Below are positions 1 to 64,000 of a stretch of DNA of 64,000 bases, in pieces. The stretch is taken from contig NZ_JAFBBD010000004.1 of the NCBI RefSeq assembly GCF_016906995.1, positions 124,001 to 188,000 of the forward strand. The letters run 5' to 3'. The notes under the pieces are model-generated. The model did not search any database. It saw only the letters and a list, made by a program, of their open reading frames with translations, and had not been told where the DNA came from. The first letter of the stretch is position 1; every line of letters starts with the position of its first letter. Position numbers and translations under genes: made by a program. This DNA is from Spongiibacter marinus (lineage in GTDB: Bacteria; Pseudomonadota; Gammaproteobacteria; Pseudomonadales; Spongiibacteraceae).

Positions 1-924
1 GTTCGACAGCATCGGTAATAGTGCGGCAGAGAAGCCCCATGGGCCGTTGCCGCGCGCCGTTGCACTGCCAACATTGACCACCTCGGGAACATTTTCGCGC
101 TCTTGGGTAAGCGCCAGCATCACGTCAAAGTGATCGCGCAATGCCGCTGCCGCCCTCGCCTCTGGGTGCAACATGCCCACCCAGAGATACACGCGTATCG
201 CGTCATAACTACCCCGTTGCCCGCTTTTGGGGTCTTGTCGCCACGCGCCCTGGCGCCAGGCCACCCAATCGGGGCTCAAGCCATTTGCCGCCGTGTCGCG
301 CAGCAAGTCGGGCAAAGCAGCGGCCAACTCCGGCCAAACGGAGTTGGGCTGCAGCTCAGCAAAGCGGCTAAAGATCTGCGGCATCCAATAACTCGGATTG
401 AGCCGCAATGTATTGTCGCTGGCAAAACCCTCAGGCGCCGGCATCAGCACCCTGCCAACGGTGTCGATGACGCGCGTTTCCTGCTCGGCGATATGCTTGG
501 CTAGAAAATACCCCTGCGAGCGATAGTGGTGATCCTCCCAGAGGCGGCCCGCTTCAGCAAGGGAGTAGGCGATCCAGGTGTCGGAGTCTGCCGCTGAGTT
601 GGCATCCAGCACTGCCCCGCCACTTTCCTGTGAGCGCCCCCACAACCAGGCGGGCAAATGAGTGCTTAAATCGCCCTTGGCAAGGTGTCTCTCTGTCCAG
701 GCGTGGAGGTTTGCAAAGCGCTCTCGGTCGTTTGCCAACAGGGCAAAAAACATCGCGTAGGACTGGCCCTCAGAGGTCGTAATCTGGCGCGGGTCACTGC
801 CATCAATAACCCGGCCATTCTCTATATACTGCTCTGCGAAACGCTGCCATGCGGACCAGCTACACTCCGCCCACAGCACGCTCGGGAACATGGCCAGCAA
901 TAGTGCCAAACACCGACGAATCAC
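1..924 (-). CDS. bcsZ: BcsZ periplasmic endo-1,4-beta-glucanase (GH8), 3' end outside window
   Basis: Family role: BcsZ trims cellulose in the periplasm during synthesis and export. The start is GTG at 924-922, which overlaps the bcsB stop as GTGA. A signal peptide (IRRCLALLLAMFPSVLWA, cleavage before EC) follows. GH8 landmarks are visible: SEGQSYAMFFALLAND with the general-acid Glu, DANSAADSDTWIAYSL with the conserved Asp pair, and YDAIRVYLWVGM. 308 codons are present and the E. coli enzyme is about 368 residues, so roughly the last 60 residues lie beyond base 1. It is translationally coupled to bcsB and is the last visible gene of the leftward bcs operon. In type II loci bcsC normally follows, so it is expected just outside the window. 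Confidence 0.93.
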   Translation of the reverse strand, partial: MIRRCLALLLAMFPSVLWAECSWSAWQRFAEQYIENGRVIDGSDPRQITTSEGQSYAMFFALLANDRERFANLHAWTERHLAKGDLSTHLPAWLWGRSQESGGAVLDANSAADSDTWIAYSLAEAGRLWEDHHYRSQGYFLAKHIAEQETRVIDTVGRVLMPAPEGFASDNTLRLNPSYWMPQIFSRFAELQPNSVWPELAAALPDLLRDTAANGLSPDWVAWRQGAWRQDPKSGQRGSYDAIRVYLWVGMLHPEARAAAALRDHFDVMLALTQERENVPEVVNVGSATARGNGPWGFSAALLPMLSN

Positions 925-3185
925 TCGTCCCCCTGTTGCAGGCGGCGACGCGCCACACCACTGAGTAAGCGCCAAAGCACCACGGCCAACATCAATACCA
1001 CGATGATGCTGATAATACCGAGCAGCATTGGATAGCGAGAGAAGTGGTACCAGATAAGGTCCCAAACGCGCAGTTTACCGACATAGTATTTATCGCCGAC
1101 ATTGAAGCTCGCTTGCCCTCCTTCTCGAAATACCACTACTGAGCCATACATCTCGGCAATTTTTCCGCTATCTGCCAGCGCCTCTCGCACCATGGCCATA
1201 TCACTCGGTTGTGCAGCAAGCACGGCAACAACACTTCTGTCGTCGTTATAGGGAGAGCGCATCCCTAGCAGCGCCGCAAAGGGCCCACTGGCGCGCACTT
1301 CCACTTCCGTTGTTGCCGATGCCAGTGTTGGCGCCGCCCCGGCCCAGGTATCGCTTTCAGACACGATGTTCTTGCGCGGTTTCTGCAACATGCGCTCGCT
1401 GCGATCAAACAATAACGGTAAATCCTCACCGCCTTGTGCAAGCTGACCGTTGGCGGCAATCAATAGCACATCGCGATCCTTTAATGCGGCTTCCTGCCAA
1501 TCGTCATACAAGGCCATTGCCAACGCCGGGTAACCGGAACTGGCTCCCGCAAAGCCCATTAGCTGCAGGTAGGTTTGGATAATCTCTTTGTTCTTGCTGT
1601 CGGGCAGCAGCACAGCCGTTTCTGACAGGTCGGCCATACGCGTAAAGGGATAGGCGGCGTTAGCGAACGCACGCAGATTGGGCATCTCGATGTAGTGCGC
1701 GAAGCCGGTAAAATCAACGGTTGAATCGGCATCTACAACAGCGTAGCGCTGGGCAGGCGCCAAGCTTTTACACTCGCCACTATTGATACCGGCAAAATCA
1801 AACTTAAACTCCAGCTGATTGCGGCTGCCGACCTTGAAGGCTGGAATACGCAGGCGCTGATTGGCCGACAAGAAGCCATCATTCAGCAAGGGCACACGAA
1901 AACGCTTAGCCTCACCGGAGAACCCTTTGCGAGTTAAGTTAAACGCCTCAATAAACTGTTCATTAATGCTCAGGCTCATTTGCGAGCCACTGCCATCTTC
2001 AACCGGAGGCGAATATCGGTAATCCAACTCTACGGGAATACCGCGGCTGCGCCAGGTGAACAGATCGGGCGGAAGCTGGAAGCCCACCCTCACCGGTGGC
2101 GGTGTGCGACCTTCGACTTGCAGTTGGTTGAGGTTATCAACCAGCTCGCCAAAGCGAACGGGGCGATCGGTGGGCAGCCAATTCGGCGCATCGTAGGGCT
2201 TTCTTGGCTCGCTTTGCACCGCCCGTTGAATCTCTGCGACAGGCCCGGATAACAACTCACTGCCCAGCACCAAGCCCCGTGCCGCCTGAACCAAGTCAGC
2301 ATCATCGCGCCCCTGTATCAACAACAGCTTGGCTGCGGGGTTCTCAGGGTGGCTGATCATTTGCAGGGTCGGCGCACTGACTGGAGGGAAATCCTGCAGC
2401 GCGCTCGGGCGCTGTGTATTGGTCATAAATACCAAGGCGTGCTGCCTAGGCAGGCGCTCCGTTTCCACCGGGAAGCTCGCCCCGCGCCAGCTTGCAAGTG
2501 CCCCAAACCAGGATGTCACAATACCCGCTGCGTGCAGCCTTTCCAGACTGCCCTCACCACTGAGCACTACCGGTAGTTGCAGGGCGCGGTAATCTCGCCG
2601 ATCGAAAAATGGCGCCGGCAATTGCTGCAGGTTGTTGGCAACGGGCAGCACGCGGCTGACCGTTCGCAGGCGGGTGTCACCGGTTAACTCTGCCCAAATG
2701 CTTGGGCTATCGGGGCTGTAACACTCTTCTGGTGGTTGCCCGACCAGTTGCACACGCACTTGGTTGAAGTCAGCTAAGTAGCGCGTGTTCAGAGGAATAC
2801 TCACCTTTTGCTGCAAGCGTTTTTCAGGATCAACAGCCACCGCCGACATAAATTCGCCGTTCAGATACACTTTCAGGTGCGATAAATGAGGCACCAATGA
2901 CGGTGAAAATGAAAAGCCCAAATCCAGCGTGGCTTCTTCAACGAGCTCGTCCAACCGTGAGCCAAAGCTGAGTCCCGCCGAACTTTCACTACCGCGCAGT
3001 AATACGCTCTGCGGAAAGCCCAGCTCAGTCAACGAGTAATCATAGCGTCTCAGCTCTTCAGCCTGACGCCACTCGGAGGGCGCTGGCATCAGTTGCTCAG
3101 CCCACGTCGGCATACACACTGCCCATAGCAGCAACAGCCATCGACAGGTGTTACTTGCTCTCAGTGTCTTGTCACGCTGACTCAT
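921..3185 (-). CDS. bcsB: BcsB, membrane-anchored periplasmic subunit of cellulose synthase
   Basis: BcsB guides the nascent glucan across the periplasm and its C-terminal helix is needed for BcsA activity. This 754-residue protein has an N-terminal signal (WLLLLWAVCMPTWA), a long beta-rich periplasmic region typical of the family, and one C-terminal membrane helix (LLGIISIIVVLMLAVVLW) followed by a basic tail. Length matches the family (about 750-780). The start overlaps the bcsA stop by 4 nt (ATGA at 3182-3185) and the stop overlaps the bcsZ GTG by 4 nt, so the BcsA-BcsB-BcsZ genes are translationally coupled. Confidence 0.95.
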   Translation of the reverse strand: MSQRDKTLRASNTCRWLLLLWAVCMPTWAEQLMPAPSEWRQAEELRRYDYSLTELGFPQSVLLRGSESSAGLSFGSRLDELVEEATLDLGFSFSPSLVPHLSHLKVYLNGEFMSAVAVDPEKRLQQKVSIPLNTRYLADFNQVRVQLVGQPPEECYSPDSPSIWAELTGDTRLRTVSRVLPVANNLQQLPAPFFDRRDYRALQLPVVLSGEGSLERLHAAGIVTSWFGALASWRGASFPVETERLPRQHALVFMTNTQRPSALQDFPPVSAPTLQMISHPENPAAKLLLIQGRDDADLVQAARGLVLGSELLSGPVAEIQRAVQSEPRKPYDAPNWLPTDRPVRFGELVDNLNQLQVEGRTPPPVRVGFQLPPDLFTWRSRGIPVELDYRYSPPVEDGSGSQMSLSINEQFIEAFNLTRKGFSGEAKRFRVPLLNDGFLSANQRLRIPAFKVGSRNQLEFKFDFAGINSGECKSLAPAQRYAVVDADSTVDFTGFAHYIEMPNLRAFANAAYPFTRMADLSETAVLLPDSKNKEIIQTYLQLMGFAGASSGYPALAMALYDDWQEAALKDRDVLLIAANGQLAQGGEDLPLLFDRSERMLQKPRKNIVSESDTWAGAAPTLASATTEVEVRASGPFAALLGMRSPYNDDRSVVAVLAAQPSDMAMVREALADSGKIAEMYGSVVVFREGGQASFNVGDKYYVGKLRVWDLIWYHFSRYPMLLGIISIIVVLMLAVVLWRLLSGVARRRLQQGDE

Positions 3186-5731
3186 GCTTCTTCCACCCTA
3201 ATTAAAATTGGCTGAGGGCGAAGACTCTTCGCCATCCCCACCAGCGCATTAATTGTAGTCAGTAACTGGGGAAGCGGCCGCGGCCCCGCCCTCAGTAAAC
3301 GTCGATAGCCCTGTATGCTGATGCTCATTACCGCTGCCATACTGGTCAGGGGTTTATCGACGCTCATATTTTGTTTCCAGCTCACCCAGTTATCAGCGCG
3401 CGCAAATGTGCACTGCACATAATTCACCATGCTGCTTGGAGACTGATCACACAGACGCAAGCCGACAACCTCTCGCCCTTTAAATACTGTCGTCATGGCG
3501 AAACTGTATTCCCTGCCCGCGCGATCCATAATGACATTCACTTGCTGCCCCACTTGCTCTGCAGCATCTGGAGATAGCTCAACCCGCGCCCCGCTTAAGG
3601 AAAAGTCTACCAATTGCGCGTGCAACAAATGCCCACTTGGCAACTCCAGCGCTACAGGAAATCTCACCTGCACGCGATGGTCGCTGCGCAGCTGTTTCGC
3701 TTCGGCGGCAACGGCCACAGCGCCGCCCAGGATCAATAAGTTGTAAACCACCCAGAACAGGTTGAGTAAGACCGCACTGATCTCATTACTCGGCCCCGCA
3801 TACAAACGCCACAAGCCAACCAAAAAACCAAAGGCGTTGAGTAGCACCAGCAAGATATACGGCCGAGACATAACCCAGTCGAAATATTTTTCGTGGATCA
3901 GCCCGCCTTTAGCGGTGACATTAAAGGTGCCCTTGTGTGGCGCAAACAGCGCCACCGTGGTCGGCCTGGCAATGTACCAAGACAACACCGTTTCGTAGAC
4001 TTCCCCCCAAAAAGAGTGCCGATATCGCCCCTGAATTTTGGCGTTTACCACCGAGGAATACAGCATATGAGGCAACACATACAGGAAAATCATAATGGCG
4101 GGCGCGTAGATAATATAAGTATGCAGCAGCAAAAACGCGAGCGGCGCCAACAGGAATACTAAGCGGGGAATGCCGGATAGAAAGTGCAACATCGCATTGA
4201 AGTAACACAGGCGCTGTCGCAGCTTTAAGCCGGGACCCCGCAGGGGGTTATCCAGTCTAAGAATCTGCGCCATGCCCCGCGCCCAGCGAATACGTTGACC
4301 GATGTGGGCAGAGAGCGTTTCCGTCGCCAACCCGGCCGCCAGCGGCGCGCGTATGTAAGCGGAGTTGTAGCCGAGCCGGTGCAGCCGCAGCGAGGTGTGG
4401 GCGTCTTCGGTGACAGTCTCAACCGCAACACCACCAATTTCCTCCAGCGGGCCACGGCGAATAATCGCGCAGGAACCACAGAAAAACGTGCCGTTCCACA
4501 GGTCGTTGCCATTTTGTATCAGGCCGTAAAACAAGCCGCCCTCATTGGGCACTTTTCTGAAGTTGCTGAGGTTTCTCTCAAAGGGATCCGGTGAGAAAAA
4601 ATGGTGGGGAGTCTGTACCAGCGCCAGCTTAGGATCACCTAAAAACCAACCCATCGACAGCTGCAAAAAGGCGCGGGTGGGAATATGGTCGCAGTCAAAT
4701 ATCGCAACGTACTCGCCGCGCGACTGTTTTAAAGCGTTGTTGATGTTCCCCGCCTTCGCATGGCGATTATCATCGCGGGTAATGTAGTGCACGCCCACGT
4801 CGCGGGCGAAATCGCGGAAGTCATCCCGCCGGCCGTCATCTAAGAGGTAAATTTCCAGCTTGTCTTTGGGCCAATCCAAACCCTGGCAAGCGTAAATTGT
4901 TGCCCTCACAACCTCCAGGTCTTCGTTATAACTCGGCACAAAGATATCTACCGATGGCCAGTCGGCGGTATCTTTAGGCAATGATTTTGCCGGTCGGTTG
5001 AGCGGCCAGATATTCTGAAAATAGCCGAGTAATAACACCAGCCAGGCATAGAGTTCAGCGAGCAACAGTACGATGCCAAGTGCCAGACCGAGAGGGTCAT
5101 CAAAGTTCAGTGTTGAGCTGCAGCGCCACCAGATATAGCGGCAGGAGATCAACAGCGACAGTACGATCATCAGCATCTGCGGGAAACGACCAGGCAAACG
5201 GTTGAACACCAGTAGAATGCCAAACAGCGCCGTTGCGAAAACAAACTGGGCCAGCGGATCAAGGGGGACGGTAATACACAGCACTGCCAGCACGGCTGCA
5301 AGCGCAATCGTTAGTGGTTGGCGATGGCGCCTGGCAACATTGGCATCTCGCGTTTGCCAGAATGACGGCTGAAGCCAAGCCTTGTTTGCCAGCCCCTGCA
5401 AACGGCCCTTGGCCCCGCCGACCACATACCGCAATCGCCGTGGGAATCCCCTTGTACGACTTTTTTGTGGCGGCGTGCGCATAAAGAAGAGCCAGAAAAT
5501 CTGCACAACTATGCGCAGCGGGTCGAGCAGCTGGGGACGAATTAAGGAAATATGAGGAAAAAACACTTCTGGCAGTCGCCAACTTTCGCAACCCGCAATT
5601 CGGTTGCGTAAAAACAGCGCCGAAAAGAGCAACCAACTGACTAACACACACTTTCCGGGCAGCGACACGACCTTAACACCGGCGTAGTACCGGTATCGCG
5701 CCCGCAAAATAGATGAAAAGTCCTCCTTCAT
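3182..5731 (-). CDS. bcsA: BcsA, c-di-GMP-activated cellulose synthase catalytic subunit
   Basis: Inner-membrane GT2 synthase that polymerises glucose from UDP-glucose and extrudes the chain. Numbered from the chosen Met (849 aa): FVPSYNED 264-271, DDGRR 298-302, catalytic DCD 346-348, FFCGS in the mid domain, TED 441-443 and QRIRW 479-483 (the QxxRW acceptor motif). Several membrane helices flank the GT domain. The C-terminal PilZ domain carries RSDHRVQVR (682-690) and DFSLSGA (709-715), the two c-di-GMP-binding motifs, so activation by c-di-GMP is expected. The frame stays open to 5761, but ATG 5731 forms an ATGA overlap with the bcsQ stop like the other junctions here and is preferred. Confidence 0.95.
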   Translation of the reverse strand: MKEDFSSILRARYRYYAGVKVVSLPGKCVLVSWLLFSALFLRNRIAGCESWRLPEVFFPHISLIRPQLLDPLRIVVQIFWLFFMRTPPQKSRTRGFPRRLRYVVGGAKGRLQGLANKAWLQPSFWQTRDANVARRHRQPLTIALAAVLAVLCITVPLDPLAQFVFATALFGILLVFNRLPGRFPQMLMIVLSLLISCRYIWWRCSSTLNFDDPLGLALGIVLLLAELYAWLVLLLGYFQNIWPLNRPAKSLPKDTADWPSVDIFVPSYNEDLEVVRATIYACQGLDWPKDKLEIYLLDDGRRDDFRDFARDVGVHYITRDDNRHAKAGNINNALKQSRGEYVAIFDCDHIPTRAFLQLSMGWFLGDPKLALVQTPHHFFSPDPFERNLSNFRKVPNEGGLFYGLIQNGNDLWNGTFFCGSCAIIRRGPLEEIGGVAVETVTEDAHTSLRLHRLGYNSAYIRAPLAAGLATETLSAHIGQRIRWARGMAQILRLDNPLRGPGLKLRQRLCYFNAMLHFLSGIPRLVFLLAPLAFLLLHTYIIYAPAIMIFLYVLPHMLYSSVVNAKIQGRYRHSFWGEVYETVLSWYIARPTTVALFAPHKGTFNVTAKGGLIHEKYFDWVMSRPYILLVLLNAFGFLVGLWRLYAGPSNEISAVLLNLFWVVYNLLILGGAVAVAAEAKQLRSDHRVQVRFPVALELPSGHLLHAQLVDFSLSGARVELSPDAAEQVGQQVNVIMDRAGREYSFAMTTVFKGREVVGLRLCDQSPSSMVNYVQCTFARADNWVSWKQNMSVDKPLTSMAAVMSISIQGYRRLLRAGPRPLPQLLTTINALVGMAKSLRPQPILIRVEEA

Positions 5732-6471
5732 TCTACTCGACTCTGAAACTCGCTCTGACACCAGAGCGCAAGACTCTGAAAGTCCTGAGCCGCTTGGCTA
5801 TCCGGCGCGCGGGCAATAACCGATGCTAATTCGGCCTGGGCCTCGGCGATGATCAGGTCTTCATGCACCACACCCGGCACCATTTGCTCTTCAAAATCAT
5901 CGGCGATCAGGTTGGCAATGGCACTGGCCAGGGCTTGAGCTGGCTGCAAACGGTTGATGAGTATTCGATAATTCGACGCAGGCCAATGCCCCGCATCTTG
6001 CTTTAACAAAGCGTAACTCGCGGCATCCGGTGCTGCGACGTATAGGGTCAGATCTACACCGGGCAGCGAGTAATGCGGCAGGGAGCGCGACGTCGGACCA
6101 TCAATCAATACGCAGTCCAGCGGCAGTGAGGCCAGATCCGCTACAACGGCGTGCAATGGCGATTGACCTGCCACCAGTGTTGGAAAAAAGCGCGATAGCT
6201 CATCGGCATCGAGCTCGCCGAAGGGCAATACCCAGCGCCCATCGTCATGCTGCAGTGTTGCATCTTTCCAGGAAGCACCCTCTAGGCTTGCCTTCGCCCA
6301 TCCCACCTTTTCTTCGGGGTTTACCGCCAGGGCCAAACGCAGCATATTGTCGACGTTGGCATCGATGCACAAACACCGCAGTCCTTGCTGCTGAAGGGCA
6401 GCCGATAGATTCGCCACGACTGCTGTCGTGCCAACACCGCCGTGCATACCACTTACCGTAATCGTCAACAT
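5728..6471 (-). CDS. bcsQ: BcsQ, MinD/ParA-like ATPase of cellulose secretion
   Basis: BcsQ is a SIMIBI ATPase that, with BcsR and BcsE, assembles or localises the E. coli-type cellulose secretion complex at the membrane. The 247-residue protein begins with the deviant Walker A GMHGGVGTTAV. Its missing signature Lys is a feature of the BcsQ family (E. coli has RGGVGTTS), not damage. It continues with CIDANVDNMLRLAL, close to the E. coli DACPDNLLRLSF. The DGP stretch at DCVLIDGPTS fits Walker B. It ends in a 4-nt overlap with bcsA. Presence of bcsQ with bcsEFG defines the type II operon class. Confidence 0.92.
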   Translation of the reverse strand: MLTITVSGMHGGVGTTAVVANLSAALQQQGLRCLCIDANVDNMLRLALAVNPEEKVGWAKASLEGASWKDATLQHDDGRWVLPFGELDADELSRFFPTLVAGQSPLHAVVADLASLPLDCVLIDGPTSRSLPHYSLPGVDLTLYVAAPDAASYALLKQDAGHWPASNYRILINRLQPAQALASAIANLIADDFEEQMVPGVVHEDLIIAEAQAELASVIARAPDSQAAQDFQSLALWCQSEFQSRVE

Positions 6472-6557
6472 AGTACTGTGCGTTCCACAACGTAGGCCGC
6501 TACGTAAGTCGCAAGGCTAGTCACAACGTGAACCACTGGGTGAGTTTCAAGCACGCG

Positions 6558-6773
6558 TCAGCACTCGCTATTGTCATCGCGGCGATTAATTGCCTGCAAT
6601 AGCGGCCAGCGAGTCATCAGCCGCGAGCGTTCACTCACTCTGAAGTTCTCTTTATAGGAAAAGGCCGCGCCCGCACCGAGCGCGCGCATCACCGATCGTA
6701 TATCACGGCTCAATGGCTCAGCACTGAGCTTGCCAATGCGCTGAGATTCTCGAGCGTGCTCCTGCAGCTCCAT
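6558..6773 (-). CDS. bcsR: BcsR-like small regulatory protein of cellulose secretion
   Basis: A 71-residue protein just upstream of bcsQ (86 bp gap). BcsR is a short protein that binds BcsQ and BcsE in the E. coli complex. Overall identity is low, but TRWPLLQAINR near the C-terminus matches the family's conserved KRWPLL segment, and position, strand and size fit. The frame is open to an ATG at 6800; ATG 6773 is preferred because AAGGA lies 7 nt upstream. A BcsP- or BcsO-type accessory protein is an alternative, since these small proteins are poorly conserved. First gene of the leftward operon. Confidence 0.55.
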   Translation of the reverse strand: MELQEHARESQRIGKLSAEPLSRDIRSVMRALGAGAAFSYKENFRVSERSRLMTRWPLLQAINRRDDNSEC

Positions 6774-6972
6774 TGTTTTTTCCTTGGGCGGAATATCCAT
6801 ACACTAAGTCCCAAATCTAGCCGAAGCTCGCGTCGGCAACCATTGGCAATCACACCTATATTTATAGGGTTTTTGTCAGGCACAGCCGCGATTCCTAGCC
6901 ATTCTGACGCCCCCTGCGCTATAGTGCAATCACCGCGTATTACGTCCCGAAATATACGAGACAGCACAGCGA
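6774..6972. promoter_or_regulatory. Divergent bcs promoter region
   Basis: About 200 bp separate the leftward bcsR-QABZ operon and the rightward bcsEFG operon, so promoters for both should lie here. The stretch is more AT-rich than its surroundings around 6850-6880. A possible rightward -10 (TATAGT, about 6919-6924) has no good -35 at normal spacing. No convincing binding palindrome was found. Confidence 0.4.
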
Positions 6973-8535
6973 ATGAGTATTCAGGCGATACAACACAGTT
7001 TTGAAGAGACCCTGTCACAGGACGGCTTGTTCTGCTTGCTGGGTCATTCCTACGCCGATTTCATCGCTACACTTTCACTGCTTTCATCAAGTCACCAGAG
7101 TTTTGTCTTTCAAGAAACGCAGAAAAACGTCTTCAATGGCCTGGATGAGCAAGACCAGCAGGCGCTGGCAAATCTTTGCCAATCTCGTTCAGCGGGCTGC
7201 TTTTTCAACCACAGCTCGAAGACACTCAATTTAAAGCAACTGCTGCGCGACACCGAAAGGCTCTCGCTACCGCGTAAAAGCGGGCTTTGTGTCGTCCTAA
7301 ATGAAGACAGCTTCGACCGCTCTTCACCCGCTAAACTTCAGCAGGCGCTGGGCGCGTGGCGTCGCTTTTGTCGGCGCGGCCAATACCGCATCATGTTTCT
7401 TGTTTGCGGCCCCTGTGAAACACTGCGGCCACTGTTAAAACGCCACAGCAAAACCTTATCCGGGATCGCAACACAAACCCGCATGTCCAAGCTGCGCTAC
7501 TCGCTGCTCATTGATCACTGGCTCAGCCCGCAGGGCATGCTGGCACACCAGGAGTTTTTGCTAGAGCTCGACAGCCATCATGCGATCGAGCATCTTGAGC
7601 AGTTACTGAAGCCACAGGCGAACGCCACGATCGAGAGCAGTGACGTCGACACCATCTACACCGTGCAGCGCCTTAAAGAAGAGCTTTACCAAAGTGCGAA
7701 TGTCATTGCCGAGCAAAGCGACAACAGCGCTCTGCTTGAAAGTCTCGACGGCGTCGTCGCAGCAACCGTCATCTTCGACTGCCAACAGGCCGACGATATC
7801 GAAACCCTGGCGCTAATGATTTACCAGCTTCGCGCAAGTGCCGGCGAGCAGCTAAAGATTCTTGTACGCGAGTCACTGCGCTGCCTGCGTGCGGCAGATG
7901 AGGCCTACTTGCTCAGAGCGGGCTGCAGTCTAATCATCCCCCATGGCGTCCACGCAAGCGCTGTACACAGCTTAGTGGCAGCAATTCAAGGCCACGTATT
8001 TACGCGCAACCTGCCCAGCAGCTTGAATAAATTGATAGAAACGCGCCCCTATTCCAGCGACTACGGCTACACCGAGCCGGCTGCCTTCGCTCGCTACGCA
8101 AGGCGGGCCTTCGACAACAGCCTATTCAGTGAACTTCAGCATTTGATTGTTGAACTCATGCCGTTGCCGGGCATCAGCATAGAGCAGATTTTTGGCCTGT
8201 GCCGCCTGCGGCGAGAAGGAGACTTACTTACCGTGGTCGACGGTAAAGTGTACTTTTTTCTCTACGCCTGCTCTTTACGAGACGTAGATACGGCGCTGCG
8301 CAACAGTTTAGATTTACCGGTGAATGATTTATTCGCTAGCCGCCTGCTGCACTGTGATGCCGACGATATTGATGAACTGCTAGACAAACTCTTGCTAGCC
8401 TCCCCTTCCATCAATGCACAGCGAGCCCGCAAACTAATGGACCATCGTTCACAGCACCGCCCGCTTGCCCCGGCAGAAAAGCAGCGTGGCGCGGCCGCCT
8501 TTGCAAAACGCCGCCGACTGGACACCACAATATAA
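6973..8535 (+). CDS. bcsE: BcsE, c-di-GMP-binding cellulose biosynthesis protein (GIL domain)
   Basis: Cytosolic BcsE recruits c-di-GMP to the Bcs complex and boosts cellulose output; it contacts BcsF, BcsQ and BcsR. This 520-residue protein matches the E. coli length (about 523). It has a degenerate N-terminal ATPase-like part, a receiver-like middle (ILVRESLRCLRAADEAYLLRAG, about 296-317) and a C-terminal GGDEF-derived GIL region. RDVD at 436-439 fits the RxxD I-site. First gene of the rightward bcsEFG operon, followed 21 bp later by bcsF. The c-di-GMP site is inferred from motif position only. Confidence 0.88.
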   Translation: MSIQAIQHSFEETLSQDGLFCLLGHSYADFIATLSLLSSSHQSFVFQETQKNVFNGLDEQDQQALANLCQSRSAGCFFNHSSKTLNLKQLLRDTERLSLPRKSGLCVVLNEDSFDRSSPAKLQQALGAWRRFCRRGQYRIMFLVCGPCETLRPLLKRHSKTLSGIATQTRMSKLRYSLLIDHWLSPQGMLAHQEFLLELDSHHAIEHLEQLLKPQANATIESSDVDTIYTVQRLKEELYQSANVIAEQSDNSALLESLDGVVAATVIFDCQQADDIETLALMIYQLRASAGEQLKILVRESLRCLRAADEAYLLRAGCSLIIPHGVHASAVHSLVAAIQGHVFTRNLPSSLNKLIETRPYSSDYGYTEPAAFARYARRAFDNSLFSELQHLIVELMPLPGISIEQIFGLCRLRREGDLLTVVDGKVYFFLYACSLRDVDTALRNSLDLPVNDLFASRLLHCDADDIDELLDKLLLASPSINAQRARKLMDHRSQHRPLAPAEKQRGAAAFAKRRRLDTTI

Positions 8536-8556
8536 AGTGAGAGCGAGTAAGCAGCC

Positions 8557-8754
8557 ATGAATATCCATGACTTTATGCTCACTGTGAGCTGCAGCCTGGT
8601 CGTTGGACTACTGCTGGGTTATTTTTTTCGCGAGGCGCTGCTGGGTTTTAGTCAATTCATGCATCGCCATCTTGAACCCCGCCATCTTCGCCGCTATCGA
8701 CCGACGACACCAACGGCGAACGCCCCCTCAAACAAGGATGACGCCCAACAATGA
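8557..8754 (+). CDS. bcsF: BcsF, small membrane anchor of the cellulose complex
   Basis: A 65-residue protein with one N-terminal membrane helix (FMLTVSCSLVVGLLLGYF), then a basic cytoplasmic tail rich in Arg and Pro. E. coli BcsF (63 aa) has the same plan and tethers BcsE to the inner membrane and to BcsG. The ATG is preceded by GCGAGTAAGCAGCC. The stop overlaps the bcsG start by 4 nt (ATGA at 8751-8754), as in other bcsFG pairs. The family call rests mainly on size, topology and position. Confidence 0.85.
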   Translation: MNIHDFMLTVSCSLVVGLLLGYFFREALLGFSQFMHRHLEPRHLRRYRPTTPTANAPSNKDDAQQ

Positions 8755-10367
8755 ATGGCAAGGTCCGCAAGCTTCAATCGCAGGAGTTAGTGCTACCCGA
8801 GCTGGCGATCTGGAACGCCTATTTTTTAATTAAGTTGGTGCTGTATTTTCAGGGAAAAATGCAGTTTCACGTCGTGGAAAATATCGCATTTGCGATCTTT
8901 CTTTTGTTACCGGTTTCTCTTCCTGTATTGCGCGTGGCTCGTCAGATCAGCGCCGTGATCTTCGCGCTATGGCTAATCCACCTGGATTCTAATCTGCCCC
9001 CACTGGAACGGTTATTTGCTCAACTCGAACAACTCTCCCACTTTGAGTCGGATTATCTCGTCGAACTCGCCTGGCGTTTTGTACCTGATATCAACCCCCT
9101 AATCGCGGTTGTAGGCATTGCCGTTTACATCATAGCCAACCGCTACTTTCGTTTAACATCATTCGTGCTATTAGCACTTTTCGCAGCAAGCATTCACAGC
9201 CTGAGCCCACAGCCGACCGCTCCCATCGCCACCCTTCCAGCAGACGGACACGGCGAACATGAAGCGCAGGCGAGTGGCTCGCCGCAGGGCGACGAGGCAC
9301 TAAACAACTACCTGAGCAGCTTCTTCAGCCGAGAAGCTCGACGCCAGGTTCGCTTCCCGCCTCTCGCGCAAGAACGCCAGGCCTTCGACGTTATTTTCCT
9401 CAGCGTTTGCTCCCTCTCCTGGGACGATCTTGATGTCGTTGAGCAGCGACAGCACCCGTTATTGCAGCGCTTTGACTTTGTCTTTGAACAATTTAACTCG
9501 GCCACCAGTTACAGCGGCCCGGCTGTTCTCAGGCTAAGCAGAGCGAGTTGTGGGCAGCTACCCCACTCTGGACTCTATGAAGAAACCAGTGACCAGTGCC
9601 TGCTAATGACCCAGTTTACGCAACAGGGTTACGACCACGCCCTGTTGATGAATCACGATGGCCACTTCGACAATTTTCTCGAGAGCACACGCCAACTTGG
9701 CCACGTCGACGCTGAACTGTTTCCCCTTGCGGGCATCCCCCAAGCACAGAAGGCCTTTGACGGATCGCCGATATACAGCGACCTAGCGGTGTTGGAGAAC
9801 TGGTGGCAACAGCGGCTACAATCGCCGTCTCCCTCGACAGTCGCGCTGTACAACACCACCAGCCTGCACGATGGCAACCGCCTACTGGACAGTCGGGAAA
9901 ACCTGCGCGGCGCACAAAGTTATAAGCGCCGAATGGATCGCTTATTTGGCGATATCTCACGCTTCTTAGACCGCCTTCAGCAAAGCGGCAAAAATGTTGT
10001 TGTCGTGCTAGTTCCCGAGCACGGCGCGGGGCTGCGCGGCGACGCCATGCAAATTCCGGGAATGCGTGAAATTCCCACACCGGCGATTACAAAAGTGCCG
10101 GTTGCCATCAAGCTCATTGGCCCAAACCTGGAGCGTCAGGGCCCCGCCGCGCGCATTACTCAGCCCAGCAGCTATCAAGCCATTGGCCAACTGCTGGCTG
10201 ACTTTATGGCTGCCGATATTTTTGCCAATAAGCAATTTAGCAGCAGTGACTGGCTGAGCACCCTTCCCCGCACCGAGCCCGTCTCTCAGAATGATGGCAG
10301 CACAATGCTCAGTATCGACGGCGAGAGCTACCTGTCACTCGATGGCAGCAGCTGGACGCGCTACTAG
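8751..10367 (+). CDS. bcsG: BcsG, cellulose phosphoethanolamine transferase
   Basis: BcsG transfers phosphoethanolamine from phosphatidylethanolamine to cellulose in the periplasm. The 538-residue protein has several N-terminal membrane helices (to about 150) and a periplasmic alkaline-phosphatase-fold domain. Residues matching the E. coli zinc/nucleophile set are present with constant spacing: Cys220 in SVCSLSWDD, nucleophile Ser255 in TSYSGPA, and Glu423-His424 in VPEHGAG. The ASCGQ motif conserved after the nucleophile is also present. The enzyme therefore looks active, and the cellulose made here is probably pEtN-modified. Translationally coupled to bcsF. Confidence 0.95.
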   Translation: MNGKVRKLQSQELVLPELAIWNAYFLIKLVLYFQGKMQFHVVENIAFAIFLLLPVSLPVLRVARQISAVIFALWLIHLDSNLPPLERLFAQLEQLSHFESDYLVELAWRFVPDINPLIAVVGIAVYIIANRYFRLTSFVLLALFAASIHSLSPQPTAPIATLPADGHGEHEAQASGSPQGDEALNNYLSSFFSREARRQVRFPPLAQERQAFDVIFLSVCSLSWDDLDVVEQRQHPLLQRFDFVFEQFNSATSYSGPAVLRLSRASCGQLPHSGLYEETSDQCLLMTQFTQQGYDHALLMNHDGHFDNFLESTRQLGHVDAELFPLAGIPQAQKAFDGSPIYSDLAVLENWWQQRLQSPSPSTVALYNTTSLHDGNRLLDSRENLRGAQSYKRRMDRLFGDISRFLDRLQQSGKNVVVVLVPEHGAGLRGDAMQIPGMREIPTPAITKVPVAIKLIGPNLERQGPAARITQPSSYQAIGQLLADFMAADIFANKQFSSSDWLSTLPRTEPVSQNDGSTMLSIDGESYLSLDGSSWTRY

Positions 10368-10384
10368 CGCCTGTTAAGACTACC

Positions 10385-10404
10385 AGGGCCTGTGAAGAGG
10401 CCCT
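10385..10404. terminator. Weak hairpin between bcsG and the convergent TM2 gene
   Basis: AGGGCC (10385-10390) pairs with GGCCCT (10399-10404) around an 8-nt loop. There is no T-run on either side, so termination is only suggested by its place between two convergent genes. Confidence 0.3.
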
Positions 10405-10410
10405 CTCAGG

Positions 10411-10842
10411 CTAGTGGAAGAGGCGTGTATTGTGCTCGCTGATTTGTTCGTTGAGCGTCCAGTAGTCATATATAACGCCCAGCAGAAACACGCCGCCCGT
10501 TAGTAAATACACAATCCCAGTCAGCCATTTACCGAGGTAAAAACGGTGCAAACCGAAAATACCCAGAAAGGTTAGCAATATCCATGCGACGGAATAGCTG
10601 GCAGTGCCTGATTGATAGCGTCGATCGGCGGAGCGCTCCATGGCGGGAATCAACACTAAGTCGATAATCCAGCCGATAAAAAACAAGCCCAGGGTAAAAA
10701 AATACAGTGTTCCGCTTATCGGCCGTCCCAAATAGAAACGGTGAGCCCCCATGAAGCCGAATAGCCACAATACGTAGGCAATAACGATATTATGAGTATC
10801 ACTGCCGGGCGCAGACAACTTAGTAGACACTTCCCCTCCCAC
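10411..10842 (-). CDS. Tandem TM2-domain membrane protein
   Basis: A 143-residue membrane protein with two consecutive TM2 domains. Each has the hallmark GAHRFYLG / GLHRFYLG turn between two helices: FGFMGAHRFYLG with the helix pair ending GWIIDLVL, and LGIFGLHRFYLG ending LGVIYDYW. Most TM2 proteins have one such unit, so this one is duplicated. Function is unknown; the family name describes the fold only. It lies 25 bp after the methyltransferase gene on the same strand and is probably co-transcribed with it. Confidence 0.8.
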   Translation of the reverse strand: MGGEVSTKLSAPGSDTHNIVIAYVLWLFGFMGAHRFYLGRPISGTLYFFTLGLFFIGWIIDLVLIPAMERSADRRYQSGTASYSVAWILLTFLGIFGLHRFYLGKWLTGIVYLLTGGVFLLGVIYDYWTLNEQISEHNTRLFH

Positions 10843-10867
10843 TGCTCGCAGTTTTCGTTACGCCACC

Positions 10868-11548
10868 TTACACGGGGCGCAAATGGAATAGAATGGATAA
10901 CGGCATCGCACCCTTGCCCGCGTTTGGCTCCTCAACATTCGCGATGCTATAGCCCGCCCGTTGAAATACTAAAGACCAGTCGCCGAGCGTGTGAAAGTAC
11001 CACGGCGGCGCATCCTTAAATTGCTGATGAAGGTGGTCAGGCAAGCCTTCCCAGCTGCCCGTTAACCACCTTGAGTAGTAACTCTCGCCGCGTGTAATAA
11101 AACAGGGGTGCAAGGTTTGCACCAATAAATGGCCACTAGCCGACAAGGCCCGCTTGAGCGACCTCAAGGGCTGCTCGACTGATTCACCCAGCAGAGAAAA
11201 GTTACACACCGCCAAATCGAATGTTTGCGGCCATGCCACCTCATCTAGCGCCTCATAGGCAATGCACTGGCAATTCTTACTGCCCCGCGCTATTGCCTCC
11301 GCCACCAATTCGGCGACAGCATCAAAACCGGCAACGTCAACACCGTGCCCAGCAAGCTCACGCATTAGCCAGCCCTCTCCGCAACCCACATCCAGAACGC
11401 GTTGCGGGTGATGGCTCAGCACAGCGTTAACAATTGCCCCATTTGTTACCGCCACCCGGCTGGCGATTGCCTGTTGATCAAGCGCAGCAACCCAAGGCCC
11501 CGCATTCCTTTGCCAGCTCTCTACTATCTGCTTCTCGCTGTCAGCCAC
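10868..11548 (-). CDS. Class I SAM-dependent methyltransferase
   Basis: A 226-residue soluble protein with a Rossmann methyltransferase core. Motif I is VLDVGCGEGWL (about 51-61), the acidic end of strand 2 is VAGFDAV, and motif IV is FDLAVCNFSLL. The substrate cannot be told; the family includes small-molecule and natural-product methyltransferases. The downstream TM2 gene is close enough for co-transcription. The divergent neighbour is a ferredoxin reductase, 118 bp away. Confidence 0.82.
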   Translation of the reverse strand: MADSEKQIVESWQRNAGPWVAALDQQAIASRVAVTNGAIVNAVLSHHPQRVLDVGCGEGWLMRELAGHGVDVAGFDAVAELVAEAIARGSKNCQCIAYEALDEVAWPQTFDLAVCNFSLLGESVEQPLRSLKRALSASGHLLVQTLHPCFITRGESYYSRWLTGSWEGLPDHLHQQFKDAPPWYFHTLGDWSLVFQRAGYSIANVEEPNAGKGAMPLSILFHLRPV

Positions 11549-11666
11549 CGTATTTCTCCCTCCGCTCCATTGCGCTACGCACCGCTATTCGTCCGTTAAA
11601 AAGTCGCTGACAGCCCACGCCAGGCAAAGTACCATTTCCGGGTTATCTCGCAGCAGACAACTCACT

Positions 11667-12620
11667 ATGCCCAGCATTCGCTTCAATGATCAAACCCTGG
11701 ACTACCTGCCAACGGAGACTGTGTTGCAGTGTTTACTGCGTCACCGCCAGCAGATTCCTCACGGTTGCCAAGCAGGTGCTTGCCAAAGCTGCCGAGTCAA
11801 AGTAAACGGCACACTGGCGGCGCAGCAAATGCACCTCGCGCAACAGGGGCTGCGCCCCGATGAGCAAGCCGACGGTATCGCGCTTAGTTGCCAGTTACAG
11901 CCCTCAGAAGGCTTAGAAATTCGCGGTGTTTCCCCAAAAAGTGACCAACACACTGCCAGTATTGTCGCGCGAAGTGCTCTGAACGAACAGGTTTGGGAAC
12001 TCACCCTGGGCACGCGACTGCGCTGGCAGGCCGGTCAGTACTTTAGTGTGTCAGTAAACGGCGTCGATTACCGCTGCTATTCCGCGAGCAACCTCGCCGA
12101 CGATGGCAACCTGAGGCTGCAACTTCGCCGCTACGAGGGCGGGCAAGTCAGCGACGCGCTGTGCCGCGCCGAGTTAGGTAGTGGGGTCACGCTGCAAGGC
12201 CCACTCGGAGATTTCACACTGCGCAGCGACGCGCGAACCAAGCGCATATTATTACTGGGTAACGGCACCGGCCTGGCGCCGCTCCTTGCCCTGGCCCAAC
12301 ACGCCTTGCAAGAACTCCCCGCCACACCCATTACGTTGATCCACGCCTATCGCTCGACACAGCAAGCCTACCACTGCACGACGCTAGATGCGCTGGCCAA
12401 GCAGGCGGATATCACCGTGGCAAGCGCCAGCTGGGCAGACAGCGCCGCCTCGGAGCTGGACAATATGCTTGATAAGTTGGGAGCGCTATCCGACACCGCC
12501 TGCTACCTGAGCGGCAGCACTGACTTCGTCCGGCACTATCAACGGCGCCTCTTTATGCGCGGCGCATCGCGCTCCCACATCTTTTGCGAGTCCTTTCTGG
12601 ATTTTACTCAGCGGGCATAA
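11667..12620 (+). CDS. Ferredoxin-fused FAD/NAD(P)H oxidoreductase
   Basis: A 317-residue electron-transfer protein that passes electrons from NAD(P)H through FAD to a [2Fe-2S] cluster. The N-terminal plant-type ferredoxin domain has Cys34, Cys39, Cys42 and Cys75 (GCQAGACQSC ... LSC). The FAD site is RCYSAS and the pyridine-nucleotide site is GNGTGLAP. The layout resembles reductases of phenol hydroxylase or methane-monooxygenase-type systems and the CDP-6-deoxyglucose reductase group. No oxygenase is adjacent, so its partner is unknown; the Rieske-like protein 40 kb away lacks its own cluster and is not an obvious partner. Confidence 0.87.
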   Translation: MPSIRFNDQTLDYLPTETVLQCLLRHRQQIPHGCQAGACQSCRVKVNGTLAAQQMHLAQQGLRPDEQADGIALSCQLQPSEGLEIRGVSPKSDQHTASIVARSALNEQVWELTLGTRLRWQAGQYFSVSVNGVDYRCYSASNLADDGNLRLQLRRYEGGQVSDALCRAELGSGVTLQGPLGDFTLRSDARTKRILLLGNGTGLAPLLALAQHALQELPATPITLIHAYRSTQQAYHCTTLDALAKQADITVASASWADSAASELDNMLDKLGALSDTACYLSGSTDFVRHYQRRLFMRGASRSHIFCESFLDFTQRA

Positions 12621-12621
12621 A

Positions 12622-12645
12622 AAAGGCCGGCATATGCCGGCCTTT
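12622..12645. terminator. Bidirectional rho-independent terminator
   Basis: A perfect 18-bp palindrome, GGCCGGCATATGCCGGCC (12625-12642), is flanked by A and T runs on the two sides. It sits between the convergent reductase and beta-oxidation genes and can serve both. Confidence 0.85.
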
Positions 12646-12667
12646 ACACTCACAAAAAACGCGTGTC

Positions 12668-14842
12668 TTACAGGAACAGCTCACCACTTTCGGCACGCTG
12701 CTCCAGCAATGCCGGAACGGCAAACACATCGCCGTAACGTGCTTGTAGTTCTTTCGCGCGCGCCACGAATGCCTTCAAACCATAGGCATTAATCGCCTGG
12801 AAGACACCACCCGTTTGCGCGGGAAAACCAATCCCCATAATGGAACCGATGTTACCGTCGCCGACGTTGGTTACCACGCCTTCTTCCATCGCGCGTACGG
12901 CTTCCAGGCATTGGCTGAAGACAAGGCGATCCTTAATGTCTTCGTAGGGCATATCGGTGTATCCATTTGGCGCATACGCCTCTTTGAGGCCAGGCCACAT
13001 GTGCTTTTTGCCACCTTCGGGATACTCGTAGTAGCCGCCACCGTGAACTTTACCGCGACGCCCGAACTCATTCACCATGCGGTCGAGAATGCGGGACGCT
13101 GCATTGTCTTCCCACACTTTGCCCTGCGCTTCTGCATCGGCTTTGGCTTGCTGGCCGTTTTTGTACGCGGTTTCCTGGCTGATTTCATCGATCGCCGCCA
13201 GCGGTCCAACAGGTGAACCATTGTCGCGCGCCGCCGACTCGATAAGCACCGGATTAACGCCCTCTTCCAGCATTTCAGCCCCTTGAGATACCGTTTTACC
13301 GATAACCCGAGTGGTGAAGAAGCCTGGTGCATCGTTTACAACGATGGGGGTTTTACCCAGCTGCTGGGCCAAGTCGAAGGCCTTCGCCAAGGTCTCGTCA
13401 CTGGTCTTTTCGCCGCGGATAATTTCAACCAGCGGCATCTTTTCAGCGGGCGAGAAAAAGTGCATGCCAATGAAGTTTTCAGCGCGACTGCTCGCCTGCG
13501 CCAACTCGGTGATTGGCAAGGCTGAGGTATTCGAGGCAAACACTGCACTGGCATCCAGCGCCGCTTCCGTTTCCTGCGTTACCGCTGCCTTGATCTTGCG
13601 GTCTTCAAATACCGCCTCAATCACCAGCTCACAGCCTTTCAAGTCAGCGTAGTCAGCGCTGGGCAGAATGCGCGCCATGTACTCCGCTTTCTTCTCTTCG
13701 GTCACCTTGCCCTTGCTGATGCCTTTATCAAAGTAGGCTTCGGCGTAGGCCTTACCGCGCTCAGCATTTTCCATGCTGATATCTTTGAGTACGACCTCAA
13801 TACCTTTCTGAGCGGCCATTGTCGCAATACCCGCGCCCATTTGACCGGCACCGATGATGCCGAGCTTCTGGCAGCTGAATTTCTCAGGGCCCTGCGGACG
13901 GCTGGCGCCGCGGTTCAACGCTTCCATTTGCACGAAGAAGGCGGTCATCATATTGCGGGCCGTTTGATCCAGCAGCAAGCTGAGGAAATAGCGACCTTCA
14001 ACCTTCTGCGCGGTATCGAAATCGACACGGGCAGAATCAACCACACAGGCAAAGATGGCGTTTTGTGCCGGCATCAGGTTCTTGGTCTGGACCATAACAT
14101 TGGCGGGACCAAAGAAGGTCAGCCCCTGGTTGGCTTCCTCTTCAGGGCCGCCGCCAGGCATGTTGTAGCCTTCGCTATCCCAGGGTTGCTTAACGCCGCC
14201 CTCAGTGTTGGCATTTTGCTTGATCCACGCCTTGGCTTGAGCGTGCATATCCGCTTCGTCGTCGGCCAGGGCATTAACCAGGCCCTTCTCCAACGCTTTA
14301 TCCGCCTTCAGGCGTCGGCCCTGGCTAATCAAACCAATGGCTTCCTGCATACCCAGCAGGTAGGTCATACGCACAACACCGCCAGCACCGGGCATCAAAC
14401 CGATCATCGCCTCTGGCAAGCCCATTTGAATGCCTTTGACGGCCACGCGATAGTGACACGCCAAGGCGATTTCAAAACCGCCACCCAGAGCGGGGCCATT
14501 CATACCCACCGCCACGGGCACACCCAGGGTTTCCAGGATACGCAGTGGCGCTTTGGTCGCCATAATGCCGTCGTACATTTCTTTTTTCTTATCGGCAGGT
14601 GGATTCAGATCCATCTCCAACATCTCTTTGATGTCGCCACCAGCAAAGAATTGATTGGGTTTGCCACTGCGCAGATAAATACCGGTAACGCCGCCAGCCT
14701 CGACCATGCCCTGCAATTCTGCCACGGCTGCGCGCATGGCCTCGTCGTATTCCAGGCCCATGGTATTTACAGTTTTACCCGGCTGATCAAAGATCAATTC
14801 AACGATGCCGTCTGCGTCTTTCTCTAAACGAATATATCCCAT
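12668..14842 (-). CDS. Multifunctional enoyl-CoA hydratase / 3-hydroxyacyl-CoA dehydrogenase (FadJ/FadB-like)
   Basis: Catalyses two beta-oxidation steps, hydration of 2-enoyl-CoA and NAD-dependent oxidation of 3-hydroxyacyl-CoA. The 724-residue protein has an N-terminal crotonase domain ([10 protein letters not shown] and [19 protein letters not shown], oxyanion-hole and CoA elements) and a central NAD-binding domain ([18 protein letters not shown]). Next come [11 protein letters not shown] and [18 protein letters not shown], with the catalytic His, and the C-terminal dehydrogenase repeats. The ATG at 14842 begins MGYIRLEKD after an AAGAGAGA ribosome site; the open frame upstream to 14956 is not family-like. 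It follows the thiolase by 65 bp, forming an alpha-beta pair. Confidence 0.92.
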
Positions 14843-14907
14843 TGTTCTGTATCTCTCTTTGCCGCTCGGCAGCCAGTGCCGAGCCAAAAATTCACTGTTC
14901 CCGCGAA

Positions 14908-16107
14908 TTACACGCGCTCGATGATGGTCGCGATGCCAATACCACCGCCGGCACACAGCGTAACCAGGCCGCGCTTCAGGTCACGACGCTCGAGTTCATC
15001 CAACAGGGTGCCGAGAATCATCGCACCCGTCGCACCAATGGGGTGACCCATGGCGATGGCGCCGCCGTTGACGTTAATTTTCTCATCGGGAATACCAAGA
15101 CGGTTTTGGTAACGCAGCACCACCGACGCGAAGGCCTCGTTGAGTTCAAACAGGTCGATATCATCAACGCTCAGGCCGGCTTTTTTCAGTGCTTTCTGTG
15201 TCGCGGGAACGGGGCCGTCCAGCATGATGGTGGGCTCACTGCCAACCAGCGCACAGCTAACGATACGTGCGCGCGGGGTTAGGCCCTGCTCTTTGCCAGC
15301 GGCTTCGCTGCCGATCAGTACCAGACCGGCGCCGTCGACAATACCCGAGGAGTTACCCGCGGTGTGCACGCATTCGATATTTTCCAACTCCGGGTATTTC
15401 AGTTTGGCGACGCCGCCGTGACCGAAATCGTTAAACATTTGGAAGGCCGGCTTCAGTTTAGCCAGGCCCTCGGCAGTGGTTTCAGCACGAATCAACTCAT
15501 CTTGCTCTAACACCACAACGCCGTTCATATCGCGGACGGGAACGATGGACTTGAAGTAGCCATTGTCACGCGCCTGCGCTGCGCGGTGCTGTGAGCGCGC
15601 TGCGTACGCATCCACCTCTTCACGACTGATCCCATCCATGGTGGCAATCATGTCGGCGCCCAAACCCTGGGAGATAAAATAGGACTTCATCGCCACCCAC
15701 GGATCGCCGGTTGCACCGCCGCTGGCACCAATACCGAGGCGCGACATGGACTCAACACCACCGGCAGCCACTAGCTCTTCAAAACCGGAAGCGACTTTAG
15801 CCGCCGCCATATTCACGGCATCCAGACCACCTGCACAGAAGCGGTGAAGCTGCGCACCGGTAGTAATGTCGTCCCAGCTCGAGTAGACCAGTGCCGCTTT
15901 GGCAATGTTCTGTCCCTGCTCCTTGACTGGCTCGCCACAGGCGAGGATCAAATCTTCGACCTTGCTGGTATCCAAATTGAGGCGCTCTTTCATCTCCTCA
16001 AGAAGATTCGTCACCAGGTCAATAGGTTTTACTTCATAGAGCGAACCGCCCTGTTTGCCCTTGCCGCGCGGGGTGCGAATCGCATCGTAAATAAAAGCGT
16101 CTGCCAT
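14908..16107 (-). CDS. Acetyl-CoA C-acyltransferase (thiolase)
   Basis: Thiolytic last step of beta-oxidation. The 399-residue protein starts [18 protein letters not shown], the usual thiolase opening, from ATG 16107 with CAGGA upstream; a Met 5 codons earlier is less likely. Catalytic Cys91 lies in [12 protein letters not shown], with [15 protein letters not shown] (His) and [11 protein letters not shown] (second Cys) near the end. [14 protein letters not shown] is the CoA-contact segment. It is upstream of and co-directional with the hydratase/dehydrogenase, so the two probably form a complex. An AraC-type regulator gene lies 151 bp upstream on the same strand. Confidence 0.94.
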
Positions 16108-16258
16108 GCTGTGTCCTGCCAAAGTAGATTGGGGTTACGTCAAATAGGCAAAGCATGGCGTCTGAGCTGGGATGCGGGCAATAACATATCCGGTCAATGG
16201 ACTGACATCTATGATATTTCGTTTTATTTAACAGCCACTTAGCCGAAGAAGGCAGGTG

Positions 16259-17314
16259 TTAGCTTTCGCTATCGCGCTCTCGCTGACGAAACTCGCCCGG
16301 CGTGATACCCGTCCACTTTTTGAAACAGCGGTGAAACGCCGAGGGGTCGGTAAATCCCATCAGCGCGGCGATGCCATTGATGGAGAGCTCTGAGCCACTC
16401 AAGTAGGCCATCGCCGCATCGCGCCGACACTCGTCTTTAAGTTGCTGGAAGGTCGTTCCCTCTTTTTTTAGGCGCCGCCGCAGTGTTGGCGCCGACATAT
16501 TGAGGGCCTCGGTGATCCGTTCAAAACTGGGGAAACCTTGCGAGAAATCCTGGCCGATCATGGCGCGTACCCTGGCGACCAGGCTGCCATCGTCACGACC
16601 ACTGCTCAGCACCATGAGCGGATAAGGCGCCGTGCGCAAAAACTCTTTTAAGCTGCGCTCGTTCTGCACTAGCGGAAAATTGAGATAGCGCGTGTCGAAG
16701 ACAAATTCATCACGCAGCTGGCCATAGTACACAGGGCATTCGAACAGCTGCTGATAGCGCACCACACGCGCCCGCTCCCGGGGCGCCTGACCAGCGAAGC
16801 GCACTTCTTTTAGCTCGATATTTGTGCCCACCAGCCAGCAAAAGAAACGGTGCCACAAACTCAGACCATAGAGATCGGAGGCCTCCACAAAATCGCCGGC
16901 AAAGCCTTTCTTGACACTGCCATAACCCACGATGGCACTGTCTCGGCGTGTATCTAACTGAATCTGGGTATCGGCTTCGTAGAAGGTGCGAAAGAACTCG
17001 CAGGCGCGTTTGATCGCTTTGCCTAGGTTGTCGCAACCCAACAGGCAATAACACATCATACGAAAAGCGCCCGGGGTCACCTTGTGACCGAGCATCAAGC
17101 CAAAGGCTTCATCCTGTATCAGGCTCATTACCTGTTGATACAGGCGCGTGTACTGCATCGCGGTGATATGAGGCTGATAGCCGTCGCTGCGGCTGTCTAT
17201 CGGATTGAAGGGAATCTGCGCATATTGCAGAATTTTGCCCGCATCGTAGCCGCGCTCCACCGCTAGATTGAGCAGAGAGCGAGCAAAACGACTGGGAACA
17301 GCTTCAAGATCCAT
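16259..17314 (-). CDS. AraC-family regulator with arabinose-binding-like N-terminal domain (OruR type)
   Basis: A 351-residue transcription factor. The N-terminal two thirds match the AraC-type ligand-binding domain of the OruR/ArgR-like group (LMLGHKVTPGAFRMMCYCLL is typical). The C-terminal HTH pair is seen in LNMSAPTLRRRLKKEGTTFQQL and SINGIAALMGFTDPSAFHRCFKKWTGITPGEFR. The chosen ATG 17314 (MDLEAVPSRF) gives family length; the open frame to 17383 is probably untranslated. It lies upstream of the thiolase pair on the same strand, and relatives often control fatty-acid or aromatic catabolism, so it may control them. The effector is unknown. Confidence 0.88.
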   Translation of the reverse strand: MDLEAVPSRFARSLLNLAVERGYDAGKILQYAQIPFNPIDSRSDGYQPHITAMQYTRLYQQVMSLIQDEAFGLMLGHKVTPGAFRMMCYCLLGCDNLGKAIKRACEFFRTFYEADTQIQLDTRRDSAIVGYGSVKKGFAGDFVEASDLYGLSLWHRFFCWLVGTNIELKEVRFAGQAPRERARVVRYQQLFECPVYYGQLRDEFVFDTRYLNFPLVQNERSLKEFLRTAPYPLMVLSSGRDDGSLVARVRAMIGQDFSQGFPSFERITEALNMSAPTLRRRLKKEGTTFQQLKDECRRDAAMAYLSGSELSINGIAALMGFTDPSAFHRCFKKWTGITPGEFRQRERDSES

Positions 17315-17511
17315 AAACTTCGCTATTAGTGTCGGACAAATGCACAGCTTGTTGGCCCCTGCCACCGCCACACGACGGAGCAAGACCCAACCAAGTCACA
17401 AATTTACCGCCAGAATGTTAACACCCCTCTACACTGTCTGCTAAGTTGTGAAGATAAGGTAATAAACGCAGATTCGCTTGCACAAATGGATAACAGAGTG
17501 TCTTAACAGTG

Positions 17512-17985
17512 ATGGAAGAGCAACGTTTCGATCTTTTCTTAACCGGCCACCTGGCTGTTGGCAGCGACCGCGATCGCGCTGTCCAACAGCTGGCCGCGCT
17601 GTTTAAGCGCCCGCCCGACCAAATAGACAAACTCTTGCGCGGGCGCAGCAGCCGTATTCGCAAGGCGCTCAATGCGGCGGAGGTACAGCGCTTGCAGGCC
17701 GGCTTCGACAAAATCGGAATTCTTACTGAAGCGCGGCCCTGCCCCAAAGGCACCCCACAACAGCGCGCCATCGCTGAGAATATTGGCGACAGCCAGGATA
17801 CCTTGTCACTGTGCCCGACCGGCAGTCCGGTACTGCGCGAAAACGAACGTCGGCAGGTGGATGCTGTCAGTATAGACACAAGCGCCCTCTCTTTGGCGCA
17901 AGTGGGCAGTCGCCTTCAAGAGCCCAGAGAGACCGCAGTAAAGGCGCCAAATACCGACCACCTACACATTCTCGACCACGACTAA
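17512..17985 (+). CDS. Conserved hypothetical soluble protein with an L7/L12-like N-terminal domain
   Basis: A 157-residue protein of unknown function. The first 75 residues (FDLFLTGHLAVGSDRDRAVQ ... LFKRPPDQIDKLLRGR ... LQAGFDKIGI) resemble the small alpha/beta domain found in several proteobacterial proteins, where LF+(R/L)PP and a gxxxgxK-like turn recur. The second half is low in structure, with PVLRENERRQVDAVSIDTSALSLAQVG resembling the linker style of the same family. GTG at 17509 directly precedes the ATG. Divergent from the AraC gene and convergent with the sensor kinase. Confidence 0.6.
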   Translation: MEEQRFDLFLTGHLAVGSDRDRAVQQLAALFKRPPDQIDKLLRGRSSRIRKALNAAEVQRLQAGFDKIGILTEARPCPKGTPQQRAIAENIGDSQDTLSLCPTGSPVLRENERRQVDAVSIDTSALSLAQVGSRLQEPRETAVKAPNTDHLHILDHD

Positions 17986-18007
17986 AACGCTTGGCAGTTC
18001 AAGGCTT

Positions 18008-18035
18008 AAAAAGGGCAGGCCGCCTACCCCTTTTT
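18008..18035. terminator. Bidirectional terminator between hypothetical gene and sensor kinase
   Basis: AAAAAGGG (18008-18015) pairs with CCCTTTTT (18028-18035), with a further AGG/CCT step inside, so T-runs exist on both strands. The hairpin covers the stop codon of the leftward kinase (18024-18026). Confidence 0.65.
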
Positions 18036-19421
18036 ACTTACACTGCTCTGGCGAGGCAGGCGCATCACCACTTTGAGGCCCGGCCGATTATCCTCCAGGC
18101 TAATTGTGCCGTCATGCAACTTCACCACCGCATGTACCAAACTCAAGCCCAAACCATTACCGGGGTGGCAGCCGCGGCTGCTTTCTACGCGAAAGAAACG
18201 CTGAAAGACTTTTTCACGATCAGCATCCGGCACACCGATGCCCGTATCTGCGACATACACGCGGTAGCAATCGGGCTCAACCGATAAGCCCACCTGCACC
18301 TCACCACCCTCCGGTGTGTACTTAATGGCGTTATCCACCAGGTTCGCCACCGCTTGAAAGAGTAGGTTTCGGTCCCCGGTGACTTTGCCCACCCTCGCCA
18401 GCGCGGTGTTGAACTGCTGGTCTTTCTCCATGGCCAGCGGTTCATAAAGCTCGATAACGTCAGACACAAGGGTGCACAGGTCGACATCGGCGAAACCGGA
18501 GCGGCGATTACCTGACTCCACCTGAGCAATGCGCAGCAACGCACTGAAGGTGCCGAGCAAGCCGTCCGCTTCCTCTATTAATGCCTCCACCTGCTCGCGA
18601 TTGGCGGGGTCGCTGCAGTCGTCGTGTAAATCGCTGAGCTTATTTCTAAGACGTGTTAGGGGCGTTCTCAAATCGTGGGCAATATTATCGGAAACTTGCC
18701 GGACCCCGGTCATCAACACCTCAATGCGGTCGAGCATCTGGTTGACGTTTTCCGACAGGCGCCGGAAGTCTCCAGTGCTGCCACTGACATCAATGCGCTC
18801 GGAGAAATCGCCGCTCATGATGCGGTGCAGGGTGGTATTGATGTGCTCGATCCGCCGCAAACTCAGCCCAGCGGTGATCGCACCGCCAATCGTCCCGAGG
18901 ATAATGGTCGCGACCATGGAACGCGTTAATGCCCCAGCGACCAGCTTTGTACTGTTAAGCACGTCGGCATAATGACGTGCCACTAACAGGCGCTCGCCAC
19001 TTGGCAGCTCGGTGGACAGCGCAACGAATTCGTTGCCGACCGGGTCCGCCATATTGGTTAAGGACTCAAAGTCGAAACCGATCCAGCCATTGCGGTATTC
19101 CTTGGCGTCGGGCCACTCATTGAGGTTGCCGGCGATTTTGCGTTTCTCGGCGTCGCCGACAAAATAAAAAAACCGAATCAGTCGCGTCGGCCCGCTGTGC
19201 ACCTCGACGAATTCATCAACGGCTTCGCTACCACCCTCTTCATAGGCCTGGCTAAGCGCCTCCAGTTCAAGCTTGACCGAGCGATGTACGTCGCTAAAGA
19301 AATCGTAGGCGATAAAGGCGTAAATCAACGCCAGTACCATAAATACCGCAACGCTCAGCCACGCGACGTAGCTGACCAAAAACCGGAAGGTAAAGCTGGT
19401 AAATATCTTACTCAGAATCAT
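18024..19421 (-). CDS. Sensor histidine kinase, OmpR-partner type
   Basis: A 465-residue membrane kinase: first helix FLVSYVAWLSVAVFMVLALI, a periplasmic sensor of about 120 residues, second helix near AGALTRSMVATIILGTIGG, then HAMP. HisKA has the H-box DNIAHDLRTPLTRLR. The ATPase domain has the N-box AVANLVDNAIKYTP, DTGIGVP and GNGLGLSLVHAVV. The preferred ATG 19421 (MILSKIFTSF) lies inside the last codons of the response-regulator gene, a 14-nt overlap typical of coupled two-component pairs. All catalytic boxes are intact. The signal sensed cannot be inferred; no target gene is adjacent. Confidence 0.92.
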   Translation of the reverse strand: MILSKIFTSFTFRFLVSYVAWLSVAVFMVLALIYAFIAYDFFSDVHRSVKLELEALSQAYEEGGSEAVDEFVEVHSGPTRLIRFFYFVGDAEKRKIAGNLNEWPDAKEYRNGWIGFDFESLTNMADPVGNEFVALSTELPSGERLLVARHYADVLNSTKLVAGALTRSMVATIILGTIGGAITAGLSLRRIEHINTTLHRIMSGDFSERIDVSGSTGDFRRLSENVNQMLDRIEVLMTGVRQVSDNIAHDLRTPLTRLRNKLSDLHDDCSDPANREQVEALIEEADGLLGTFSALLRIAQVESGNRRSGFADVDLCTLVSDVIELYEPLAMEKDQQFNTALARVGKVTGDRNLLFQAVANLVDNAIKYTPEGGEVQVGLSVEPDCYRVYVADTGIGVPDADREKVFQRFFRVESSRGCHPGNGLGLSLVHAVVKLHDGTISLEDNRPGLKVVMRLPRQSSVSKKG

Positions 19422-20085
19422 CCAACATATACCCGGCGCCGCGAACAGTGTTGAGCAATTGACGATCAAAGCCCTTGTCTATTTTCTGCCGCAACCGGCT
19501 GATATGCACGTCGATAACATTGGTTTGGGGGTCAAAGTGATAGTCCCACACATTCTCCAACAGCATGGTGCGGGTCACGACCTGACCGGCGTGGCGCATC
19601 AGGTATTCCAATAGTTTGTACTCGCGAGGCTGCAAGTTGAAGGTTTCGCCGCCACGGGTCACTTTGTGTGCCAACAGGTCCATTTCCAGATCGGCAACCT
19701 TGAGGCGTGTCACCGCAGAACTGGACTCGTGGCGACGCAGTATCACTTCAATGCGCGCTAGCAGTTCGGCGAAGGCGAAGGGTTTAACCAGATAATCGTC
19801 GCCGCCCGCTTTAAGCCCCTTCACCCGGTCATCTACCTCACCCAAGGCGCTCAGGATGAGCGCCGGTGTGGCGTCGTTGGCCGCTCGCAGGGTTTGAATA
19901 ATGGTTAAGCCATCCACATTGGGCAACATACGATCGACAATCAGGGCGTCGTATTCCTCTGTGGTTGCCTTGACCAACCCGGACTTGCCATCGGCCACGT
20001 GCTCAACCTGATAACCACTCTCCCGCAGCCCTTTTACAATATATTCAGCGACACTCAGGTCATCTTCGATCAGTAGTATGCGCAT
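19408..20085 (-). CDS. OmpR/PhoB-family response regulator
   Basis: A 225-residue DNA-binding regulator. The receiver starts MRILLIEDDLSVAEYIVKGL with the acidic pair. The phosphoacceptor Asp is in YDALIVDRMLPNVDG, and the switch Lys is in LVKPFAFAELLARIE. The C-terminal winged helix ends TRTMLLENVWDYHFDPQTNVIDVHISRLRQKID and GAGYML. ATG 20085 is chosen because AAGGGAAG precedes it and gives the family start MRILLIEDD; the frame is open to 20121. Its gene overlaps the kinase gene downstream, so they form one two-component operon. Confidence 0.94.
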   Translation of the reverse strand: MRILLIEDDLSVAEYIVKGLRESGYQVEHVADGKSGLVKATTEEYDALIVDRMLPNVDGLTIIQTLRAANDATPALILSALGEVDDRVKGLKAGGDDYLVKPFAFAELLARIEVILRRHESSSAVTRLKVADLEMDLLAHKVTRGGETFNLQPREYKLLEYLMRHAGQVVTRTMLLENVWDYHFDPQTNVIDVHISRLRQKIDKGFDRQLLNTVRGAGYMLDDSE

Positions 20086-20285
20086 CGCGTACGGCTTCCC
20101 TTGTTCATTATTGTGACTCACTACACAGTTTTTCTTGGCATTCGCTATTGCATCAGCGGTTGCCCACTAAGGGCCTATGGCTAAACCCCTACGGTACATC
20201 TACGGATTATTTCCCGGCGCCCCGCTGGATATTCTAAGTCCATGCTCAACAACGATAATTCCAGCATAGCCGAGGATACAAGCAC

Positions 20286-20759
20286 ATGATCACGATCACT
20301 CAGACCGCAATCATTCCCGCTTCCCTGCAGCGCGTGATCCTGGCCCTCGCCGCCACTCTGCTTTGCACCCTGGCTCACGCCGGTAAAAGCAACAGCTACG
20401 ATGGCGAGCTCACTTTACCCGCCGACCACCGCCCTGGCTATCAACCAACCCTGCGTTTTTGCATCGAAAAAGATGAAATGACAGGGAGCTTTATCGCCCA
20501 TAGCGCCACCGAAGCCCGCTTTAATCGCATCTGGATGAACCAGCACCGCGCTAAAACAGGCAATGCGGCGAAAAAAGAGCTTATCAAACTCGGCGCCAAA
20601 GCACTTTACCGCGCTATTCATAAACGTGCATCCATGAACTTTCTTCCCGATGAAAATGGCCGGGTTCGCGTCGCGAAATCCAGCAAGAACTTCGCCGTCG
20701 ACTACAACCTCCATCTCCGCAGCAGCTCACTGGCCTTCGGTGTCGCCGTAAACTTCTAG
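20286..20759 (+). CDS. Hypothetical exported protein
   Basis: A 157-residue protein of unknown function. A Sec signal peptide is clear (VILALAATLLCTLAHA, cleavage near residue 32) and GAGGAT lies 9 nt before the ATG. The mature part is basic with several short beta-like stretches, and the last residues (LAFGVAVNF) alternate polar and hydrophobic and end in Phe. That ending is common in outer-membrane or periplasmic proteins, but the chain is too short to claim a barrel. It stands alone between the two-component system and a terminator. Confidence 0.6.
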   Translation: MITITQTAIIPASLQRVILALAATLLCTLAHAGKSNSYDGELTLPADHRPGYQPTLRFCIEKDEMTGSFIAHSATEARFNRIWMNQHRAKTGNAAKKELIKLGAKALYRAIHKRASMNFLPDENGRVRVAKSSKNFAVDYNLHLRSSSLAFGVAVNF

Positions 20760-20778
20760 ACCCAAGGGCAATAAACAT

Positions 20779-20815
20779 CGGCCGCCATAGCTCTGCTACA
20801 ATGGCGGCCGTTTTT
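20779..20815 (+). terminator. Rho-independent terminator
   Basis: CGGCCGCCAT (20779-20788) pairs perfectly with ATGGCGGCCG (20801-20810) around a 12-nt loop and is followed by TTTTT (20811-20815). It closes the exported-protein gene, 20 bp downstream of its stop, and lies just before the RDD gene. Confidence 0.88.
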
Positions 20816-20831
20816 ATTTGGGTAGAAAAAA

Positions 20832-21311
20832 ATGACTCAACAGGCTTTTCCCGTGGCCGGCGTTTGGCCTCGCCTCGCCGCCGCTGTTTATGACGGCTTC
20901 CTGATGTTTGCCGTGTTATTTGTCGCCTCGCTACTACCGGCACTTCTGCTTAATGCCGAGCAGCTGGGCAACTCACCGGCAACCGATAGCGTGGTGCACG
21001 AACTCAATGCCCCATTGCAAGGCTGGGCCTACAGCGCCTATCTGTTAGTACTTATTGTTGCCTTTTACGGCTGGTTCTGGAGAAAAAGCGGGCAAACCCT
21101 GGGCATGCAGGCCTGGCGCCTAAAACTGGAGTCAACTTCTGGCGAGCAGGTCACATGGCAGCAAGTGATGATTCGGCTACCTGTGGCAGCGCTGGCTTTT
21201 TTCCTTTTTGGGGCCGGATACTGGTGGGCGTGGCTGGATAAGCAGGGAAGAAGTTGGCAGGACATGGCTTCATCTAGCCGCGTGGTACAACTTCCCAAGC
21301 ATAAGAAATAG
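20832..21311 (+). CDS. RDD-family membrane protein
   Basis: A 159-residue inner-membrane protein. RLAAAVYDGFLMFAVLF carries the Arg and Asp of the RDD motif in the first helix, a second helix is at AYSAYLLVLIVAFYGWF, and the conserved GQTLGMQAWRLKLE follows. The family is broad; some members relate to ion or osmotic transport, most are unassigned. It is convergent with lptG (9 bp between stops). The start follows the hairpin at 20779 by 16 bp, so its own promoter would have to lie in or before that terminator, or the gene is expressed by read-through. Confidence 0.82.
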   Translation: MTQQAFPVAGVWPRLAAAVYDGFLMFAVLFVASLLPALLLNAEQLGNSPATDSVVHELNAPLQGWAYSAYLLVLIVAFYGWFWRKSGQTLGMQAWRLKLESTSGEQVTWQQVMIRLPVAALAFFLFGAGYWWAWLDKQGRSWQDMASSSRVVQLPKHKK

Positions 21312-21320
21312 AGGCGCTAA

Positions 21321-22382
21321 TTACGTGCGCTTCATCATCAGCAAGCCACCGACCGCAAAGCAGATGATGATCGGACACACACTGGCATAGATGGGGTCGA
21401 AGCCATACACCAGGCTCGATGGCCCCAGAATATCCTGCAGGGTGCGGAACACGATACCGACCATCACTCCCACGAAGATACGAAAACCCATTGTCACATC
21501 GCGCAACGGGCCAAAGATAAACGAGATCGCCACGAACACCATACCCAGTATGGTTACCGGCTGCAGCAGCTTATTCCAAAACGCCAGCTCGTAGTCGCCC
21601 GCATTCAGCCCCTGCTTATTCAGGTAACTGGCATAACGCCACAGCCCGCTGATGGAGAGGTCTTCAGGATCCAACACAAGAACATTGAGCAGCTCCGGTG
21701 ACAGATCAGACTCCCAGTCTCGCTGCGGGAAAAACTGCTGCTCAGCACGCTGTTCACTGAAATCAACTTGCCGGACATCCTCAAGCATCCAGCTGCCACC
21801 GAGGTAATTGGCCCGTTCAGCGTAGGTACTTTGCACCAGCCGTTGCTGATCATCAAAGCGATAGATGCTCACTCCGTACAACACGCCGTTGGGCTGCACC
21901 GCATTGAAATGCATAAAGGCGTCGCTTTCGCGGTGCCACATTCCGTGCCGCGAGTGACTACTGGTCGACTTCTGCAGCGCAATCGCGCGCTGACTTTCCG
22001 CGATTTGCTGGGCTGCTGGCGCAACGTATTCGGCGACGAACAAGCCAATCAAGGTGATAAATAGCGTCGGCCGCACCACCGCCATCACCAACTTGGCGGT
22101 TGACACGCCCGCCGCTCGCATTACCACCAGCTCGCTGCTGCTCGCCAAGCTACCCAGCCCCGCCAAACAGCCCACCAGCGCCGCAAAAGGCAGGTACTTA
22201 TAGAGACTGCCCGGAGCCACCAAGCCGACATACTGGAGTACAGAGACAAAGGTATAGTCGCCCCGTATCTCTTTCAGCTCGTCGATCAGACTGGAGAGTA
22301 TGTCGATACCGACGATGACCAACAAAACCAGCAAGATAGCCGCGGCAACTGTGCGCCCGATGTAGCGATTTAATTTATGCAT
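21321..22382 (-). CDS. lptG: LptG, permease subunit of the lipopolysaccharide export ABC transporter
   Basis: Together with LptF and the ATPase LptB, LptG extracts LPS from the inner membrane and passes it to LptC/A. The 353-residue protein shows the LptF/G plan: an N-terminal helix pair (YIGRTVAAAILLVLLVIVGID), a third and fourth helix, a periplasmic beta-jellyroll (about 130-260) and two C-terminal helices (PVTILGMVFVAISFIF). ATG 22382 (MHKLNRYIGRT) lies 5 nt past the lptF stop and matches family starts; the open frame to 22418 overlaps lptF and is not favoured. Confidence 0.93.
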   Translation of the reverse strand: MHKLNRYIGRTVAAAILLVLLVIVGIDILSSLIDELKEIRGDYTFVSVLQYVGLVAPGSLYKYLPFAALVGCLAGLGSLASSSELVVMRAAGVSTAKLVMAVVRPTLFITLIGLFVAEYVAPAAQQIAESQRAIALQKSTSSHSRHGMWHRESDAFMHFNAVQPNGVLYGVSIYRFDDQQRLVQSTYAERANYLGGSWMLEDVRQVDFSEQRAEQQFFPQRDWESDLSPELLNVLVLDPEDLSISGLWRYASYLNKQGLNAGDYELAFWNKLLQPVTILGMVFVAISFIFGPLRDVTMGFRIFVGVMVGIVFRTLQDILGPSSLVYGFDPIYASVCPIIICFAVGGLLMMKRT

Positions 22383-22387
22383 GACAC

Positions 22388-23506
22388 TCAACCACGGCTT
22401 CGCCTCCAGGTCAGCCACCAGTGCCGCAACACGCTATCCCAGTAAAGCAGGATAAGCCCCAGCGTGAGAAAGATGAGGTGAATGACCCACATTCCCGGCA
22501 GCACTGGCCAATTGCCCTTGGCAATGGCATCGCGCACGGCATTGAGCGCCACCAGATAAAACATGTAGAGCATAAACGCCGGAAACATTTTGCCGTAGCG
22601 CCCGCGACGATGATCCGTTTTACTCAGCGATACCGCGATCAATGCCGCGATGGGCACCAACACGCTCAGAGAGATCCGCCACTGAACCGCTGCGATATCC
22701 TCAAGGGCATCACTGCGCCATAACTCTCGCGTTGATTTTCCATCGATCTCTTGGCGATAGGTTTTTACTTCCGGGTCGCGCATTAGCTGGCTAAGGCGTT
22801 CAAAGCGGGTAAATTGATAATCGGACTGCCCAGGCTCGCCAACATACCGCACCCCTTTGTCCAACACCAAATGGCGCTCGCCAGTGGCTGCATCCACTTC
22901 AAATCGACCGCTCTCGGCGGTGACCAGTGACACCAAGGGGCGCTCGCCCCCACCGCTTTGCTGAGGCTCGGCCTGAGCCATAAACACAGAGCGCATCGTC
23001 TGGGAATCGCGATCAGTTTTTTCGATATAGGTGACCCTGCCACTGCCCTTATCAATTCGAAAGCGCCCTTCAACGGCCGCCTTCACACCGATTTCTGCGC
23101 GACTCTCCGCCAGCTTCGCTGCATAGGCCTGTATACCTGCGGGGCTAACCACCATGCTGATATAGGCCACGATGGCAGCAATGATAAAGGCGGGAATTTG
23201 GGTGTAGAGCAGCAATCGACGACGGCTCATGCCGCAGGCACTCATTACCGTCATTTCGCTATCGACATAGAGGCGACCGTAGGTCAGCAAAATACTGATG
23301 AACAGCCCCAGCGGCAGCACCACCTCCAAAAAACCGGGAAGGCGGTACAACATAATAAGAAACAGGACATCGGGCGAGAAATCGCCCGACGCCACCTGTG
23401 CAAGGTACTTTACAAACCGCCCGCTCATAATGATTGCCAGCAGCGTTAAAGTAACCGCAAATACAGATTTAAAAATTTCACTCGCGAGGTAACGAAAAAG
23501 AATCAC
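22388..23506 (-). CDS. lptF: LptF, permease subunit of the lipopolysaccharide export ABC transporter
   Basis: Partner of LptG in the LptB2FG complex. The 372-residue protein starts MILFRYLASEIFKS from GTG 23506, matching the E. coli MIIIRYLVRETLKS, with AGAGGG about 11 nt upstream; a TTG three codons earlier is possible. Topology is the same as LptG: paired N-terminal helices, a periplasmic domain (about 130-270) and two C-terminal helices. Divergent from pepA, an arrangement shared with Pseudomonas and E. coli. The shared intergenic region is about 180 bp. Confidence 0.93.
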   Translation of the reverse strand: MILFRYLASEIFKSVFAVTLTLLAIIMSGRFVKYLAQVASGDFSPDVLFLIMLYRLPGFLEVVLPLGLFISILLTYGRLYVDSEMTVMSACGMSRRRLLLYTQIPAFIIAAIVAYISMVVSPAGIQAYAAKLAESRAEIGVKAAVEGRFRIDKGSGRVTYIEKTDRDSQTMRSVFMAQAEPQQSGGGERPLVSLVTAESGRFEVDAATGERHLVLDKGVRYVGEPGQSDYQFTRFERLSQLMRDPEVKTYRQEIDGKSTRELWRSDALEDIAAVQWRISLSVLVPIAALIAVSLSKTDHRRGRYGKMFPAFMLYMFYLVALNAVRDAIAKGNWPVLPGMWVIHLIFLTLGLILLYWDSVLRHWWLTWRRSRG

Positions 23507-23682
23507 AGCTACCAAGTCCCTCTGCTGGCAAATGGTTTCACGCGCAGATAATACCCTTTACACTAGCGCCATAACACGCTGCCCGTCCCGGTTTTGGACG
23601 CAGCAAGCACCGATATAAAAATCTGGCCCGCATTATCGCTTATCGCGGCGCCCTCTGCGAATGTTTGTCTGAGAGAGAATCA

Positions 23683-25161
23683 ATGCAAATCAGCCTAAAG
23701 CCCTGCAAAGACCCGAAAACCATCGCCACTGACTGCCTTGTCGTCTTCAGCAATGGCCAGTTAAGCGGCGCCCTCACCGCTATTAACGAGGCGAGCGATG
23801 GCGCAATCGACGCGCTGCTGAAACGCGGCGATTTTAAAGGCAAGGTCGCAGAAACACTTTATATCCCCTATTTACCCGGTATTCGCGCCAAACGGCTGCT
23901 GCTGGTCGGCACTGGTGACAGCGAGACCGTCAGCGACGCCGACGCCGACAAACTCCTGCAAAGCGGTATTGCTGTATTGAACAAGCAGCAGAGCAAAGAC
24001 TGCTGTCTTCTGTTTGGCGATCTGCGCGTCGACGGGCGCAAAGCCAGTTGGCTGCTGCAGCGCAGTGCCCAGCTGCTGGAAGTGTCCCGCTACCGTTACA
24101 GCGAAACCTTGAGCAAGGCAAAACCGGGCAGCGCATTGCGGCGCGCCGTGTTGCAAGGCAGCAACAGCGACAGCAACCGTAAGCTCGTCGAATATGGTCA
24201 ACAAACGGCAGAAGGCATTAACGTCACTCGTCGCCTCGGTGATTTGCCCGGCAATATATGCACGCCGGATTTTCTCGCGAAAGAATCGCGCAAACTCGCT
24301 CGACAGTTCGAGAAAGTAAAAGTCAGCGTGCTCGATGAGAAAAAAATGCAGCAGCTCGGTATGGGCGCCCTGCTCTCGGTTAGCGCCGGCAGCGACCAGC
24401 CCGCGCGCTTGATTGCCATTGAATATCAAGGCGCGGCGAAGAGTCAGCGCCCGCACGTACTGGTGGGTAAAGGGGTCACTTTTGACACGGGCGGCATCAG
24501 CCTTAAGCCCGGCGCCAAGATGGATGAAATGAAATACGATATGTGCGGCGCCGCCAGTGTGGTGGGCACACTTCGCGCCGTTGCCGGAGCAGAGTTAAAG
24601 GTCAACGTGGTCGGCATTATCGCGGCGGCCGAAAATATGCCCAGCGGCCGAGCAACCAAGCCCGGTGATATCGTCACCAGTATGTCGGGGCAAACCATCG
24701 AAATACTCAATACCGACGCCGAAGGCCGATTGGTGCTCTGTGACGCTCTCACCTACGCAAGCAAGTATAAACCCGCGTCAGTCATCGATATCGCAACGCT
24801 GACAGGCGCCTGTGTTGTTGCCCTGGGTAAACACGCTATCGGCCTATACAGTAATCAAGACGACTTTGCTGCAGAGCTGCAAAACTGTGGTAACGAGGCA
24901 CGCGACCGCGCCTGGCCTATGCCCTTGTGGGATGACTACCAGCCGCAACTGGACAGTAACTTTGCCGACATGGCAAATATCGGCGGCCCCGAGGCCGGCA
25001 GCGTTACCGCCGCGTGCTTCCTGTCGCGCTTTTGTAAAGACTATCGCTGGGCACATTTGGATATCGCGGGCGCCGCTTGGCTGTCCGGTGCCAACAAAGG
25101 CGCTACTGGTCGCCCGGTAGGTCTGCTCTTCAACTACCTGCAAAGCAAGGCAAAGGACTAG
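23683..25161 (+). CDS. pepA: PepA, cytosol leucyl aminopeptidase (M17)
   Basis: A hexameric two-metal aminopeptidase that removes N-terminal residues; in E. coli PepA also binds DNA. The 492-residue protein has GKGVTFDTGGISLKP (metal-binding Lys and Asp) and the M17 signature NTDAEGRL, and SGAN followed by TGRPVGLL at the C-terminus. ATG 23683 is preceded by GAGAGAGA; the frame extends upstream through a TTG at 23665. Its stop is immediately followed by the holC GTG, so the two are coupled. Confidence 0.95.
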   Translation: MQISLKPCKDPKTIATDCLVVFSNGQLSGALTAINEASDGAIDALLKRGDFKGKVAETLYIPYLPGIRAKRLLLVGTGDSETVSDADADKLLQSGIAVLNKQQSKDCCLLFGDLRVDGRKASWLLQRSAQLLEVSRYRYSETLSKAKPGSALRRAVLQGSNSDSNRKLVEYGQQTAEGINVTRRLGDLPGNICTPDFLAKESRKLARQFEKVKVSVLDEKKMQQLGMGALLSVSAGSDQPARLIAIEYQGAAKSQRPHVLVGKGVTFDTGGISLKPGAKMDEMKYDMCGAASVVGTLRAVAGAELKVNVVGIIAAAENMPSGRATKPGDIVTSMSGQTIEILNTDAEGRLVLCDALTYASKYKPASVIDIATLTGACVVALGKHAIGLYSNQDDFAAELQNCGNEARDRAWPMPLWDDYQPQLDSNFADMANIGGPEAGSVTAACFLSRFCKDYRWAHLDIAGAAWLSGANKGATGRPVGLLFNYLQSKAKD

Positions 25162-25593
25162 GTGACACGCGTCGATTTTTACATTATCGGCAGTACCTCG
25201 GCCGATGCGGCAATGGATTTCAGCTGCCGGCTGGCCGAGAAAGCGTGGCGCGGTGGTCATCAAATATTGATGCACTGCGCCGATGCCCAGCAAGCCGCCG
25301 AACTCGACGACCGTCTTTGGCAGTTTAAGCCAGAGAGTTTTCTCCCCCATGAGCTGGGTGCAGCGGGTGGCGCTGACATAGCGATCTGCCACGCAGGCGA
25401 CCACACCGCCATGGGCGATCATTGCGACCTGCTGATCAATCTCGCCCATGATGTGCCCGAGCCATTCAGCCGCTTTACACGGCTGGCAGAAATTGTCGAT
25501 CAACGCGAGCAGTCGCTGGCGGCATCGCGGCAGCGCTACAGCTTTTACAAGCGTCGCGGCTACCCGCTGCACAATCACAACGTCGGCCAATAA
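25162..25593 (+). CDS. holC: HolC, DNA polymerase III chi subunit
   Basis: Chi links the clamp loader to SSB at replication forks. The 143-residue protein fits the family length (about 142-147). It starts TRVDFYIIGS, contains LMHCADAQQAAELDDRLW with the FKPESFLPHEL segment, and has LLINLAHDVPEPFSRFTRLAEIVD. The start is GTG directly after the pepA TAG, so translation is coupled. The order pepA-holC-small acidic ORF-valS is the same as in Pseudomonas. Confidence 0.92.
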   Translation: MTRVDFYIIGSTSADAAMDFSCRLAEKAWRGGHQILMHCADAQQAAELDDRLWQFKPESFLPHELGAAGGADIAICHAGDHTAMGDHCDLLINLAHDVPEPFSRFTRLAEIVDQREQSLAASRQRYSFYKRRGYPLHNHNVGQ

Positions 25594-25604
25594 GGGGGAC
25601 TGCA

Positions 25605-25940
25605 ATGAGCCAAACCAACGACGAACAACTTCCCCTGTTAGACGAACTGCAATCATTAAAAACCGTTCTCAGTGACACCGGCGACGACATCCCGGTGCTG
25701 AACGACATTATCCACACGCCCGATACCGAGCCCGCCGAGCCTTCAGATAGCGCAGAACAAACAGCCAGTAACAGCAGTGACTGGCTGGCCGGCGGTGACG
25801 ACGACCACAGCAGGGAGATTTTTTTACAAGAATTGATCGACGATATGCTGCCCGACATAGAAGCGGAACTTCGCAGGCGTCTGCTTAAGCTCGACGGCGA
25901 CGTACTCGAGCGCTGGTATCAACAAAGCCGTCAGCGCTAA
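25605..25940 (+). CDS. Small acidic hypothetical protein between holC and valS
   Basis: A 111-residue very acidic protein. The first 75 residues look disordered (Asp, Ser, Glu, Pro-rich). The C-terminal part, REIFLQELIDDMLPDIEAELRRRLLKL, is an amphipathic helix followed by VLERWYQQ. AGGGGG lies upstream of the ATG. A gene with the same position and character occurs in Pseudomonas. The C-terminal helix is loosely like the PopZ-type C-terminal domain, but I would not assign it. A link to replication or to holC is inferred only from the neighbourhood. Confidence 0.65.
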   Translation: MSQTNDEQLPLLDELQSLKTVLSDTGDDIPVLNDIIHTPDTEPAEPSDSAEQTASNSSDWLAGGDDDHSREIFLQELIDDMLPDIEAELRRRLLKLDGDVLERWYQQSRQR

Positions 25941-26006
25941 GGCAGCGCGCCAGAGCACCGGCGCTCGCCCCCGGCGTAAAACCTCTCCAAACAATCCTCT
26001 CGCGCT

Positions 26007-26036
26007 TTGGCCCAGAGGACCAAAACTCAGTATACT
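26007..26036 (+). promoter_or_regulatory. Candidate sigma-70 promoter for valS
   Basis: TTGGCC (26007-26012) and TATACT (26031-26036) are spaced by 18 nt in the 162 bp gap before valS. The -10 is good and the -35 moderate. No T-box or other leader structure was seen. Confidence 0.4.
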
Positions 26037-26102
26037 TATCGCCTTTTTGCGTTAGCGCCTTCCCGCGCTCTGCGCCCAACAGTTATCGCCGAACGGAAAC
26101 CC

Positions 26103-28964
26103 ATGGATAAAACATTTCAGCCTGCGGACATTGAAAGCAAGTGGTACCAGACCTGGGAGGAAAAAGGGTATTTCTCCCCCGCCGGAGATGGCCCTGCCTA
26201 CAGCATCATGATCCCACCTCCCAATGTCACCGGCAGCCTTCACATGGGGCATGCGTTTCAGGATTCGATCATGGATGCGCTCACCCGCTATCAGCGCATG
26301 AAAGGCGCCAAGGCGCTGTGGCAAGTGGGAACCGATCACGCAGGTATTGCCACCCAGATGGTCGTCGAGCGCAAACTCGCTGCGGAAAGTGGCCAGACCC
26401 GTCACGACCTGGGCCGCGACGCCTTCCTGGACAAGGTATGGGAATGGAAAGAGGAGTCTGGCGGCACAATTACTCGCCAGCTGCGTCGCCTCGGCGCCTC
26501 TGTCGACTGGCAAAACGAACGGTTTACCATGGATGAGGGCTTCTACAAGGCCGTTCAAGAGGTCTTCGTTCGCCTCTACGACGACAAATTAATCTACCGC
26601 GGTAAGCGCCTGGTCAACTGGGATCCCAAGCTCCACACCGCCATTTCCGACTTGGAAGTTGAAAACAAAGACGAGAATGGTCATCTCTGGCACTTCCGCT
26701 ACCCACTGGCTGACGGCGAAACAACCGCCGATGGCAGCCGCCACCTTGTCGTTGCCACCACCCGCCCGGAAACCATGCTCGGCGACACCGCCGTCGCGGT
26801 AAACCCCGCAGACGAGCGCTACCAGTCGCTGGTCGGTAAATTTATTGAGCTACCGCTGGTCGGCCGCCGCATACCCATCGTTGCCGACGACTATGTCGAC
26901 CGCGAGTTCGGCACTGGCTGTGTAAAAATCACCCCCGCGCACGATTTCAACGACTACGCACTTGGCCAGCGTCACAAGCTGCCAATGATCAATATTATGG
27001 ATCAGGACGCTGCCATCCTCGGCCGCGCAGACGTCTACAACAGCGATAGTAGCGCGAACGATGAATTAGATGCCGGCCTGCCTGAGGCCTATGCAGGGCT
27101 GGACCGATACGCCGCGCGAAAGGCCATTGTCGCCGACTTAGACGCAGCAGGCCTACTGGAAAAAGTCGACGATCACGCGCTGAAAGTCCCCCGAGGCGAC
27201 CGCTCAGGCCTGGTGATCGAGCCCCTGCTCACCGACCAGTGGTTTGTGGCGACGGCAAAATTAGCCGAGCCCGCCATTGCCGCCGTAGAAGACGGCCGCA
27301 TCCAATTTGTACCCAAGCAGTATGAAAATATGTATTTCAGTTGGATGCGGGACATCCAAGACTGGTGCATTTCTCGCCAGCTGTGGTGGGGCCATCGCGT
27401 GCCCGCATGGTATGACAGCGAGGGCAATATCTATGTGGCCCGCAATGAAGAAGAAGCCCGCAGCAAGTATGGCTTGCCCCCCGAGCTGGCGCTGCAGCAG
27501 GATGAAGACGTACTCGACACCTGGTTTAGCTCCGCGCTGTGGACCTTTGGCACCCTCGGTTGGCCGGAGGCGACCGAGCGCCTGAAAACCTTCCACCCCA
27601 CCGATGTGTTGGTAACCGGCTTCGACATTATCTTCTTCTGGGTCGCTCGCATGATCATGATGACCATGCACTTTATGAAAGACGAAGACGGCAGCCCCCA
27701 AGTCCCGTTCAAGACGGTTTACGTCACTGGTTTGATACGCGACGAACAAGGGCAAAAAATGTCCAAGTCCAAGGGCAATGTCCTCGACCCCTTGGACATG
27801 ATCGACGGCATTGACCTCGACAGCCTGTTGCAAAAACGCACCGGCAATATGATGCAGCCTCAACTTGCCGAGAAAATCGGCAAAGCAACGCGTAAAGCCT
27901 TTCCTGAGGGTATTGGCGCCCACGGCACCGATGCACTGCGTTTTACCCTCTACTCGCTGGCCTCGACCGGCCGCGACATCAACTGGGACATGAAACGCTT
28001 AGAGGGCTACCGGAATTTCTGTAACAAGATCTGGAACGCTGCCCGCTATGTGTTGATGAATACTGAGGGCGAAGATTGCGGCACGGGCAATGAGCCCGTC
28101 GAACTCAGCCTCGCCGACCGCTGGATCTGCGCGCGCCTGGAACAAGCGCAGCGGCGAGTGGCTGATGCGATGGCCGCCTACCGCTTGGATCACGCCTCTC
28201 AAGAGGTCTATGAATTTATCTGGAACGAGTACTGCGATTGGTACCTGGAACTCTCCAAGCCAGTCCTTTGGGACGACAACGCCAGCGCCGAAGCGAAACG
28301 CGGCACGCGGCGTACGCTCATCCAGGTTCTTGAAGCAACCCTTCGCCTTGCTCACCCCTTTATGCCCTTCATCACCGAGGAAATTTGGCAGCGTGTGGCC
28401 CCAATTGCCGGCATTAATGCAGGCGATAGCAGCATTATGCTGCAGCCCTATCCCTGCTCAAATGACCAAGGCATTGACGAGCAGGCCCTTAGCGATGCCG
28501 AATGGTTAAAAGCTGTTATCACCGCAATACGCAACATTCGCGGCGAGATGAACGTGCCCCCCTCGAAAGCGCTCAATGTGCTGCTGCGCAACACCAGCGA
28601 CGAAGATAGCCAACGCCTGGCAGCCAATAGGCAGTTCCTGCTAAAACTGGCAAAACTGGACGATATTCGCGCCCTGAGCGACGGCGAGCAAGCGCCAATG
28701 GCCGCTACACAGCTGGTTGGCGATATGGAGGTTCTCGTCCCGATGGCAGGCCTCATTGACAAAGCCGCGGAGCTGGCTCGCCTCGACAAGGAAATTGCCA
28801 AACTGGACAAGGACATCCAGCGCTTGAGCGGAAAGCTGGGGAACCTCGGTTTTATCGACAAGGCACCGGCAGCGGTCGTTGAGAAGGAAAAAGAAAAGCT
28901 GCAAGGCCAGCAGCATGCCCGCCTGCGACTCGTTGAGCAACGCGGCGAAATAGAGGCGCTGTAA
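26103..28964 (+). CDS. valS: ValS, valyl-tRNA synthetase
   Basis: Charges tRNA-Val and edits mischarged threonine. The 953-residue class Ia enzyme has the HIGH-type motif [15 protein letters not shown], the CP1 editing domain with [17 protein letters not shown], and [14 protein letters not shown] (KMSKS). It also has the anticodon-binding domain and a C-terminal coiled-coil arm ([19 protein letters not shown]) characteristic of ValRS. ATG 26103 ([14 protein letters not shown]) matches family starts, preceded by CGGAAA; the open frame to 26007 is the promoter region. Confidence 0.97.
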
Positions 28965-28974
28965 CGCCTCATTG

Positions 28975-29010
28975 CCATGCTTTGATCCAAATGAATGGGT
29001 CAAAGCATGG
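28975..29010 (+). terminator. Long hairpin downstream of valS
   Basis: CCATGCTTTGATCC (28975-28988) pairs with GGGTCAAAGCATGG (28997-29010): 14 bp with one wobble and an 8-nt loop. No T-run follows on either strand, so it may stabilise the valS 3' end or terminate with another factor. The remaining 220 bp before the cold-shock gene show nothing else I can support. Confidence 0.5.
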
Positions 29011-29233
29011 ACAACAGCGCTGGAGTCGTTATAGTAAACAGCAATCTCGGCAGCGCTATTCACCCAACTGTGATGTTTTCTCGTTTCGCTGACAACCGGC
29101 AAGCCCGGCTCCCCGCCCCGAAGCAGACCGCTCTGCCCGCTTCCTATCTCTTTTTCCCGGACTGGTGGCAATTTTCTCGCCGCCCGACCGAAAGCACCTT
29201 TATGCGACCCGACTGCGACAAAGAGGATAAGCA

Positions 29234-29443
29234 ATGAGCGACCGCGTAACTGGCACCGTGAAATGGTTTAATAACGCCAAAGGGTTTGGCTTTATTACCC
29301 GAAACGAAGGCGAGGACGTATTTGTCCACTTTCGCTCCATTCAGGGGGACGGCTATCGCACCCTTGACGAGGGCCAGAATGTCGAGTTCAAACTTGTAGA
29401 AGGCCCCAAAGGACTGCAAGCCGAGGACGTGCTCAAGGTCTGA
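29234..29443 (+). CDS. Cold-shock-domain protein (CspA family)
   Basis: A 69-residue single-stranded nucleic-acid-binding protein that acts as an RNA chaperone. It has [18 protein letters not shown] (RNP1 KGFGFI) and DVFVHFRSI (RNP2), and ends [23 protein letters not shown] is the variant found in the membrane-anchored relative at 33082 as well, where most Csps have HFSAI. Its last 11 nt overlap, tail to tail, the 3' end of the large sensor kinase on the other strand. Confidence 0.95.
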
Positions 29444-32003
29444 GCCTGGCCGCCGTGTCGGGGCCCTGCTCCGACGGTATAGCGGCATCAATGGCGCGGT
29501 AAAGTTGCGATGGTAACAGTGGGTTAGTTAATACGACGCGCTCACTCGCCGCCGGCAGCGACTCTTCGCGCTCAGGCCGCTCTCGCAAATAGATGACGGC
29601 GTCCAACGCTTCCAAGCAGGCCTCACGTCGCTCACTAATTACCAACTGCGGCGAGGCGTCTGGTATCTTGGCCAAGTGTTTTTGCAGGCCATGCACATCG
29701 GTAACGAAGTGAACACGCCAACCTCGCCGGCTCAGCGCCGCCGACAGCGATAAGCGCAACCGCTCATCACTAACCAGCGCGATAATCGACAGGCCAGCGG
29801 CGTCGACATCCGCATGATTCAATTCCAGCTGTTGCGCGGGCAACAGCACCGAGAAGCAGCTACCGGCATCGTCCACACTACTCACCAGGATATGCCCGCG
29901 CATGAGAGACACGAGTTTTTCGGCGACAGCCAGCCCCAAGCCCACCCCGCCAAAACGACGGTTTCGAGAATTTTCTGCCTGCACAAAGGGCCGAAATAAC
30001 TCGCGACTGCCCTGCTCGGGAATCCCCACACCGTTGTCGTGAACCTCAAAGACAAGTTCGGCCCAGTCGTAGTATTGCCGCTCCACGTCGCTGGCGGGAC
30101 GCACTTGCAGCTCAATAATGCCTCTCGGCGTACTGTAAACAGAAAACTTAACCGCATTCTCAAGCAACACTAACAGTAATTGCCGCAAGCGAATGGGGTC
30201 GGTAAACAATTGCTCTGGCAACCGCGGATCGATGCGCAACAGAAACTGCTGCTGATTCCTGGCCACCATGGGCGCTACCGCCAAGGCAACTCCCTCCAGG
30301 TAATCCCACAGCTGGACATTCTCTTCCTCTAATGTCACGTCACCGGTTTCAAGCAGTGAGTAGTCGATAATGTTGTCGAGGGTTGCCAATAGACTCTGAG
30401 AGGAACGGCGAATGGTATCGAGCATTAACCGCTGCTCGCGGTTCAGGGCCGACTTTGACAACAGGTCAGTCATACCCACCACAGCATTCATCGGGGTGCG
30501 GAACTCATGCCCCATTACCGACAGAAAGGCCGACTTGGCATTACTGGCCTGCTCTGCCCGCTGATTCGCTTCTTCGAGTTGCATGCTTTGCAACCGCAAG
30601 CGATCTTCAAGCCCATGCTTGTCAGCAAGCAGCTGTCGCTCTGCCTGCTTCGCCGCGCTGATATCCGATTGAACACCCACCATACGAACAACACGTCCCT
30701 CAGAATCGCGCTGCACAGCCGCCTGAAAACTCACTTCAAGCACGGAACCGTCCCGACGACGTATCTTGTGCTCCCCAGAGAACAGTTTGTCATCACTCTT
30801 CAAAAACGCGATAAATTCCGGATTCAGCCGTTGCTGATCCGCTTCCGGAATACTGTTCATCAGCACGCGTAAACCGTCGCGCTCGTCACAGCGAGACAGC
30901 CCGACCATTTTCAGCCACGCAGGGCTTAAGTACACCTCCTTTGCGAGCAAGTCCCAATCCCATATGGCATCGTGTGAGGCCATAACCGCCAGGTCAAAAC
31001 GCTGCTGGCTATGCTGATATTGTTCGTGCATCAGGTACTGATCACTCATGTCGCGAATCAATAACAACAGGCGACGGCTGCCATCTGCATCGGTGTACCA
31101 ACCGGGGTATAGCTCAACCGCCACTTCACTGCCGGAATGACTCATCAACATCAACTCGATGCCTTTAAAGCTGGCATCCTGGTCTGACGAGGACTCCATC
31201 AAAAACTCATATTTGTGTTCGAATCGCGGTGCAAACAAGCTGCGCAGAGAGCGCTTTATCAATGCGGCATTCCGATAGCCCAGTAATTTGGATGCGGTTT
31301 CGCTGGCGGCAATCAACATCCCTTGCTCGTCGCATATCAATACCGCACCAGGAATTGACGCCATCAAGGTCTGGCGGCGCAATACCTCCGTTTCAACATT
31401 GGCCTTCAAGGCCGATACCGTGCGTTGACGCCGCGACAGCAACACGGCCAGCACTACCGCCGCTGATACGATGACCACCAATGCGAATAGCAACAACAAG
31501 CGGTTGCGTTGCGCGCTCTGCCAGCGTTTTTCATCCCGCGCGATCTGTGCAACTAACTGATCATGCAGCTTGCTGAGCGCATCGATAACAATGCGCTGAT
31601 CCAATTCAGCATTGAGTGGAACGGCGGCGGCATTCCCCACCTTGTAAGCCGAGTAGGCGGACACAATAGATTGCAGCGATAGCAGGGCTTGCTGTTCTCC
31701 CCCGAGCGATTGTAGTGCTGCCAACGGAGGCAGCGCCCGGCTCATTTGCTGCTGAAGCGCCTGAAAAGCGGCGAGATCGGAGTTTTCCAGCAGGTCGAAG
31801 AAACGCGGAACGACCGCACCATGGTCAAGTAAATAGTCGACTTCTGCCAAGGTCTCAGCAAACGGGACGGGTCGCTCGATAAATCCAGTAATTTCAGCCC
31901 TTGCGCTTCCTACCGCCAGGCTTGTTGCCAACAGCGCCGACCACACCAAGCGAAAGGCACAACGGCGCACAACATACCGACGCGCAGTGGTGCTTGCACG
32001 CAT
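29433..32003 (-). CDS. Membrane PAS-PAS histidine kinase with degenerate C-terminal receiver
   Basis: An 856-residue hybrid-type sensor. It has an N-terminal signal anchor, a helical periplasmic region (about 40-165), a membrane helix [21 protein letters not shown] (169-189), PAS at about 205-315 and PAS-PAC at about 330-450. HisKA has His499 in [15 protein letters not shown], and the ATPase has [15 protein letters not shown] and [12 protein letters not shown]. The C-terminal 736-842 region folds like a receiver but has ISERRE where the phosphoacceptor Asp should be and TNPLLPSQL where Lys is normal. It is therefore probably a pseudo-receiver. No partner regulator is adjacent, so output must go to an unlinked protein. 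Confidence 0.88.
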
Positions 32004-32157
32004 ATCATCCCTCCCTCATTTGCTGAAGGCTCATCGTTGCCAACACCCATGGATATAGCGCATCATCTCCCAGCGCGTGGTGCATAAAAATGCGTAGTTC
32101 CACTAACGTAGGCCTGCGATTTACCGCGATGAAACACCCCGCATATGGAGCGTTGCC

Positions 32158-32994
32158 ATGACAGATTCATTTAAGTTAGCGCTGATTACCGGCTGCTCGA
32201 GCGGCTTGGGAAAAGCACTTGCCGAACAGGGCCTTGCCCGCGGCTACCACGTGGTTGCCACCGCCCGCAGGCCCGAATCGATTACGCTGGAGCACCCTCG
32301 CCTTCACAAGCGCGCATTAGACCTCAATGACCCCGAGCACATTCGAACGCTTTGCACTCAGCTGCACGAGGAGTTCGGCCAGATTGATCTATTGATTAAT
32401 AACGCGGGCTTTGGCCTGATGGGGCCGATGCTGGAAATCAGCCCACAAAAACTCGCCGAGCAATTCCAAACCAATAGCATCGCGCCGCTTGAGCTTGTTC
32501 AGTCTGCACGCCAGTCATTAAAGCGCGGGAGCACGGTTGTAAACATCGGCAGCGTGTCAGCAAGTTTGGTGACGCCCTTTGCCGGCAGCTACTGCGCCAG
32601 CAAAGCTGCATTGCACGCGTTGAGCGATGCCATGCGCATGGAATTAGCCCCCTTTGGCATTCGAGTGATGGTGGTTAGAGCAGGCGCCATCCGGTCGAAA
32701 TTCGCTGAACGCGCCGAATCTGAATTGACGCCACAGCAAACACAGGGGCCCTACCAGCCACTGCAACAAGCCATAGCCGAGCGAGCAAGCCTGTCCCAGC
32801 AAAACGCGAGTGATGCCGACGACGTTGCCAAGCGTATCTTCGACGCCAGCGAACAATCACGCTGCCCCGCCTATGTGGGCGTTGCTAACGGGCATCGGCG
32901 GCTGTATTCACTCAGTAAGTTGCCCAGCCGCGTTACCGATTGGTTGCTGTCACGCCGCTTCAAGCTCAGTACGTTGCACGGCGACGAACTGTAA
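32158..32994 (+). CDS. Short-chain dehydrogenase/reductase
   Basis: A 278-residue classical SDR. The NAD(P) motif is TGCSSGLGKALAEQ, then NNAGFG, catalytic Ser in NIGSVSASL and YCASKAA (Tyr-x3-Lys). The ARR after the second strand suggests NADP preference. The substrate is unknown; similar proteins act on lipids, steroids or retinoid-like ketones. It stands alone and is transcribed toward the membrane cold-shock gene. Confidence 0.88.
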   Translation: MTDSFKLALITGCSSGLGKALAEQGLARGYHVVATARRPESITLEHPRLHKRALDLNDPEHIRTLCTQLHEEFGQIDLLINNAGFGLMGPMLEISPQKLAEQFQTNSIAPLELVQSARQSLKRGSTVVNIGSVSASLVTPFAGSYCASKAALHALSDAMRMELAPFGIRVMVVRAGAIRSKFAERAESELTPQQTQGPYQPLQQAIAERASLSQQNASDADDVAKRIFDASEQSRCPAYVGVANGHRRLYSLSKLPSRVTDWLLSRRFKLSTLHGDEL

Positions 32995-33081
32995 TTGGGG
33001 TGCTATACTCCGCCGGCTGTGGCCGATATTGCCGGCCCTTAATTCATTGTTTTGTTTATTTATTTTTGGTTCTGTATTGTT

Positions 33082-33474
33082 ATGTTGTTAATTCTAAGAA
33101 TTATTATTTCTGCGGCGCTCAGCGCACTGACGGTATTTTCTCTCTCCAAATTGGGGCTCGCTAGCCTGGCAGCACTGCCCGCAGCTCTTGTATTTGCAGC
33201 GCTACTATTTGCCATGCTGCTTTCTCCACGACTACCCAGCATCATTGACGCCCTAGGCAGCAAGCGCGAGCGCGGTACCGTAAAATGGTTTAACGTAAGC
33301 AAGGGCTATGGTTTTATTACTCGTGAGGGGGGTGACGATGTATTCGTTCACTTTCGCTCTATCCGTGGCAAAGGCCGAGGCCGCCGCAGCCTGATGGAAG
33401 GACAACTCGTGGAGTTTGTGCTCAGCGAAGGCGAAAAGGGTCCGCAGGCCGAGGAAGTTTCGGTCGTCGACTAG
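33082..33474 (+). CDS. Membrane-anchored cold-shock-domain protein
   Basis: A 130-residue protein. The first 55 residues form two hydrophobic helices ([20 protein letters not shown] and [18 protein letters not shown]). A short linker leads to a complete C-terminal cold-shock domain with [26 protein letters not shown] and a final [11 protein letters not shown]. Both RNP motifs are intact. ATG 33082 is preferred over an upstream TTG at 33052. A -10-like TATACT (33004-33009) and an inverted GCCGGC pair lie in the upstream leader, but no good -35 is present. The domain order (membrane part first) differs from the better known fusion of a Csp domain to a DUF1294 membrane tail. Confidence 0.85.
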
Positions 33475-33491
33475 CGCCCGTTACCACTGGG

Positions 33492-33728
33492 TTAATAATG
33501 CGGCGGCTTCTCCATATCCGCCGCGAAGCCGGGCTGAGCCAAGCCCTGCTCTTCCATCGTTTCACGCATTACACGACTGGCTTGCGCTAATTGGCGCAGC
33601 TGCTGTCGCAAAATACGCAGTTCGCCGTCCTGCTCACTTACCCTGTCGTTAAGCGCATTGAGTAAGTCTTCCTGATAGGCCAACTGAGTTTGCAGCTCCA
33701 CTAGCTGCTCTGTTTCGCGACTGGACAT
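33492..33728 (-). CDS. slyX: SlyX family protein
   Basis: A 78-residue coiled-coil protein, MSSRETEQLVELQTQLAYQE ... LNDRVSEQDGELRILRQQLR, ending with the typical PPHY. ATG 33728 has AGGAG upstream. Frames extending to 33833 run into the promoter of the divergent SUI1 gene. The family is widespread in gammaproteobacteria and its function is not known. Confidence 0.9.
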   Translation of the reverse strand: MSSRETEQLVELQTQLAYQEDLLNALNDRVSEQDGELRILRQQLRQLAQASRVMRETMEEQGLAQPGFAADMEKPPHY

Positions 33729-33822
33729 CGGTGCAGGCTCCTGAAAAAATCGTGGGCTACTATACCGCCCTCGCTGGTTATTATACTTTTTTGCATCAGA
33801 ATTTTTCGAGTGAACCCTCTTT

Positions 33823-34182
33823 ATGTCACGCATCGTCTACTCCACAGACCAAGGCCGGATGTGTCCACAATGTGGAGAAGCCCAACAACAGTGCCGCTGC
33901 AAAGATATCAACGCCGACGCTGAACGCAGCGCCCGCAGCGGCGATGGCATTGTGCGTATTCGTCGAGAAACCAAAGGCCGCAAAGGCAAGGGCGTGAGTA
34001 TTGTCAGCGGCATACCGCTAGACGACGCCGCCCTGAAAAAACTCGGCAAGGAGTTAAAACAAAAGCTCAGTATTGGCGGCGCGGTAAAGGACGGACAACT
34101 AGAATTCCAAGGGGATCAGCGCCAAGCCCTGAAGCGCCTATTGGAAGAACGCGGCTACACCGTCAAACTTGCCGGTGGTTAA
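33823..34182 (+). CDS. SUI1/YciH-family translation factor homologue
   Basis: A 119-residue relative of eukaryotic eIF1. An N-terminal CPQC...CRC cluster of Cys suggests a small metal site. The SUI1 fold follows with VRIRRETKGRKGKGVSIVSG, IPLDDAALKKLGKELKQKL, GGAVKDGQLEFQGDQR and LLEERGYTVK. E. coli YciH is 108 aa and can act on initiation fidelity. Divergent from slyX with about 94 bp between starts. Confidence 0.9.
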   Translation: MSRIVYSTDQGRMCPQCGEAQQQCRCKDINADAERSARSGDGIVRIRRETKGRKGKGVSIVSGIPLDDAALKKLGKELKQKLSIGGAVKDGQLEFQGDQRQALKRLLEERGYTVKLAGG

Positions 34183-34274
34183 GCAGTTCAAACTGTTATG
34201 AAGATTTGCCAGCTAAGCCTGCCGTCAGTACAGGCGCTCTGGTAGCCTGAAAGAAAAAGATCGAGGCGTCTCAC

Positions 34275-34670
34275 ATGACAGCACTTAGCGAAACAATTGA
34301 AGTCGGCATCGTCACTCACAACATCGACACCATGTGTCACTTCTATGGCAACACCCTTGGCTTGGCCTTCGAGGGCAAGCTCGACTTCCCCGGCGGAACA
34401 ATGCACCGCTACCGACTGGGCACGGCAGTCATCAAGCTGGTGAACTACGGTGACCAAACGCCCGAGCAATGTATTCCTGGCGGTGGCCACGCTGCCTGCG
34501 GCTATCGCTATATCAGCTTTGGCGTCGCCGACCTGAACAGCGTTATCGCCCAGCTCAAAGCGGCCAATGTCGGGATTGCCGTCGATGTTACCCGCTTTGC
34601 TGAAAACATTGGCTTCGCCTTTGTATGCGACCCTGACGGCAACTGGATTGAGCTGTTCGGCGGATGTTAA
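34275..34670 (+). CDS. VOC-superfamily (glyoxalase-like) protein
   Basis: A 131-residue protein with the paired beta-alpha-beta-beta-beta units of the vicinal-oxygen-chelate fold: VGIVTHNIDTMCHFYGNTLGL in the first half and FVCDPDGNWIELFG at the end, the classic metal-Glu ending. Such proteins include lyases, isomerases, dioxygenases and resistance proteins; no substrate is indicated. The stop codon overlaps that of the leftward sigma-54 activator by 4 nt (TTAA at 34667-34670). Confidence 0.85.
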   Translation: MTALSETIEVGIVTHNIDTMCHFYGNTLGLAFEGKLDFPGGTMHRYRLGTAVIKLVNYGDQTPEQCIPGGGHAACGYRYISFGVADLNSVIAQLKAANVGIAVDVTRFAENIGFAFVCDPDGNWIELFGGC

Positions 34671-35989
34671 ACGTCGGCAGACATGCCGTACTTGCGCATT
34701 TTTTCGATCAACGTGGTTCGCCGCAAGCCGAGCAGCTGCGCCGCCCGGCTTACAACATGATCTGCCGCCCGAAGGGCCTGTTGAATCCGTCGCTGCTCAA
34801 AGTCAGCCACCTCTTCCTTGAGTGATACACCCTCAACCGGAAGCTCATCAACGGCGGTTGCCGCCCCGCTCGTGCGCACTTCAACGCGCGCTGGTGGCTG
34901 CCACACCACCTCAGCACCGCGGTAGGCGTCAGGCAAGTCCTGGCGCCCCACCACTTTGTCGGGGTACATAATCAGCAGCCGCTCCAGCAAATTTGCCAAC
35001 TCTCGAACGTTGCCCGCCCAAGAGTGAGCCTGCAGAGAAGCGACTGCAGACGGCGCTAGCGCCAGGGTGCCCAAACCGTCGTCGGCAAGCTGGCGGATGA
35101 TGTCGCGCACCAGGGCGGGAATATCCTCTTTACGTTCGGACAAGGCAGGAACCTGCAGCGGGAAAACGTTCAAGCGGTAGTAAAGGTCTTCGCGAAATTC
35201 CCCCGCGTCGATCATTGCCGGCAAATCCCGGTGCGTCGCGGCGATGATTCGCACATCGGCGCTGCGGCTCTCGCTGGAACCAACACGCTCAAAACTGCGC
35301 TCCTGAATAGCGCGCAAAATCTTCACCTGCATGTCCAGCGGCATGTCGCCAATCTCATCCAGAAACAAAGTGCCGCCGTCAGCCAGCTCAAAGCGACCGG
35401 CGCGGCTAGAAATCGCACCAGTGAACGCGCCGCGCTCATGCCCAAACAATTCTGATTCTAATAACTCTCGGGGAATGGCGCCGCAATTGATCGGCACAAA
35501 GGGGCCAGAGCTTCTGGAAGAAAGTCGGTGTATTGCCTGTGCAACTAATTCCTTACCCGCGCCGGAGGGACCGTTAATCAGCACCGTTACCGATTTGTCG
35601 GCAACTTGGGCTAGCAGGTGCGTCAACTCCTGCATTGCCGGGCTGCTGGCGACTAAGCCGTGATCAATGTCCGACGGGGCATCGCCGAGTATCGACCCCA
35701 GGCGCCCCAAGCCCTCTAGTAGCGAATCAAATACCGGAGCGTCAATACAGGCCACGCAGTTCGGCCACCGCCCTTGCTGAGCCAGCACACCCGCCAGCAG
35801 ACAGGGACGCTCGTCGAGCGCTTCGGGCGCAAGGCGCGCGCCGTCGGCTAATAACACTGCATTCGCCAGTGCCAATTCCTCAACGCAGGTCACCCGTTGC
35901 TGGTTTGGGTCTACTGCCTCTAACAACAGGCGATAGTGGGCGATGATATTGGGATCTGCGTCGATGAGTAACTGGATGCGCGTTGGCAT
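34667..35989 (-). CDS. FleQ-like sigma-54-dependent transcriptional activator
   Basis: A 440-residue enhancer-binding protein. The N-terminal 95 residues are a degenerate receiver-like domain without a phosphoacceptor. The AAA+ domain has Walker A GPSGAGKE (140-147), GAFTGA (187-192, the sigma-54 contact loop) and GGTLFLDEIGDMP. The Fis-type HTH ends AAQLLGLRRTTLIEKMRKYGM, nearly the same as FleQ of Pseudomonas. FleQ's c-di-GMP-contact motif LFRS before the AAA domain is replaced by HGLVASS, and the Arg-Asn after Walker A is replaced by Gln-Ala, so c-di-GMP binding is doubtful. The ATG at 35989 gives MPTRIQLLID; the open frame to 36112 is weak. No flagellar genes are nearby. Confidence 0.88.
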   Translation of the reverse strand: MPTRIQLLIDADPNIIAHYRLLLEAVDPNQQRVTCVEELALANAVLLADGARLAPEALDERPCLLAGVLAQQGRWPNCVACIDAPVFDSLLEGLGRLGSILGDAPSDIDHGLVASSPAMQELTHLLAQVADKSVTVLINGPSGAGKELVAQAIHRLSSRSSGPFVPINCGAIPRELLESELFGHERGAFTGAISSRAGRFELADGGTLFLDEIGDMPLDMQVKILRAIQERSFERVGSSESRSADVRIIAATHRDLPAMIDAGEFREDLYYRLNVFPLQVPALSERKEDIPALVRDIIRQLADDGLGTLALAPSAVASLQAHSWAGNVRELANLLERLLIMYPDKVVGRQDLPDAYRGAEVVWQPPARVEVRTSGAATAVDELPVEGVSLKEEVADFEQRRIQQALRAADHVVSRAAQLLGLRRTTLIEKMRKYGMSADV

Positions 35990-36168
35990 GGGTGCCACAT
36001 TATCTCTGTTTGCCGTTGTCGTTTTTTTGACTATAGCCAAGCCCGGGCAGCATAACCACACCAGCATGTCGGTATTTTGACACAAGCATCTCCGCTCTTG
36101 CCCGGGCACCACGCTTGCTGCAAAATCGCGCCCTACTGCCTTTCCCTACACTCAGCCAGGATCTCAGC

Positions 36169-36633
36169 ATGTCGACCAGCGAAACGCCCGTGTACTACCT
36201 AACTTGGGACGAACTGCACCGCGACACCCGTAACCTTGCGCGTAAACTCACCGCCACGCCGTGGAAAGGCATTATCAGTATCGCCCGCGGTGGCTTGGTG
36301 CCGGGCGCCATTCTCGCGCGCGAACTCAACCTTCGCGTAGTCGACACCCTGTGTATCGCCAGTTACGACCACGACAAGCAGGGCGAGATTAGTATTCTCA
36401 AATCAGTGGAAGGTGACGGTGACGGTTATCTGCTGGTTGACGACCTCGTCGATACCGGAGGCACTGCAAAAATTGCCCGCGAGCTGCTGCCCAAGGCCAC
36501 ATTCGTCACCATCTACGCCAAACCTCAGGCGATGGCGCTGGCCGAGTACTACACCCGCGAATTCGCTCAAGATACCTGGATACATTTCCCTTGGGATATC
36601 GAGCACAGCTACAGCGAGCCGCTCATTAAATAA
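36169..36633 (+). CDS. gpt: Gpt, xanthine-guanine phosphoribosyltransferase
   Basis: Purine salvage enzyme that converts guanine or xanthine plus PRPP to the nucleotide, at the inner membrane face. The 154-residue protein closely follows E. coli Gpt: YYLTWDELHRDTRNLA, WKGIISIARGGLVPGAI, VDTLCIASYDHD, the PRPP loop LLVDDLVDTGGTA, and DTWIHFPWD. ATG 36169 with AGGA upstream is preferred over frames open to 36115. Divergent from the FleQ-like gene. Confidence 0.95.
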   Translation: MSTSETPVYYLTWDELHRDTRNLARKLTATPWKGIISIARGGLVPGAILARELNLRVVDTLCIASYDHDKQGEISILKSVEGDGDGYLLVDDLVDTGGTAKIARELLPKATFVTIYAKPQAMALAEYYTREFAQDTWIHFPWDIEHSYSEPLIK

Positions 36634-36698
36634 CGAACCGCCGACGAAGCCTTTGCGCCACGCAGATAGAGTCAGTAGAATCTCCCGCTGCGCTTTTC

Positions 36699-36775
36699 GC
36701 CCCGGTGGCACAGCTGGATAGCGCGGCCCCCTCCTAAGGGGCAGGTCAGAGGTTCGAATCCTCTCCGGGGCGCCA
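36699..36775 (+). tRNA. tRNA-Arg (anticodon CCT)
   Basis: The 77-nt cloverleaf has acceptor arms GCCCCGG (36699-36705) and CCGGGGC (36765-36771), discriminator G, and encoded CCA (36773-36775). The anticodon stem GCCCC/GGGGC flanks the loop CTCCTAA, so the anticodon is CCT at 36733-36735 (reads AGG). The T-arm has GGTTCGAATCC. No integrase or att repeat follows. Confidence 0.96.
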
Positions 36776-36817
36776 CCTCTTCCATGCTCCACTCTTCAGC
36801 TATCGCGCACTGGCGTG

Positions 36818-37561
36818 CTATGCAAGGATCGCCGGCGAGACACTCGGCTGACCGGCATGTAACCAGTCTCGCAACTGCTCCGCTTCACATCGATAGGTGC
36901 GCCGTTCCGACTGATCTAAGCGCAGCCACCGCAGGGCATTTATCAGCCAGCGGTCAGCAGAACCATTCAAAATACCCGCCCCGGGGGTACAGCAGATATG
37001 GTGCCAGTGCAGCTGATCGTCGCGCCACAGCAAAACCTCACCATTGGGCGACAGCGTATAAGCCAGCTTGGCCTTAGGTGGCAGCGCCGGGCCTTGGTCC
37101 ACGGAGCGGGCAACGATTACCGCAGCGTCATCTGCCGGGCGAAGCAAAGACAGTAATTGCCGGTAATAGCGCAGGCTTGGCAGCCCCAGGTCAAAGCGCC
37201 CCCAGCACAGTTGATGATCGACAACCTGCCCCACGGGCGGACTGGCCAACACCTGGCGTTTACCCCCCTTAAATTGCGGGTACCAAGGTTGGCAGTGCAG
37301 GCTAGCCGCGTGAAAAAACACATTGCTCAGCCAATGCAGTCGCTCGCGATCCTGACCACTCACAGCGATATGACTGTGATAGACATAGGTCCCGGCATCT
37401 GCACACCACTGCCGGCGACAGGACCAGGTGTCCGGCTGGCACTGCCTCGCATTTATTGCCCTCGCCATACTCAAGAGTCGCTCAGCAGAGGCCTCGGCTT
37501 CTGCCACGGCCTGCTCAACCGTTATTTCATTGGCTTGTTTGGCAGCCTCGATTAATCCCAT
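36818..37561 (-). CDS. Hypothetical START-like protein coupled to a TonB receptor gene
   Basis: A 247-residue soluble protein without a signal peptide. I cannot assign it firmly. The segment LPSLRYYRQLLSLLRPADDAAVIVARSVD and the following beta strands (KLAYTLSPNGEVLLWRDDQLHWHHICC) and final helix (ADRWLINALRWL) are arranged like a START lipid-binding domain. Its ATG lies inside the last codons of the TonB-receptor gene (10-nt overlap), so it is translated from the same message. A role in handling the imported ligand is inference. Confidence 0.6.
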   Translation of the reverse strand: MGLIEAAKQANEITVEQAVAEAEASAERLLSMARAINARQCQPDTWSCRRQWCADAGTYVYHSHIAVSGQDRERLHWLSNVFFHAASLHCQPWYPQFKGGKRQVLASPPVGQVVDHQLCWGRFDLGLPSLRYYRQLLSLLRPADDAAVIVARSVDQGPALPPKAKLAYTLSPNGEVLLWRDDQLHWHHICCTPGAGILNGSADRWLINALRWLRLDQSERRTYRCEAEQLRDWLHAGQPSVSPAILA

Positions 37562-40047
37562 TGATACGAAATTTCCAGGCCGTAGTGACGCGGCGGCAAC
37601 TGCGCCTTCGTGGTTGTGCCAAGATTGTCACCCAGTGCCACCCCGCCGCCAAAAAACAGCGAGTCCTTCAGGTTGTTCACGTACATCGCCACACGCAGCT
37701 TCTCGTCGGGCAGCCAGGTCAGGCGTGCGTTATACAACTCCTGCCCGCCCAGGGTCGCGCCATCGTAGAGATTGGCCTTGGCATCCAAGCCGACAAAAAT
37801 TTCCGAGCGGTAAGAGTAATGCAGCCGCGGAATGAACGCGCCAAAGCGCGTTTGCCAATGATATTGCACGGCGAGCGAGCGGGTGTTTTTTGGCACCACC
37901 GCAAAGGGCTCGGCACTGCGATCAAAGCTGGAGCCGTCGGCTAAAAATACCGTGTAATCCCGATAATAGGCATCGGTATAGCCGGCGTTGGCATTGACCT
38001 GTAGCCCCTCGTAGAGCCAGGTTGCCTCCAATTCGGCGCCCTGCACTACGGCAGAACCCGCGTTATCCAAAAACAGGATGACATCGGTCGGCCCACCGGG
38101 CCCCGTCTCAGCCTGCTGAACTTGGATTTGGTCGTAGCTCATATGGTAGATCGCACCATTGAGACGCAAACTCGAATCGAGGGCATCGAGCTTAAACCCG
38201 ACCTCACTGTTCTCCACCACCTCTGGCTCGAACTCATTGAGGCGTCGCCCCCGCAGACCAATACCGCCCGATTTATAGCCCTCGCTGACGGTCACATAGG
38301 TCATCAAACTATTGAGGCCGATCGCCGCGATGTCCGCCTCCTCCCAGATATAGCTCACCGTCAACGCTGGCGAAACCTGGTCAAAGGACAGCTCGGATGA
38401 CGTCGACACCGGCGCGAGAAACGGAATGGGTTGTGCAAAGTCGATATTGTCAAAGTACGCTCTGGGCACTGGGTTATAGATGCCGCCCTGAGCATGAATA
38501 AGCCCCTCACGCAGCCCAAAGGCATTGAAATCGGCGTTGTATAAAGCAATCTCCCGCTGTTTATCATCTTCGGTGTAACGCACACCCAGCGTTAGTTGCA
38601 GATGGGACGTAAGATCGTAACTACCCTGTACAAACAGCGCACGTGTTTCATTTTCGATATAGCTTAAATTGACCGACGCTGACAGCAGCGGCAGCACAAG
38701 GTTATTGGCAGCCGCCGACAGTAAATCGACCCCAGGCAGCGCAACGCCTGCGGCACTACTCAGCAGAAATTCCGGGGGAATACCCAGAACCCCGTTGGCG
38801 CCAATAATTTGTGGGTAGGGAAATCCATCGATGCGCTCTGCAGAGTAGAAGGCGCCAAACGTCAGGTCGAGCTTGTCCTCGAAAAACCGCCCGTTGAATT
38901 TCAGCTCCTGACTGAGTTGGTAACGCGTTTCTTGATCCGGGTCGACGCCGGAGGCCGTCAAGGCTTTTAATGCCAAACGCTCACCATTGTGCACGAGGCT
39001 AAAGTCACTGCCGTCAACGTCCTCCTGCTTACCCAAGCCATATTGACGGCTGTAGGCGGTGATCGACTCAAGGTCAAGCGGCCCCATATGCCAATTCAGC
39101 TTTATCGCGTGAAGCTGTGACTGCTGGCGATAAAAACTGGCTTCGGTGTTGATCGCCACCTTGCGCTGCTCAGCCAAGCCCTCCTGCTGCTGACATCGCT
39201 GGGCGTAATTATCAGGCTGCTGGGGAACAAAGAATGTGGCCACCGCCGCTTGCGCATTGATTACTTCGCAATTGTTCGCCTGCCCTTTCTCATCCTGCGA
39301 GCTCCAGAATGAGAAGACATCGAGTTGCAGGTTCTCGGTAAGGTCCCACAATAGCCGCGCAGACACCGCTTGCCGATCCTCATCGCCAAAGCGTGTGCCA
39401 TCGACAATATTCTTAACGTAGCCATCCAGGCGCCGCACGGTGCCACTGAGCCTCAGGCCCATTTGATTTTCGATCAATGGCAAATTAACGCTGGCCTTAA
39501 TATCTTGGCGGCCGTGAGAGCCGGCAGTGACCGTGGCGCTGCCGCTCGGGCGACTAAAATCTGGCGCAACCGTGGTCACCAGCATCGCGCCACCGGTATT
39601 GTTTTTACCAAACAGCGTGCCCTGTGGCCCGCGCAATACCTGGATGTTTTCAACATCAACCGCATCTAGGAGTTGAGAGTCCTGACGGGCGATGAAAATA
39701 CCATTCAAATACTGGCCTACTCCTGGGTCGAGCTCAGGTGTTGAGGCGCGCTGACCGATACCCCGCACAAAAATCGCTTGGCTTTTGGTCGCCGTCGGCG
39801 CTATCTGCAAATTCGGCACGATGTTCTTAACATCCGCCAGCGATGTGATGCCCGCATCCTCCAGCGCCGATGCCCCGATCGCCGAAACAGAAATCGGCGT
39901 GTCCTGCAGACTCTCCTCCCGGCGCCTGGCCGTGACGACCACCTCCTCTAACTGCGCGTAAGCGGGTGCACTGAAAATCGGTAATACCGTGACGATACTG
40001 CCAAAACAAAGCGGCAGCAGGCCGCTACCCAACATAACCCTATTCAC
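37552..40047 (-). CDS. TonB-dependent outer-membrane receptor
   Basis: An 831-residue receptor. Signal peptide LLPLCFGSIVTVLPIFSAPAYA is followed at once by the TonB-box-like EEVVVTARRREESLQDTP. The plug region has GIGQRASTPELDPGVG, VENIQVLRGPQGTLFGKNNTGGA, and a 22-strand barrel ends in LEISYQWD. The best start is GTG 40047 with AGAGG 10 nt upstream (the frame is open to 40257). It is related to receptors of marine gammaproteobacteria and sphingomonads that take up catabolic substrates, although a near-perfect Fur box lies about 290 bp upstream. The motif CATAACAATAAT precedes it, as before the receptor at 56393. Confidence 0.93.
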   Translation of the reverse strand: MNRVMLGSGLLPLCFGSIVTVLPIFSAPAYAQLEEVVVTARRREESLQDTPISVSAIGASALEDAGITSLADVKNIVPNLQIAPTATKSQAIFVRGIGQRASTPELDPGVGQYLNGIFIARQDSQLLDAVDVENIQVLRGPQGTLFGKNNTGGAMLVTTVAPDFSRPSGSATVTAGSHGRQDIKASVNLPLIENQMGLRLSGTVRRLDGYVKNIVDGTRFGDEDRQAVSARLLWDLTENLQLDVFSFWSSQDEKGQANNCEVINAQAAVATFFVPQQPDNYAQRCQQQEGLAEQRKVAINTEASFYRQQSQLHAIKLNWHMGPLDLESITAYSRQYGLGKQEDVDGSDFSLVHNGERLALKALTASGVDPDQETRYQLSQELKFNGRFFEDKLDLTFGAFYSAERIDGFPYPQIIGANGVLGIPPEFLLSSAAGVALPGVDLLSAAANNLVLPLLSASVNLSYIENETRALFVQGSYDLTSHLQLTLGVRYTEDDKQREIALYNADFNAFGLREGLIHAQGGIYNPVPRAYFDNIDFAQPIPFLAPVSTSSELSFDQVSPALTVSYIWEEADIAAIGLNSLMTYVTVSEGYKSGGIGLRGRRLNEFEPEVVENSEVGFKLDALDSSLRLNGAIYHMSYDQIQVQQAETGPGGPTDVILFLDNAGSAVVQGAELEATWLYEGLQVNANAGYTDAYYRDYTVFLADGSSFDRSAEPFAVVPKNTRSLAVQYHWQTRFGAFIPRLHYSYRSEIFVGLDAKANLYDGATLGGQELYNARLTWLPDEKLRVAMYVNNLKDSLFFGGGVALGDNLGTTTKAQLPPRHYGLEISYQWD

Positions 40048-40062
40048 TGCGATACAACCTCT

Positions 40063-40074
40063 ATTATTGTTATG
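40063..40074 (-). promoter_or_regulatory. Leader motif shared by both TonB-receptor genes (copy 1)
   Basis: CATAACAATAAT, read on the minus strand, ends 15 nt before the receptor GTG at 40047. The identical 12-mer lies 21 nt before the other receptor gene (58880-58891). It could be a translation enhancer, an Hfq-type A-rich site or a control element. Confidence 0.45.
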
Positions 40075-40217
40075 TAATCCCCGCGCATTGATACCAGCGA
40101 GTGAGCCATAGAGCTTACGCGAGGGAAAACAGGATGTTGACGCTATGTCACAAATACTGCGTTGCAGTGCAATTACATAAACTGCTTGCATGACAAGGGG
40201 CAGGCGTGGCGGGACGT

Positions 40218-40254
40218 AAAAAAGAGCCCCGGAAGCAGGGTAAGCAACCGGGGC
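40218..40254 (-). terminator. Rho-independent terminator in the TonB-pyc gap
   Basis: On the minus strand GCCCCGG (40254-40248) pairs with CCGGGGC (40232-40226), with inner GC/GC pairs, followed by CTCTTTTTT (the T-run is 40223-40218). It would end a transcript that starts at the Fur box or comes from the pyc operon. Confidence 0.82.
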
Positions 40255-40327
40255 CAATACGGAGAGAGGTCGCGACGGGATAAGAACGTCAGAGAGAGGG
40301 GGGAGACACCATCCCGCCGCGACACAA
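40218..40327 (-). ncRNA. Candidate Fur-regulated small RNA
   Basis: Directly after a Fur box (40333-40347), the minus strand can form a 13-bp stem (40311-40323 with 40269-40281, one G-U). Its 29-nt loop includes CTCCCCCCTCTCTCTGACG, and a rho-independent terminator follows. Predicted length is about 110 nt. On the plus strand the G-U becomes an A-C mismatch and there is no T-run, which favours minus-strand transcription. The -35/-10 (TTGCAA, TATTAT) are suboptimally spaced, so the promoter is weak evidence. It could instead be the 3' UTR and terminator of the pyc operon. There is no open reading frame with a ribosome site in it. Confidence 0.5.
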
Positions 40328-40332
40328 CTAAA

Positions 40333-40347
40333 CGATAATAATTATCA
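40333..40347. promoter_or_regulatory. Fur box
   Basis: CGATAATAATTATCA matches the 7-1-7 Fur consensus TGATAATnATTATCA at 14 of 15 positions and is nearly palindromic. It lies 30 bp past the pycB stop and about 290 bp before the TonB receptor start, upstream of the candidate small RNA. Iron repression is expected. Confidence 0.75.
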
Positions 40348-40376
40348 TTGATGTTTGCAAGCGTTTTTCTTGCTCT

Positions 40377-42176
40377 TTACTCGATTTCTATTAATACCTC
40401 ACCCGGAGTGACGCGATCTCCCTTGCTAACGTGGATATCGCGAACTGTGCCATCAATCGGCGCCTGCACTTCCGCTTCCATTTTCATCGCCTCAGTGACT
40501 AGCACTGGCTGGCCCGCCTTAACCACATCGCCCTGCGCCACTAATACATCGACGATATTGCCCGGCATATTCGTTGTAACATGCCCCGGCTGAGTTGCCT
40601 GCCGGCGTCCACTCCCCCCGTCGCGCTGGTATTCGTTCAATGCCTCGAAAACCACTTCCTCTGGCATCCCGTCCAGCGTCATGTACAAGTGCCGTTTGCC
40701 TTTACCCTTAATGCCGACGCCGGTAATCGCCACTTGATAACTTTCACCGTGAACATCGATCACAAATTCGGTGGGCACCGCATTTTCCGCGGCGGGGCGA
40801 TCGGCCTCGGGTTCCGGCTCTAAAACCTCAGGCTGTAATGTGCCATCGCGACGCTGCTGGAGGTAGCTGCGGCCCAGATCGGGGAACATGGCGTAACTCA
40901 GTACATCCTCTTCACTGTCGGCCAGCTCGCCAATTTCTACGCGCAATTTCTCCATTTCAGGTGGCAGTAAATCTGCAGGGCGAACATCGATCACCGCTTC
41001 ACTGCCAATCGCCTTGGCTCGCAATTCTTCATTCACCGTTCCCAGCGCTGCGCCGTAGTGACCCTGCAAATAGCGCTTCACCTCATTGGTAATGGTGGTA
41101 TAGGGCGCCTCTGCCAGAATATTCATCACCGCCTGGGTACCGACAATCTGCGAGGTGGGCGTTACCAGTGGCGGGAAGCCCAGGTCCTTGCGCACCCGGG
41201 GAATCTCCGCGAAGACTTCATCGATACGGTGCAAGGCACCCTGCTCTTTTAGCTGGTTCGCCAGGTTAGACATCATGCCGCCCGGCACTTGGTTTATCTG
41301 AACGCTGACATCCTCGCGAGTAAACTCACTCTCAAACTGCCGGTATTTCTTGCGCACGGCCCACAGTTTTTTGGCAACGCTTTGTAAAACTTCCAGATCC
41401 AGGCCCGAGTCGTAGGGCGTGTCTTTTAGGCCTGCAACCATGGTTTCGGTCGCCGGGTGACTGGTGCCGTTGGCAAAGGCGGAGATAGCGGTATCGATAA
41501 TATCCACGCCCGCCTCTACCGCCTTCAACTGACACAGCCCAGCCAAACCCGATGTCATATGCGAATGCAGGGCCAGCGGCAGGTCAAACTCGGCCTTTAA
41601 CGCCGCGACCAACTCACCGGTGGTACTCGGCGTCAGCAGGCCCGCCATATCTTTGATAGCCAGGGAATCTACGCCCATGTCCACCATCTTACGCGCCTGC
41701 TCGACGAACGTTTCCGTGTTGTGCACGGGGCTGGTGGTGTAGCAAATGGTACCCTGAGCATGTTTGCCGGCGGCCTTCACGGCGGCGATCGCCGTCTGCA
41801 AATTACGCACATCGTTCATCGCATCGAATATCCGGAAGATATCCATGCCATTGTCTGCCGCCTTGGCAATAAAGGCCTCGACGACATCGTCAGCATAGTG
41901 GCGATAACCCAGCAGGTTCTGACCACGCAGCAACATTTGCAGCTGGCTATTGGGCAGCGCCTCACGCAACTTGCGCAGTCGCTCCCAGGGGTCCTCTTTC
42001 AAAAAACGCACGCAGGCATCAAAGGTTGCGCCGCCCCATACCTCCAGAGACCAATAGTCCAGGGCGTCCAGTTCGGCGCACACCGGCAACATGTCCTCGG
42101 TGCGCAGCCGCGTGGCAATAAGCGATTGATGGCCGTCTCGCAGGGCGACATCGGTAATTTTAATCGGCGTAGTCAT
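40377..42176 (-). CDS. pycB: Pyruvate carboxylase subunit B (biotinyl carboxyltransferase, OadA-like)
   Basis: Transfers the biotin-bound carboxyl group to pyruvate to give oxaloacetate, an anaplerotic step. The 599-residue protein has the HMGL-like carboxyltransferase domain with ITDVALRDGHQSL (metal-binding Asp), MVDMGVDSLAIKDMAG (the biotin-contact Lys region) and LHSHMTSG, then a conserved PYC_OADA domain. The C-terminal biotinyl domain has VTEAMKMEAE with the biotin Lys. No sodium-pump beta/gamma subunits are adjacent, so the two-subunit pyruvate carboxylase of Pseudomonas is favoured over oxaloacetate decarboxylase. ATG 42176 follows AAGGAAGG. It lies 60 bp after pycA. Confidence 0.92.
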   Translation of the reverse strand: MTTPIKITDVALRDGHQSLIATRLRTEDMLPVCAELDALDYWSLEVWGGATFDACVRFLKEDPWERLRKLREALPNSQLQMLLRGQNLLGYRHYADDVVEAFIAKAADNGMDIFRIFDAMNDVRNLQTAIAAVKAAGKHAQGTICYTTSPVHNTETFVEQARKMVDMGVDSLAIKDMAGLLTPSTTGELVAALKAEFDLPLALHSHMTSGLAGLCQLKAVEAGVDIIDTAISAFANGTSHPATETMVAGLKDTPYDSGLDLEVLQSVAKKLWAVRKKYRQFESEFTREDVSVQINQVPGGMMSNLANQLKEQGALHRIDEVFAEIPRVRKDLGFPPLVTPTSQIVGTQAVMNILAEAPYTTITNEVKRYLQGHYGAALGTVNEELRAKAIGSEAVIDVRPADLLPPEMEKLRVEIGELADSEEDVLSYAMFPDLGRSYLQQRRDGTLQPEVLEPEPEADRPAAENAVPTEFVIDVHGESYQVAITGVGIKGKGKRHLYMTLDGMPEEVVFEALNEYQRDGGSGRRQATQPGHVTTNMPGNIVDVLVAQGDVVKAGQPVLVTEAMKMEAEVQAPIDGTVRDIHVSKGDRVTPGEVLIEIE

Positions 42177-42236
42177 AGTGCCTTCCTTTCCTGTGTGCAC
42201 ATCGTGGCCGCTAAGCGGCTGCAATCATTATTGGGT

Positions 42237-43652
42237 TTACAGTCCTGCGTGAGCAGCAATCGCCGCCGCCACCGCCAGGGCAAGCTCTTCGGGCCGACTT
42301 TTATCGGAGTACTCGATCAGCTCGGGGTGACTATCAACAAAGCTGGTGTCGAAATGCGCGGCGCGGAAGTCCGCGTGCTTAAGTATTTGCTGGTAGTAAG
42401 GCGCGGTGGTTCGCACGCCCTGAACACGCATATCATTTAACGCCCGCGCGCCGCGGTTGAGCGTTTCTTCCCAGGTCAGTCCCCAAACCACCAGTTTCAG
42501 GCACATCGAGTCAAAATACGGCGGTATGCTGTAGCCGGTATATATCGCGGTGTCGGTGCGCACACCCGGGCCACCGGGAGCGTAGTAGCGGCTGATTTTG
42601 CCGAAGCTAGGCAAAAAACCGTTCTTGGGGTCTTCGGCGTTCACGCGGAACTGCAGCGCGTAGCCGCGATAGCTAATATCCTCTTGCCGATACCCAAGCG
42701 GCAGGCCGGAGGCTATGCGGATTTGCTCGCGCACAATATCAACCCCGGTAATTTGCTCGGTGATGGTGTGCTCCACCTGAACGCGGGTATTCATCTCCAT
42801 AAAATAAATTTGATTATCGGCAAGCAAAAACTCTACGGTGCCGGCATTTTCATAGCCCACCGCCTCTGCCGCGCGCACCGCCAAGTCGCCGATATAGGCG
42901 CGCTGCTCCGGCGTGAGCTGCGGCGATGGCGCAATTTCAATCAACTTTTGATTGCGGCGCTGTATCGAACAATCACGCTCATACAGGTGGATAACATTGC
43001 CCTGTGAGTCGGCCAAAATCTGCGCCTCAATATGGCGCGGGTTGACAATACACTTCTCCAAAAATACATCAGCGCGACCGAAAGCCTTGGTGGCCTCTGA
43101 GACCACGCGACTAAACTGACGTCGCAGGTCTGCTTCGCTGTCGCAGCGGCGAATACCGCGACCGCCACCACCCGAGGTGGCTTTCAACATCACCGGATAA
43201 CCGATGCCTGCAGCGACCGTCACCGCTTCTTCGACATCGGCAAGGTTGTCTTCAGTGCCCGGTGTCACCGGCACACCCGCCGCCACCATCGCCCGGCGAG
43301 CCTCGGTTTTATCGCCCATGCGACGGATAACCTCTGCACTGGGGCCAATAAAGGTAATGCCGCGCTGAGCACAGATTTCCGCCAATTCGGCATTCTCGGA
43401 AAGAAAACCGTAGCCGGGGTGCAAACCGTCGCAGCCCGTTTCCACCGCCAGCGCCACCAGCTTGCGAGGATTCAGATACCCCTCCAGGGGGTCTGCGCCC
43501 ACGTTGTAAGCCTCGTCAGCGCGCTTAACATGCAGGGAAAAGCGATCGGGTTCGGTGTAGATGGCCGCTGAGCGAATACCCATCTCGGCACAGGCGCGAA
43601 CAATGCGAACCGCAATCTCACCACGGTTGGCAATTAGGATTTTTTTCAGCAT
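42237..43652 (-). CDS. pycA: Pyruvate carboxylase subunit A (biotin carboxylase)
   Basis: ATP-dependent carboxylation of biotin. The 471-residue protein starts MLKKILIANRGEIAVRIVRA, has the ATP-grasp loop SGGGGRGIRR, and MEMNTRVQVEHTITEQITGVD, and ends with the biotin-carboxylase C domain. AGGAAACC lies upstream of the ATG. First gene of the pycA-pycB operon, divergent from the LysR gene. It resembles AccC, but the partner gene downstream identifies the pathway. Confidence 0.93.
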   Translation of the reverse strand: MLKKILIANRGEIAVRIVRACAEMGIRSAAIYTEPDRFSLHVKRADEAYNVGADPLEGYLNPRKLVALAVETGCDGLHPGYGFLSENAELAEICAQRGITFIGPSAEVIRRMGDKTEARRAMVAAGVPVTPGTEDNLADVEEAVTVAAGIGYPVMLKATSGGGGRGIRRCDSEADLRRQFSRVVSEATKAFGRADVFLEKCIVNPRHIEAQILADSQGNVIHLYERDCSIQRRNQKLIEIAPSPQLTPEQRAYIGDLAVRAAEAVGYENAGTVEFLLADNQIYFMEMNTRVQVEHTITEQITGVDIVREQIRIASGLPLGYRQEDISYRGYALQFRVNAEDPKNGFLPSFGKISRYYAPGGPGVRTDTAIYTGYSIPPYFDSMCLKLVVWGLTWEETLNRGARALNDMRVQGVRTTAPYYQQILKHADFRAAHFDTSFVDSHPELIEYSDKSRPEELALAVAAAIAAHAGL

Positions 43653-43732
43653 AGCGACTGGTTTCCTAAACCGGTATCAAATATGCGATCCACCCTAGCG
43701 GAAAATATTCCCCATAAGAAATTAATATTTAT

Positions 43733-43750
43733 TTGCCTATATATAAGCAA
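43733..43750. promoter_or_regulatory. Candidate LysR operator between pycA and its regulator
   Basis: TTGCCTATATATAAGCAA is palindromic at 16 of 18 positions and has the T-N11-A character of LysR sites. It lies in an AT-rich divergent promoter region, 38 bp before the lysR ATG and about 80 bp before pycA. Confidence 0.5.
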
Positions 43751-43787
43751 TAACTTATAAAACGAGTACATTTTGCAGGAGACGGGG

Positions 43788-44690
43788 ATGCAAACCAGCT
43801 ACTTACAACGGCTTACTCTGCGCCAAGTTGATGTTTTTCTGGCAGTTTGCCAGCACATGAGCTACTCGCGCGCCGCCGAAGAGCTGTCGCTCACGCAACC
43901 CGCCGTCAGCGCGCAAATACGCAGCCTGGAGGAATTAATCCGCCAGCCGCTGTTCGACTACGTTGGCCGCCGACTCTATCTGACACCGGCAGGCAAGCTG
44001 TTACAGCGGGCGGCCCGCGACCTGCAGCAGCGGCTGGTAAATTTAGAGATAGAACTTACCGAGCTACACGGCAAGTTGCAGGGCAGCCTGAATATTATTA
44101 TTGAGTCGAGCGCCGAGGCCCTGATTCCCGCTTACATCAACCGATTCTGCCAGCAGCATCCAGATGCGGAGGTGAGCCTGCATGTCGACAACCACCAGCA
44201 CCTGATAAAACGCCTGCACGACAATATGCATGACCTCGCGATAATGACTCGCGTCCCCAGCGACCAGGGCTTGCAGTACACCCCCTTCGCCGAACATCAA
44301 CTGCTGGCAGTAGCTGCCATACACCACCCCCTGGCCGGTGCAGGGGCGCTTAGCCTGCATGAATTTCTGGAAAACCGCCTGCTACTGCGCGAACCCGGCT
44401 CGGGCAGCAGGCAAGTACTCGAGGACTACTGCCAGCAGCAAAGCTGCGTGATTCGCCGCACCCGCGTGCTGGGCAGCAACCAGGCAATACGCCATGCTCT
44501 TGTCGACTCCGAGGATTGCGCCGTGCTGCCAGCCAGCGTGGCCGAACAAGGAATTAGCGACGGTAGCCTGGTTGCATTACAGGTGGAGGGTTTTCCCATT
44601 AAGCGCTCCTGGTGCAGCGCCTATCAACGCGGCAAGCGCCTCAGCCCGCTGGCGAGCGCCTTTCTTGATGCGCTACACGGGCCCGCCTAA
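43788..44690 (+). CDS. LysR-family regulator, probable PycR
   Basis: A 300-residue LTTR. The N-terminal HTH is TLRQVDVFLAVCQHMSYSRAAEELSLTQPAVSAQIRSLEELI, then LFDYVGRRLYLTPAGKLL, and the effector domain has two periplasmic-binding-like lobes. ATG 43788 has AGGAG upstream. The divergent placement from pycA is the same as that of the pyruvate carboxylase regulator gene in Pseudomonas, so control of pycAB is the likely job. The stop overlaps the stop of the convergent methyltransferase by 4 nt. Confidence 0.9.
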   Translation: MQTSYLQRLTLRQVDVFLAVCQHMSYSRAAEELSLTQPAVSAQIRSLEELIRQPLFDYVGRRLYLTPAGKLLQRAARDLQQRLVNLEIELTELHGKLQGSLNIIIESSAEALIPAYINRFCQQHPDAEVSLHVDNHQHLIKRLHDNMHDLAIMTRVPSDQGLQYTPFAEHQLLAVAAIHHPLAGAGALSLHEFLENRLLLREPGSGSRQVLEDYCQQQSCVIRRTRVLGSNQAIRHALVDSEDCAVLPASVAEQGISDGSLVALQVEGFPIKRSWCSAYQRGKRLSPLASAFLDALHGPA

Positions 44691-45343
44691 CGCTCTCCCA
44701 AGTACACATTCACGCGGGAAAATTCCTCGGACTCCGCCAGATCGGGAATTGTGGTCGCGCGCTGAAATTGCAGGTGGCGATAGCCGGGAAAGGAAAAGTC
44801 CTTCACCCGGGAGTCCGCCACCAACACCGTGTTGGCACGCTTCAGAAACTCGCCTAACAGCGGTAAATTGGCGCGATCGTAGAGCACGTCGGCAACCAAA
44901 ATCACATCGTACGATTCACTGTTAGCAAAGAAATCTGCGCTGTACGCGAGGTTCACGGCATTGGTCTCGGCATTGAGTTTACTGATGGCCAATGCATCGC
45001 TATCCAGGTCACAGGCGACCACCGATGACGCCCCGGCCTTGGCCGCCGCGATCGCGGCCACCGCAGAACCACAACCGAAGTCCAGCACCCGCTTGCCGCG
45101 CACCAACTCGGGGTGGTCAATAATATAACGCGCCATAACCTGGCCACTCGCCCAGCAAAAACACCAATAGGCCGGGTAGTTCATAATGCGCTGAATTTGC
45201 TCGCTGTCGAGCAGGTGCTGGGGGTAGGCTTCATCGAGCAACCACAACTCCAGCTCGGGCGCTAAAGGCAGTCGCTGGCGGGATAACTGCCCATGCGGGA
45301 GGTACTCGCGCAGACGCGCTTGCAGTGACGGTATTTTCATCAT
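44687..45343 (-). CDS. Class I SAM methyltransferase, protein-lysine type
   Basis: A 218-residue protein with LWLLDEAYPQHLLDSEQIQRIMNYPAYWCFCWASGQVMARYI before motif I (VLDFGCGSAVAAIAAAKAGA), then VVACDLDSDAL and SYDVILVADVLYDR. The pattern resembles ETF-beta/nicotinamide N-methyltransferase-like lysine methyltransferases rather than a small-molecule enzyme, but the substrate is not fixed. The start is ATG 45343, or the next Met, after AGGAC; the frame is open to 45388. Confidence 0.82.
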   Translation of the reverse strand: MMKIPSLQARLREYLPHGQLSRQRLPLAPELELWLLDEAYPQHLLDSEQIQRIMNYPAYWCFCWASGQVMARYIIDHPELVRGKRVLDFGCGSAVAAIAAAKAGASSVVACDLDSDALAISKLNAETNAVNLAYSADFFANSESYDVILVADVLYDRANLPLLGEFLKRANTVLVADSRVKDFSFPGYRHLQFQRATTIPDLAESEEFSRVNVYLGER

Positions 45344-45537
45344 TTGTCCTGTTTTTAAGGCCGGCGCGATAAGGGCAACGGTAAGCATTCAAGCGCCAGT
45401 CTGCTCTCGGCGGCGATAGTATACGGACTACCGGCCGCTACGTCGGCGTCCAATCCAGCGAAATTGATGCCGTTTGAGCACTCGCCTCACGCACACTGAT
45501 CACGCATAATTTAGCCAGCCACTGTCGAGAGCCTACC

Positions 45538-46206
45538 GTGTCACAAGCCACTGAATTTATCGTGCCCGCCTGCAATGAGTCCCACCGTATTCTCTATGAA
45601 GACGACGACCTGCTGGCCGTGAGTAAACCGGCTGGCTTATTGTCAGTTCCCGGCCGTCACCCGGCCAATCGCGATAGCCTGATAAGCCGTATTCAGCAGC
45701 AATACGCCGATGCATTAATTGTGCACAGACTCGATATGGCCACCTCTGGCCTGATGTTGATTGCGCGGAATAAAGATAGCCACCGCCGCCTGAGCCAGCA
45801 ATTCGAGCGACGCCAGATCACCAAGCAATATCACGCCGTCGTCAGCGGCTGCGTTGCCCCTGCCCAAGGCATAATCGATCTGCCGCTGGCCTGCGACTGG
45901 CCGCGTCGCCCTCGCCAACATATTAACTTTGAGCACGGCAAGTCTGCACAAACCCTCTACGAATGCCTGCGCCGCAGCGACAGCCATAGCACCCTGCTGC
46001 TCAGCCCCATTACCGGTCGCTCCCACCAATTGCGTGTGCATTGCGCCAGTATTGGCCACCCCATCCTCGGCTGCGAGTTCTACGCCCATGAACAAGCCAG
46101 GCAGGCATCGGCCCGGCTGTTACTCCACGCCAGCGCACTCAATTTGCACCACCCCAGCACGGGTAAAGCGATACAATTTACCTGCCCGCCACCCTTTGCC
46201 ATTTAA
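45538..46206 (+). CDS. rluA: RluA, 23S rRNA/tRNA pseudouridine synthase
   Basis: Makes pseudouridine at 23S U746 and tRNA U32. The 222-residue protein matches E. coli RluA throughout (219 aa): GLLSVPGR, catalytic Asp in VHRLDMATSGLMLIA, ITKQYHAVVSG, IDLPLACDWPRRP, ITGRSHQLRVHCASIGHPILG, and RLLLHASAL. It lacks an S4 domain, as RluA does. The start is GTG 45538. Divergent from the methyltransferase. Confidence 0.94.
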   Translation: MSQATEFIVPACNESHRILYEDDDLLAVSKPAGLLSVPGRHPANRDSLISRIQQQYADALIVHRLDMATSGLMLIARNKDSHRRLSQQFERRQITKQYHAVVSGCVAPAQGIIDLPLACDWPRRPRQHINFEHGKSAQTLYECLRRSDSHSTLLLSPITGRSHQLRVHCASIGHPILGCEFYAHEQARQASARLLLHASALNLHHPSTGKAIQFTCPPPFAI

Positions 46207-46280
46207 CGGAAAAACATCTTTCACTGTTGCTGGAGACGTATAGTTACCGGTGGGGTTTTTCCTGCACTAAACTATAGCCA

Positions 46281-46805
46281 GTGCACGAGGATAGGCTGGT
46301 GGTTGAAACGCAAACAAACCGAGATGGCAGCCAAATTGTGCTGCGCCCGAACCGTTCCGCCAGCTGGCAGAGTAACCGGCGCATCTTAGCGGCCGTCGCG
46401 GGACTCAATCTGGTATTTGCCACAGGGTTTCTGGCTATTGGCGCATGGATGATCTTGCCCTTTATGGGGCTGGAATTATTTTTGCTCTGGGTATTACTGC
46501 GGCGCGTCTTTGGCAAACTGCAGATTCAACAAGTGATTCACATAAACGAACAGCAGCTGCGTATTGAAAGCGGTTATTTTTGCGCAGAGCAACAATGGCA
46601 GTGGCCACAGCAACACAGTGGCATATTGGTGCTGGAGCACCACCACCCCTGGGCACCCCTGGAAATCAGCTTGTGCTGCCGCGCAAAAACCGTTCGCGTC
46701 GGGGCATTTTTAAATCGCGAAGACAGCGTTGAATTGCTGGCGGCATTAAAACGCCTGGGACTGCGCGTTCAGCAACACAGCCGCCCCGACACGCTGGCAA
46801 TGTAG
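46281..46805 (+). CDS. DUF2244 inner-membrane protein
   Basis: A 174-residue protein with a cytoplasmic start, two closely spaced helices (AAVAGLNLVFATGFLAIGAWM and LPFMGLELFLLWVLL) and a C-terminal soluble part rich in beta strands. The pattern matches DUF2244; function is unknown. The start is GTG 46281. It is often near respiratory genes, but not here. Confidence 0.75.
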   Translation: MHEDRLVVETQTNRDGSQIVLRPNRSASWQSNRRILAAVAGLNLVFATGFLAIGAWMILPFMGLELFLLWVLLRRVFGKLQIQQVIHINEQQLRIESGYFCAEQQWQWPQQHSGILVLEHHHPWAPLEISLCCRAKTVRVGAFLNREDSVELLAALKRLGLRVQQHSRPDTLAM

Positions 46806-46810
46806 GCTGC

Positions 46811-47548
46811 TTAGTACACCGTTATTGCGACGCCGCCAAGCGCTACAGACTCGGCATGATAGTAGCCGGGCTCCAGCGCATTCATGCCGCCCAGCGCGCC
46901 AGTCAGCAACCACTGCTGAGGCGTGATGCGCCACCCCATGGCAACACGTTGGTTGACCAGCGCTAACAAGGCCTGCCACTGACCGCCACTCACGCCGCCG
47001 CCATAGGACTGAGCGATCATTGACGCATCGCGAAACAGTCGCAACGGCAGGGCATCCAGGTCGAGGCCCTGCGGAGACACGCCATTGCCAATAACAAAAT
47101 ATTTACCGGCGACATTGGCGCGAACAATCTCTCTGGCGGTGGGGCTGGCCGGCAACAACGCCAAGTCGGGCAACTCGAGTGCAATGGCCACGCGGCGAAC
47201 GATCGACTGCAACTCTGCCACGCTGGCAATGGGCGCTTCCACCGTTTGGTTTAACTGAAAGGCCAACTCCAGCTCAACCATGCCGCGGGAAAAATCCGCC
47301 AGCGCGACACGTTCACCCGAGGCCCGCTGGCCCGCCGCGCTCAAACTGCCATAAACCGTTCTATCGCTGCCAAAACGCTGCTGCGACGCGGCGTTACTCA
47401 ACCCCGCCTTAAAACCAGCGGGCGCCCCGGTATGCTCGGCAATAAAGCGGATATTTTGCTCGACATAGGCCTGTTGCCACGCCGCCTCTGCTGCCCACGT
47501 GGGCAGCGCCCACAGCCATACGGCAACGAATACGAAAACTCTATTCAC
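46811..47548 (-). CDS. Exported 2-keto-4-pentenoate hydratase homologue (MhpD/FAH fold)
   Basis: A 245-residue protein with an N-terminal signal peptide (VFVFVAVWLWALPTWA) and a mature part following MhpD from end to end: GFKAGLSNAASQQRFG, the metal pair Glu92 and Glu94 in VELELAFQL, Glu125 in ALELPDL, KYFVIGNG, and LLTGALGGM near the end. Characterised members are cytoplasmic hydratases or decarboxylases of meta-cleavage pathways; an exported one is unusual. It overlaps the HAD gene upstream by 8 nt. The mature enzyme looks complete, but the reaction in the periplasm is unknown. Confidence 0.8.
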   Translation of the reverse strand: MNRVFVFVAVWLWALPTWAAEAAWQQAYVEQNIRFIAEHTGAPAGFKAGLSNAASQQRFGSDRTVYGSLSAAGQRASGERVALADFSRGMVELELAFQLNQTVEAPIASVAELQSIVRRVAIALELPDLALLPASPTAREIVRANVAGKYFVIGNGVSPQGLDLDALPLRLFRDASMIAQSYGGGVSGGQWQALLALVNQRVAMGWRITPQQWLLTGALGGMNALEPGYYHAESVALGGVAITVY

Positions 47549-48227
47549 TCACATCCCTCTCTGCTAATTGGGCAGGCAATTCTGCCAGGCTTTTCACGCA
47601 CACGCTCGGTGCGATATCCCAGGGGTCGTACACTGCATTGGCGTCGCGCTTTACCCATGCCGCTTGCATACCTGCACTGCGCGCGCCGATCACATCAAAT
47701 GGGTTAGACGACACCAACCAACTGTGCCCGACAAGGCCACCCGTTGACCGCAGAAAATGCGCATACACTGCCGGGCTAGGCTTAAACACGCGCACCTCCT
47801 CCGCACTCACCACCCCCTCAAACCAATCGCTAATTTCTGCCTTCGCCAGGATAGCCTGAACATCTGCTTTAGCCCCATTGGAGAAGGCGAAAAGTCGATG
47901 GCCCTCGCCGGCCAGCTGCGCCAGCGCGTCGAGCACATCGGCAAAAATTGGCAGCTCGGCGTAGGCGGCAATCAACGCGCTGCGCTGCTCACGGGAAAGG
48001 GGCTGCGCCATGGCCTCACAACAATAATCCAGGGCCTGGCGCGTACACACAGAAAAATCGGCATAGTGCTGCATCAGTCCGCGCCGAAAGCTGTACTCCA
48101 ATTGTTTCTCCCGCCAGCGCGCAGCGAATACTCCTGCGAGATCACCCATAAGCTCACGGAGCGGGGTCTCTATCGCCGCCGTATTGACCAGCGTGCCGTA
48201 GACATCAAAGCCCAGTATTTTTGACAT
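47541..48227 (-). CDS. Haloacid dehalogenase type II (HAD superfamily)
   Basis: A 228-residue cytosolic hydrolase, likely acting on L-2-haloacids or a related small acid. HAD motif I is FDVYGTLVNT (nucleophile Asp), motif II is FSNGAK, the Lys is in RVFKPSPAVYAHF, and motif IV is SSNPFDVIGARSAGMQAAWVKR; SSNPFD is typical of L-2-haloacid dehalogenases. RBS and start are not unusual. First of a two-gene overlapping unit with the exported hydratase homologue. Confidence 0.85.
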   Translation of the reverse strand: MSKILGFDVYGTLVNTAAIETPLRELMGDLAGVFAARWREKQLEYSFRRGLMQHYADFSVCTRQALDYCCEAMAQPLSREQRSALIAAYAELPIFADVLDALAQLAGEGHRLFAFSNGAKADVQAILAKAEISDWFEGVVSAEEVRVFKPSPAVYAHFLRSTGGLVGHSWLVSSNPFDVIGARSAGMQAAWVKRDANAVYDPWDIAPSVCVKSLAELPAQLAERDVSE

Positions 48228-48396
48228 AGTGACCCGCTCCTTTATTCAACGCCATCAGGCGTGCACCAAATCGGCGAAGCGCTCTCGATCGCTGCAGCGC
48301 AAGCTAAACCAAACCGTTCGCCGCCCCCACCTCTCTGATTGAGCAGTCTGGCAGCAATTGAGGTAAAATGCGCGCCGTCTATATAGCGAGGTAGCC

Positions 48397-49758
48397 ATGG
48401 CCACACCCGACAACACACCGCAGAAAAACGCTGACAAAACCCAAAAAGTGGGATTTGTTAGTTTGGGCTGCCCGAAAGCGCTTGTCGATTCCGAGCGCAT
48501 ACTCACCCAGCTGCGCCTGGATGGCTACGAGGTCGTTCCCAGCTACGACGATGCCGATGTTGTGGTAGTGAATACCTGCGGCTTTATCGACAGCGCAAAG
48601 CAGGAGTCGCTGGACGCGATTGGCGAGGCGATCAATGAAAACGGCAAGGTCATTGTTACTGGCTGCATGGGCAAAGGCAGCGACGCCGAAGCCATTAAAA
48701 ATGCCTACCCAGAAGTCCTCGACGTAAGCGGTCCGGCCGCCGTTGACGCCGTTGTGGGCGCGGTTCATCAGTATGTTCCCCAGGACGACAGCTACCAGCC
48801 TCACCGCGACTTGGTACCACCGCAGGGTGTGAAACTCACGCCCCGGCACTATGCGTATTTAAAAATTTCCGAAGGCTGCAACCACCGCTGCAGCTTTTGC
48901 ATTATTCCGGCGATGCGCGGCGACCTCGTCAGCCGCCCGTTGGCTGAGGTAGTCGATGAGGCCAAACAGCTGGTCGCCGCTGGCAGCCGCGAACTATTGG
49001 TCATCTCGCAAGACACCAGCGCCTACGGCGTGGACACCAAATACAAGCTGGACTTTGTCGATGGCCGCGCTCTGGAAACCCGCATGCAAGACCTCGCCGT
49101 TGCACTGGGCGAGCTCGGCGTTTGGGTACGCATGCACTATGTCTACCCCTACCCCCACGTAGACAAAATGATACCCCTCATGGCTGAGGGCAAGATCCTT
49201 CCCTACCTGGATATTCCGTTTCAGCATGCCAGCCCGCGTGTGCTCAAGTTGATGAAGCGCCCCGGCAATCAGGAAAAAACGCTTGAGCGCATTAAAGCCT
49301 GGCGAGAAATCTGCCCCGACCTGGTAATACGCTCAACGTTTATTGTCGGCTTTCCGGGCGAAACCGAAGAAGACTTCCAGTTGCTGCTCGACTGGCTGGA
49401 AGAAGCTCAACTGGACCGCGTCGGCTGCTTCCAGTATTCACCCGTCGATGGGGCCAGCGCCAACGACCTACCAGACCCCGTGCCCGAAGACGTTAAGCAA
49501 CAACGCTGGGAGCGTTTCATGGAAGTACAGCAACGCATTTCCGCAGAAAAGCTGCAGCAGCGCATCGGCCAGCAATTGGAAGTGTTGATCGATGTCGTCG
49601 ACGAAGAAGGCGCGATTGGACGCTGCTATGCGGATGCCCCCGAGATTGATGGCAAAGTCTACCTCGATGGCGTTACCGACCTTCGCCCAGGCGATGCGCT
49701 ATTGGTGAATGTCGTAGGCGCTGACGACTACGACCTGTGGGCCGAGCCCGCCCAGTGA
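48397..49758 (+). CDS. rimO: RimO, ribosomal protein S12 methylthiotransferase
   Basis: Radical-SAM enzyme that adds a methylthio group to Asp89 (mature numbering) of S12. The 453-residue protein has an N-terminal UPF0004 domain ([38 protein letters not shown] with auxiliary-cluster Cys), the SAM cluster [27 protein letters not shown], and a C-terminal TRAM domain. The length fits (E. coli 441). It overlaps rsmE by 4 nt. Upstream, TTGAGC and TAAAAT (48339-48369) give a weak promoter with 19-nt spacing. Confidence 0.96.
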
Positions 49759-50462
49759 ATTTGCTGCTGCTGCAGCCATCGGATTTCACTGGCGCCGATA
49801 CCGTGCAAATCAGCGATACGCGCGCCCAGCACATCCGCAAGGTACTTCGCGCTGAACTTGGCCAGCAGCTGCGCTGCGGCGTGCTTAACGGCCAGATTGG
49901 CAGTGCGGAAATCATCGGACTTGGCGGCACCATAGAACTGCGCGTTAACCTGAACACGCCCGCTCCGGCAAAGCTCCCTTTGACCTTATTGCTGGCCCTG
50001 CCTCGCCCAAAAGCGGCGCGGCGGATCATTCGCTCAGCAACCGAACTGGGCGTGGAAAAAATTGTTTTGTTGAACAGTTACCGGGTGGACAAAAGCTACT
50101 GGCAAAGCCCGTTAGTCGACGACGCTCACCTCCACGCGGCCATGCTGGAGGGCTTGGAGCAGTGTGGCGATACGCAATTGCCTAGCATTGAACGCGCCAC
50201 CCGCTTTAAGCCCTTCGTGGAAGATGTATTGCCAGCATTGCTGCAACATCGGCAAGGCCTATTGGCCCACCCCTACCACAGCCAGGGTGTGCCGGCGGCA
50301 AGTAACCAGCCGCGCCTACTCGCCATCGGCCCGGAAGGCGGGTTTATTCCCTATGAGGTGGAAAAACTGCTGGCCGCCGGAATGCAGGGCTTTAGCCTGG
50401 GGCCGCGTATTTTGAAAGTTGAGACCGCCGTACCCAGCATTATTGGTCGCCTGTTTCTGTAG
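49755..50462 (+). CDS. rsmE: RsmE, 16S rRNA m3U1498 methyltransferase
   Basis: SPOUT-fold enzyme that methylates U1498. The 235-residue protein has [51 protein letters not shown], and the knot signature [13 protein letters not shown] ... [13 protein letters not shown]. The start is GTG 49755, overlapping the rimO stop (GTGA); the longer frame would overlap rimO by 22 nt. Confidence 0.94.
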
Positions 50463-50471
50463 CGGCGACAA

Positions 50472-51083
50472 CTAATCCTTCAACAGCAATACCCCAGACG
50501 CAGCGATCAGTCCAACTCCCGCCGCCGCTTCACCCCGCTTGGCGATCACCGGCAATCCTTGCACCAGTCGCTGCGCAAGCAACACATATAACAATTTCAC
50601 GCCACCAACGGCCGCCACCGTGATTGCCGCAATTGCCAGGACATCTCCCGGCAACACACTTTGCATGTCGACAAATAGCGGCAATAGACTGGCGTAGAAA
50701 ACCACCGCTTTCAGATCTGCAAGTGTCACCACCAAGCCCGCGATAGCACTAGTGCAAAGCGAGCCGGGCGCCGCCGGTAAGGCCTGAGAGCGACCGGCGC
50801 GGGATGATAGCAACAAGCGTAAGCCCACACTCAGTAGAAGCAGCGCTGCGGCAATCTTAACCACGATAAACACCGCGCCCATAGCCTGAGCCAGCGCGGC
50901 AACACCGCCAATCGCTAGGCCGACAAACAGCAGGTCGCCAATAACAATACCCAGCGCTGCGGCAAGACCGTGGCGCCGACCACCGCGCAAACTGCAGGCG
51001 ACTACCAGCAACACACTACTACTTGGTAGCGCTGCCAGCGCCATCATTGCCAGCGCCAAGCCCAGCATCGCTGCAACGCTCAT
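50472..51083 (-). CDS. LysE-family exporter
   Basis: A 203-residue membrane protein with the LysE/RhtB plan: six hydrophobic segments, LPSSSVLLVVACSLRGGRRHGLAAALGIVIGD (the conserved GxxxGxxxxxGxxxGD style) and SAIAGLVVTLADLKAVVFYASL. These exporters remove amino acids or other small molecules. ATG 51083 overlaps the hydrolase stop as ATGA, so the two are coupled. Last gene of the Rieske-like cluster. Confidence 0.85.
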   Translation of the reverse strand: MSVAAMLGLALAMMALAALPSSSVLLVVACSLRGGRRHGLAAALGIVIGDLLFVGLAIGGVAALAQAMGAVFIVVKIAAALLLLSVGLRLLLSSRAGRSQALPAAPGSLCTSAIAGLVVTLADLKAVVFYASLLPLFVDMQSVLPGDVLAIAAITVAAVGGVKLLYVLLAQRLVQGLPVIAKRGEAAAGVGLIAASGVLLLKD

Positions 51084-51958
51084 GGCTGCACCTGCGCACA
51101 ACGGCGCTCCGCGTCGTTAATAAAGTCGATGGCCAAAGACTCAAAGCGCGCTTTGCACTCAATCATCGCCCAGTGACCGCAGTTGGGGAAAACATGCAAC
51201 TCGGCATTGGGGATCATCCGCATAGGCAACAAGCTGATATCCAGCGGACTCACGCGGTCATCCCGTCCCCAGGTAATTAGCGTCGGCGCCTGAATGCTGG
51301 GCAAATGCGCGACCACCTGCGCGGCGTTTTCTCCCCGCCGGTAATCGGCAATTGCAGCGATCGCCGACCGAGAATACAGCGCCCGAGTGGTCGCCAGGGT
51401 GACGGGCTCAGTTGCCGCCGCGTATCGCGCCTCGAGCAGTTCGTCAGTAATAATCGCCTGATCGTAAACCATGGATACCAACCAACGTCGTAAATTTTCG
51501 CGGCTAGGTTGCTCGGTAAAGGCGGTTAGCAAGTTCAGCCCCTCCCCAGGAAAAGCGCTGAACAGATTCAAGCCAATTCCGCCGATAGTCATAAAGCTGG
51601 CGACCCGCTCGGGATACTGCGCCGCAATATACGAACCGACGATGCCACCCAAGGAGTTACCAATAATATGTACGCGGGAAACATCCAGGGTATCGAGCAG
51701 CTCAACACAGGCGGCCACGCAGCTTTGTACCGGGTCTCCGTCTCGCGCATCGCTGCCGCCGTAGCCGGGCAAGTCAGGCATGATGCAGCGAAAATGCTCG
51801 GCAAATACGGGCAAATTGTCGCGATAATTCGCCCAGGCATTCACCCCTGGGCCAGAGCCGTGGATCAGCATCACACAGGGACCGTTGCCCGCGTCGTAAT
51901 ACTGAATACCACCGCCGGGCAACGCGGCGTATTGCGGGCTTTGATCGATTTTAGACAT
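51080..51958 (-). CDS. Alpha/beta hydrolase, meta-cleavage-product type
   Basis: A 292-residue C-C-bond hydrolase-like enzyme. Oxyanion motif HGSGPGVNAWANYRDNLP is the hallmark of BphD/HsaD-type meta-cleavage hydrolases. The nucleophile Ser102 is in GNSLGG, the acid is Asp233/234 in WGRDDRVSPLD, and the base is His262 in FPNCGHWAMIE. All are intact. These enzymes act after extradiol cleavage of a ring, but no extradiol dioxygenase gene is visible in the window. It follows the SRPBCC gene by 18 bp and is coupled to the exporter. Confidence 0.9.
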   Translation of the reverse strand: MSKIDQSPQYAALPGGGIQYYDAGNGPCVMLIHGSGPGVNAWANYRDNLPVFAEHFRCIMPDLPGYGGSDARDGDPVQSCVAACVELLDTLDVSRVHIIGNSLGGIVGSYIAAQYPERVASFMTIGGIGLNLFSAFPGEGLNLLTAFTEQPSRENLRRWLVSMVYDQAIITDELLEARYAAATEPVTLATTRALYSRSAIAAIADYRRGENAAQVVAHLPSIQAPTLITWGRDDRVSPLDISLLPMRMIPNAELHVFPNCGHWAMIECKARFESLAIDFINDAERRCAQVQP

Positions 51959-51976
51959 GACTTCTTCCTTGAAAAG

Positions 51977-52447
51977 TTAAACGCCAGCAGCCTCGCACTG
52001 CTGCTTTAAGGCCGCCAAGTATTGCTGGTATACCTCACTGTGGGCGCGACTGCCCTGAAGAACAAAGCCGAGTCGAGCGAACCAGCTCAGGGCCTCCACC
52101 CGGCAGTGATAACTGGCCAATGTTTCCTGCCCGTGCTGCTCGAAACACCATACCCCGGTACCACGCAAGTCTCCATCGATATACCGCTCCTCAATGCGCT
52201 CGCCGTCCACGATACGCTCTATACGGCGTGTAAAGCGGCTCAGCACAAATGGCGGACGACCATAGCAGTGCTGCACAAGCGCGCCCTCCTTGATATCGCC
52301 ACCGCCCTCCACACTGCATGAATAGGGCGGGAACCAGTTGGCGATTGCCGGATAATTCGCCACGGTCGCGAATACCCGTTGAGCGGGTGCGCGAATGTGT
52401 ATGCTGTCGACAACATCAATATTTAAGCGATCCTTCAAACTGCGCAT
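51977..52447 (-). CDS. SRPBCC (polyketide cyclase/START-like) protein
   Basis: A 156-residue soluble protein: DSIHIRAPAQRVFATVANYPAIANWFPPY at the start, then GGGDIKEGALVQHCYGRPPFVLSRFTRRIERIVDGERI, and the hydrophobic C-terminal helix, all typical of the hydrophobic-pocket SRPBCC fold. ATG 52447 has AAAGGAGAGA upstream; the open frame to 52510 is less likely. It may bind the hydrophobic substrate or product of the neighbouring oxygenase-like protein (inference from cluster position). Confidence 0.8.
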   Translation of the reverse strand: MRSLKDRLNIDVVDSIHIRAPAQRVFATVANYPAIANWFPPYSCSVEGGGDIKEGALVQHCYGRPPFVLSRFTRRIERIVDGERIEERYIDGDLRGTGVWCFEQHGQETLASYHCRVEALSWFARLGFVLQGSRAHSEVYQQYLAALKQQCEAAGV

Positions 52448-52546
52448 GCTTTTCTCTCCTTTCCCTGGTATTGCTTTGCTTAACATTGCTTTGCTCGGCG
52501 CTGCTTCCATGAGCGGTGAATAGCGGCCCCAATTGGGGCCGCTATA

Positions 52547-53458
52547 TTAGTCATAACGCAACTGGTACTCGCGGTAGCGCAGACGCTCTTCATTGATCTC
52601 CGCCAGCGGCTGATAAAACTGTGCGTACCAGGTTCTCAGTTTGTGGATCGGGCCATCACCATCGCAGAGAATGGGGTTGTCGATGCGCGTCTTGTTGTGC
52701 CATATCGCCACATCCTCAGCAAAGGCCTCAAAAGCCTTCTCCGCATACATTTTGCACAGCTCAGCATTTTGCGCCTCGTTCAAAAGGGGCAGGCGCTTCA
52801 CCATCACCGCGTAGCGAATATCAAAGCATTCGCGCGCCACCGGCAAGTGGCTGAGCAGCAGGTAGCTTTCAACGGTGTGGCCGTCGTAACTGCCGCGCAT
52901 ATACGTTGTTTGGTAGGCCGGGCCATAGTATTTGGCGTAGCTATACAGCTCGCTCTCCGCCGACAGGCGTTCGCTGTGGCCGCGCATTTCCTGCACAAAG
53001 GTGTGGCCATCCATAACGTTGCGAAAGCTGCGCACATTTGCACCATGCACGGGACCAAAGTGCGCCGCATCGGCCATATTGTCGATCAGCTCGCGGCAAT
53101 TGGCGTGTATGCGGTACTCCCGCATCTGCCAGCGGCTCCACTGGCGCGTATCGCACTCGCCCATAATTGGCGGCTCCTGCATAGCCAGCGGCGGATTGCC
53201 ATCGGGGTCGTACCAGCAGAGCAACAAGCGGTTGCGGGCCAGGGTCGGCAGACGCTGGCCATTGAGACTCGCGTCAATCTGTGAGCCGCGACAACGCACG
53301 ACGACCTTGCCGCCAAAACCGTCGATGTTTTGCGGGCTGTCCGCAGGCGGGCGAAAATCGTCGAGTAATCCAAGGCAAAACCACCCCCTCGGGTAGCGGT
53401 CGGGTATGTCCTCCGCCTGAATTTGGTAGGGAGGAAAAGGCGGGCGTTGTTGTGACAT
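52547..53458 (-). CDS. Rieske-type oxygenase homologue lacking the Rieske cluster domain
   Basis: A 303-residue protein that begins like a KshA-type Rieske oxygenase (YPRGWFCLGL) and ends like one. The [2Fe-2S] lobe is missing. After GGKVVVRCRGSQ the sequence goes straight to NRLLLCWYDPDGNPP, with no CxH or CxxH pair. The catalytic domain is kept: NMADAAHFGPVH carries Asn127, bridging Asp130, His133 and His138, and Asp249 in EDVAIWHNK completes the iron triad. Family members are about 350-390 aa, so about 60 residues are lost cleanly in frame. ATG 53458 follows GGAG. First gene of the leftward cluster with SRPBCC, hydrolase and exporter. Confidence 0.85.
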   Translation of the reverse strand: MSQQRPPFPPYQIQAEDIPDRYPRGWFCLGLLDDFRPPADSPQNIDGFGGKVVVRCRGSQIDASLNGQRLPTLARNRLLLCWYDPDGNPPLAMQEPPIMGECDTRQWSRWQMREYRIHANCRELIDNMADAAHFGPVHGANVRSFRNVMDGHTFVQEMRGHSERLSAESELYSYAKYYGPAYQTTYMRGSYDGHTVESYLLLSHLPVARECFDIRYAVMVKRLPLLNEAQNAELCKMYAEKAFEAFAEDVAIWHNKTRIDNPILCDGDGPIHKLRTWYAQFYQPLAEINEERLRYREYQLRYD

Positions 53459-53790
53459 GACGTGACTCCATTCAATGATTATTGTGGTGCTCGTGGGCAC
53501 ACGTCGAATCTAGTCAGCTTTGTAAAGCCCGCCCCTCGTCCCAGTAGGTGAGAATCCTGGCAACTCATCTATGCGGATTACGCCATTCAGATGATTCGCC
53601 CGGCTGTGGCAACCCTGCCCTCACTCAACTTCACGAATTGACATCACTGTGTCAGCCGCGCATACTTCTGACTGCTGCTCGCAGTTCAGGCGGCGACTCG
53701 CACAAGCACAGCCAGTGGCTGCCCCTGCTACAACGTGACATCGCCCGCCTCGCCAGCACCCGAACAACACTAACAATACGGACATTTGCC
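53459..53790. promoter_or_regulatory. Divergent region between the Rieske-like cluster and the calcium-repeat lipoprotein
   Basis: A 332 bp gap. The lipoprotein frame is open from 53548 to its chosen start, but the sequence there is not family-like and would put the lipobox far inside. Promoters for both directions should be here; no palindrome or convincing -10/-35 was found. Confidence 0.35.
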
Positions 53791-56205
53791 ATGACGTTAC
53801 GCACGCTGCTTTTCCCGTCGAGGAAGTCGCTCGGCTTACTCTTGCTCACCCTCATGCTCGCCGCCTGTGGTGGCTCGAGCAGCAACTCTTCTAGCAATAA
53901 CTCAGGAGGCAGCACTGACAGCGACCGCGACGGCATTGCCGACACCCGAGATCAGTGCCCCGCCACGCCCAGTAGCGAAATCGCCAACAGCAACGGCTGT
54001 TCTGCCTCGCAGTTGGATGACGACGGCGACGGCGTGAGCAACCAATCTGACAGTTGCCCGGCAACCCCAAGCAACACCGATGTCGATGCTCAGGGCTGCG
54101 CGATTACGGTTGAAGATGCTGACGGCGACGGGGTTGCAGATGCCAACGACAGCTGCCCAGCCACGCCAGCGGGAGAAAGCGTCGATACCAATGGCTGTTC
54201 CGCCTCACAGCTGGATGACGACAATGACGGCGTTAACAACAGCAGCGACAACTGCCCAAATACAGCGGCAGGCGTCACGGTGGATGCCAATGGCTGCAGT
54301 AATAGTCAAAACGGCGACAACGATGGCGACGGCGTTGGCAATGCCCAGGATCTCTGCCCACTGACACCGGCAGGTGCCAGCGTTGACCAAAATGGCTGCT
54401 CCGACGCGCAGCGCGACGACGATGGCGACGGTGTAAGCAATGGTCAAGACGACTGCCCGGCCACCCCGACAACGGAAACCGCCAATGTTCAGGGCTGCTC
54501 ACCCTCACAACTGGACGACGATAACGATGGCGTCAATAACGCCGACGACACCTGCCCCAATACCACTGCCGGCGCAACCGTCGACAGCGAGGGCTGCAGT
54601 AATGTGCAAAAAGATGACAACGACGGCGACGGAGTGCTCAATGGCAATGACCAGTGCCCCAATACCCCGCCAGGCACCGCTGTTGAAGCCGATGGCTGCC
54701 CACCAGCGACCATTACCGACGGCATCTCCTACGATGTAAACCTTGCATCGAATGTCGATGGCGAAAATATTGCGTTCACCCTGCACGAGCCCACATCGCT
54801 GTCTTCAGAGGAAAGCTATCCGCTGATTTTGCACAGCCATGGCTACTCTGGCAGCCGTCAGTCAAGCCGCCCCACCGGTGGCTTGCTGAAAGCCTTACTC
54901 GACGAAGGCTTTTACGTGCTGAGTCTGGATGAACGTGGCCACGGTGACTCCGGTGGCACCATCCGCATTTTGGACCCCGACCTGGAAGGCAAAGACTGGC
55001 TACAAGTGCTGGACTGGGCCGAAGAGAATCTGAGTCAGCTTGCCTATGCGGATAATGGCCCGACTCCCGCTACCGAGAAAGACAATCCGCTGATCGGCGC
55101 CATCGGAGGCTCCTACGGTGGCGGTTATCAATTAATGATCTACGCGATTGACCCAGAACACCGCCTGGACGCGATCGCCCCGGACATTACCTGGAACGAT
55201 CTGCGCTATTCCCTGTACCCAAACGATGTGTTTAAAACGTTTTGGGCAATCTTACTGTCGGCTGGCGGCAACCTGGCTGGCAATCAAGACCAGGAAGTCA
55301 ACGAAGGCCTTGCCATCGGCTTGGCAGCAAACACCCTGGCCGACGATAAGCTAGCGCTACTATACCGCCACAGCCCGGCCTCACACTGCGCCGGTGAGAA
55401 CGACACAACAGCCGACGGCAGCTTGCGGTCGATTGACGCGTTCATTACCCAGTCCCACATGGATACCCTGTTTAACTTTAATGATGCCTACCGAAACTAC
55501 CGCTGTTTGAGTGATCAGGGCGGCGATGTGCGCTTGTTCACCAAAGCCGCCGGCCACGGCATCGACAGTGGCGACGGTCAAAGTGTCTGCGGACGCTTAA
55601 ATACTACCGACACAACCGTGAGCTGGTTTCAAGAAAAGCTACAGTTTGTGCAAGGCGCGGCCGATGAGATTCCCGAGGTCTGCTTCAATTTAGGCAGTGA
55701 AGGCAATGATGGCATCGTACTCAACGATGTGCCCTACGGCGGAGACAACTTTGCCTTTAGCAGCCCGCTGCCGATCATTGCCCACGAAGCCAACCTGCTA
55801 CCCACTGAGATTGAGCTCTACACCGCCCAGGCGGACAATGAGGTAATCGCCGGCGTACCGACAATCAGCTTGAGCATGAGCATTGCCAATCAGCAAGCAG
55901 ATGCCCCACTGCTTGAGCCCATTGTGTTTGTCGGACTGGCCATTAGAGAATCCGGCGACAGCAACCCGCTTCAGGCGCCCACGCCGTTGATGAACCAGGT
56001 AACACCTTTCAGAGGCTTCGGCGATCACAATGTCGACTTGGTCGGGGTGATGAGCCGCATGCAAAGCGGCGACAAGCTGGTGCTGATGGTCTATGGCTCC
56101 TACCCCAGCCAGTACGCCACCTCAGCGTCTCCCCTACCCATTCCTGTGCAAATTAGCGGCTCGGTAGCGGTTCCACTGCTGGCACCGCAACAAACGGCGC
56201 CCTAA
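53791..56205 (+). CDS. Lipoprotein with eight thrombospondin type 3 repeats and an alpha/beta hydrolase domain
   Basis: An 804-residue surface or periplasmic lipoprotein. The signal ends in lipobox LMLAAC (lipid Cys26). A Ser/Asn linker leads to eight calcium-binding TSP3-like repeats (about 43-303), each with D-x-D-x-D-G-x-x-x-x-x-D then CP and GC. The C-terminal part is a CocE/acyl-hydrolase-like domain: YPLILHSHGYSGSRQSS, LSLDERGHGDSGG, nucleophile Ser441 in GGSYGGGYQ, and KAAGHGID for the base. Calcium-stiffened stalk plus enzyme is inferred. ATG 53791 is chosen by the lipobox. Divergent from the Rieske-like cluster and closed by its own terminator. Confidence 0.88.
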   Translation: MTLRTLLFPSRKSLGLLLLTLMLAACGGSSSNSSSNNSGGSTDSDRDGIADTRDQCPATPSSEIANSNGCSASQLDDDGDGVSNQSDSCPATPSNTDVDAQGCAITVEDADGDGVADANDSCPATPAGESVDTNGCSASQLDDDNDGVNNSSDNCPNTAAGVTVDANGCSNSQNGDNDGDGVGNAQDLCPLTPAGASVDQNGCSDAQRDDDGDGVSNGQDDCPATPTTETANVQGCSPSQLDDDNDGVNNADDTCPNTTAGATVDSEGCSNVQKDDNDGDGVLNGNDQCPNTPPGTAVEADGCPPATITDGISYDVNLASNVDGENIAFTLHEPTSLSSEESYPLILHSHGYSGSRQSSRPTGGLLKALLDEGFYVLSLDERGHGDSGGTIRILDPDLEGKDWLQVLDWAEENLSQLAYADNGPTPATEKDNPLIGAIGGSYGGGYQLMIYAIDPEHRLDAIAPDITWNDLRYSLYPNDVFKTFWAILLSAGGNLAGNQDQEVNEGLAIGLAANTLADDKLALLYRHSPASHCAGENDTTADGSLRSIDAFITQSHMDTLFNFNDAYRNYRCLSDQGGDVRLFTKAAGHGIDSGDGQSVCGRLNTTDTTVSWFQEKLQFVQGAADEIPEVCFNLGSEGNDGIVLNDVPYGGDNFAFSSPLPIIAHEANLLPTEIELYTAQADNEVIAGVPTISLSMSIANQQADAPLLEPIVFVGLAIRESGDSNPLQAPTPLMNQVTPFRGFGDHNVDLVGVMSRMQSGDKLVLMVYGSYPSQYATSASPLPIPVQISGSVAVPLLAPQQTAP
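53917..54699 (+). repeat. TSP3-repeat coding array
   Basis: About 783 bp encoding eight imperfect units of about 31-35 codons. DNA identity between units is partial, with recurring GACGACGGCGACGGCG-type stretches, so they are old protein repeats rather than fresh tandem duplications. Confidence 0.8.
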
Positions 56206-56212
56206 GCCGCTT

Positions 56213-56243
56213 GCCCACCAGCACCGCTGGTGGGCGCTTTCTT
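56213..56243 (+). terminator. Terminator of the calcium-repeat lipoprotein gene
   Basis: GCCCACCAGC (56213-56222) pairs perfectly with GCTGGTGGGC (56226-56235) around ACC, followed by GCTTTCTT. Confidence 0.85.
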
Positions 56244-56324
56244 CCATATCAGCTGTTGTTACCCGCCTCTCAAGACCATGTTAAGCCGCCTTGCTTGATG
56301 CCACTAACGAGCGACATCAGCCAA

Positions 56325-56350
56325 TAAAAAAGGCCGGCAGAGCCGACCTT
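56325..56350 (-). terminator. Terminator of the second TonB-receptor gene
   Basis: On the minus strand AAGGTCGGC pairs with GCCGGCCTT (one wobble) around a 3-nt loop and runs into TTTTAT. It begins 42 bp after the receptor stop. The stem shares AAAAAAGGCCGGCA with the terminator at 12622. Confidence 0.88.
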
Positions 56351-56392
56351 CATGCGGGAAAAACAAAATGGTGTTCACCTAACCGAAGGCGA

Positions 56393-58858
56393 TTAGCCTC
56401 CCCAGTTGTAGATCAAATCCAGACCGTAGCTGCGCGGCTCACCAAACATTACTGAGCGGCCCGCCTGCGGTAAATTGTGAACGTTGTTAACGCTGTATTC
56501 CTCGTCGAGCACATTTTTGCTCCACACTGCTACATCCAACACGCCGTCAAATACCGGCAACTGATACCAACCCAGGCGCGCATTCAGTACGGCAAAGTCG
56601 TCCTGACGGTCAGCCTGGAAGGTCGCGAATTCCTTTCGTCCACCGCCATTGCGTTCATCAGTAAATGAGTAGGTGGCATTGAAGGCAATATTGCCCCTGT
56701 CCAAGCTACTCCACAGCGTCCAATCAAGCATCGCCGTGTAGGCGTGTCGCGGCGCCGAATCAAACACGAAGCCATCGTCGATATCGCCAGATAGCGGATT
56801 GCGGCTGGGCGCAATTTCCGCATCTAAGTAGGCATAGTTGAGCACGAGCATAAGGTGCTCTGTCGCCAGCCAGGTCGTGTCCATCTCAAAACCTTTGAGT
56901 GTGGACTCGCCGGCATTGGCTACGGTGGTGTCGCTGGTGGTATTGGGCACACTAAAGTTCAACTGCTGATCGACAAAATCCTGCTGAAAAATATCGGCAT
57001 TCACCTGTAAGCGATTGCTAAGTAAACGCGACTTCATCCCCAGCTCGTAGGCGGTCACCTTCTCTTCATCAAAGCCGTCGATATAACGCTGAGCGCCCTC
57101 TTCGGTAACCTGCTCGCGGGTATTGAAGCCACCGCTTTTGTAGGCTTCATTGACCTTAAAGTAGAGGTTGATATCGTCGCTCAGCTCATACTCGGCGATG
57201 AAGCTAAAGGAGTCGTCTTTAAAGTCTTTATCGCCGCGCACATCATAAAAGACATCAGACAACTGGGTGGCAATGTCGTTGTTGTCGCGGTCGGTGTTAT
57301 CCAAATCGCCCGGCACAACCACAAAACTGATCTGGCGGCGCAGCGCGGCAGACTTTCGGTTGTCTTCGGAATGGCGCGCACCAAAGGTCAGGCTGAGGCG
57401 GTCGTCCAGCACCGGTGGCTGCCAGGTAAACTGTGCAAACATTGCCATTGCGGTGTTTTCGATATCAAAACGCGCCTCGGTGAGCACCTCAATACGGTTG
57501 CCGGTGTTGTTGCCATCGACAGTGCTGCCCAAGGGTGCAGACAGCAGGTGCCCTATTTTGCCCGCGCCCTGGGTAGCCGTTTCTTCAAAGTAATAGAGCC
57601 CGGTGATGTAAGACAGACGCCCCGCAAACGCACTGCCGGATAACTGCAATTCGTGAGAGAACTGATCCTGATCGATCAATGGATGAACTGCCCCGTACTG
57701 CTCACTGCGGCCAACACAGGGACTACACACTGCCGAATCACCGGGTATTGCCGCGACGGGAAAACTGAACACCGGGCTATTATCTAAGCGATAGCCATCG
57801 CTGCGCGCGCCAGTTGCCAATATGGTTGGCGTGTTGTCGTAGAGCTCGCGCTGGGCATAGATGTATTTCGCCGCCAGTGTTTCGCTAATCTGCCAGTCGA
57901 CCGACAGTTGATGGCCGGAAATTTCGCTGTCGGCCTCTTCCATAGGGATAGCCGAGTGTATTCGGTCAGGGCGGTTGCCCGAGGAATTAAAGTTGTAAAA
58001 CTGCCGCGCCCCCGAGTTAATTAAATTGGTGAAGGCGATGCCCTGATTGACCTCTGGATTGGGAATGGGGTCGGAAGGCCGGATATGGGAGTAGACCATA
58101 TTGGTGTTTGTCACCTCAGCCAGGTCATAGGCGTAATCGATATGGACGCTATCTGAAACATCCCAGGCGAAATCAATGCGGTAACCCATCGTATCGGAAT
58201 CACCAAAGTCACCACCTGCGCCGGTGTTTTCAATATAGCCGTCTACCTGCTTGGTGAAGTAGGCAAACTTGGCCGCAGCGCCCTGCCAGAGCGGCGTATT
58301 CAGCATGGTTTTACTACTGAAGAGATTGCGGTCGCCAAGGGTAAATGCCTGCTTGAACTGCGCCGCATCGACATTGGGGCGGCGAGTAATCAGATTAACG
58401 GCGCCGCCGGTGGAATTGCGGCCATAGAGCGTACCCTGCGGTCCGCGCAAAACCTCAATTCGCGTTAGATCTGCAAGGTCAGTAGCTAGAGCCGCAGAAC
58501 GGGCGATATAAGCGCCATCGACATACACGCCTACTGGCGGATCCTGGGTGATCTGGGCATCGATCAGGCCAATACCGCGAATATAGATACGCAGAGTGGT
58601 GGTATTGATCGGAAACGGCTGGATGGTCATTGCCGGCACGTTGTTGGCAAGATCGCCCACGCCGCCAATGCCTTCGCGCTCCAGTGCCTCTTCACCAAAG
58701 GCATCCAGCGCGATTGGCGTGTCCTGCAAACTCTCCGCTTTTTTCTGCGCGGTCACCACCACTTCTTCCAAGGCTGGCTGCGCACCCGCTGAACCTGCCA
58801 CCCCGAGCGAGGCAATAAGCAGGCCACTGGCCCACCGCCGACAACTGCACTTCATCAT
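56393..58858 (-). CDS. TonB-dependent outer-membrane receptor
   Basis: An 821-residue receptor. Signal SGLLIASLGVAGSAGA is followed by LEEVVVTAQKKAESLQDTPIAL (TonB-box region), the plug with IRGIGLIDAQITQDPPVGVYVDGAYIARS and RIEVLRGPQGTLYGRNSTGGAVN, and the barrel ending YGLDLIYNWGG. TAGGAAG lies before the ATG pair. The family contains many catabolic-substrate receptors of marine bacteria. It lies between the calcium-repeat lipoprotein and the sterol-desaturase-like gene. The ligand is unknown, and no Fur box precedes it. Confidence 0.93.
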   Translation of the reverse strand: MMKCSCRRWASGLLIASLGVAGSAGAQPALEEVVVTAQKKAESLQDTPIALDAFGEEALEREGIGGVGDLANNVPAMTIQPFPINTTTLRIYIRGIGLIDAQITQDPPVGVYVDGAYIARSAALATDLADLTRIEVLRGPQGTLYGRNSTGGAVNLITRRPNVDAAQFKQAFTLGDRNLFSSKTMLNTPLWQGAAAKFAYFTKQVDGYIENTGAGGDFGDSDTMGYRIDFAWDVSDSVHIDYAYDLAEVTNTNMVYSHIRPSDPIPNPEVNQGIAFTNLINSGARQFYNFNSSGNRPDRIHSAIPMEEADSEISGHQLSVDWQISETLAAKYIYAQRELYDNTPTILATGARSDGYRLDNSPVFSFPVAAIPGDSAVCSPCVGRSEQYGAVHPLIDQDQFSHELQLSGSAFAGRLSYITGLYYFEETATQGAGKIGHLLSAPLGSTVDGNNTGNRIEVLTEARFDIENTAMAMFAQFTWQPPVLDDRLSLTFGARHSEDNRKSAALRRQISFVVVPGDLDNTDRDNNDIATQLSDVFYDVRGDKDFKDDSFSFIAEYELSDDINLYFKVNEAYKSGGFNTREQVTEEGAQRYIDGFDEEKVTAYELGMKSRLLSNRLQVNADIFQQDFVDQQLNFSVPNTTSDTTVANAGESTLKGFEMDTTWLATEHLMLVLNYAYLDAEIAPSRNPLSGDIDDGFVFDSAPRHAYTAMLDWTLWSSLDRGNIAFNATYSFTDERNGGGRKEFATFQADRQDDFAVLNARLGWYQLPVFDGVLDVAVWSKNVLDEEYSVNNVHNLPQAGRSVMFGEPRSYGLDLIYNWGG

Positions 58859-58879
58859 CGCATCACTTCCTACGTTTTC

Positions 58880-58891
58880 ATTATTGTTATG
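58880..58891 (-). promoter_or_regulatory. Leader motif shared by both TonB-receptor genes (copy 2)
   Basis: CATAACAATAAT on the minus strand, 21 nt before the receptor ATG at 58858, identical to 40063-40074. Confidence 0.45.
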
Positions 58892-58984
58892 CCGTTAAGT
58901 CAAGTGTCTTAATCATAGCGCAGACTCTCGCACTACGACACATCATAATGAATCAGATTAGTAGGCATTTGCGGCCACGCGATA

Positions 58985-59016
58985 CAAAAACGCCGCGGGC
59001 TTTTCAGCACGCGGCG
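58985..59016 (-). terminator. Terminator of the sterol-desaturase-like gene
   Basis: On the minus strand CGCCGCG (59016-59010) pairs with CGCGGCG (58997-58991) and is followed by TTTTTG. It lies about 20 bp after the stop. Confidence 0.85.
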
Positions 59017-59035
59017 CCGGCGGCCAATATAGGCG

Positions 59036-59941
59036 TTACGACTGGGGGCGGTCCCACTTGGGCGGCAGCACCAACTGTTTGATCCCGTCTTTTACCGTAT
59101 CGGCAGCGAATACGTCCCGCCACATATCGTTAAACTCGTGGAAGTTGAGCGTGATGATATTGTGAGAGTGGATCTGGTCGACAATGCCATATTCAACCGG
59201 GTTATCGTCCTGCTCTTCGGTGTACGTGCCGAACATACGGTCAAAAATAATCAGCACACCGCCGTAGTTGCGATCGATATATTCGGGGTTGCGGCCGTGA
59301 TGAACGCGGTGGGCGCTGGGCGTGTTAAACCAAAACTCAAGCCAGGGGTGAAGTTTGCCAATCGCCTCGGTATGAATGAAATACTGGTAAAACAAGTTCA
59401 CCGCGTACAGGGTAAACACAACGCCAGGGTGCACACCTAACAGCACCATCGGCATGAAGAACAACCACCAGCCAGTCACTGAGTACAGCAGGCTTTGGCG
59501 CATTGCCGTCGTCATATTCATGGTTTCGCTGGAGTGATGGACAACATGCGCACTCCAAAACCAGCGAATGCGATGGCTGGCGCGGTGGAACCAGTAGTAA
59601 CAAAACTCCATCAGCACGAACAAGGGCACAACCGTCCACGCATTCACCGGAATATCAAATACGCGGAACTGATAGATCCAATTAATCACCGCCCCGGTGA
59701 TGGCGATGTGCAGCAGCAACTCAAAAACCTGGTAGCTTCCACCCAAACCGAGATTGGTGAGAATCTCCCGCCATTCAAACTGCGACCACATTCGGTGGCC
59801 AGACCCTTTGGCCTTGCGCACATAGAGCTCGACGATAAATGCCACAATAAAGATTGGCGTTGCCGCCATCAACACGACTTGCTTCCAATCTACATGGGCG
59901 CCGAAAATTGCCTGAACCTGGCTGATCACATCATTCAACAT
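59036..59941 (-). CDS. Sterol desaturase / fatty acid hydroxylase family membrane protein
   Basis: A 301-residue integral membrane di-iron enzyme. The eight-His set is visible: HRASH (HxxxH), HVVHH (HxxHH) and HRVHH (HxxHH), with an extra His in HTEAIGKLHPWLEFWFNTPSAHRVHH. At least four membrane helices surround them. The chosen ATG 59941 has GGAG upstream; frames open to 60043 run into the divergent regulator. Possible reactions are hydroxylation or desaturation of sterols, hopanoid-like or alkyl lipids. The AraC gene starts about 100 bp away in the opposite direction and is likely its regulator. Confidence 0.9.
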   Translation of the reverse strand: MLNDVISQVQAIFGAHVDWKQVVLMAATPIFIVAFIVELYVRKAKGSGHRMWSQFEWREILTNLGLGGSYQVFELLLHIAITGAVINWIYQFRVFDIPVNAWTVVPLFVLMEFCYYWFHRASHRIRWFWSAHVVHHSSETMNMTTAMRQSLLYSVTGWWLFFMPMVLLGVHPGVVFTLYAVNLFYQYFIHTEAIGKLHPWLEFWFNTPSAHRVHHGRNPEYIDRNYGGVLIIFDRMFGTYTEEQDDNPVEYGIVDQIHSHNIITLNFHEFNDMWRDVFAADTVKDGIKQLVLPPKWDRPQS

Positions 59942-60042
59942 AGGGGCTCCGTTTTTTGTCGCTATTATTCCCGCTGCCGAGGCATTATGATTGACGCCAC
60001 ACGACATGTATTTGACCATTTCGGACATGTTAAGGTGCCGCA

Positions 60043-61056
60043 ATGCCCCAAACTCGACTTCAAAACGCCGTGGTGCCCCACACCTATGTTCAATTGCTCT
60101 ATGAGCATTTGGCCGAACACCGGATTGATGCGCAGCAGCTACTCGGTGAACCCGCGCCGCAGGGCATGGGCCGCTTTCCGGTATTGCGCTGGCGCGACTA
60201 CCTGCAACGCGCGTCAGCCGCTCTCGATGACCCGCTGCTAGGCCTGCACCTGGGACAACGTATTACCCCCCGCCACCTGGGAATCCTCGGTTATGTACTG
60301 CTGGCCTGTGGCAGTGTTGCCGGCGCGCTGCAACGCCTGGAGCGCTACCACCAATTGATCTACGACGTGAATCCCATGCAACGCGTGGACTGCGGTGACT
60401 ACATTGACTTGTGTTGGAGTGCCGAGAATGGCAGGCCCGGTGCTCTGGTCGACGAAACCGCCATTGCGGCCCTGCTGCAGTTTTGCCGGGACATCACCAA
60501 TCAGCCAGACGCTGCGCCGCTAAAGGTCGAGTTTATTAACCCCGCCCCCGCAAATGTGCAGCCATACCAGCAGTGGTTTGCCTGCCCGGTGAGTTTCGGC
60601 CACAGCCAAACGCGGGTGAGTATCTCGCTGGACCTGCTCAGTACCCCGCTGCGCACCGCCGACCCTGCTCTGATCGAGGTGCTGGAGGGCCAGGCGCGGA
60701 AACTCTTAAACAGTCTTGAAGCACCGCAGGGCCAGGAGCTGGCAAATATCGTCAGACAGCGTTTAGTCAGCCAACTGCGTCAGGGGCCACCCAGCGCCGA
60801 ACGCATCGCCGATACCCTGCATGTCTCGGTGCGCCACCTCCACCGAAAACTTGCCGCAGAAGGCTGCAACTTTCGACAGCTTCTTCAACAGACCCGCCAG
60901 CAACTGGCCGAAGATTATCTGGCCGACCCACGGCTGCAGCTCGGTGAAGTGGCGGCGCTACTGGGATTTTCAGAGCAGAGTGCCTTTAGTCGCGCCTTTA
61001 AAAACTGGACGCAGCTCACGCCGGCGCAATACCGCCACCAGCAGCTTGATCGTTAG
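60043..61056 (+). CDS. AraC-family regulator, divergent from the sterol desaturase gene
   Basis: A 337-residue regulator with an AraC-type ligand domain (LGLHLGQRITPRHLGILGYVLLACGSVAGAL) and the C-terminal HTH pair DTLHVSVRHLHRKLAAEGCNFRQLL and LQLGEVAALLGFSEQSAFSRAFKNWTQLTPAQYR. The same subfamily as the regulator at 16259; both are OruR-like. The stop overlaps that of the TRIC-like gene by 4 nt. Confidence 0.9.
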   Translation: MPQTRLQNAVVPHTYVQLLYEHLAEHRIDAQQLLGEPAPQGMGRFPVLRWRDYLQRASAALDDPLLGLHLGQRITPRHLGILGYVLLACGSVAGALQRLERYHQLIYDVNPMQRVDCGDYIDLCWSAENGRPGALVDETAIAALLQFCRDITNQPDAAPLKVEFINPAPANVQPYQQWFACPVSFGHSQTRVSISLDLLSTPLRTADPALIEVLEGQARKLLNSLEAPQGQELANIVRQRLVSQLRQGPPSAERIADTLHVSVRHLHRKLAAEGCNFRQLLQQTRQQLAEDYLADPRLQLGEVAALLGFSEQSAFSRAFKNWTQLTPAQYRHQQLDR

Positions 61057-61670
61057 GGCTTGCTCAGCAGGAAGCGCGGCAGCGACAGACCAAAAAACAC
61101 GCCTGTTAGGCGCAGTACAAGTATGGTGGCCATGGCCAAAAACAGCGCAACGCTGCCCGCAACGCCTAACCCCTGCAAAACAAGGAACAGCGCGCCACCG
61201 GCGATCGCCGCGGTTGCGTAGATTTCCCGCTGAAATATCAGCGGGATTTCATTGCATAACACGTCGCGAAGAATACCGCCGGCAACCCCTGTCATCAGGC
61301 CCATCAACAAGGCGATATCAGCGCTGTGACCCAGTGACTGCGCTTTTTGCAAGCCTGCCAAGGTGAAGAAGGCCAGCCCGATCGCATCGCACACCTCCAG
61401 CGTGCGCAGCGGTATCCTCACAAATCTCGCCAGCACAAAAACCACCATCGCCGCGCTAATGCCCACATAGAGATAGGCGGGGTTAGCCACCCATATCACA
61501 GGGTGCGCACCAAGGATCACATCGCGCAGCGTGCCGCCGCCCAGGCAGGCGATCAGGGCCACAACCAGTACGCCGAATATATCCAGCTGCTTGTGGCCGG
61601 CGGTCAGCGCACCCGACATCGCAAACACCGCGATACCAAAAAAATCGAGAAACACGATTACTGAAGACAT
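61053..61670 (-). CDS. TRIC/UPF0126 (YicG-like) membrane protein
   Basis: A 205-residue protein with seven hydrophobic segments and two repeats of the glycine-rich TRIC-type motif: ALIACLGGGTLRDVILGAHPVIWV and LMTGVAGGILRDVLCNEIPLIF. Prokaryotic members form trimeric cation channels, and some are annotated as glycine transporters. The physiological substrate here is unknown. Convergent with the AraC gene. Confidence 0.87.
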   Translation of the reverse strand: MSSVIVFLDFFGIAVFAMSGALTAGHKQLDIFGVLVVALIACLGGGTLRDVILGAHPVIWVANPAYLYVGISAAMVVFVLARFVRIPLRTLEVCDAIGLAFFTLAGLQKAQSLGHSADIALLMGLMTGVAGGILRDVLCNEIPLIFQREIYATAAIAGGALFLVLQGLGVAGSVALFLAMATILVLRLTGVFFGLSLPRFLLSKP

Positions 61671-61714
61671 TTATCCTCCACCGCAAGATTGCCCTGCACC
61701 GCTACCCGGTGTCC

Positions 61715-63067
61715 TTACACCACACCCTGCTCGATCATCGCATCAGCGACGCGGCGAAAGCCCGCAATATTTGCCCCCACAACCAAGTTCTCCGGCTCGC
61801 CAAATTCCTTCGCTGCCGCACTACAGCGGGCATAAATATCCGCCATCACTCGCTGCAGTCGATCGTCCACTTGTTCAAAAGTCCAACGGCGCATACTGGC
61901 ATTCTGGCTCATCTCAAACTGACTGACGCTCACACCACCGGCATTGGCAGCTTTACCCGGGCCGTAGAGGATTTCCTCACGCATCAATAACTCCGCCGCC
62001 GCGGGCTCGCAAGGCATATTGGCCCCCTCGCAGACGCACAGGCAACCGTTAGCCAATAGCGCCTGGGCATCGGCCGCCGTCAATTCGTTCTGCGTTGCAC
62101 AGGGAAAGGCGACCTCGCCCTCCATTCGCCATACCGCGTGACCGTCTTCGGGGTAATCATCAATCGGCGTGAATTCGGCTTTGGGAAACTCGTGCAGGTA
62201 GGCCTCAAGGGACTCCCGCCGCTCCAATTTGATCTGTTTCAAAATTTCCACATCGATGCCGTGAGCGTCGTACAAAGTGCCCGTGGAATCGGAGCAGCTC
62301 ACTGGACGGGCGCCAATCTGGCGGAGTTTTTCAATGGTGTGAATCGCCACGTTGCCCGCACCGGAAACTAAACAGGTTTTCCCTTCCAGGCTCTCGTCGT
62401 GGGCCTTCATCATCGTTTGCGCAAAATACACACAGCCATAACCGGTGGCCTCGCGCCGTCCCAACGAGCCTCCCCACAGGGTCCCCTTGCCAGTAAGCAC
62501 ACCCTCGTAGCGACCTGTCAGCCGCTTGTACTGACCAAACATATAGCCAATTTCACGCGCACCAACGCCAATATCCCCCGCGGGAACGTCGGTGTGAGGG
62601 CCGATATGGCGGTATAACTCCGTCATAAACGACTGGCAAAATCGCATGATCTCGCGATCCGAGCGGCCCTTGGGGTTAAAATTCGCGCCCCCTTTGCCCC
62701 CGCCAATTTCCAGGCCCGTCAGGGCATTTTTAAATATCTGCTCAAAGCCGAGGAATTTGATAATCCCTGCATTGACCGACGGGTGAAAGCGCAAGCCGCC
62801 TTTGTAGGGCCCCAGCGCCGAGTTGAATTCAATGCGATACCCCTTGTTTACCTGCACGCAGCCAGCGTCGTCGACCCAGGGCACCCGGAACATAATTTGT
62901 CTTTCTGGCTCGACCATCCGCTCGATAATGCTGTGTTCAGTGTAGCGACGCTCCTTCTCCAACAACGGCTCCAGCGACTCCAACACCTCCTCGACGGCCT
63001 GGTAGAACTCCGACTGTGCTGGACTACTGCTCATCAGTCCGTTGATGGTGTTTTCAATTACTGTCAT
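61715..63067 (-). CDS. gdhA: NADP-specific glutamate dehydrogenase
   Basis: Assimilates ammonia by reductive amination of 2-oxoglutarate. The 450-residue protein matches E. coli GdhA (447 aa): NKGYRIEFNSALGPYKGGLRFHP, LEIGGGKGGANFNPKGRSD (substrate-binding Lys), DVPAGDIGVGAREIGYMFGQYK, and the coenzyme loop VSGAGNVAIHTIEKL. ATG 63067 has GAGGA upstream; a Met 7 codons earlier is possible. The region between it and acnA (about 210 bp) should hold both promoters, but none was firmly located. Confidence 0.95.
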   Translation of the reverse strand: MTVIENTINGLMSSSPAQSEFYQAVEEVLESLEPLLEKERRYTEHSIIERMVEPERQIMFRVPWVDDAGCVQVNKGYRIEFNSALGPYKGGLRFHPSVNAGIIKFLGFEQIFKNALTGLEIGGGKGGANFNPKGRSDREIMRFCQSFMTELYRHIGPHTDVPAGDIGVGAREIGYMFGQYKRLTGRYEGVLTGKGTLWGGSLGRREATGYGCVYFAQTMMKAHDESLEGKTCLVSGAGNVAIHTIEKLRQIGARPVSCSDSTGTLYDAHGIDVEILKQIKLERRESLEAYLHEFPKAEFTPIDDYPEDGHAVWRMEGEVAFPCATQNELTAADAQALLANGCLCVCEGANMPCEPAAAELLMREEILYGPGKAANAGGVSVSQFEMSQNASMRRWTFEQVDDRLQRVMADIYARCSAAAKEFGEPENLVVGANIAGFRRVADAMIEQGVV

Positions 63068-63279
63068 AGCATCCTCGCCGCTTTTCATTACAACGCCCCA
63101 TAACAGGGCAAAACGTCTGCAAGCTTACACCTTCGCCCCCGCCGTCGCGACCTGAAAAACGCGATGCTTTAGTGGCGGCGCGGCAAGGTAAGCCGCTTTC
63201 ATCCACGCAACCTTGTGCTAGGGTTGTAGTCAAAGCCATTAGGCCTGCACTGGCGTTATCACACGATTGAGGGGCGGTT

Positions 63280-64000
63280 ATGAAAAGTAGGGAATCATGG
63301 CTCTCTGAGCTGACTTGTTCAGGAAAACACTTCCGCTATTACGACCTGAAAAAACTCGATTCACCCGGCGTTGAGCGATTGCCCAAGTCGCTTAAAATTT
63401 TGCTGGAAAATCAGTTGCGTCACTTCGACGGCGCGCAGGTCGATGAACACATCATCGACACCCTGTGCCAATGGGCGGATAAGGCCAGCGGCGGTGCCGA
63501 TGTCAACTTCTCGCCGGCACGTGTACTGATGCAGGACTTCACTGGGGTGCCTGCCATTGTCGATCTGGCGGCCATGCGCGATGCCGTCGCCCAGCGCGGT
63601 GGCGACGTGTCAGTAATCAACCCGCAAATCCCCGTGGACTTAGTTATCGACCACTCGGTGACCGTCGACCAATTCGGCTCCGCCCAGGCCTTTCAGGAAA
63701 ACGTTAGCAAGGAAATGCAGCGCAACGTCGAGCGCTACCGGTTTTTAAAGTGGGGGCAGTCCGCCTTTGAAAACTTCAATGTTGTGCCACCGGGCACAGG
63801 TATTTGCCATCAGGTTAATCTCGAATACTTAGCGCAGGTGGTATTTCAAGGGCAGGATGACGACGGCCCTCTCGCCTACCCCGACACCGTCTTGGGCACC
63901 GACAGCCACACCCCGATGGTCAATGGCCTGGGGGTATTGGGCTGGGGAGTTGGCGGCATAGAAGCCGAAGCGGCGCTGCTGGGCCAGCCCTATTCCATGC
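63280..64000 (+). CDS. acnA: Aconitate hydratase A, 5' part (runs off the window)
   Basis: Interconverts citrate and isocitrate in the TCA cycle. The first 240 codons are present (the full protein is about 890-940 aa). The start ATG 63280 follows GAGGGGCGG. Diagnostic stretches: [76 protein letters not shown], and [27 protein letters not shown]. The iron-sulfur Cys residues lie further on, outside the window. Divergent from gdhA. Confidence 0.95.

Follow-up and report, generated by a model that had tools for sequence, protein, structure and literature searches.

Rieske oxygenases depend on electron transfer between subunits. In their trimers, each iron is supplied from the Rieske cluster of an adjacent subunit, about 12 Å away, via a bridging Asp (PMC12445004, PMC4064121), and the limit to which cluster and iron may be uncoupled has been hard to probe. 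A gene of Spongiibacter marinus raises this question in a natural protein. Located at 52547..53458 on the minus strand of the window (the whole stretch of 64,000 nucleotides that was analyzed), it encodes a product of 303 residues that the original prediction, made from the sequence alone, described as a KshA-type oxygenase lacking its Rieske cluster. Is this lobe-less protein, as it is called here, a decaying remnant, a protein turned to another use, or a catalytic subunit that draws its electrons from a cluster on another polypeptide?

A KshA-Type Subunit Without Its Cluster

A Pfam search of the protein recovered the complete KshA_C profile (PF19298; profile positions 1-207, residues 81-282, E=2e-68), which rules out a chance resemblance to KshA, and returned no match to a Rieske domain, as had been predicted; both domains were matched in two intact paralogues of the same genome, L002 and L003. 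When the protein was used as a phmmer query against the PDB, KshA entries alone appeared at E <=0.01, with query residues 12-56 and 70-299 aligning to residues 18-60 and 123-361 of KshA5. Structure prediction, which had been proposed as a check on the resemblance, led to the same family. The AF2 model (pLDDT 82, pTM 0.82) found only KshA among its top Foldseek matches in the PDB (E about 1e-28), with TM-scores of 0.82-0.85 over the query and just 0.69-0.71 over the target, compared with 0.83-0.85 and 0.80-0.85, respectively, for the model of an intact control. Five strands are kept before residue 84; the control model has the same five plus strands 60-64, 78-80, 83-85, and 98-101. In both sequence and predicted fold, then, the protein has the catalytic domain of the KshA family, the C-terminal helix-grip domain.

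The extent of the loss was defined by an alignment of 30 sequences, in which 21 residues separate the invariant positions G49 and P71 in the lobe-less protein vs 70-71 residues in the 29 intact relatives. The 49 absent residues were removed in frame, and both cluster ligand pairs, CxH and CxxH, fall within the lost stretch. The window copy of the gene contains no frameshift, so the clean gap of the original prediction is real, although smaller than the 60 or so residues that had been estimated. The excision junction itself, residues 49-69 (53252..53314, minus strand; the GKVVVRCRGSQIDASLNGQR region), stands in place of about 70 residues in the relatives. Of the positions with a conservation of 90% or more among the relatives, 12/12 are retained by the window protein in the N-terminal basal part (residues 1-56), 1/6 in the junction (57-70), 6/9 in residues 71-99, and 58/60 in the catalytic domain (100-303), the iron-ligand triad and bridging Asp included. 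One alignment places C56 at the position of the second Rieske cysteine; this residue was not counted as a relic because FGGKVVVRCRG fits FGTRLVAYRG better and no flanking ligands are left. The CxH...CxxH ligands of the [2Fe-2S] cluster, by which the alpha subunit of a Rieske oxygenase is defined, are therefore lacking from a protein that otherwise has the features of the catalytic half.

The Iron Site and the Substrate Pocket

Work on KshA of Mycobacterium tuberculosis, the oxygenase of 3-ketosteroid 9alpha-hydroxylase, identified D178 as the bridging Asp and H181, H186, and D304 as the iron ligands (PMC4064121). In an alignment to the PDB entry of this enzyme (2ZYL), these residues correspond to D130, H133, H138, and D249 of the lobe-less protein, exactly the positions named in the original prediction. 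Asp130, His133, and His138 are encoded at 53045..53071 and Asp249 by the codon at 52712..52714, both on the minus strand. The triad is thus complete, and Fe(II) is probably still bound through it.

Eight substrate-contact residues listed for KshA (PMC4064121) were also compared. Q204, Y232, F301, and W308 are retained, as Q156, Y177, F246, and W253, while M238 and N257 are replaced by Q183 and L202 at positions where the relatives mostly have M and V. KshA proper acts with KshB to hydroxylate 3-ketosteroids; because of these two replacements in the pocket, the substrate of the lobe-less protein is probably a different one.

A complete facial triad would also suit an iron peroxygenase acting alone, in which H2O2 loads the ferrous site directly and no cluster is needed. 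This peroxide shunt is established Rieske oxygenase chemistry (PMC9615114). Nevertheless, such an activity seems highly improbable here, as the operon encodes no peroxide-generating partner, the residue known to link the two metal centers, Asp130, is conserved, and the shunt failed for chlorophyllide a oxygenase (CAO) (PMC9615114).

Selection Since the Deletion

The genome of Neomelitea salexigens DSM 19753, which is placed under Spongiibacter marinus in the NCBI taxonomy and is referred to here as S. marinus DSM 19753, carries the same deletion with identical junction residues, on the sole contig matched in the search. An assembly error as the source of the deletion is thereby ruled out, since this assembly is independent. 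The two copies can be aligned in frame over 267 codons, in which they differ by 24 synonymous and 3 nonsynonymous changes (dS 0.154, dN 0.0048, dN/dS 0.031; binomial P=1e-13 vs the neutral expectation). Because both copies carry the deletion, the most economical reading of the sequence comparison is that it is older than their divergence and that it was the lobe-less protein on which selection acted; a dN/dS of 0.03 places that protein under purifying selection after the deletion, in support of the functional retention that had been proposed. Flanking genes show dS values of 0.14-0.27 and dN/dS values of 0.006-0.15, the dS of a TonB-dependent receptor gene (window 56393-58858) being an exception. 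At 0.57 this value is 2-4x that of its neighbors, which suggests allele exchange or a faster-evolving receptor.

A warning sign comes from the same genome. In the stretch that encodes residues 26-36 (L031:5001-5110), the S. marinus DSM 19753 copy is on balance 3 bases shorter at a run of ten G (G10) and lacks one more base slightly further on, so that the natural start falls out of frame; an upstream ATG opens a frame of 306 residues, of which the first 36 or so are unrelated. In this one assembly, the frameshift may reflect decay that set in recently, a fault in assembling the homopolymer, or a tract of variable length. It makes function of the gene in DSM 19753 less certain, while selection on it up to the recent past is as credible as before.

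The search for further cases was broad. The lobe-less protein was used to query samples of the family (21 genomes), the order (392), and the class (369), KshA_C was used for a phylum sample of 399 genomes, and plasmids were searched as well; no other lobe-less homologue was found in any of them. A regular expression flagged eight ORFs as lacking the Rieske motif, of which six merely have a longer spacing and do carry a Rieske domain. When read directly, 54 of the 56 distinct homologous ORFs retained the motif, the exceptions being the copies in the window and in S. marinus DSM 19753. The deletion is thus not unique to one genome, although it is confined to two among these samples. A literature search under the wording "lacks the Rieske" returned nothing relevant.

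Could the gene be a deletion allele that lost its activity and is now drifting, its frame already broken in S. marinus DSM 19753? The indels described above, the narrow distribution, and the long terminal branch of the protein in the tree (0.95) would all agree with decay. However, a dN/dS of 0.031 is far from 1, frame and operon are intact in the window, and the root-to-tip length is close to that of the fastest intact lineage, L042. Decay is accordingly considered unlikely, and this KshA-type subunit has undergone a loss of its Rieske cluster that is real, replicated, and selected.

Operon Structure and Pathway Context

The oxygenase gene is the first of four on the minus strand, separated by spacings of 90, 18, and -22 bp. 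It is followed by genes for an SRPBCC (Polyketide_cyc2) protein of 159 residues (51977..52456; Pfam E=8e-11), an HsaD-like meta-cleavage-product hydrolase of 292 residues (51080..51958; E=9e-76 to the NCBIfam HsaD model, below the equivalog cut-off, and E=8e-59 to HsaD in the PDB), and a LysE-type exporter (50472..51101; Pfam E=2e-20), whose gene overlaps that of the hydrolase by 22 bp. Divergent from this operon, at 53791-56205 of the window, lies a gene predicted to encode an S15-type hydrolase, in which thrombospondin type 3 repeats form an array at the N terminus.

The idea that relatives might keep the same neighbors was borne out in S. marinus DSM 19753 and failed beyond it, as the other genomes sampled from the genus lack the group of oxygenase, SRPBCC, and HsaD-like genes. 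Within the genus the SRPBCC gene occurs only in these two genomes, and outside them no genus member matches the hydrolase at more than 40% identity. Two further genera of the order have SRPBCC homologues, none of them near an oxygenase gene, and a class sample and plasmids contained no homologue, so these proteins do not reveal the origin of the gene cluster. In one of the two genera (L066:3715-8908), the SRPBCC homologue comes after a cluster of FAD-oxidase and TRAP-transporter genes, with no Rieske oxygenase.

The intact paralogues L002 and L003 lie on the same contig as the window, 113 and 148 kb off, and each is followed by HsaC-like and HsaA-like genes. With HsaC-/HsaA-like genes beside the paralogues and an HsaD-like gene in the same operon as the lobe-less protein, the operon and the two clusters would be parts of one kind of pathway. 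The two parallel clusters on the contig of the window (L060:6950-10214 and L059:7213-10388) each comprise an intact KshA-like oxygenase, an HsaC-like dioxygenase, and an HsaA-like monooxygenase; genes for 4-hydroxy-2-oxovalerate aldolase and other meta-pathway enzymes are found 4-7 kb from the former. Steroid degradation has been shown for isolates of the Spongiibacteraceae (PMC5790920). Given these isolates, the HsaD-like hydrolase, and the hsa-like genes by the paralogues, the operon is likely to take part in cleaving the ring of a steroid-like or aromatic compound.

The operon also bears on whether the protein is still an oxygenase. Its helix-grip (START-like) domain might bind a hydrophobic intermediate or carry out a redox-neutral step, with or without a metal, in line with the lyase, isomerase, or ligand-binding protein suggested in the original prediction. 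The loss of the cluster, the lack of a dedicated electron donor in the operon, the presence there of an SRPBCC protein of related fold, and the altered contact positions in the pocket are consistent with such a change. Conversely, a mere binding protein would be expected to have lost some of the three iron ligands, the bridging Asp, and the near-invariant catalytic residues, and these are kept almost entire. A non-oxygenase function is regarded as somewhat unlikely.

Possible Sources of Electrons

The reading that we prefer, tentatively and as somewhat short of an even chance, is that of a catalytic-only subunit served by a Rieske cluster in trans. A precise in-frame excision took out the cluster-binding subdomain and left behind part of the basal beta domain and the whole helix-grip catalytic domain. 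The bound iron would then activate O2 for reaction with a substrate from a pathway of steroid-like ring cleavage, with electrons arriving via Asp130 from a cluster on another polypeptide. The original prediction held that the protein could not accept electrons in the usual way. That its own cluster is lost is correct, but the conclusion is too sweeping for enzymes that are trimers. Within a KshA trimer, electrons pass through Asp178 from the cluster of one subunit to the iron of its neighbor (PMC4064121; see also PMC12445004), so that a subunit without a cluster might, in principle, obtain them from an intact one beside it, and a catalytic-only subunit, NdmC, is known to receive its Rieske cluster from NdmD (PMC4408171).

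Candidate partners were sought throughout the genome, which contains 12 Rieske places, all in ORFs of 125-427 residues, those above 340 residues being in ORFs of oxygenase size. None lies within the oxygenase operon, and a fusion of reductase and Rieske domain like NdmD is missing from the genome, as no Rieske place occurs in an ORF above 427 residues. A stand-alone Rieske ferredoxin is encoded 25 kb off (C4:201777-202139; L079:12775-13140), where its gene adjoins one for an Lrp-like regulator. The protein is identical (100%) in S. marinus DSM 19753; being present in 16 of the 18 genomes of the genus, it was not taken to be a dedicated partner. Paralogous chains that do carry a Rieske cluster, as in the two-chain CAO of Micromonas, exist in L002 and L003, and an intact paralogue that joins the lobe-less chain in a mixed trimer would be the most likely partner, the ferredoxin a less likely one. 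The more specific proposal, whereby a paralogue that has shed its cluster works in a mixed trimer with the Rieske cluster of an intact paralogue, the catalysis-only subunit giving a new substrate range, is rather unlikely when taken by itself, and we know of no bacterial case of a KshA-type mixed trimer with a cluster-less paralogue. Several observations weigh against service in trans of any kind: the two genomes that carry the lobe-less form are closely related, one of them has frame-shifting indels near codons 26-36, no Rieske partner is specific to the operon, and Asp130 may be conserved for the sake of the iron site alone.

Comparison With Known Split Oxygenases

A natural subunit that lacks only the cluster-binding part, keeps its iron site, and is under selection allows electron transfer in trans to be tested directly. 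Should it prove to be served in this way, it would represent, after NdmC, a second bacterial way of separating the cluster and iron halves; if it is no longer an oxygenase, it would exemplify the reuse of an iron-enzyme fold after loss of the redox module.

KshA (PDB 2ZYL, 4QDC) is the best match in sequence and fold, sharing the catalytic domain, the facial triad, and the bridging Asp. It differs in having a Rieske cluster in the same chain, where the lobe-less protein is without 49 residues that include the cluster ligands, and in the two pocket residues that have become Q and L. L002 and L003 are 46% and 45% identical to the lobe-less protein over the alignment and belong to clusters with hsa-like genes; they have a full Rieske domain and HsaC-/HsaA-like neighbors, whereas the lobe-less gene has SRPBCC and HsaD-like ones. 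NdmC of Pseudomonas putida CBB5, a non-heme iron oxygenase subunit from the NdmCDE complex, likewise lacks a Rieske cluster. However, its partners NdmD, a reductase with an extra Rieske domain, and the GST-like NdmE have no counterparts in the operon, where SRPBCC, HsaD-like hydrolase, and LysE genes are the neighbors, and the lobe-less protein is KshA-like in sequence, unlike NdmC. In the CAO of Micromonas, one functional Rieske oxygenase is formed from two polypeptides (PMC9615114), although this enzyme belongs to a eukaryotic family and the partner of the lobe-less protein is only putative. As judged from its sequence, the lobe-less protein would group with these few known split oxygenases, as a new variant with a presumed catalytic function.
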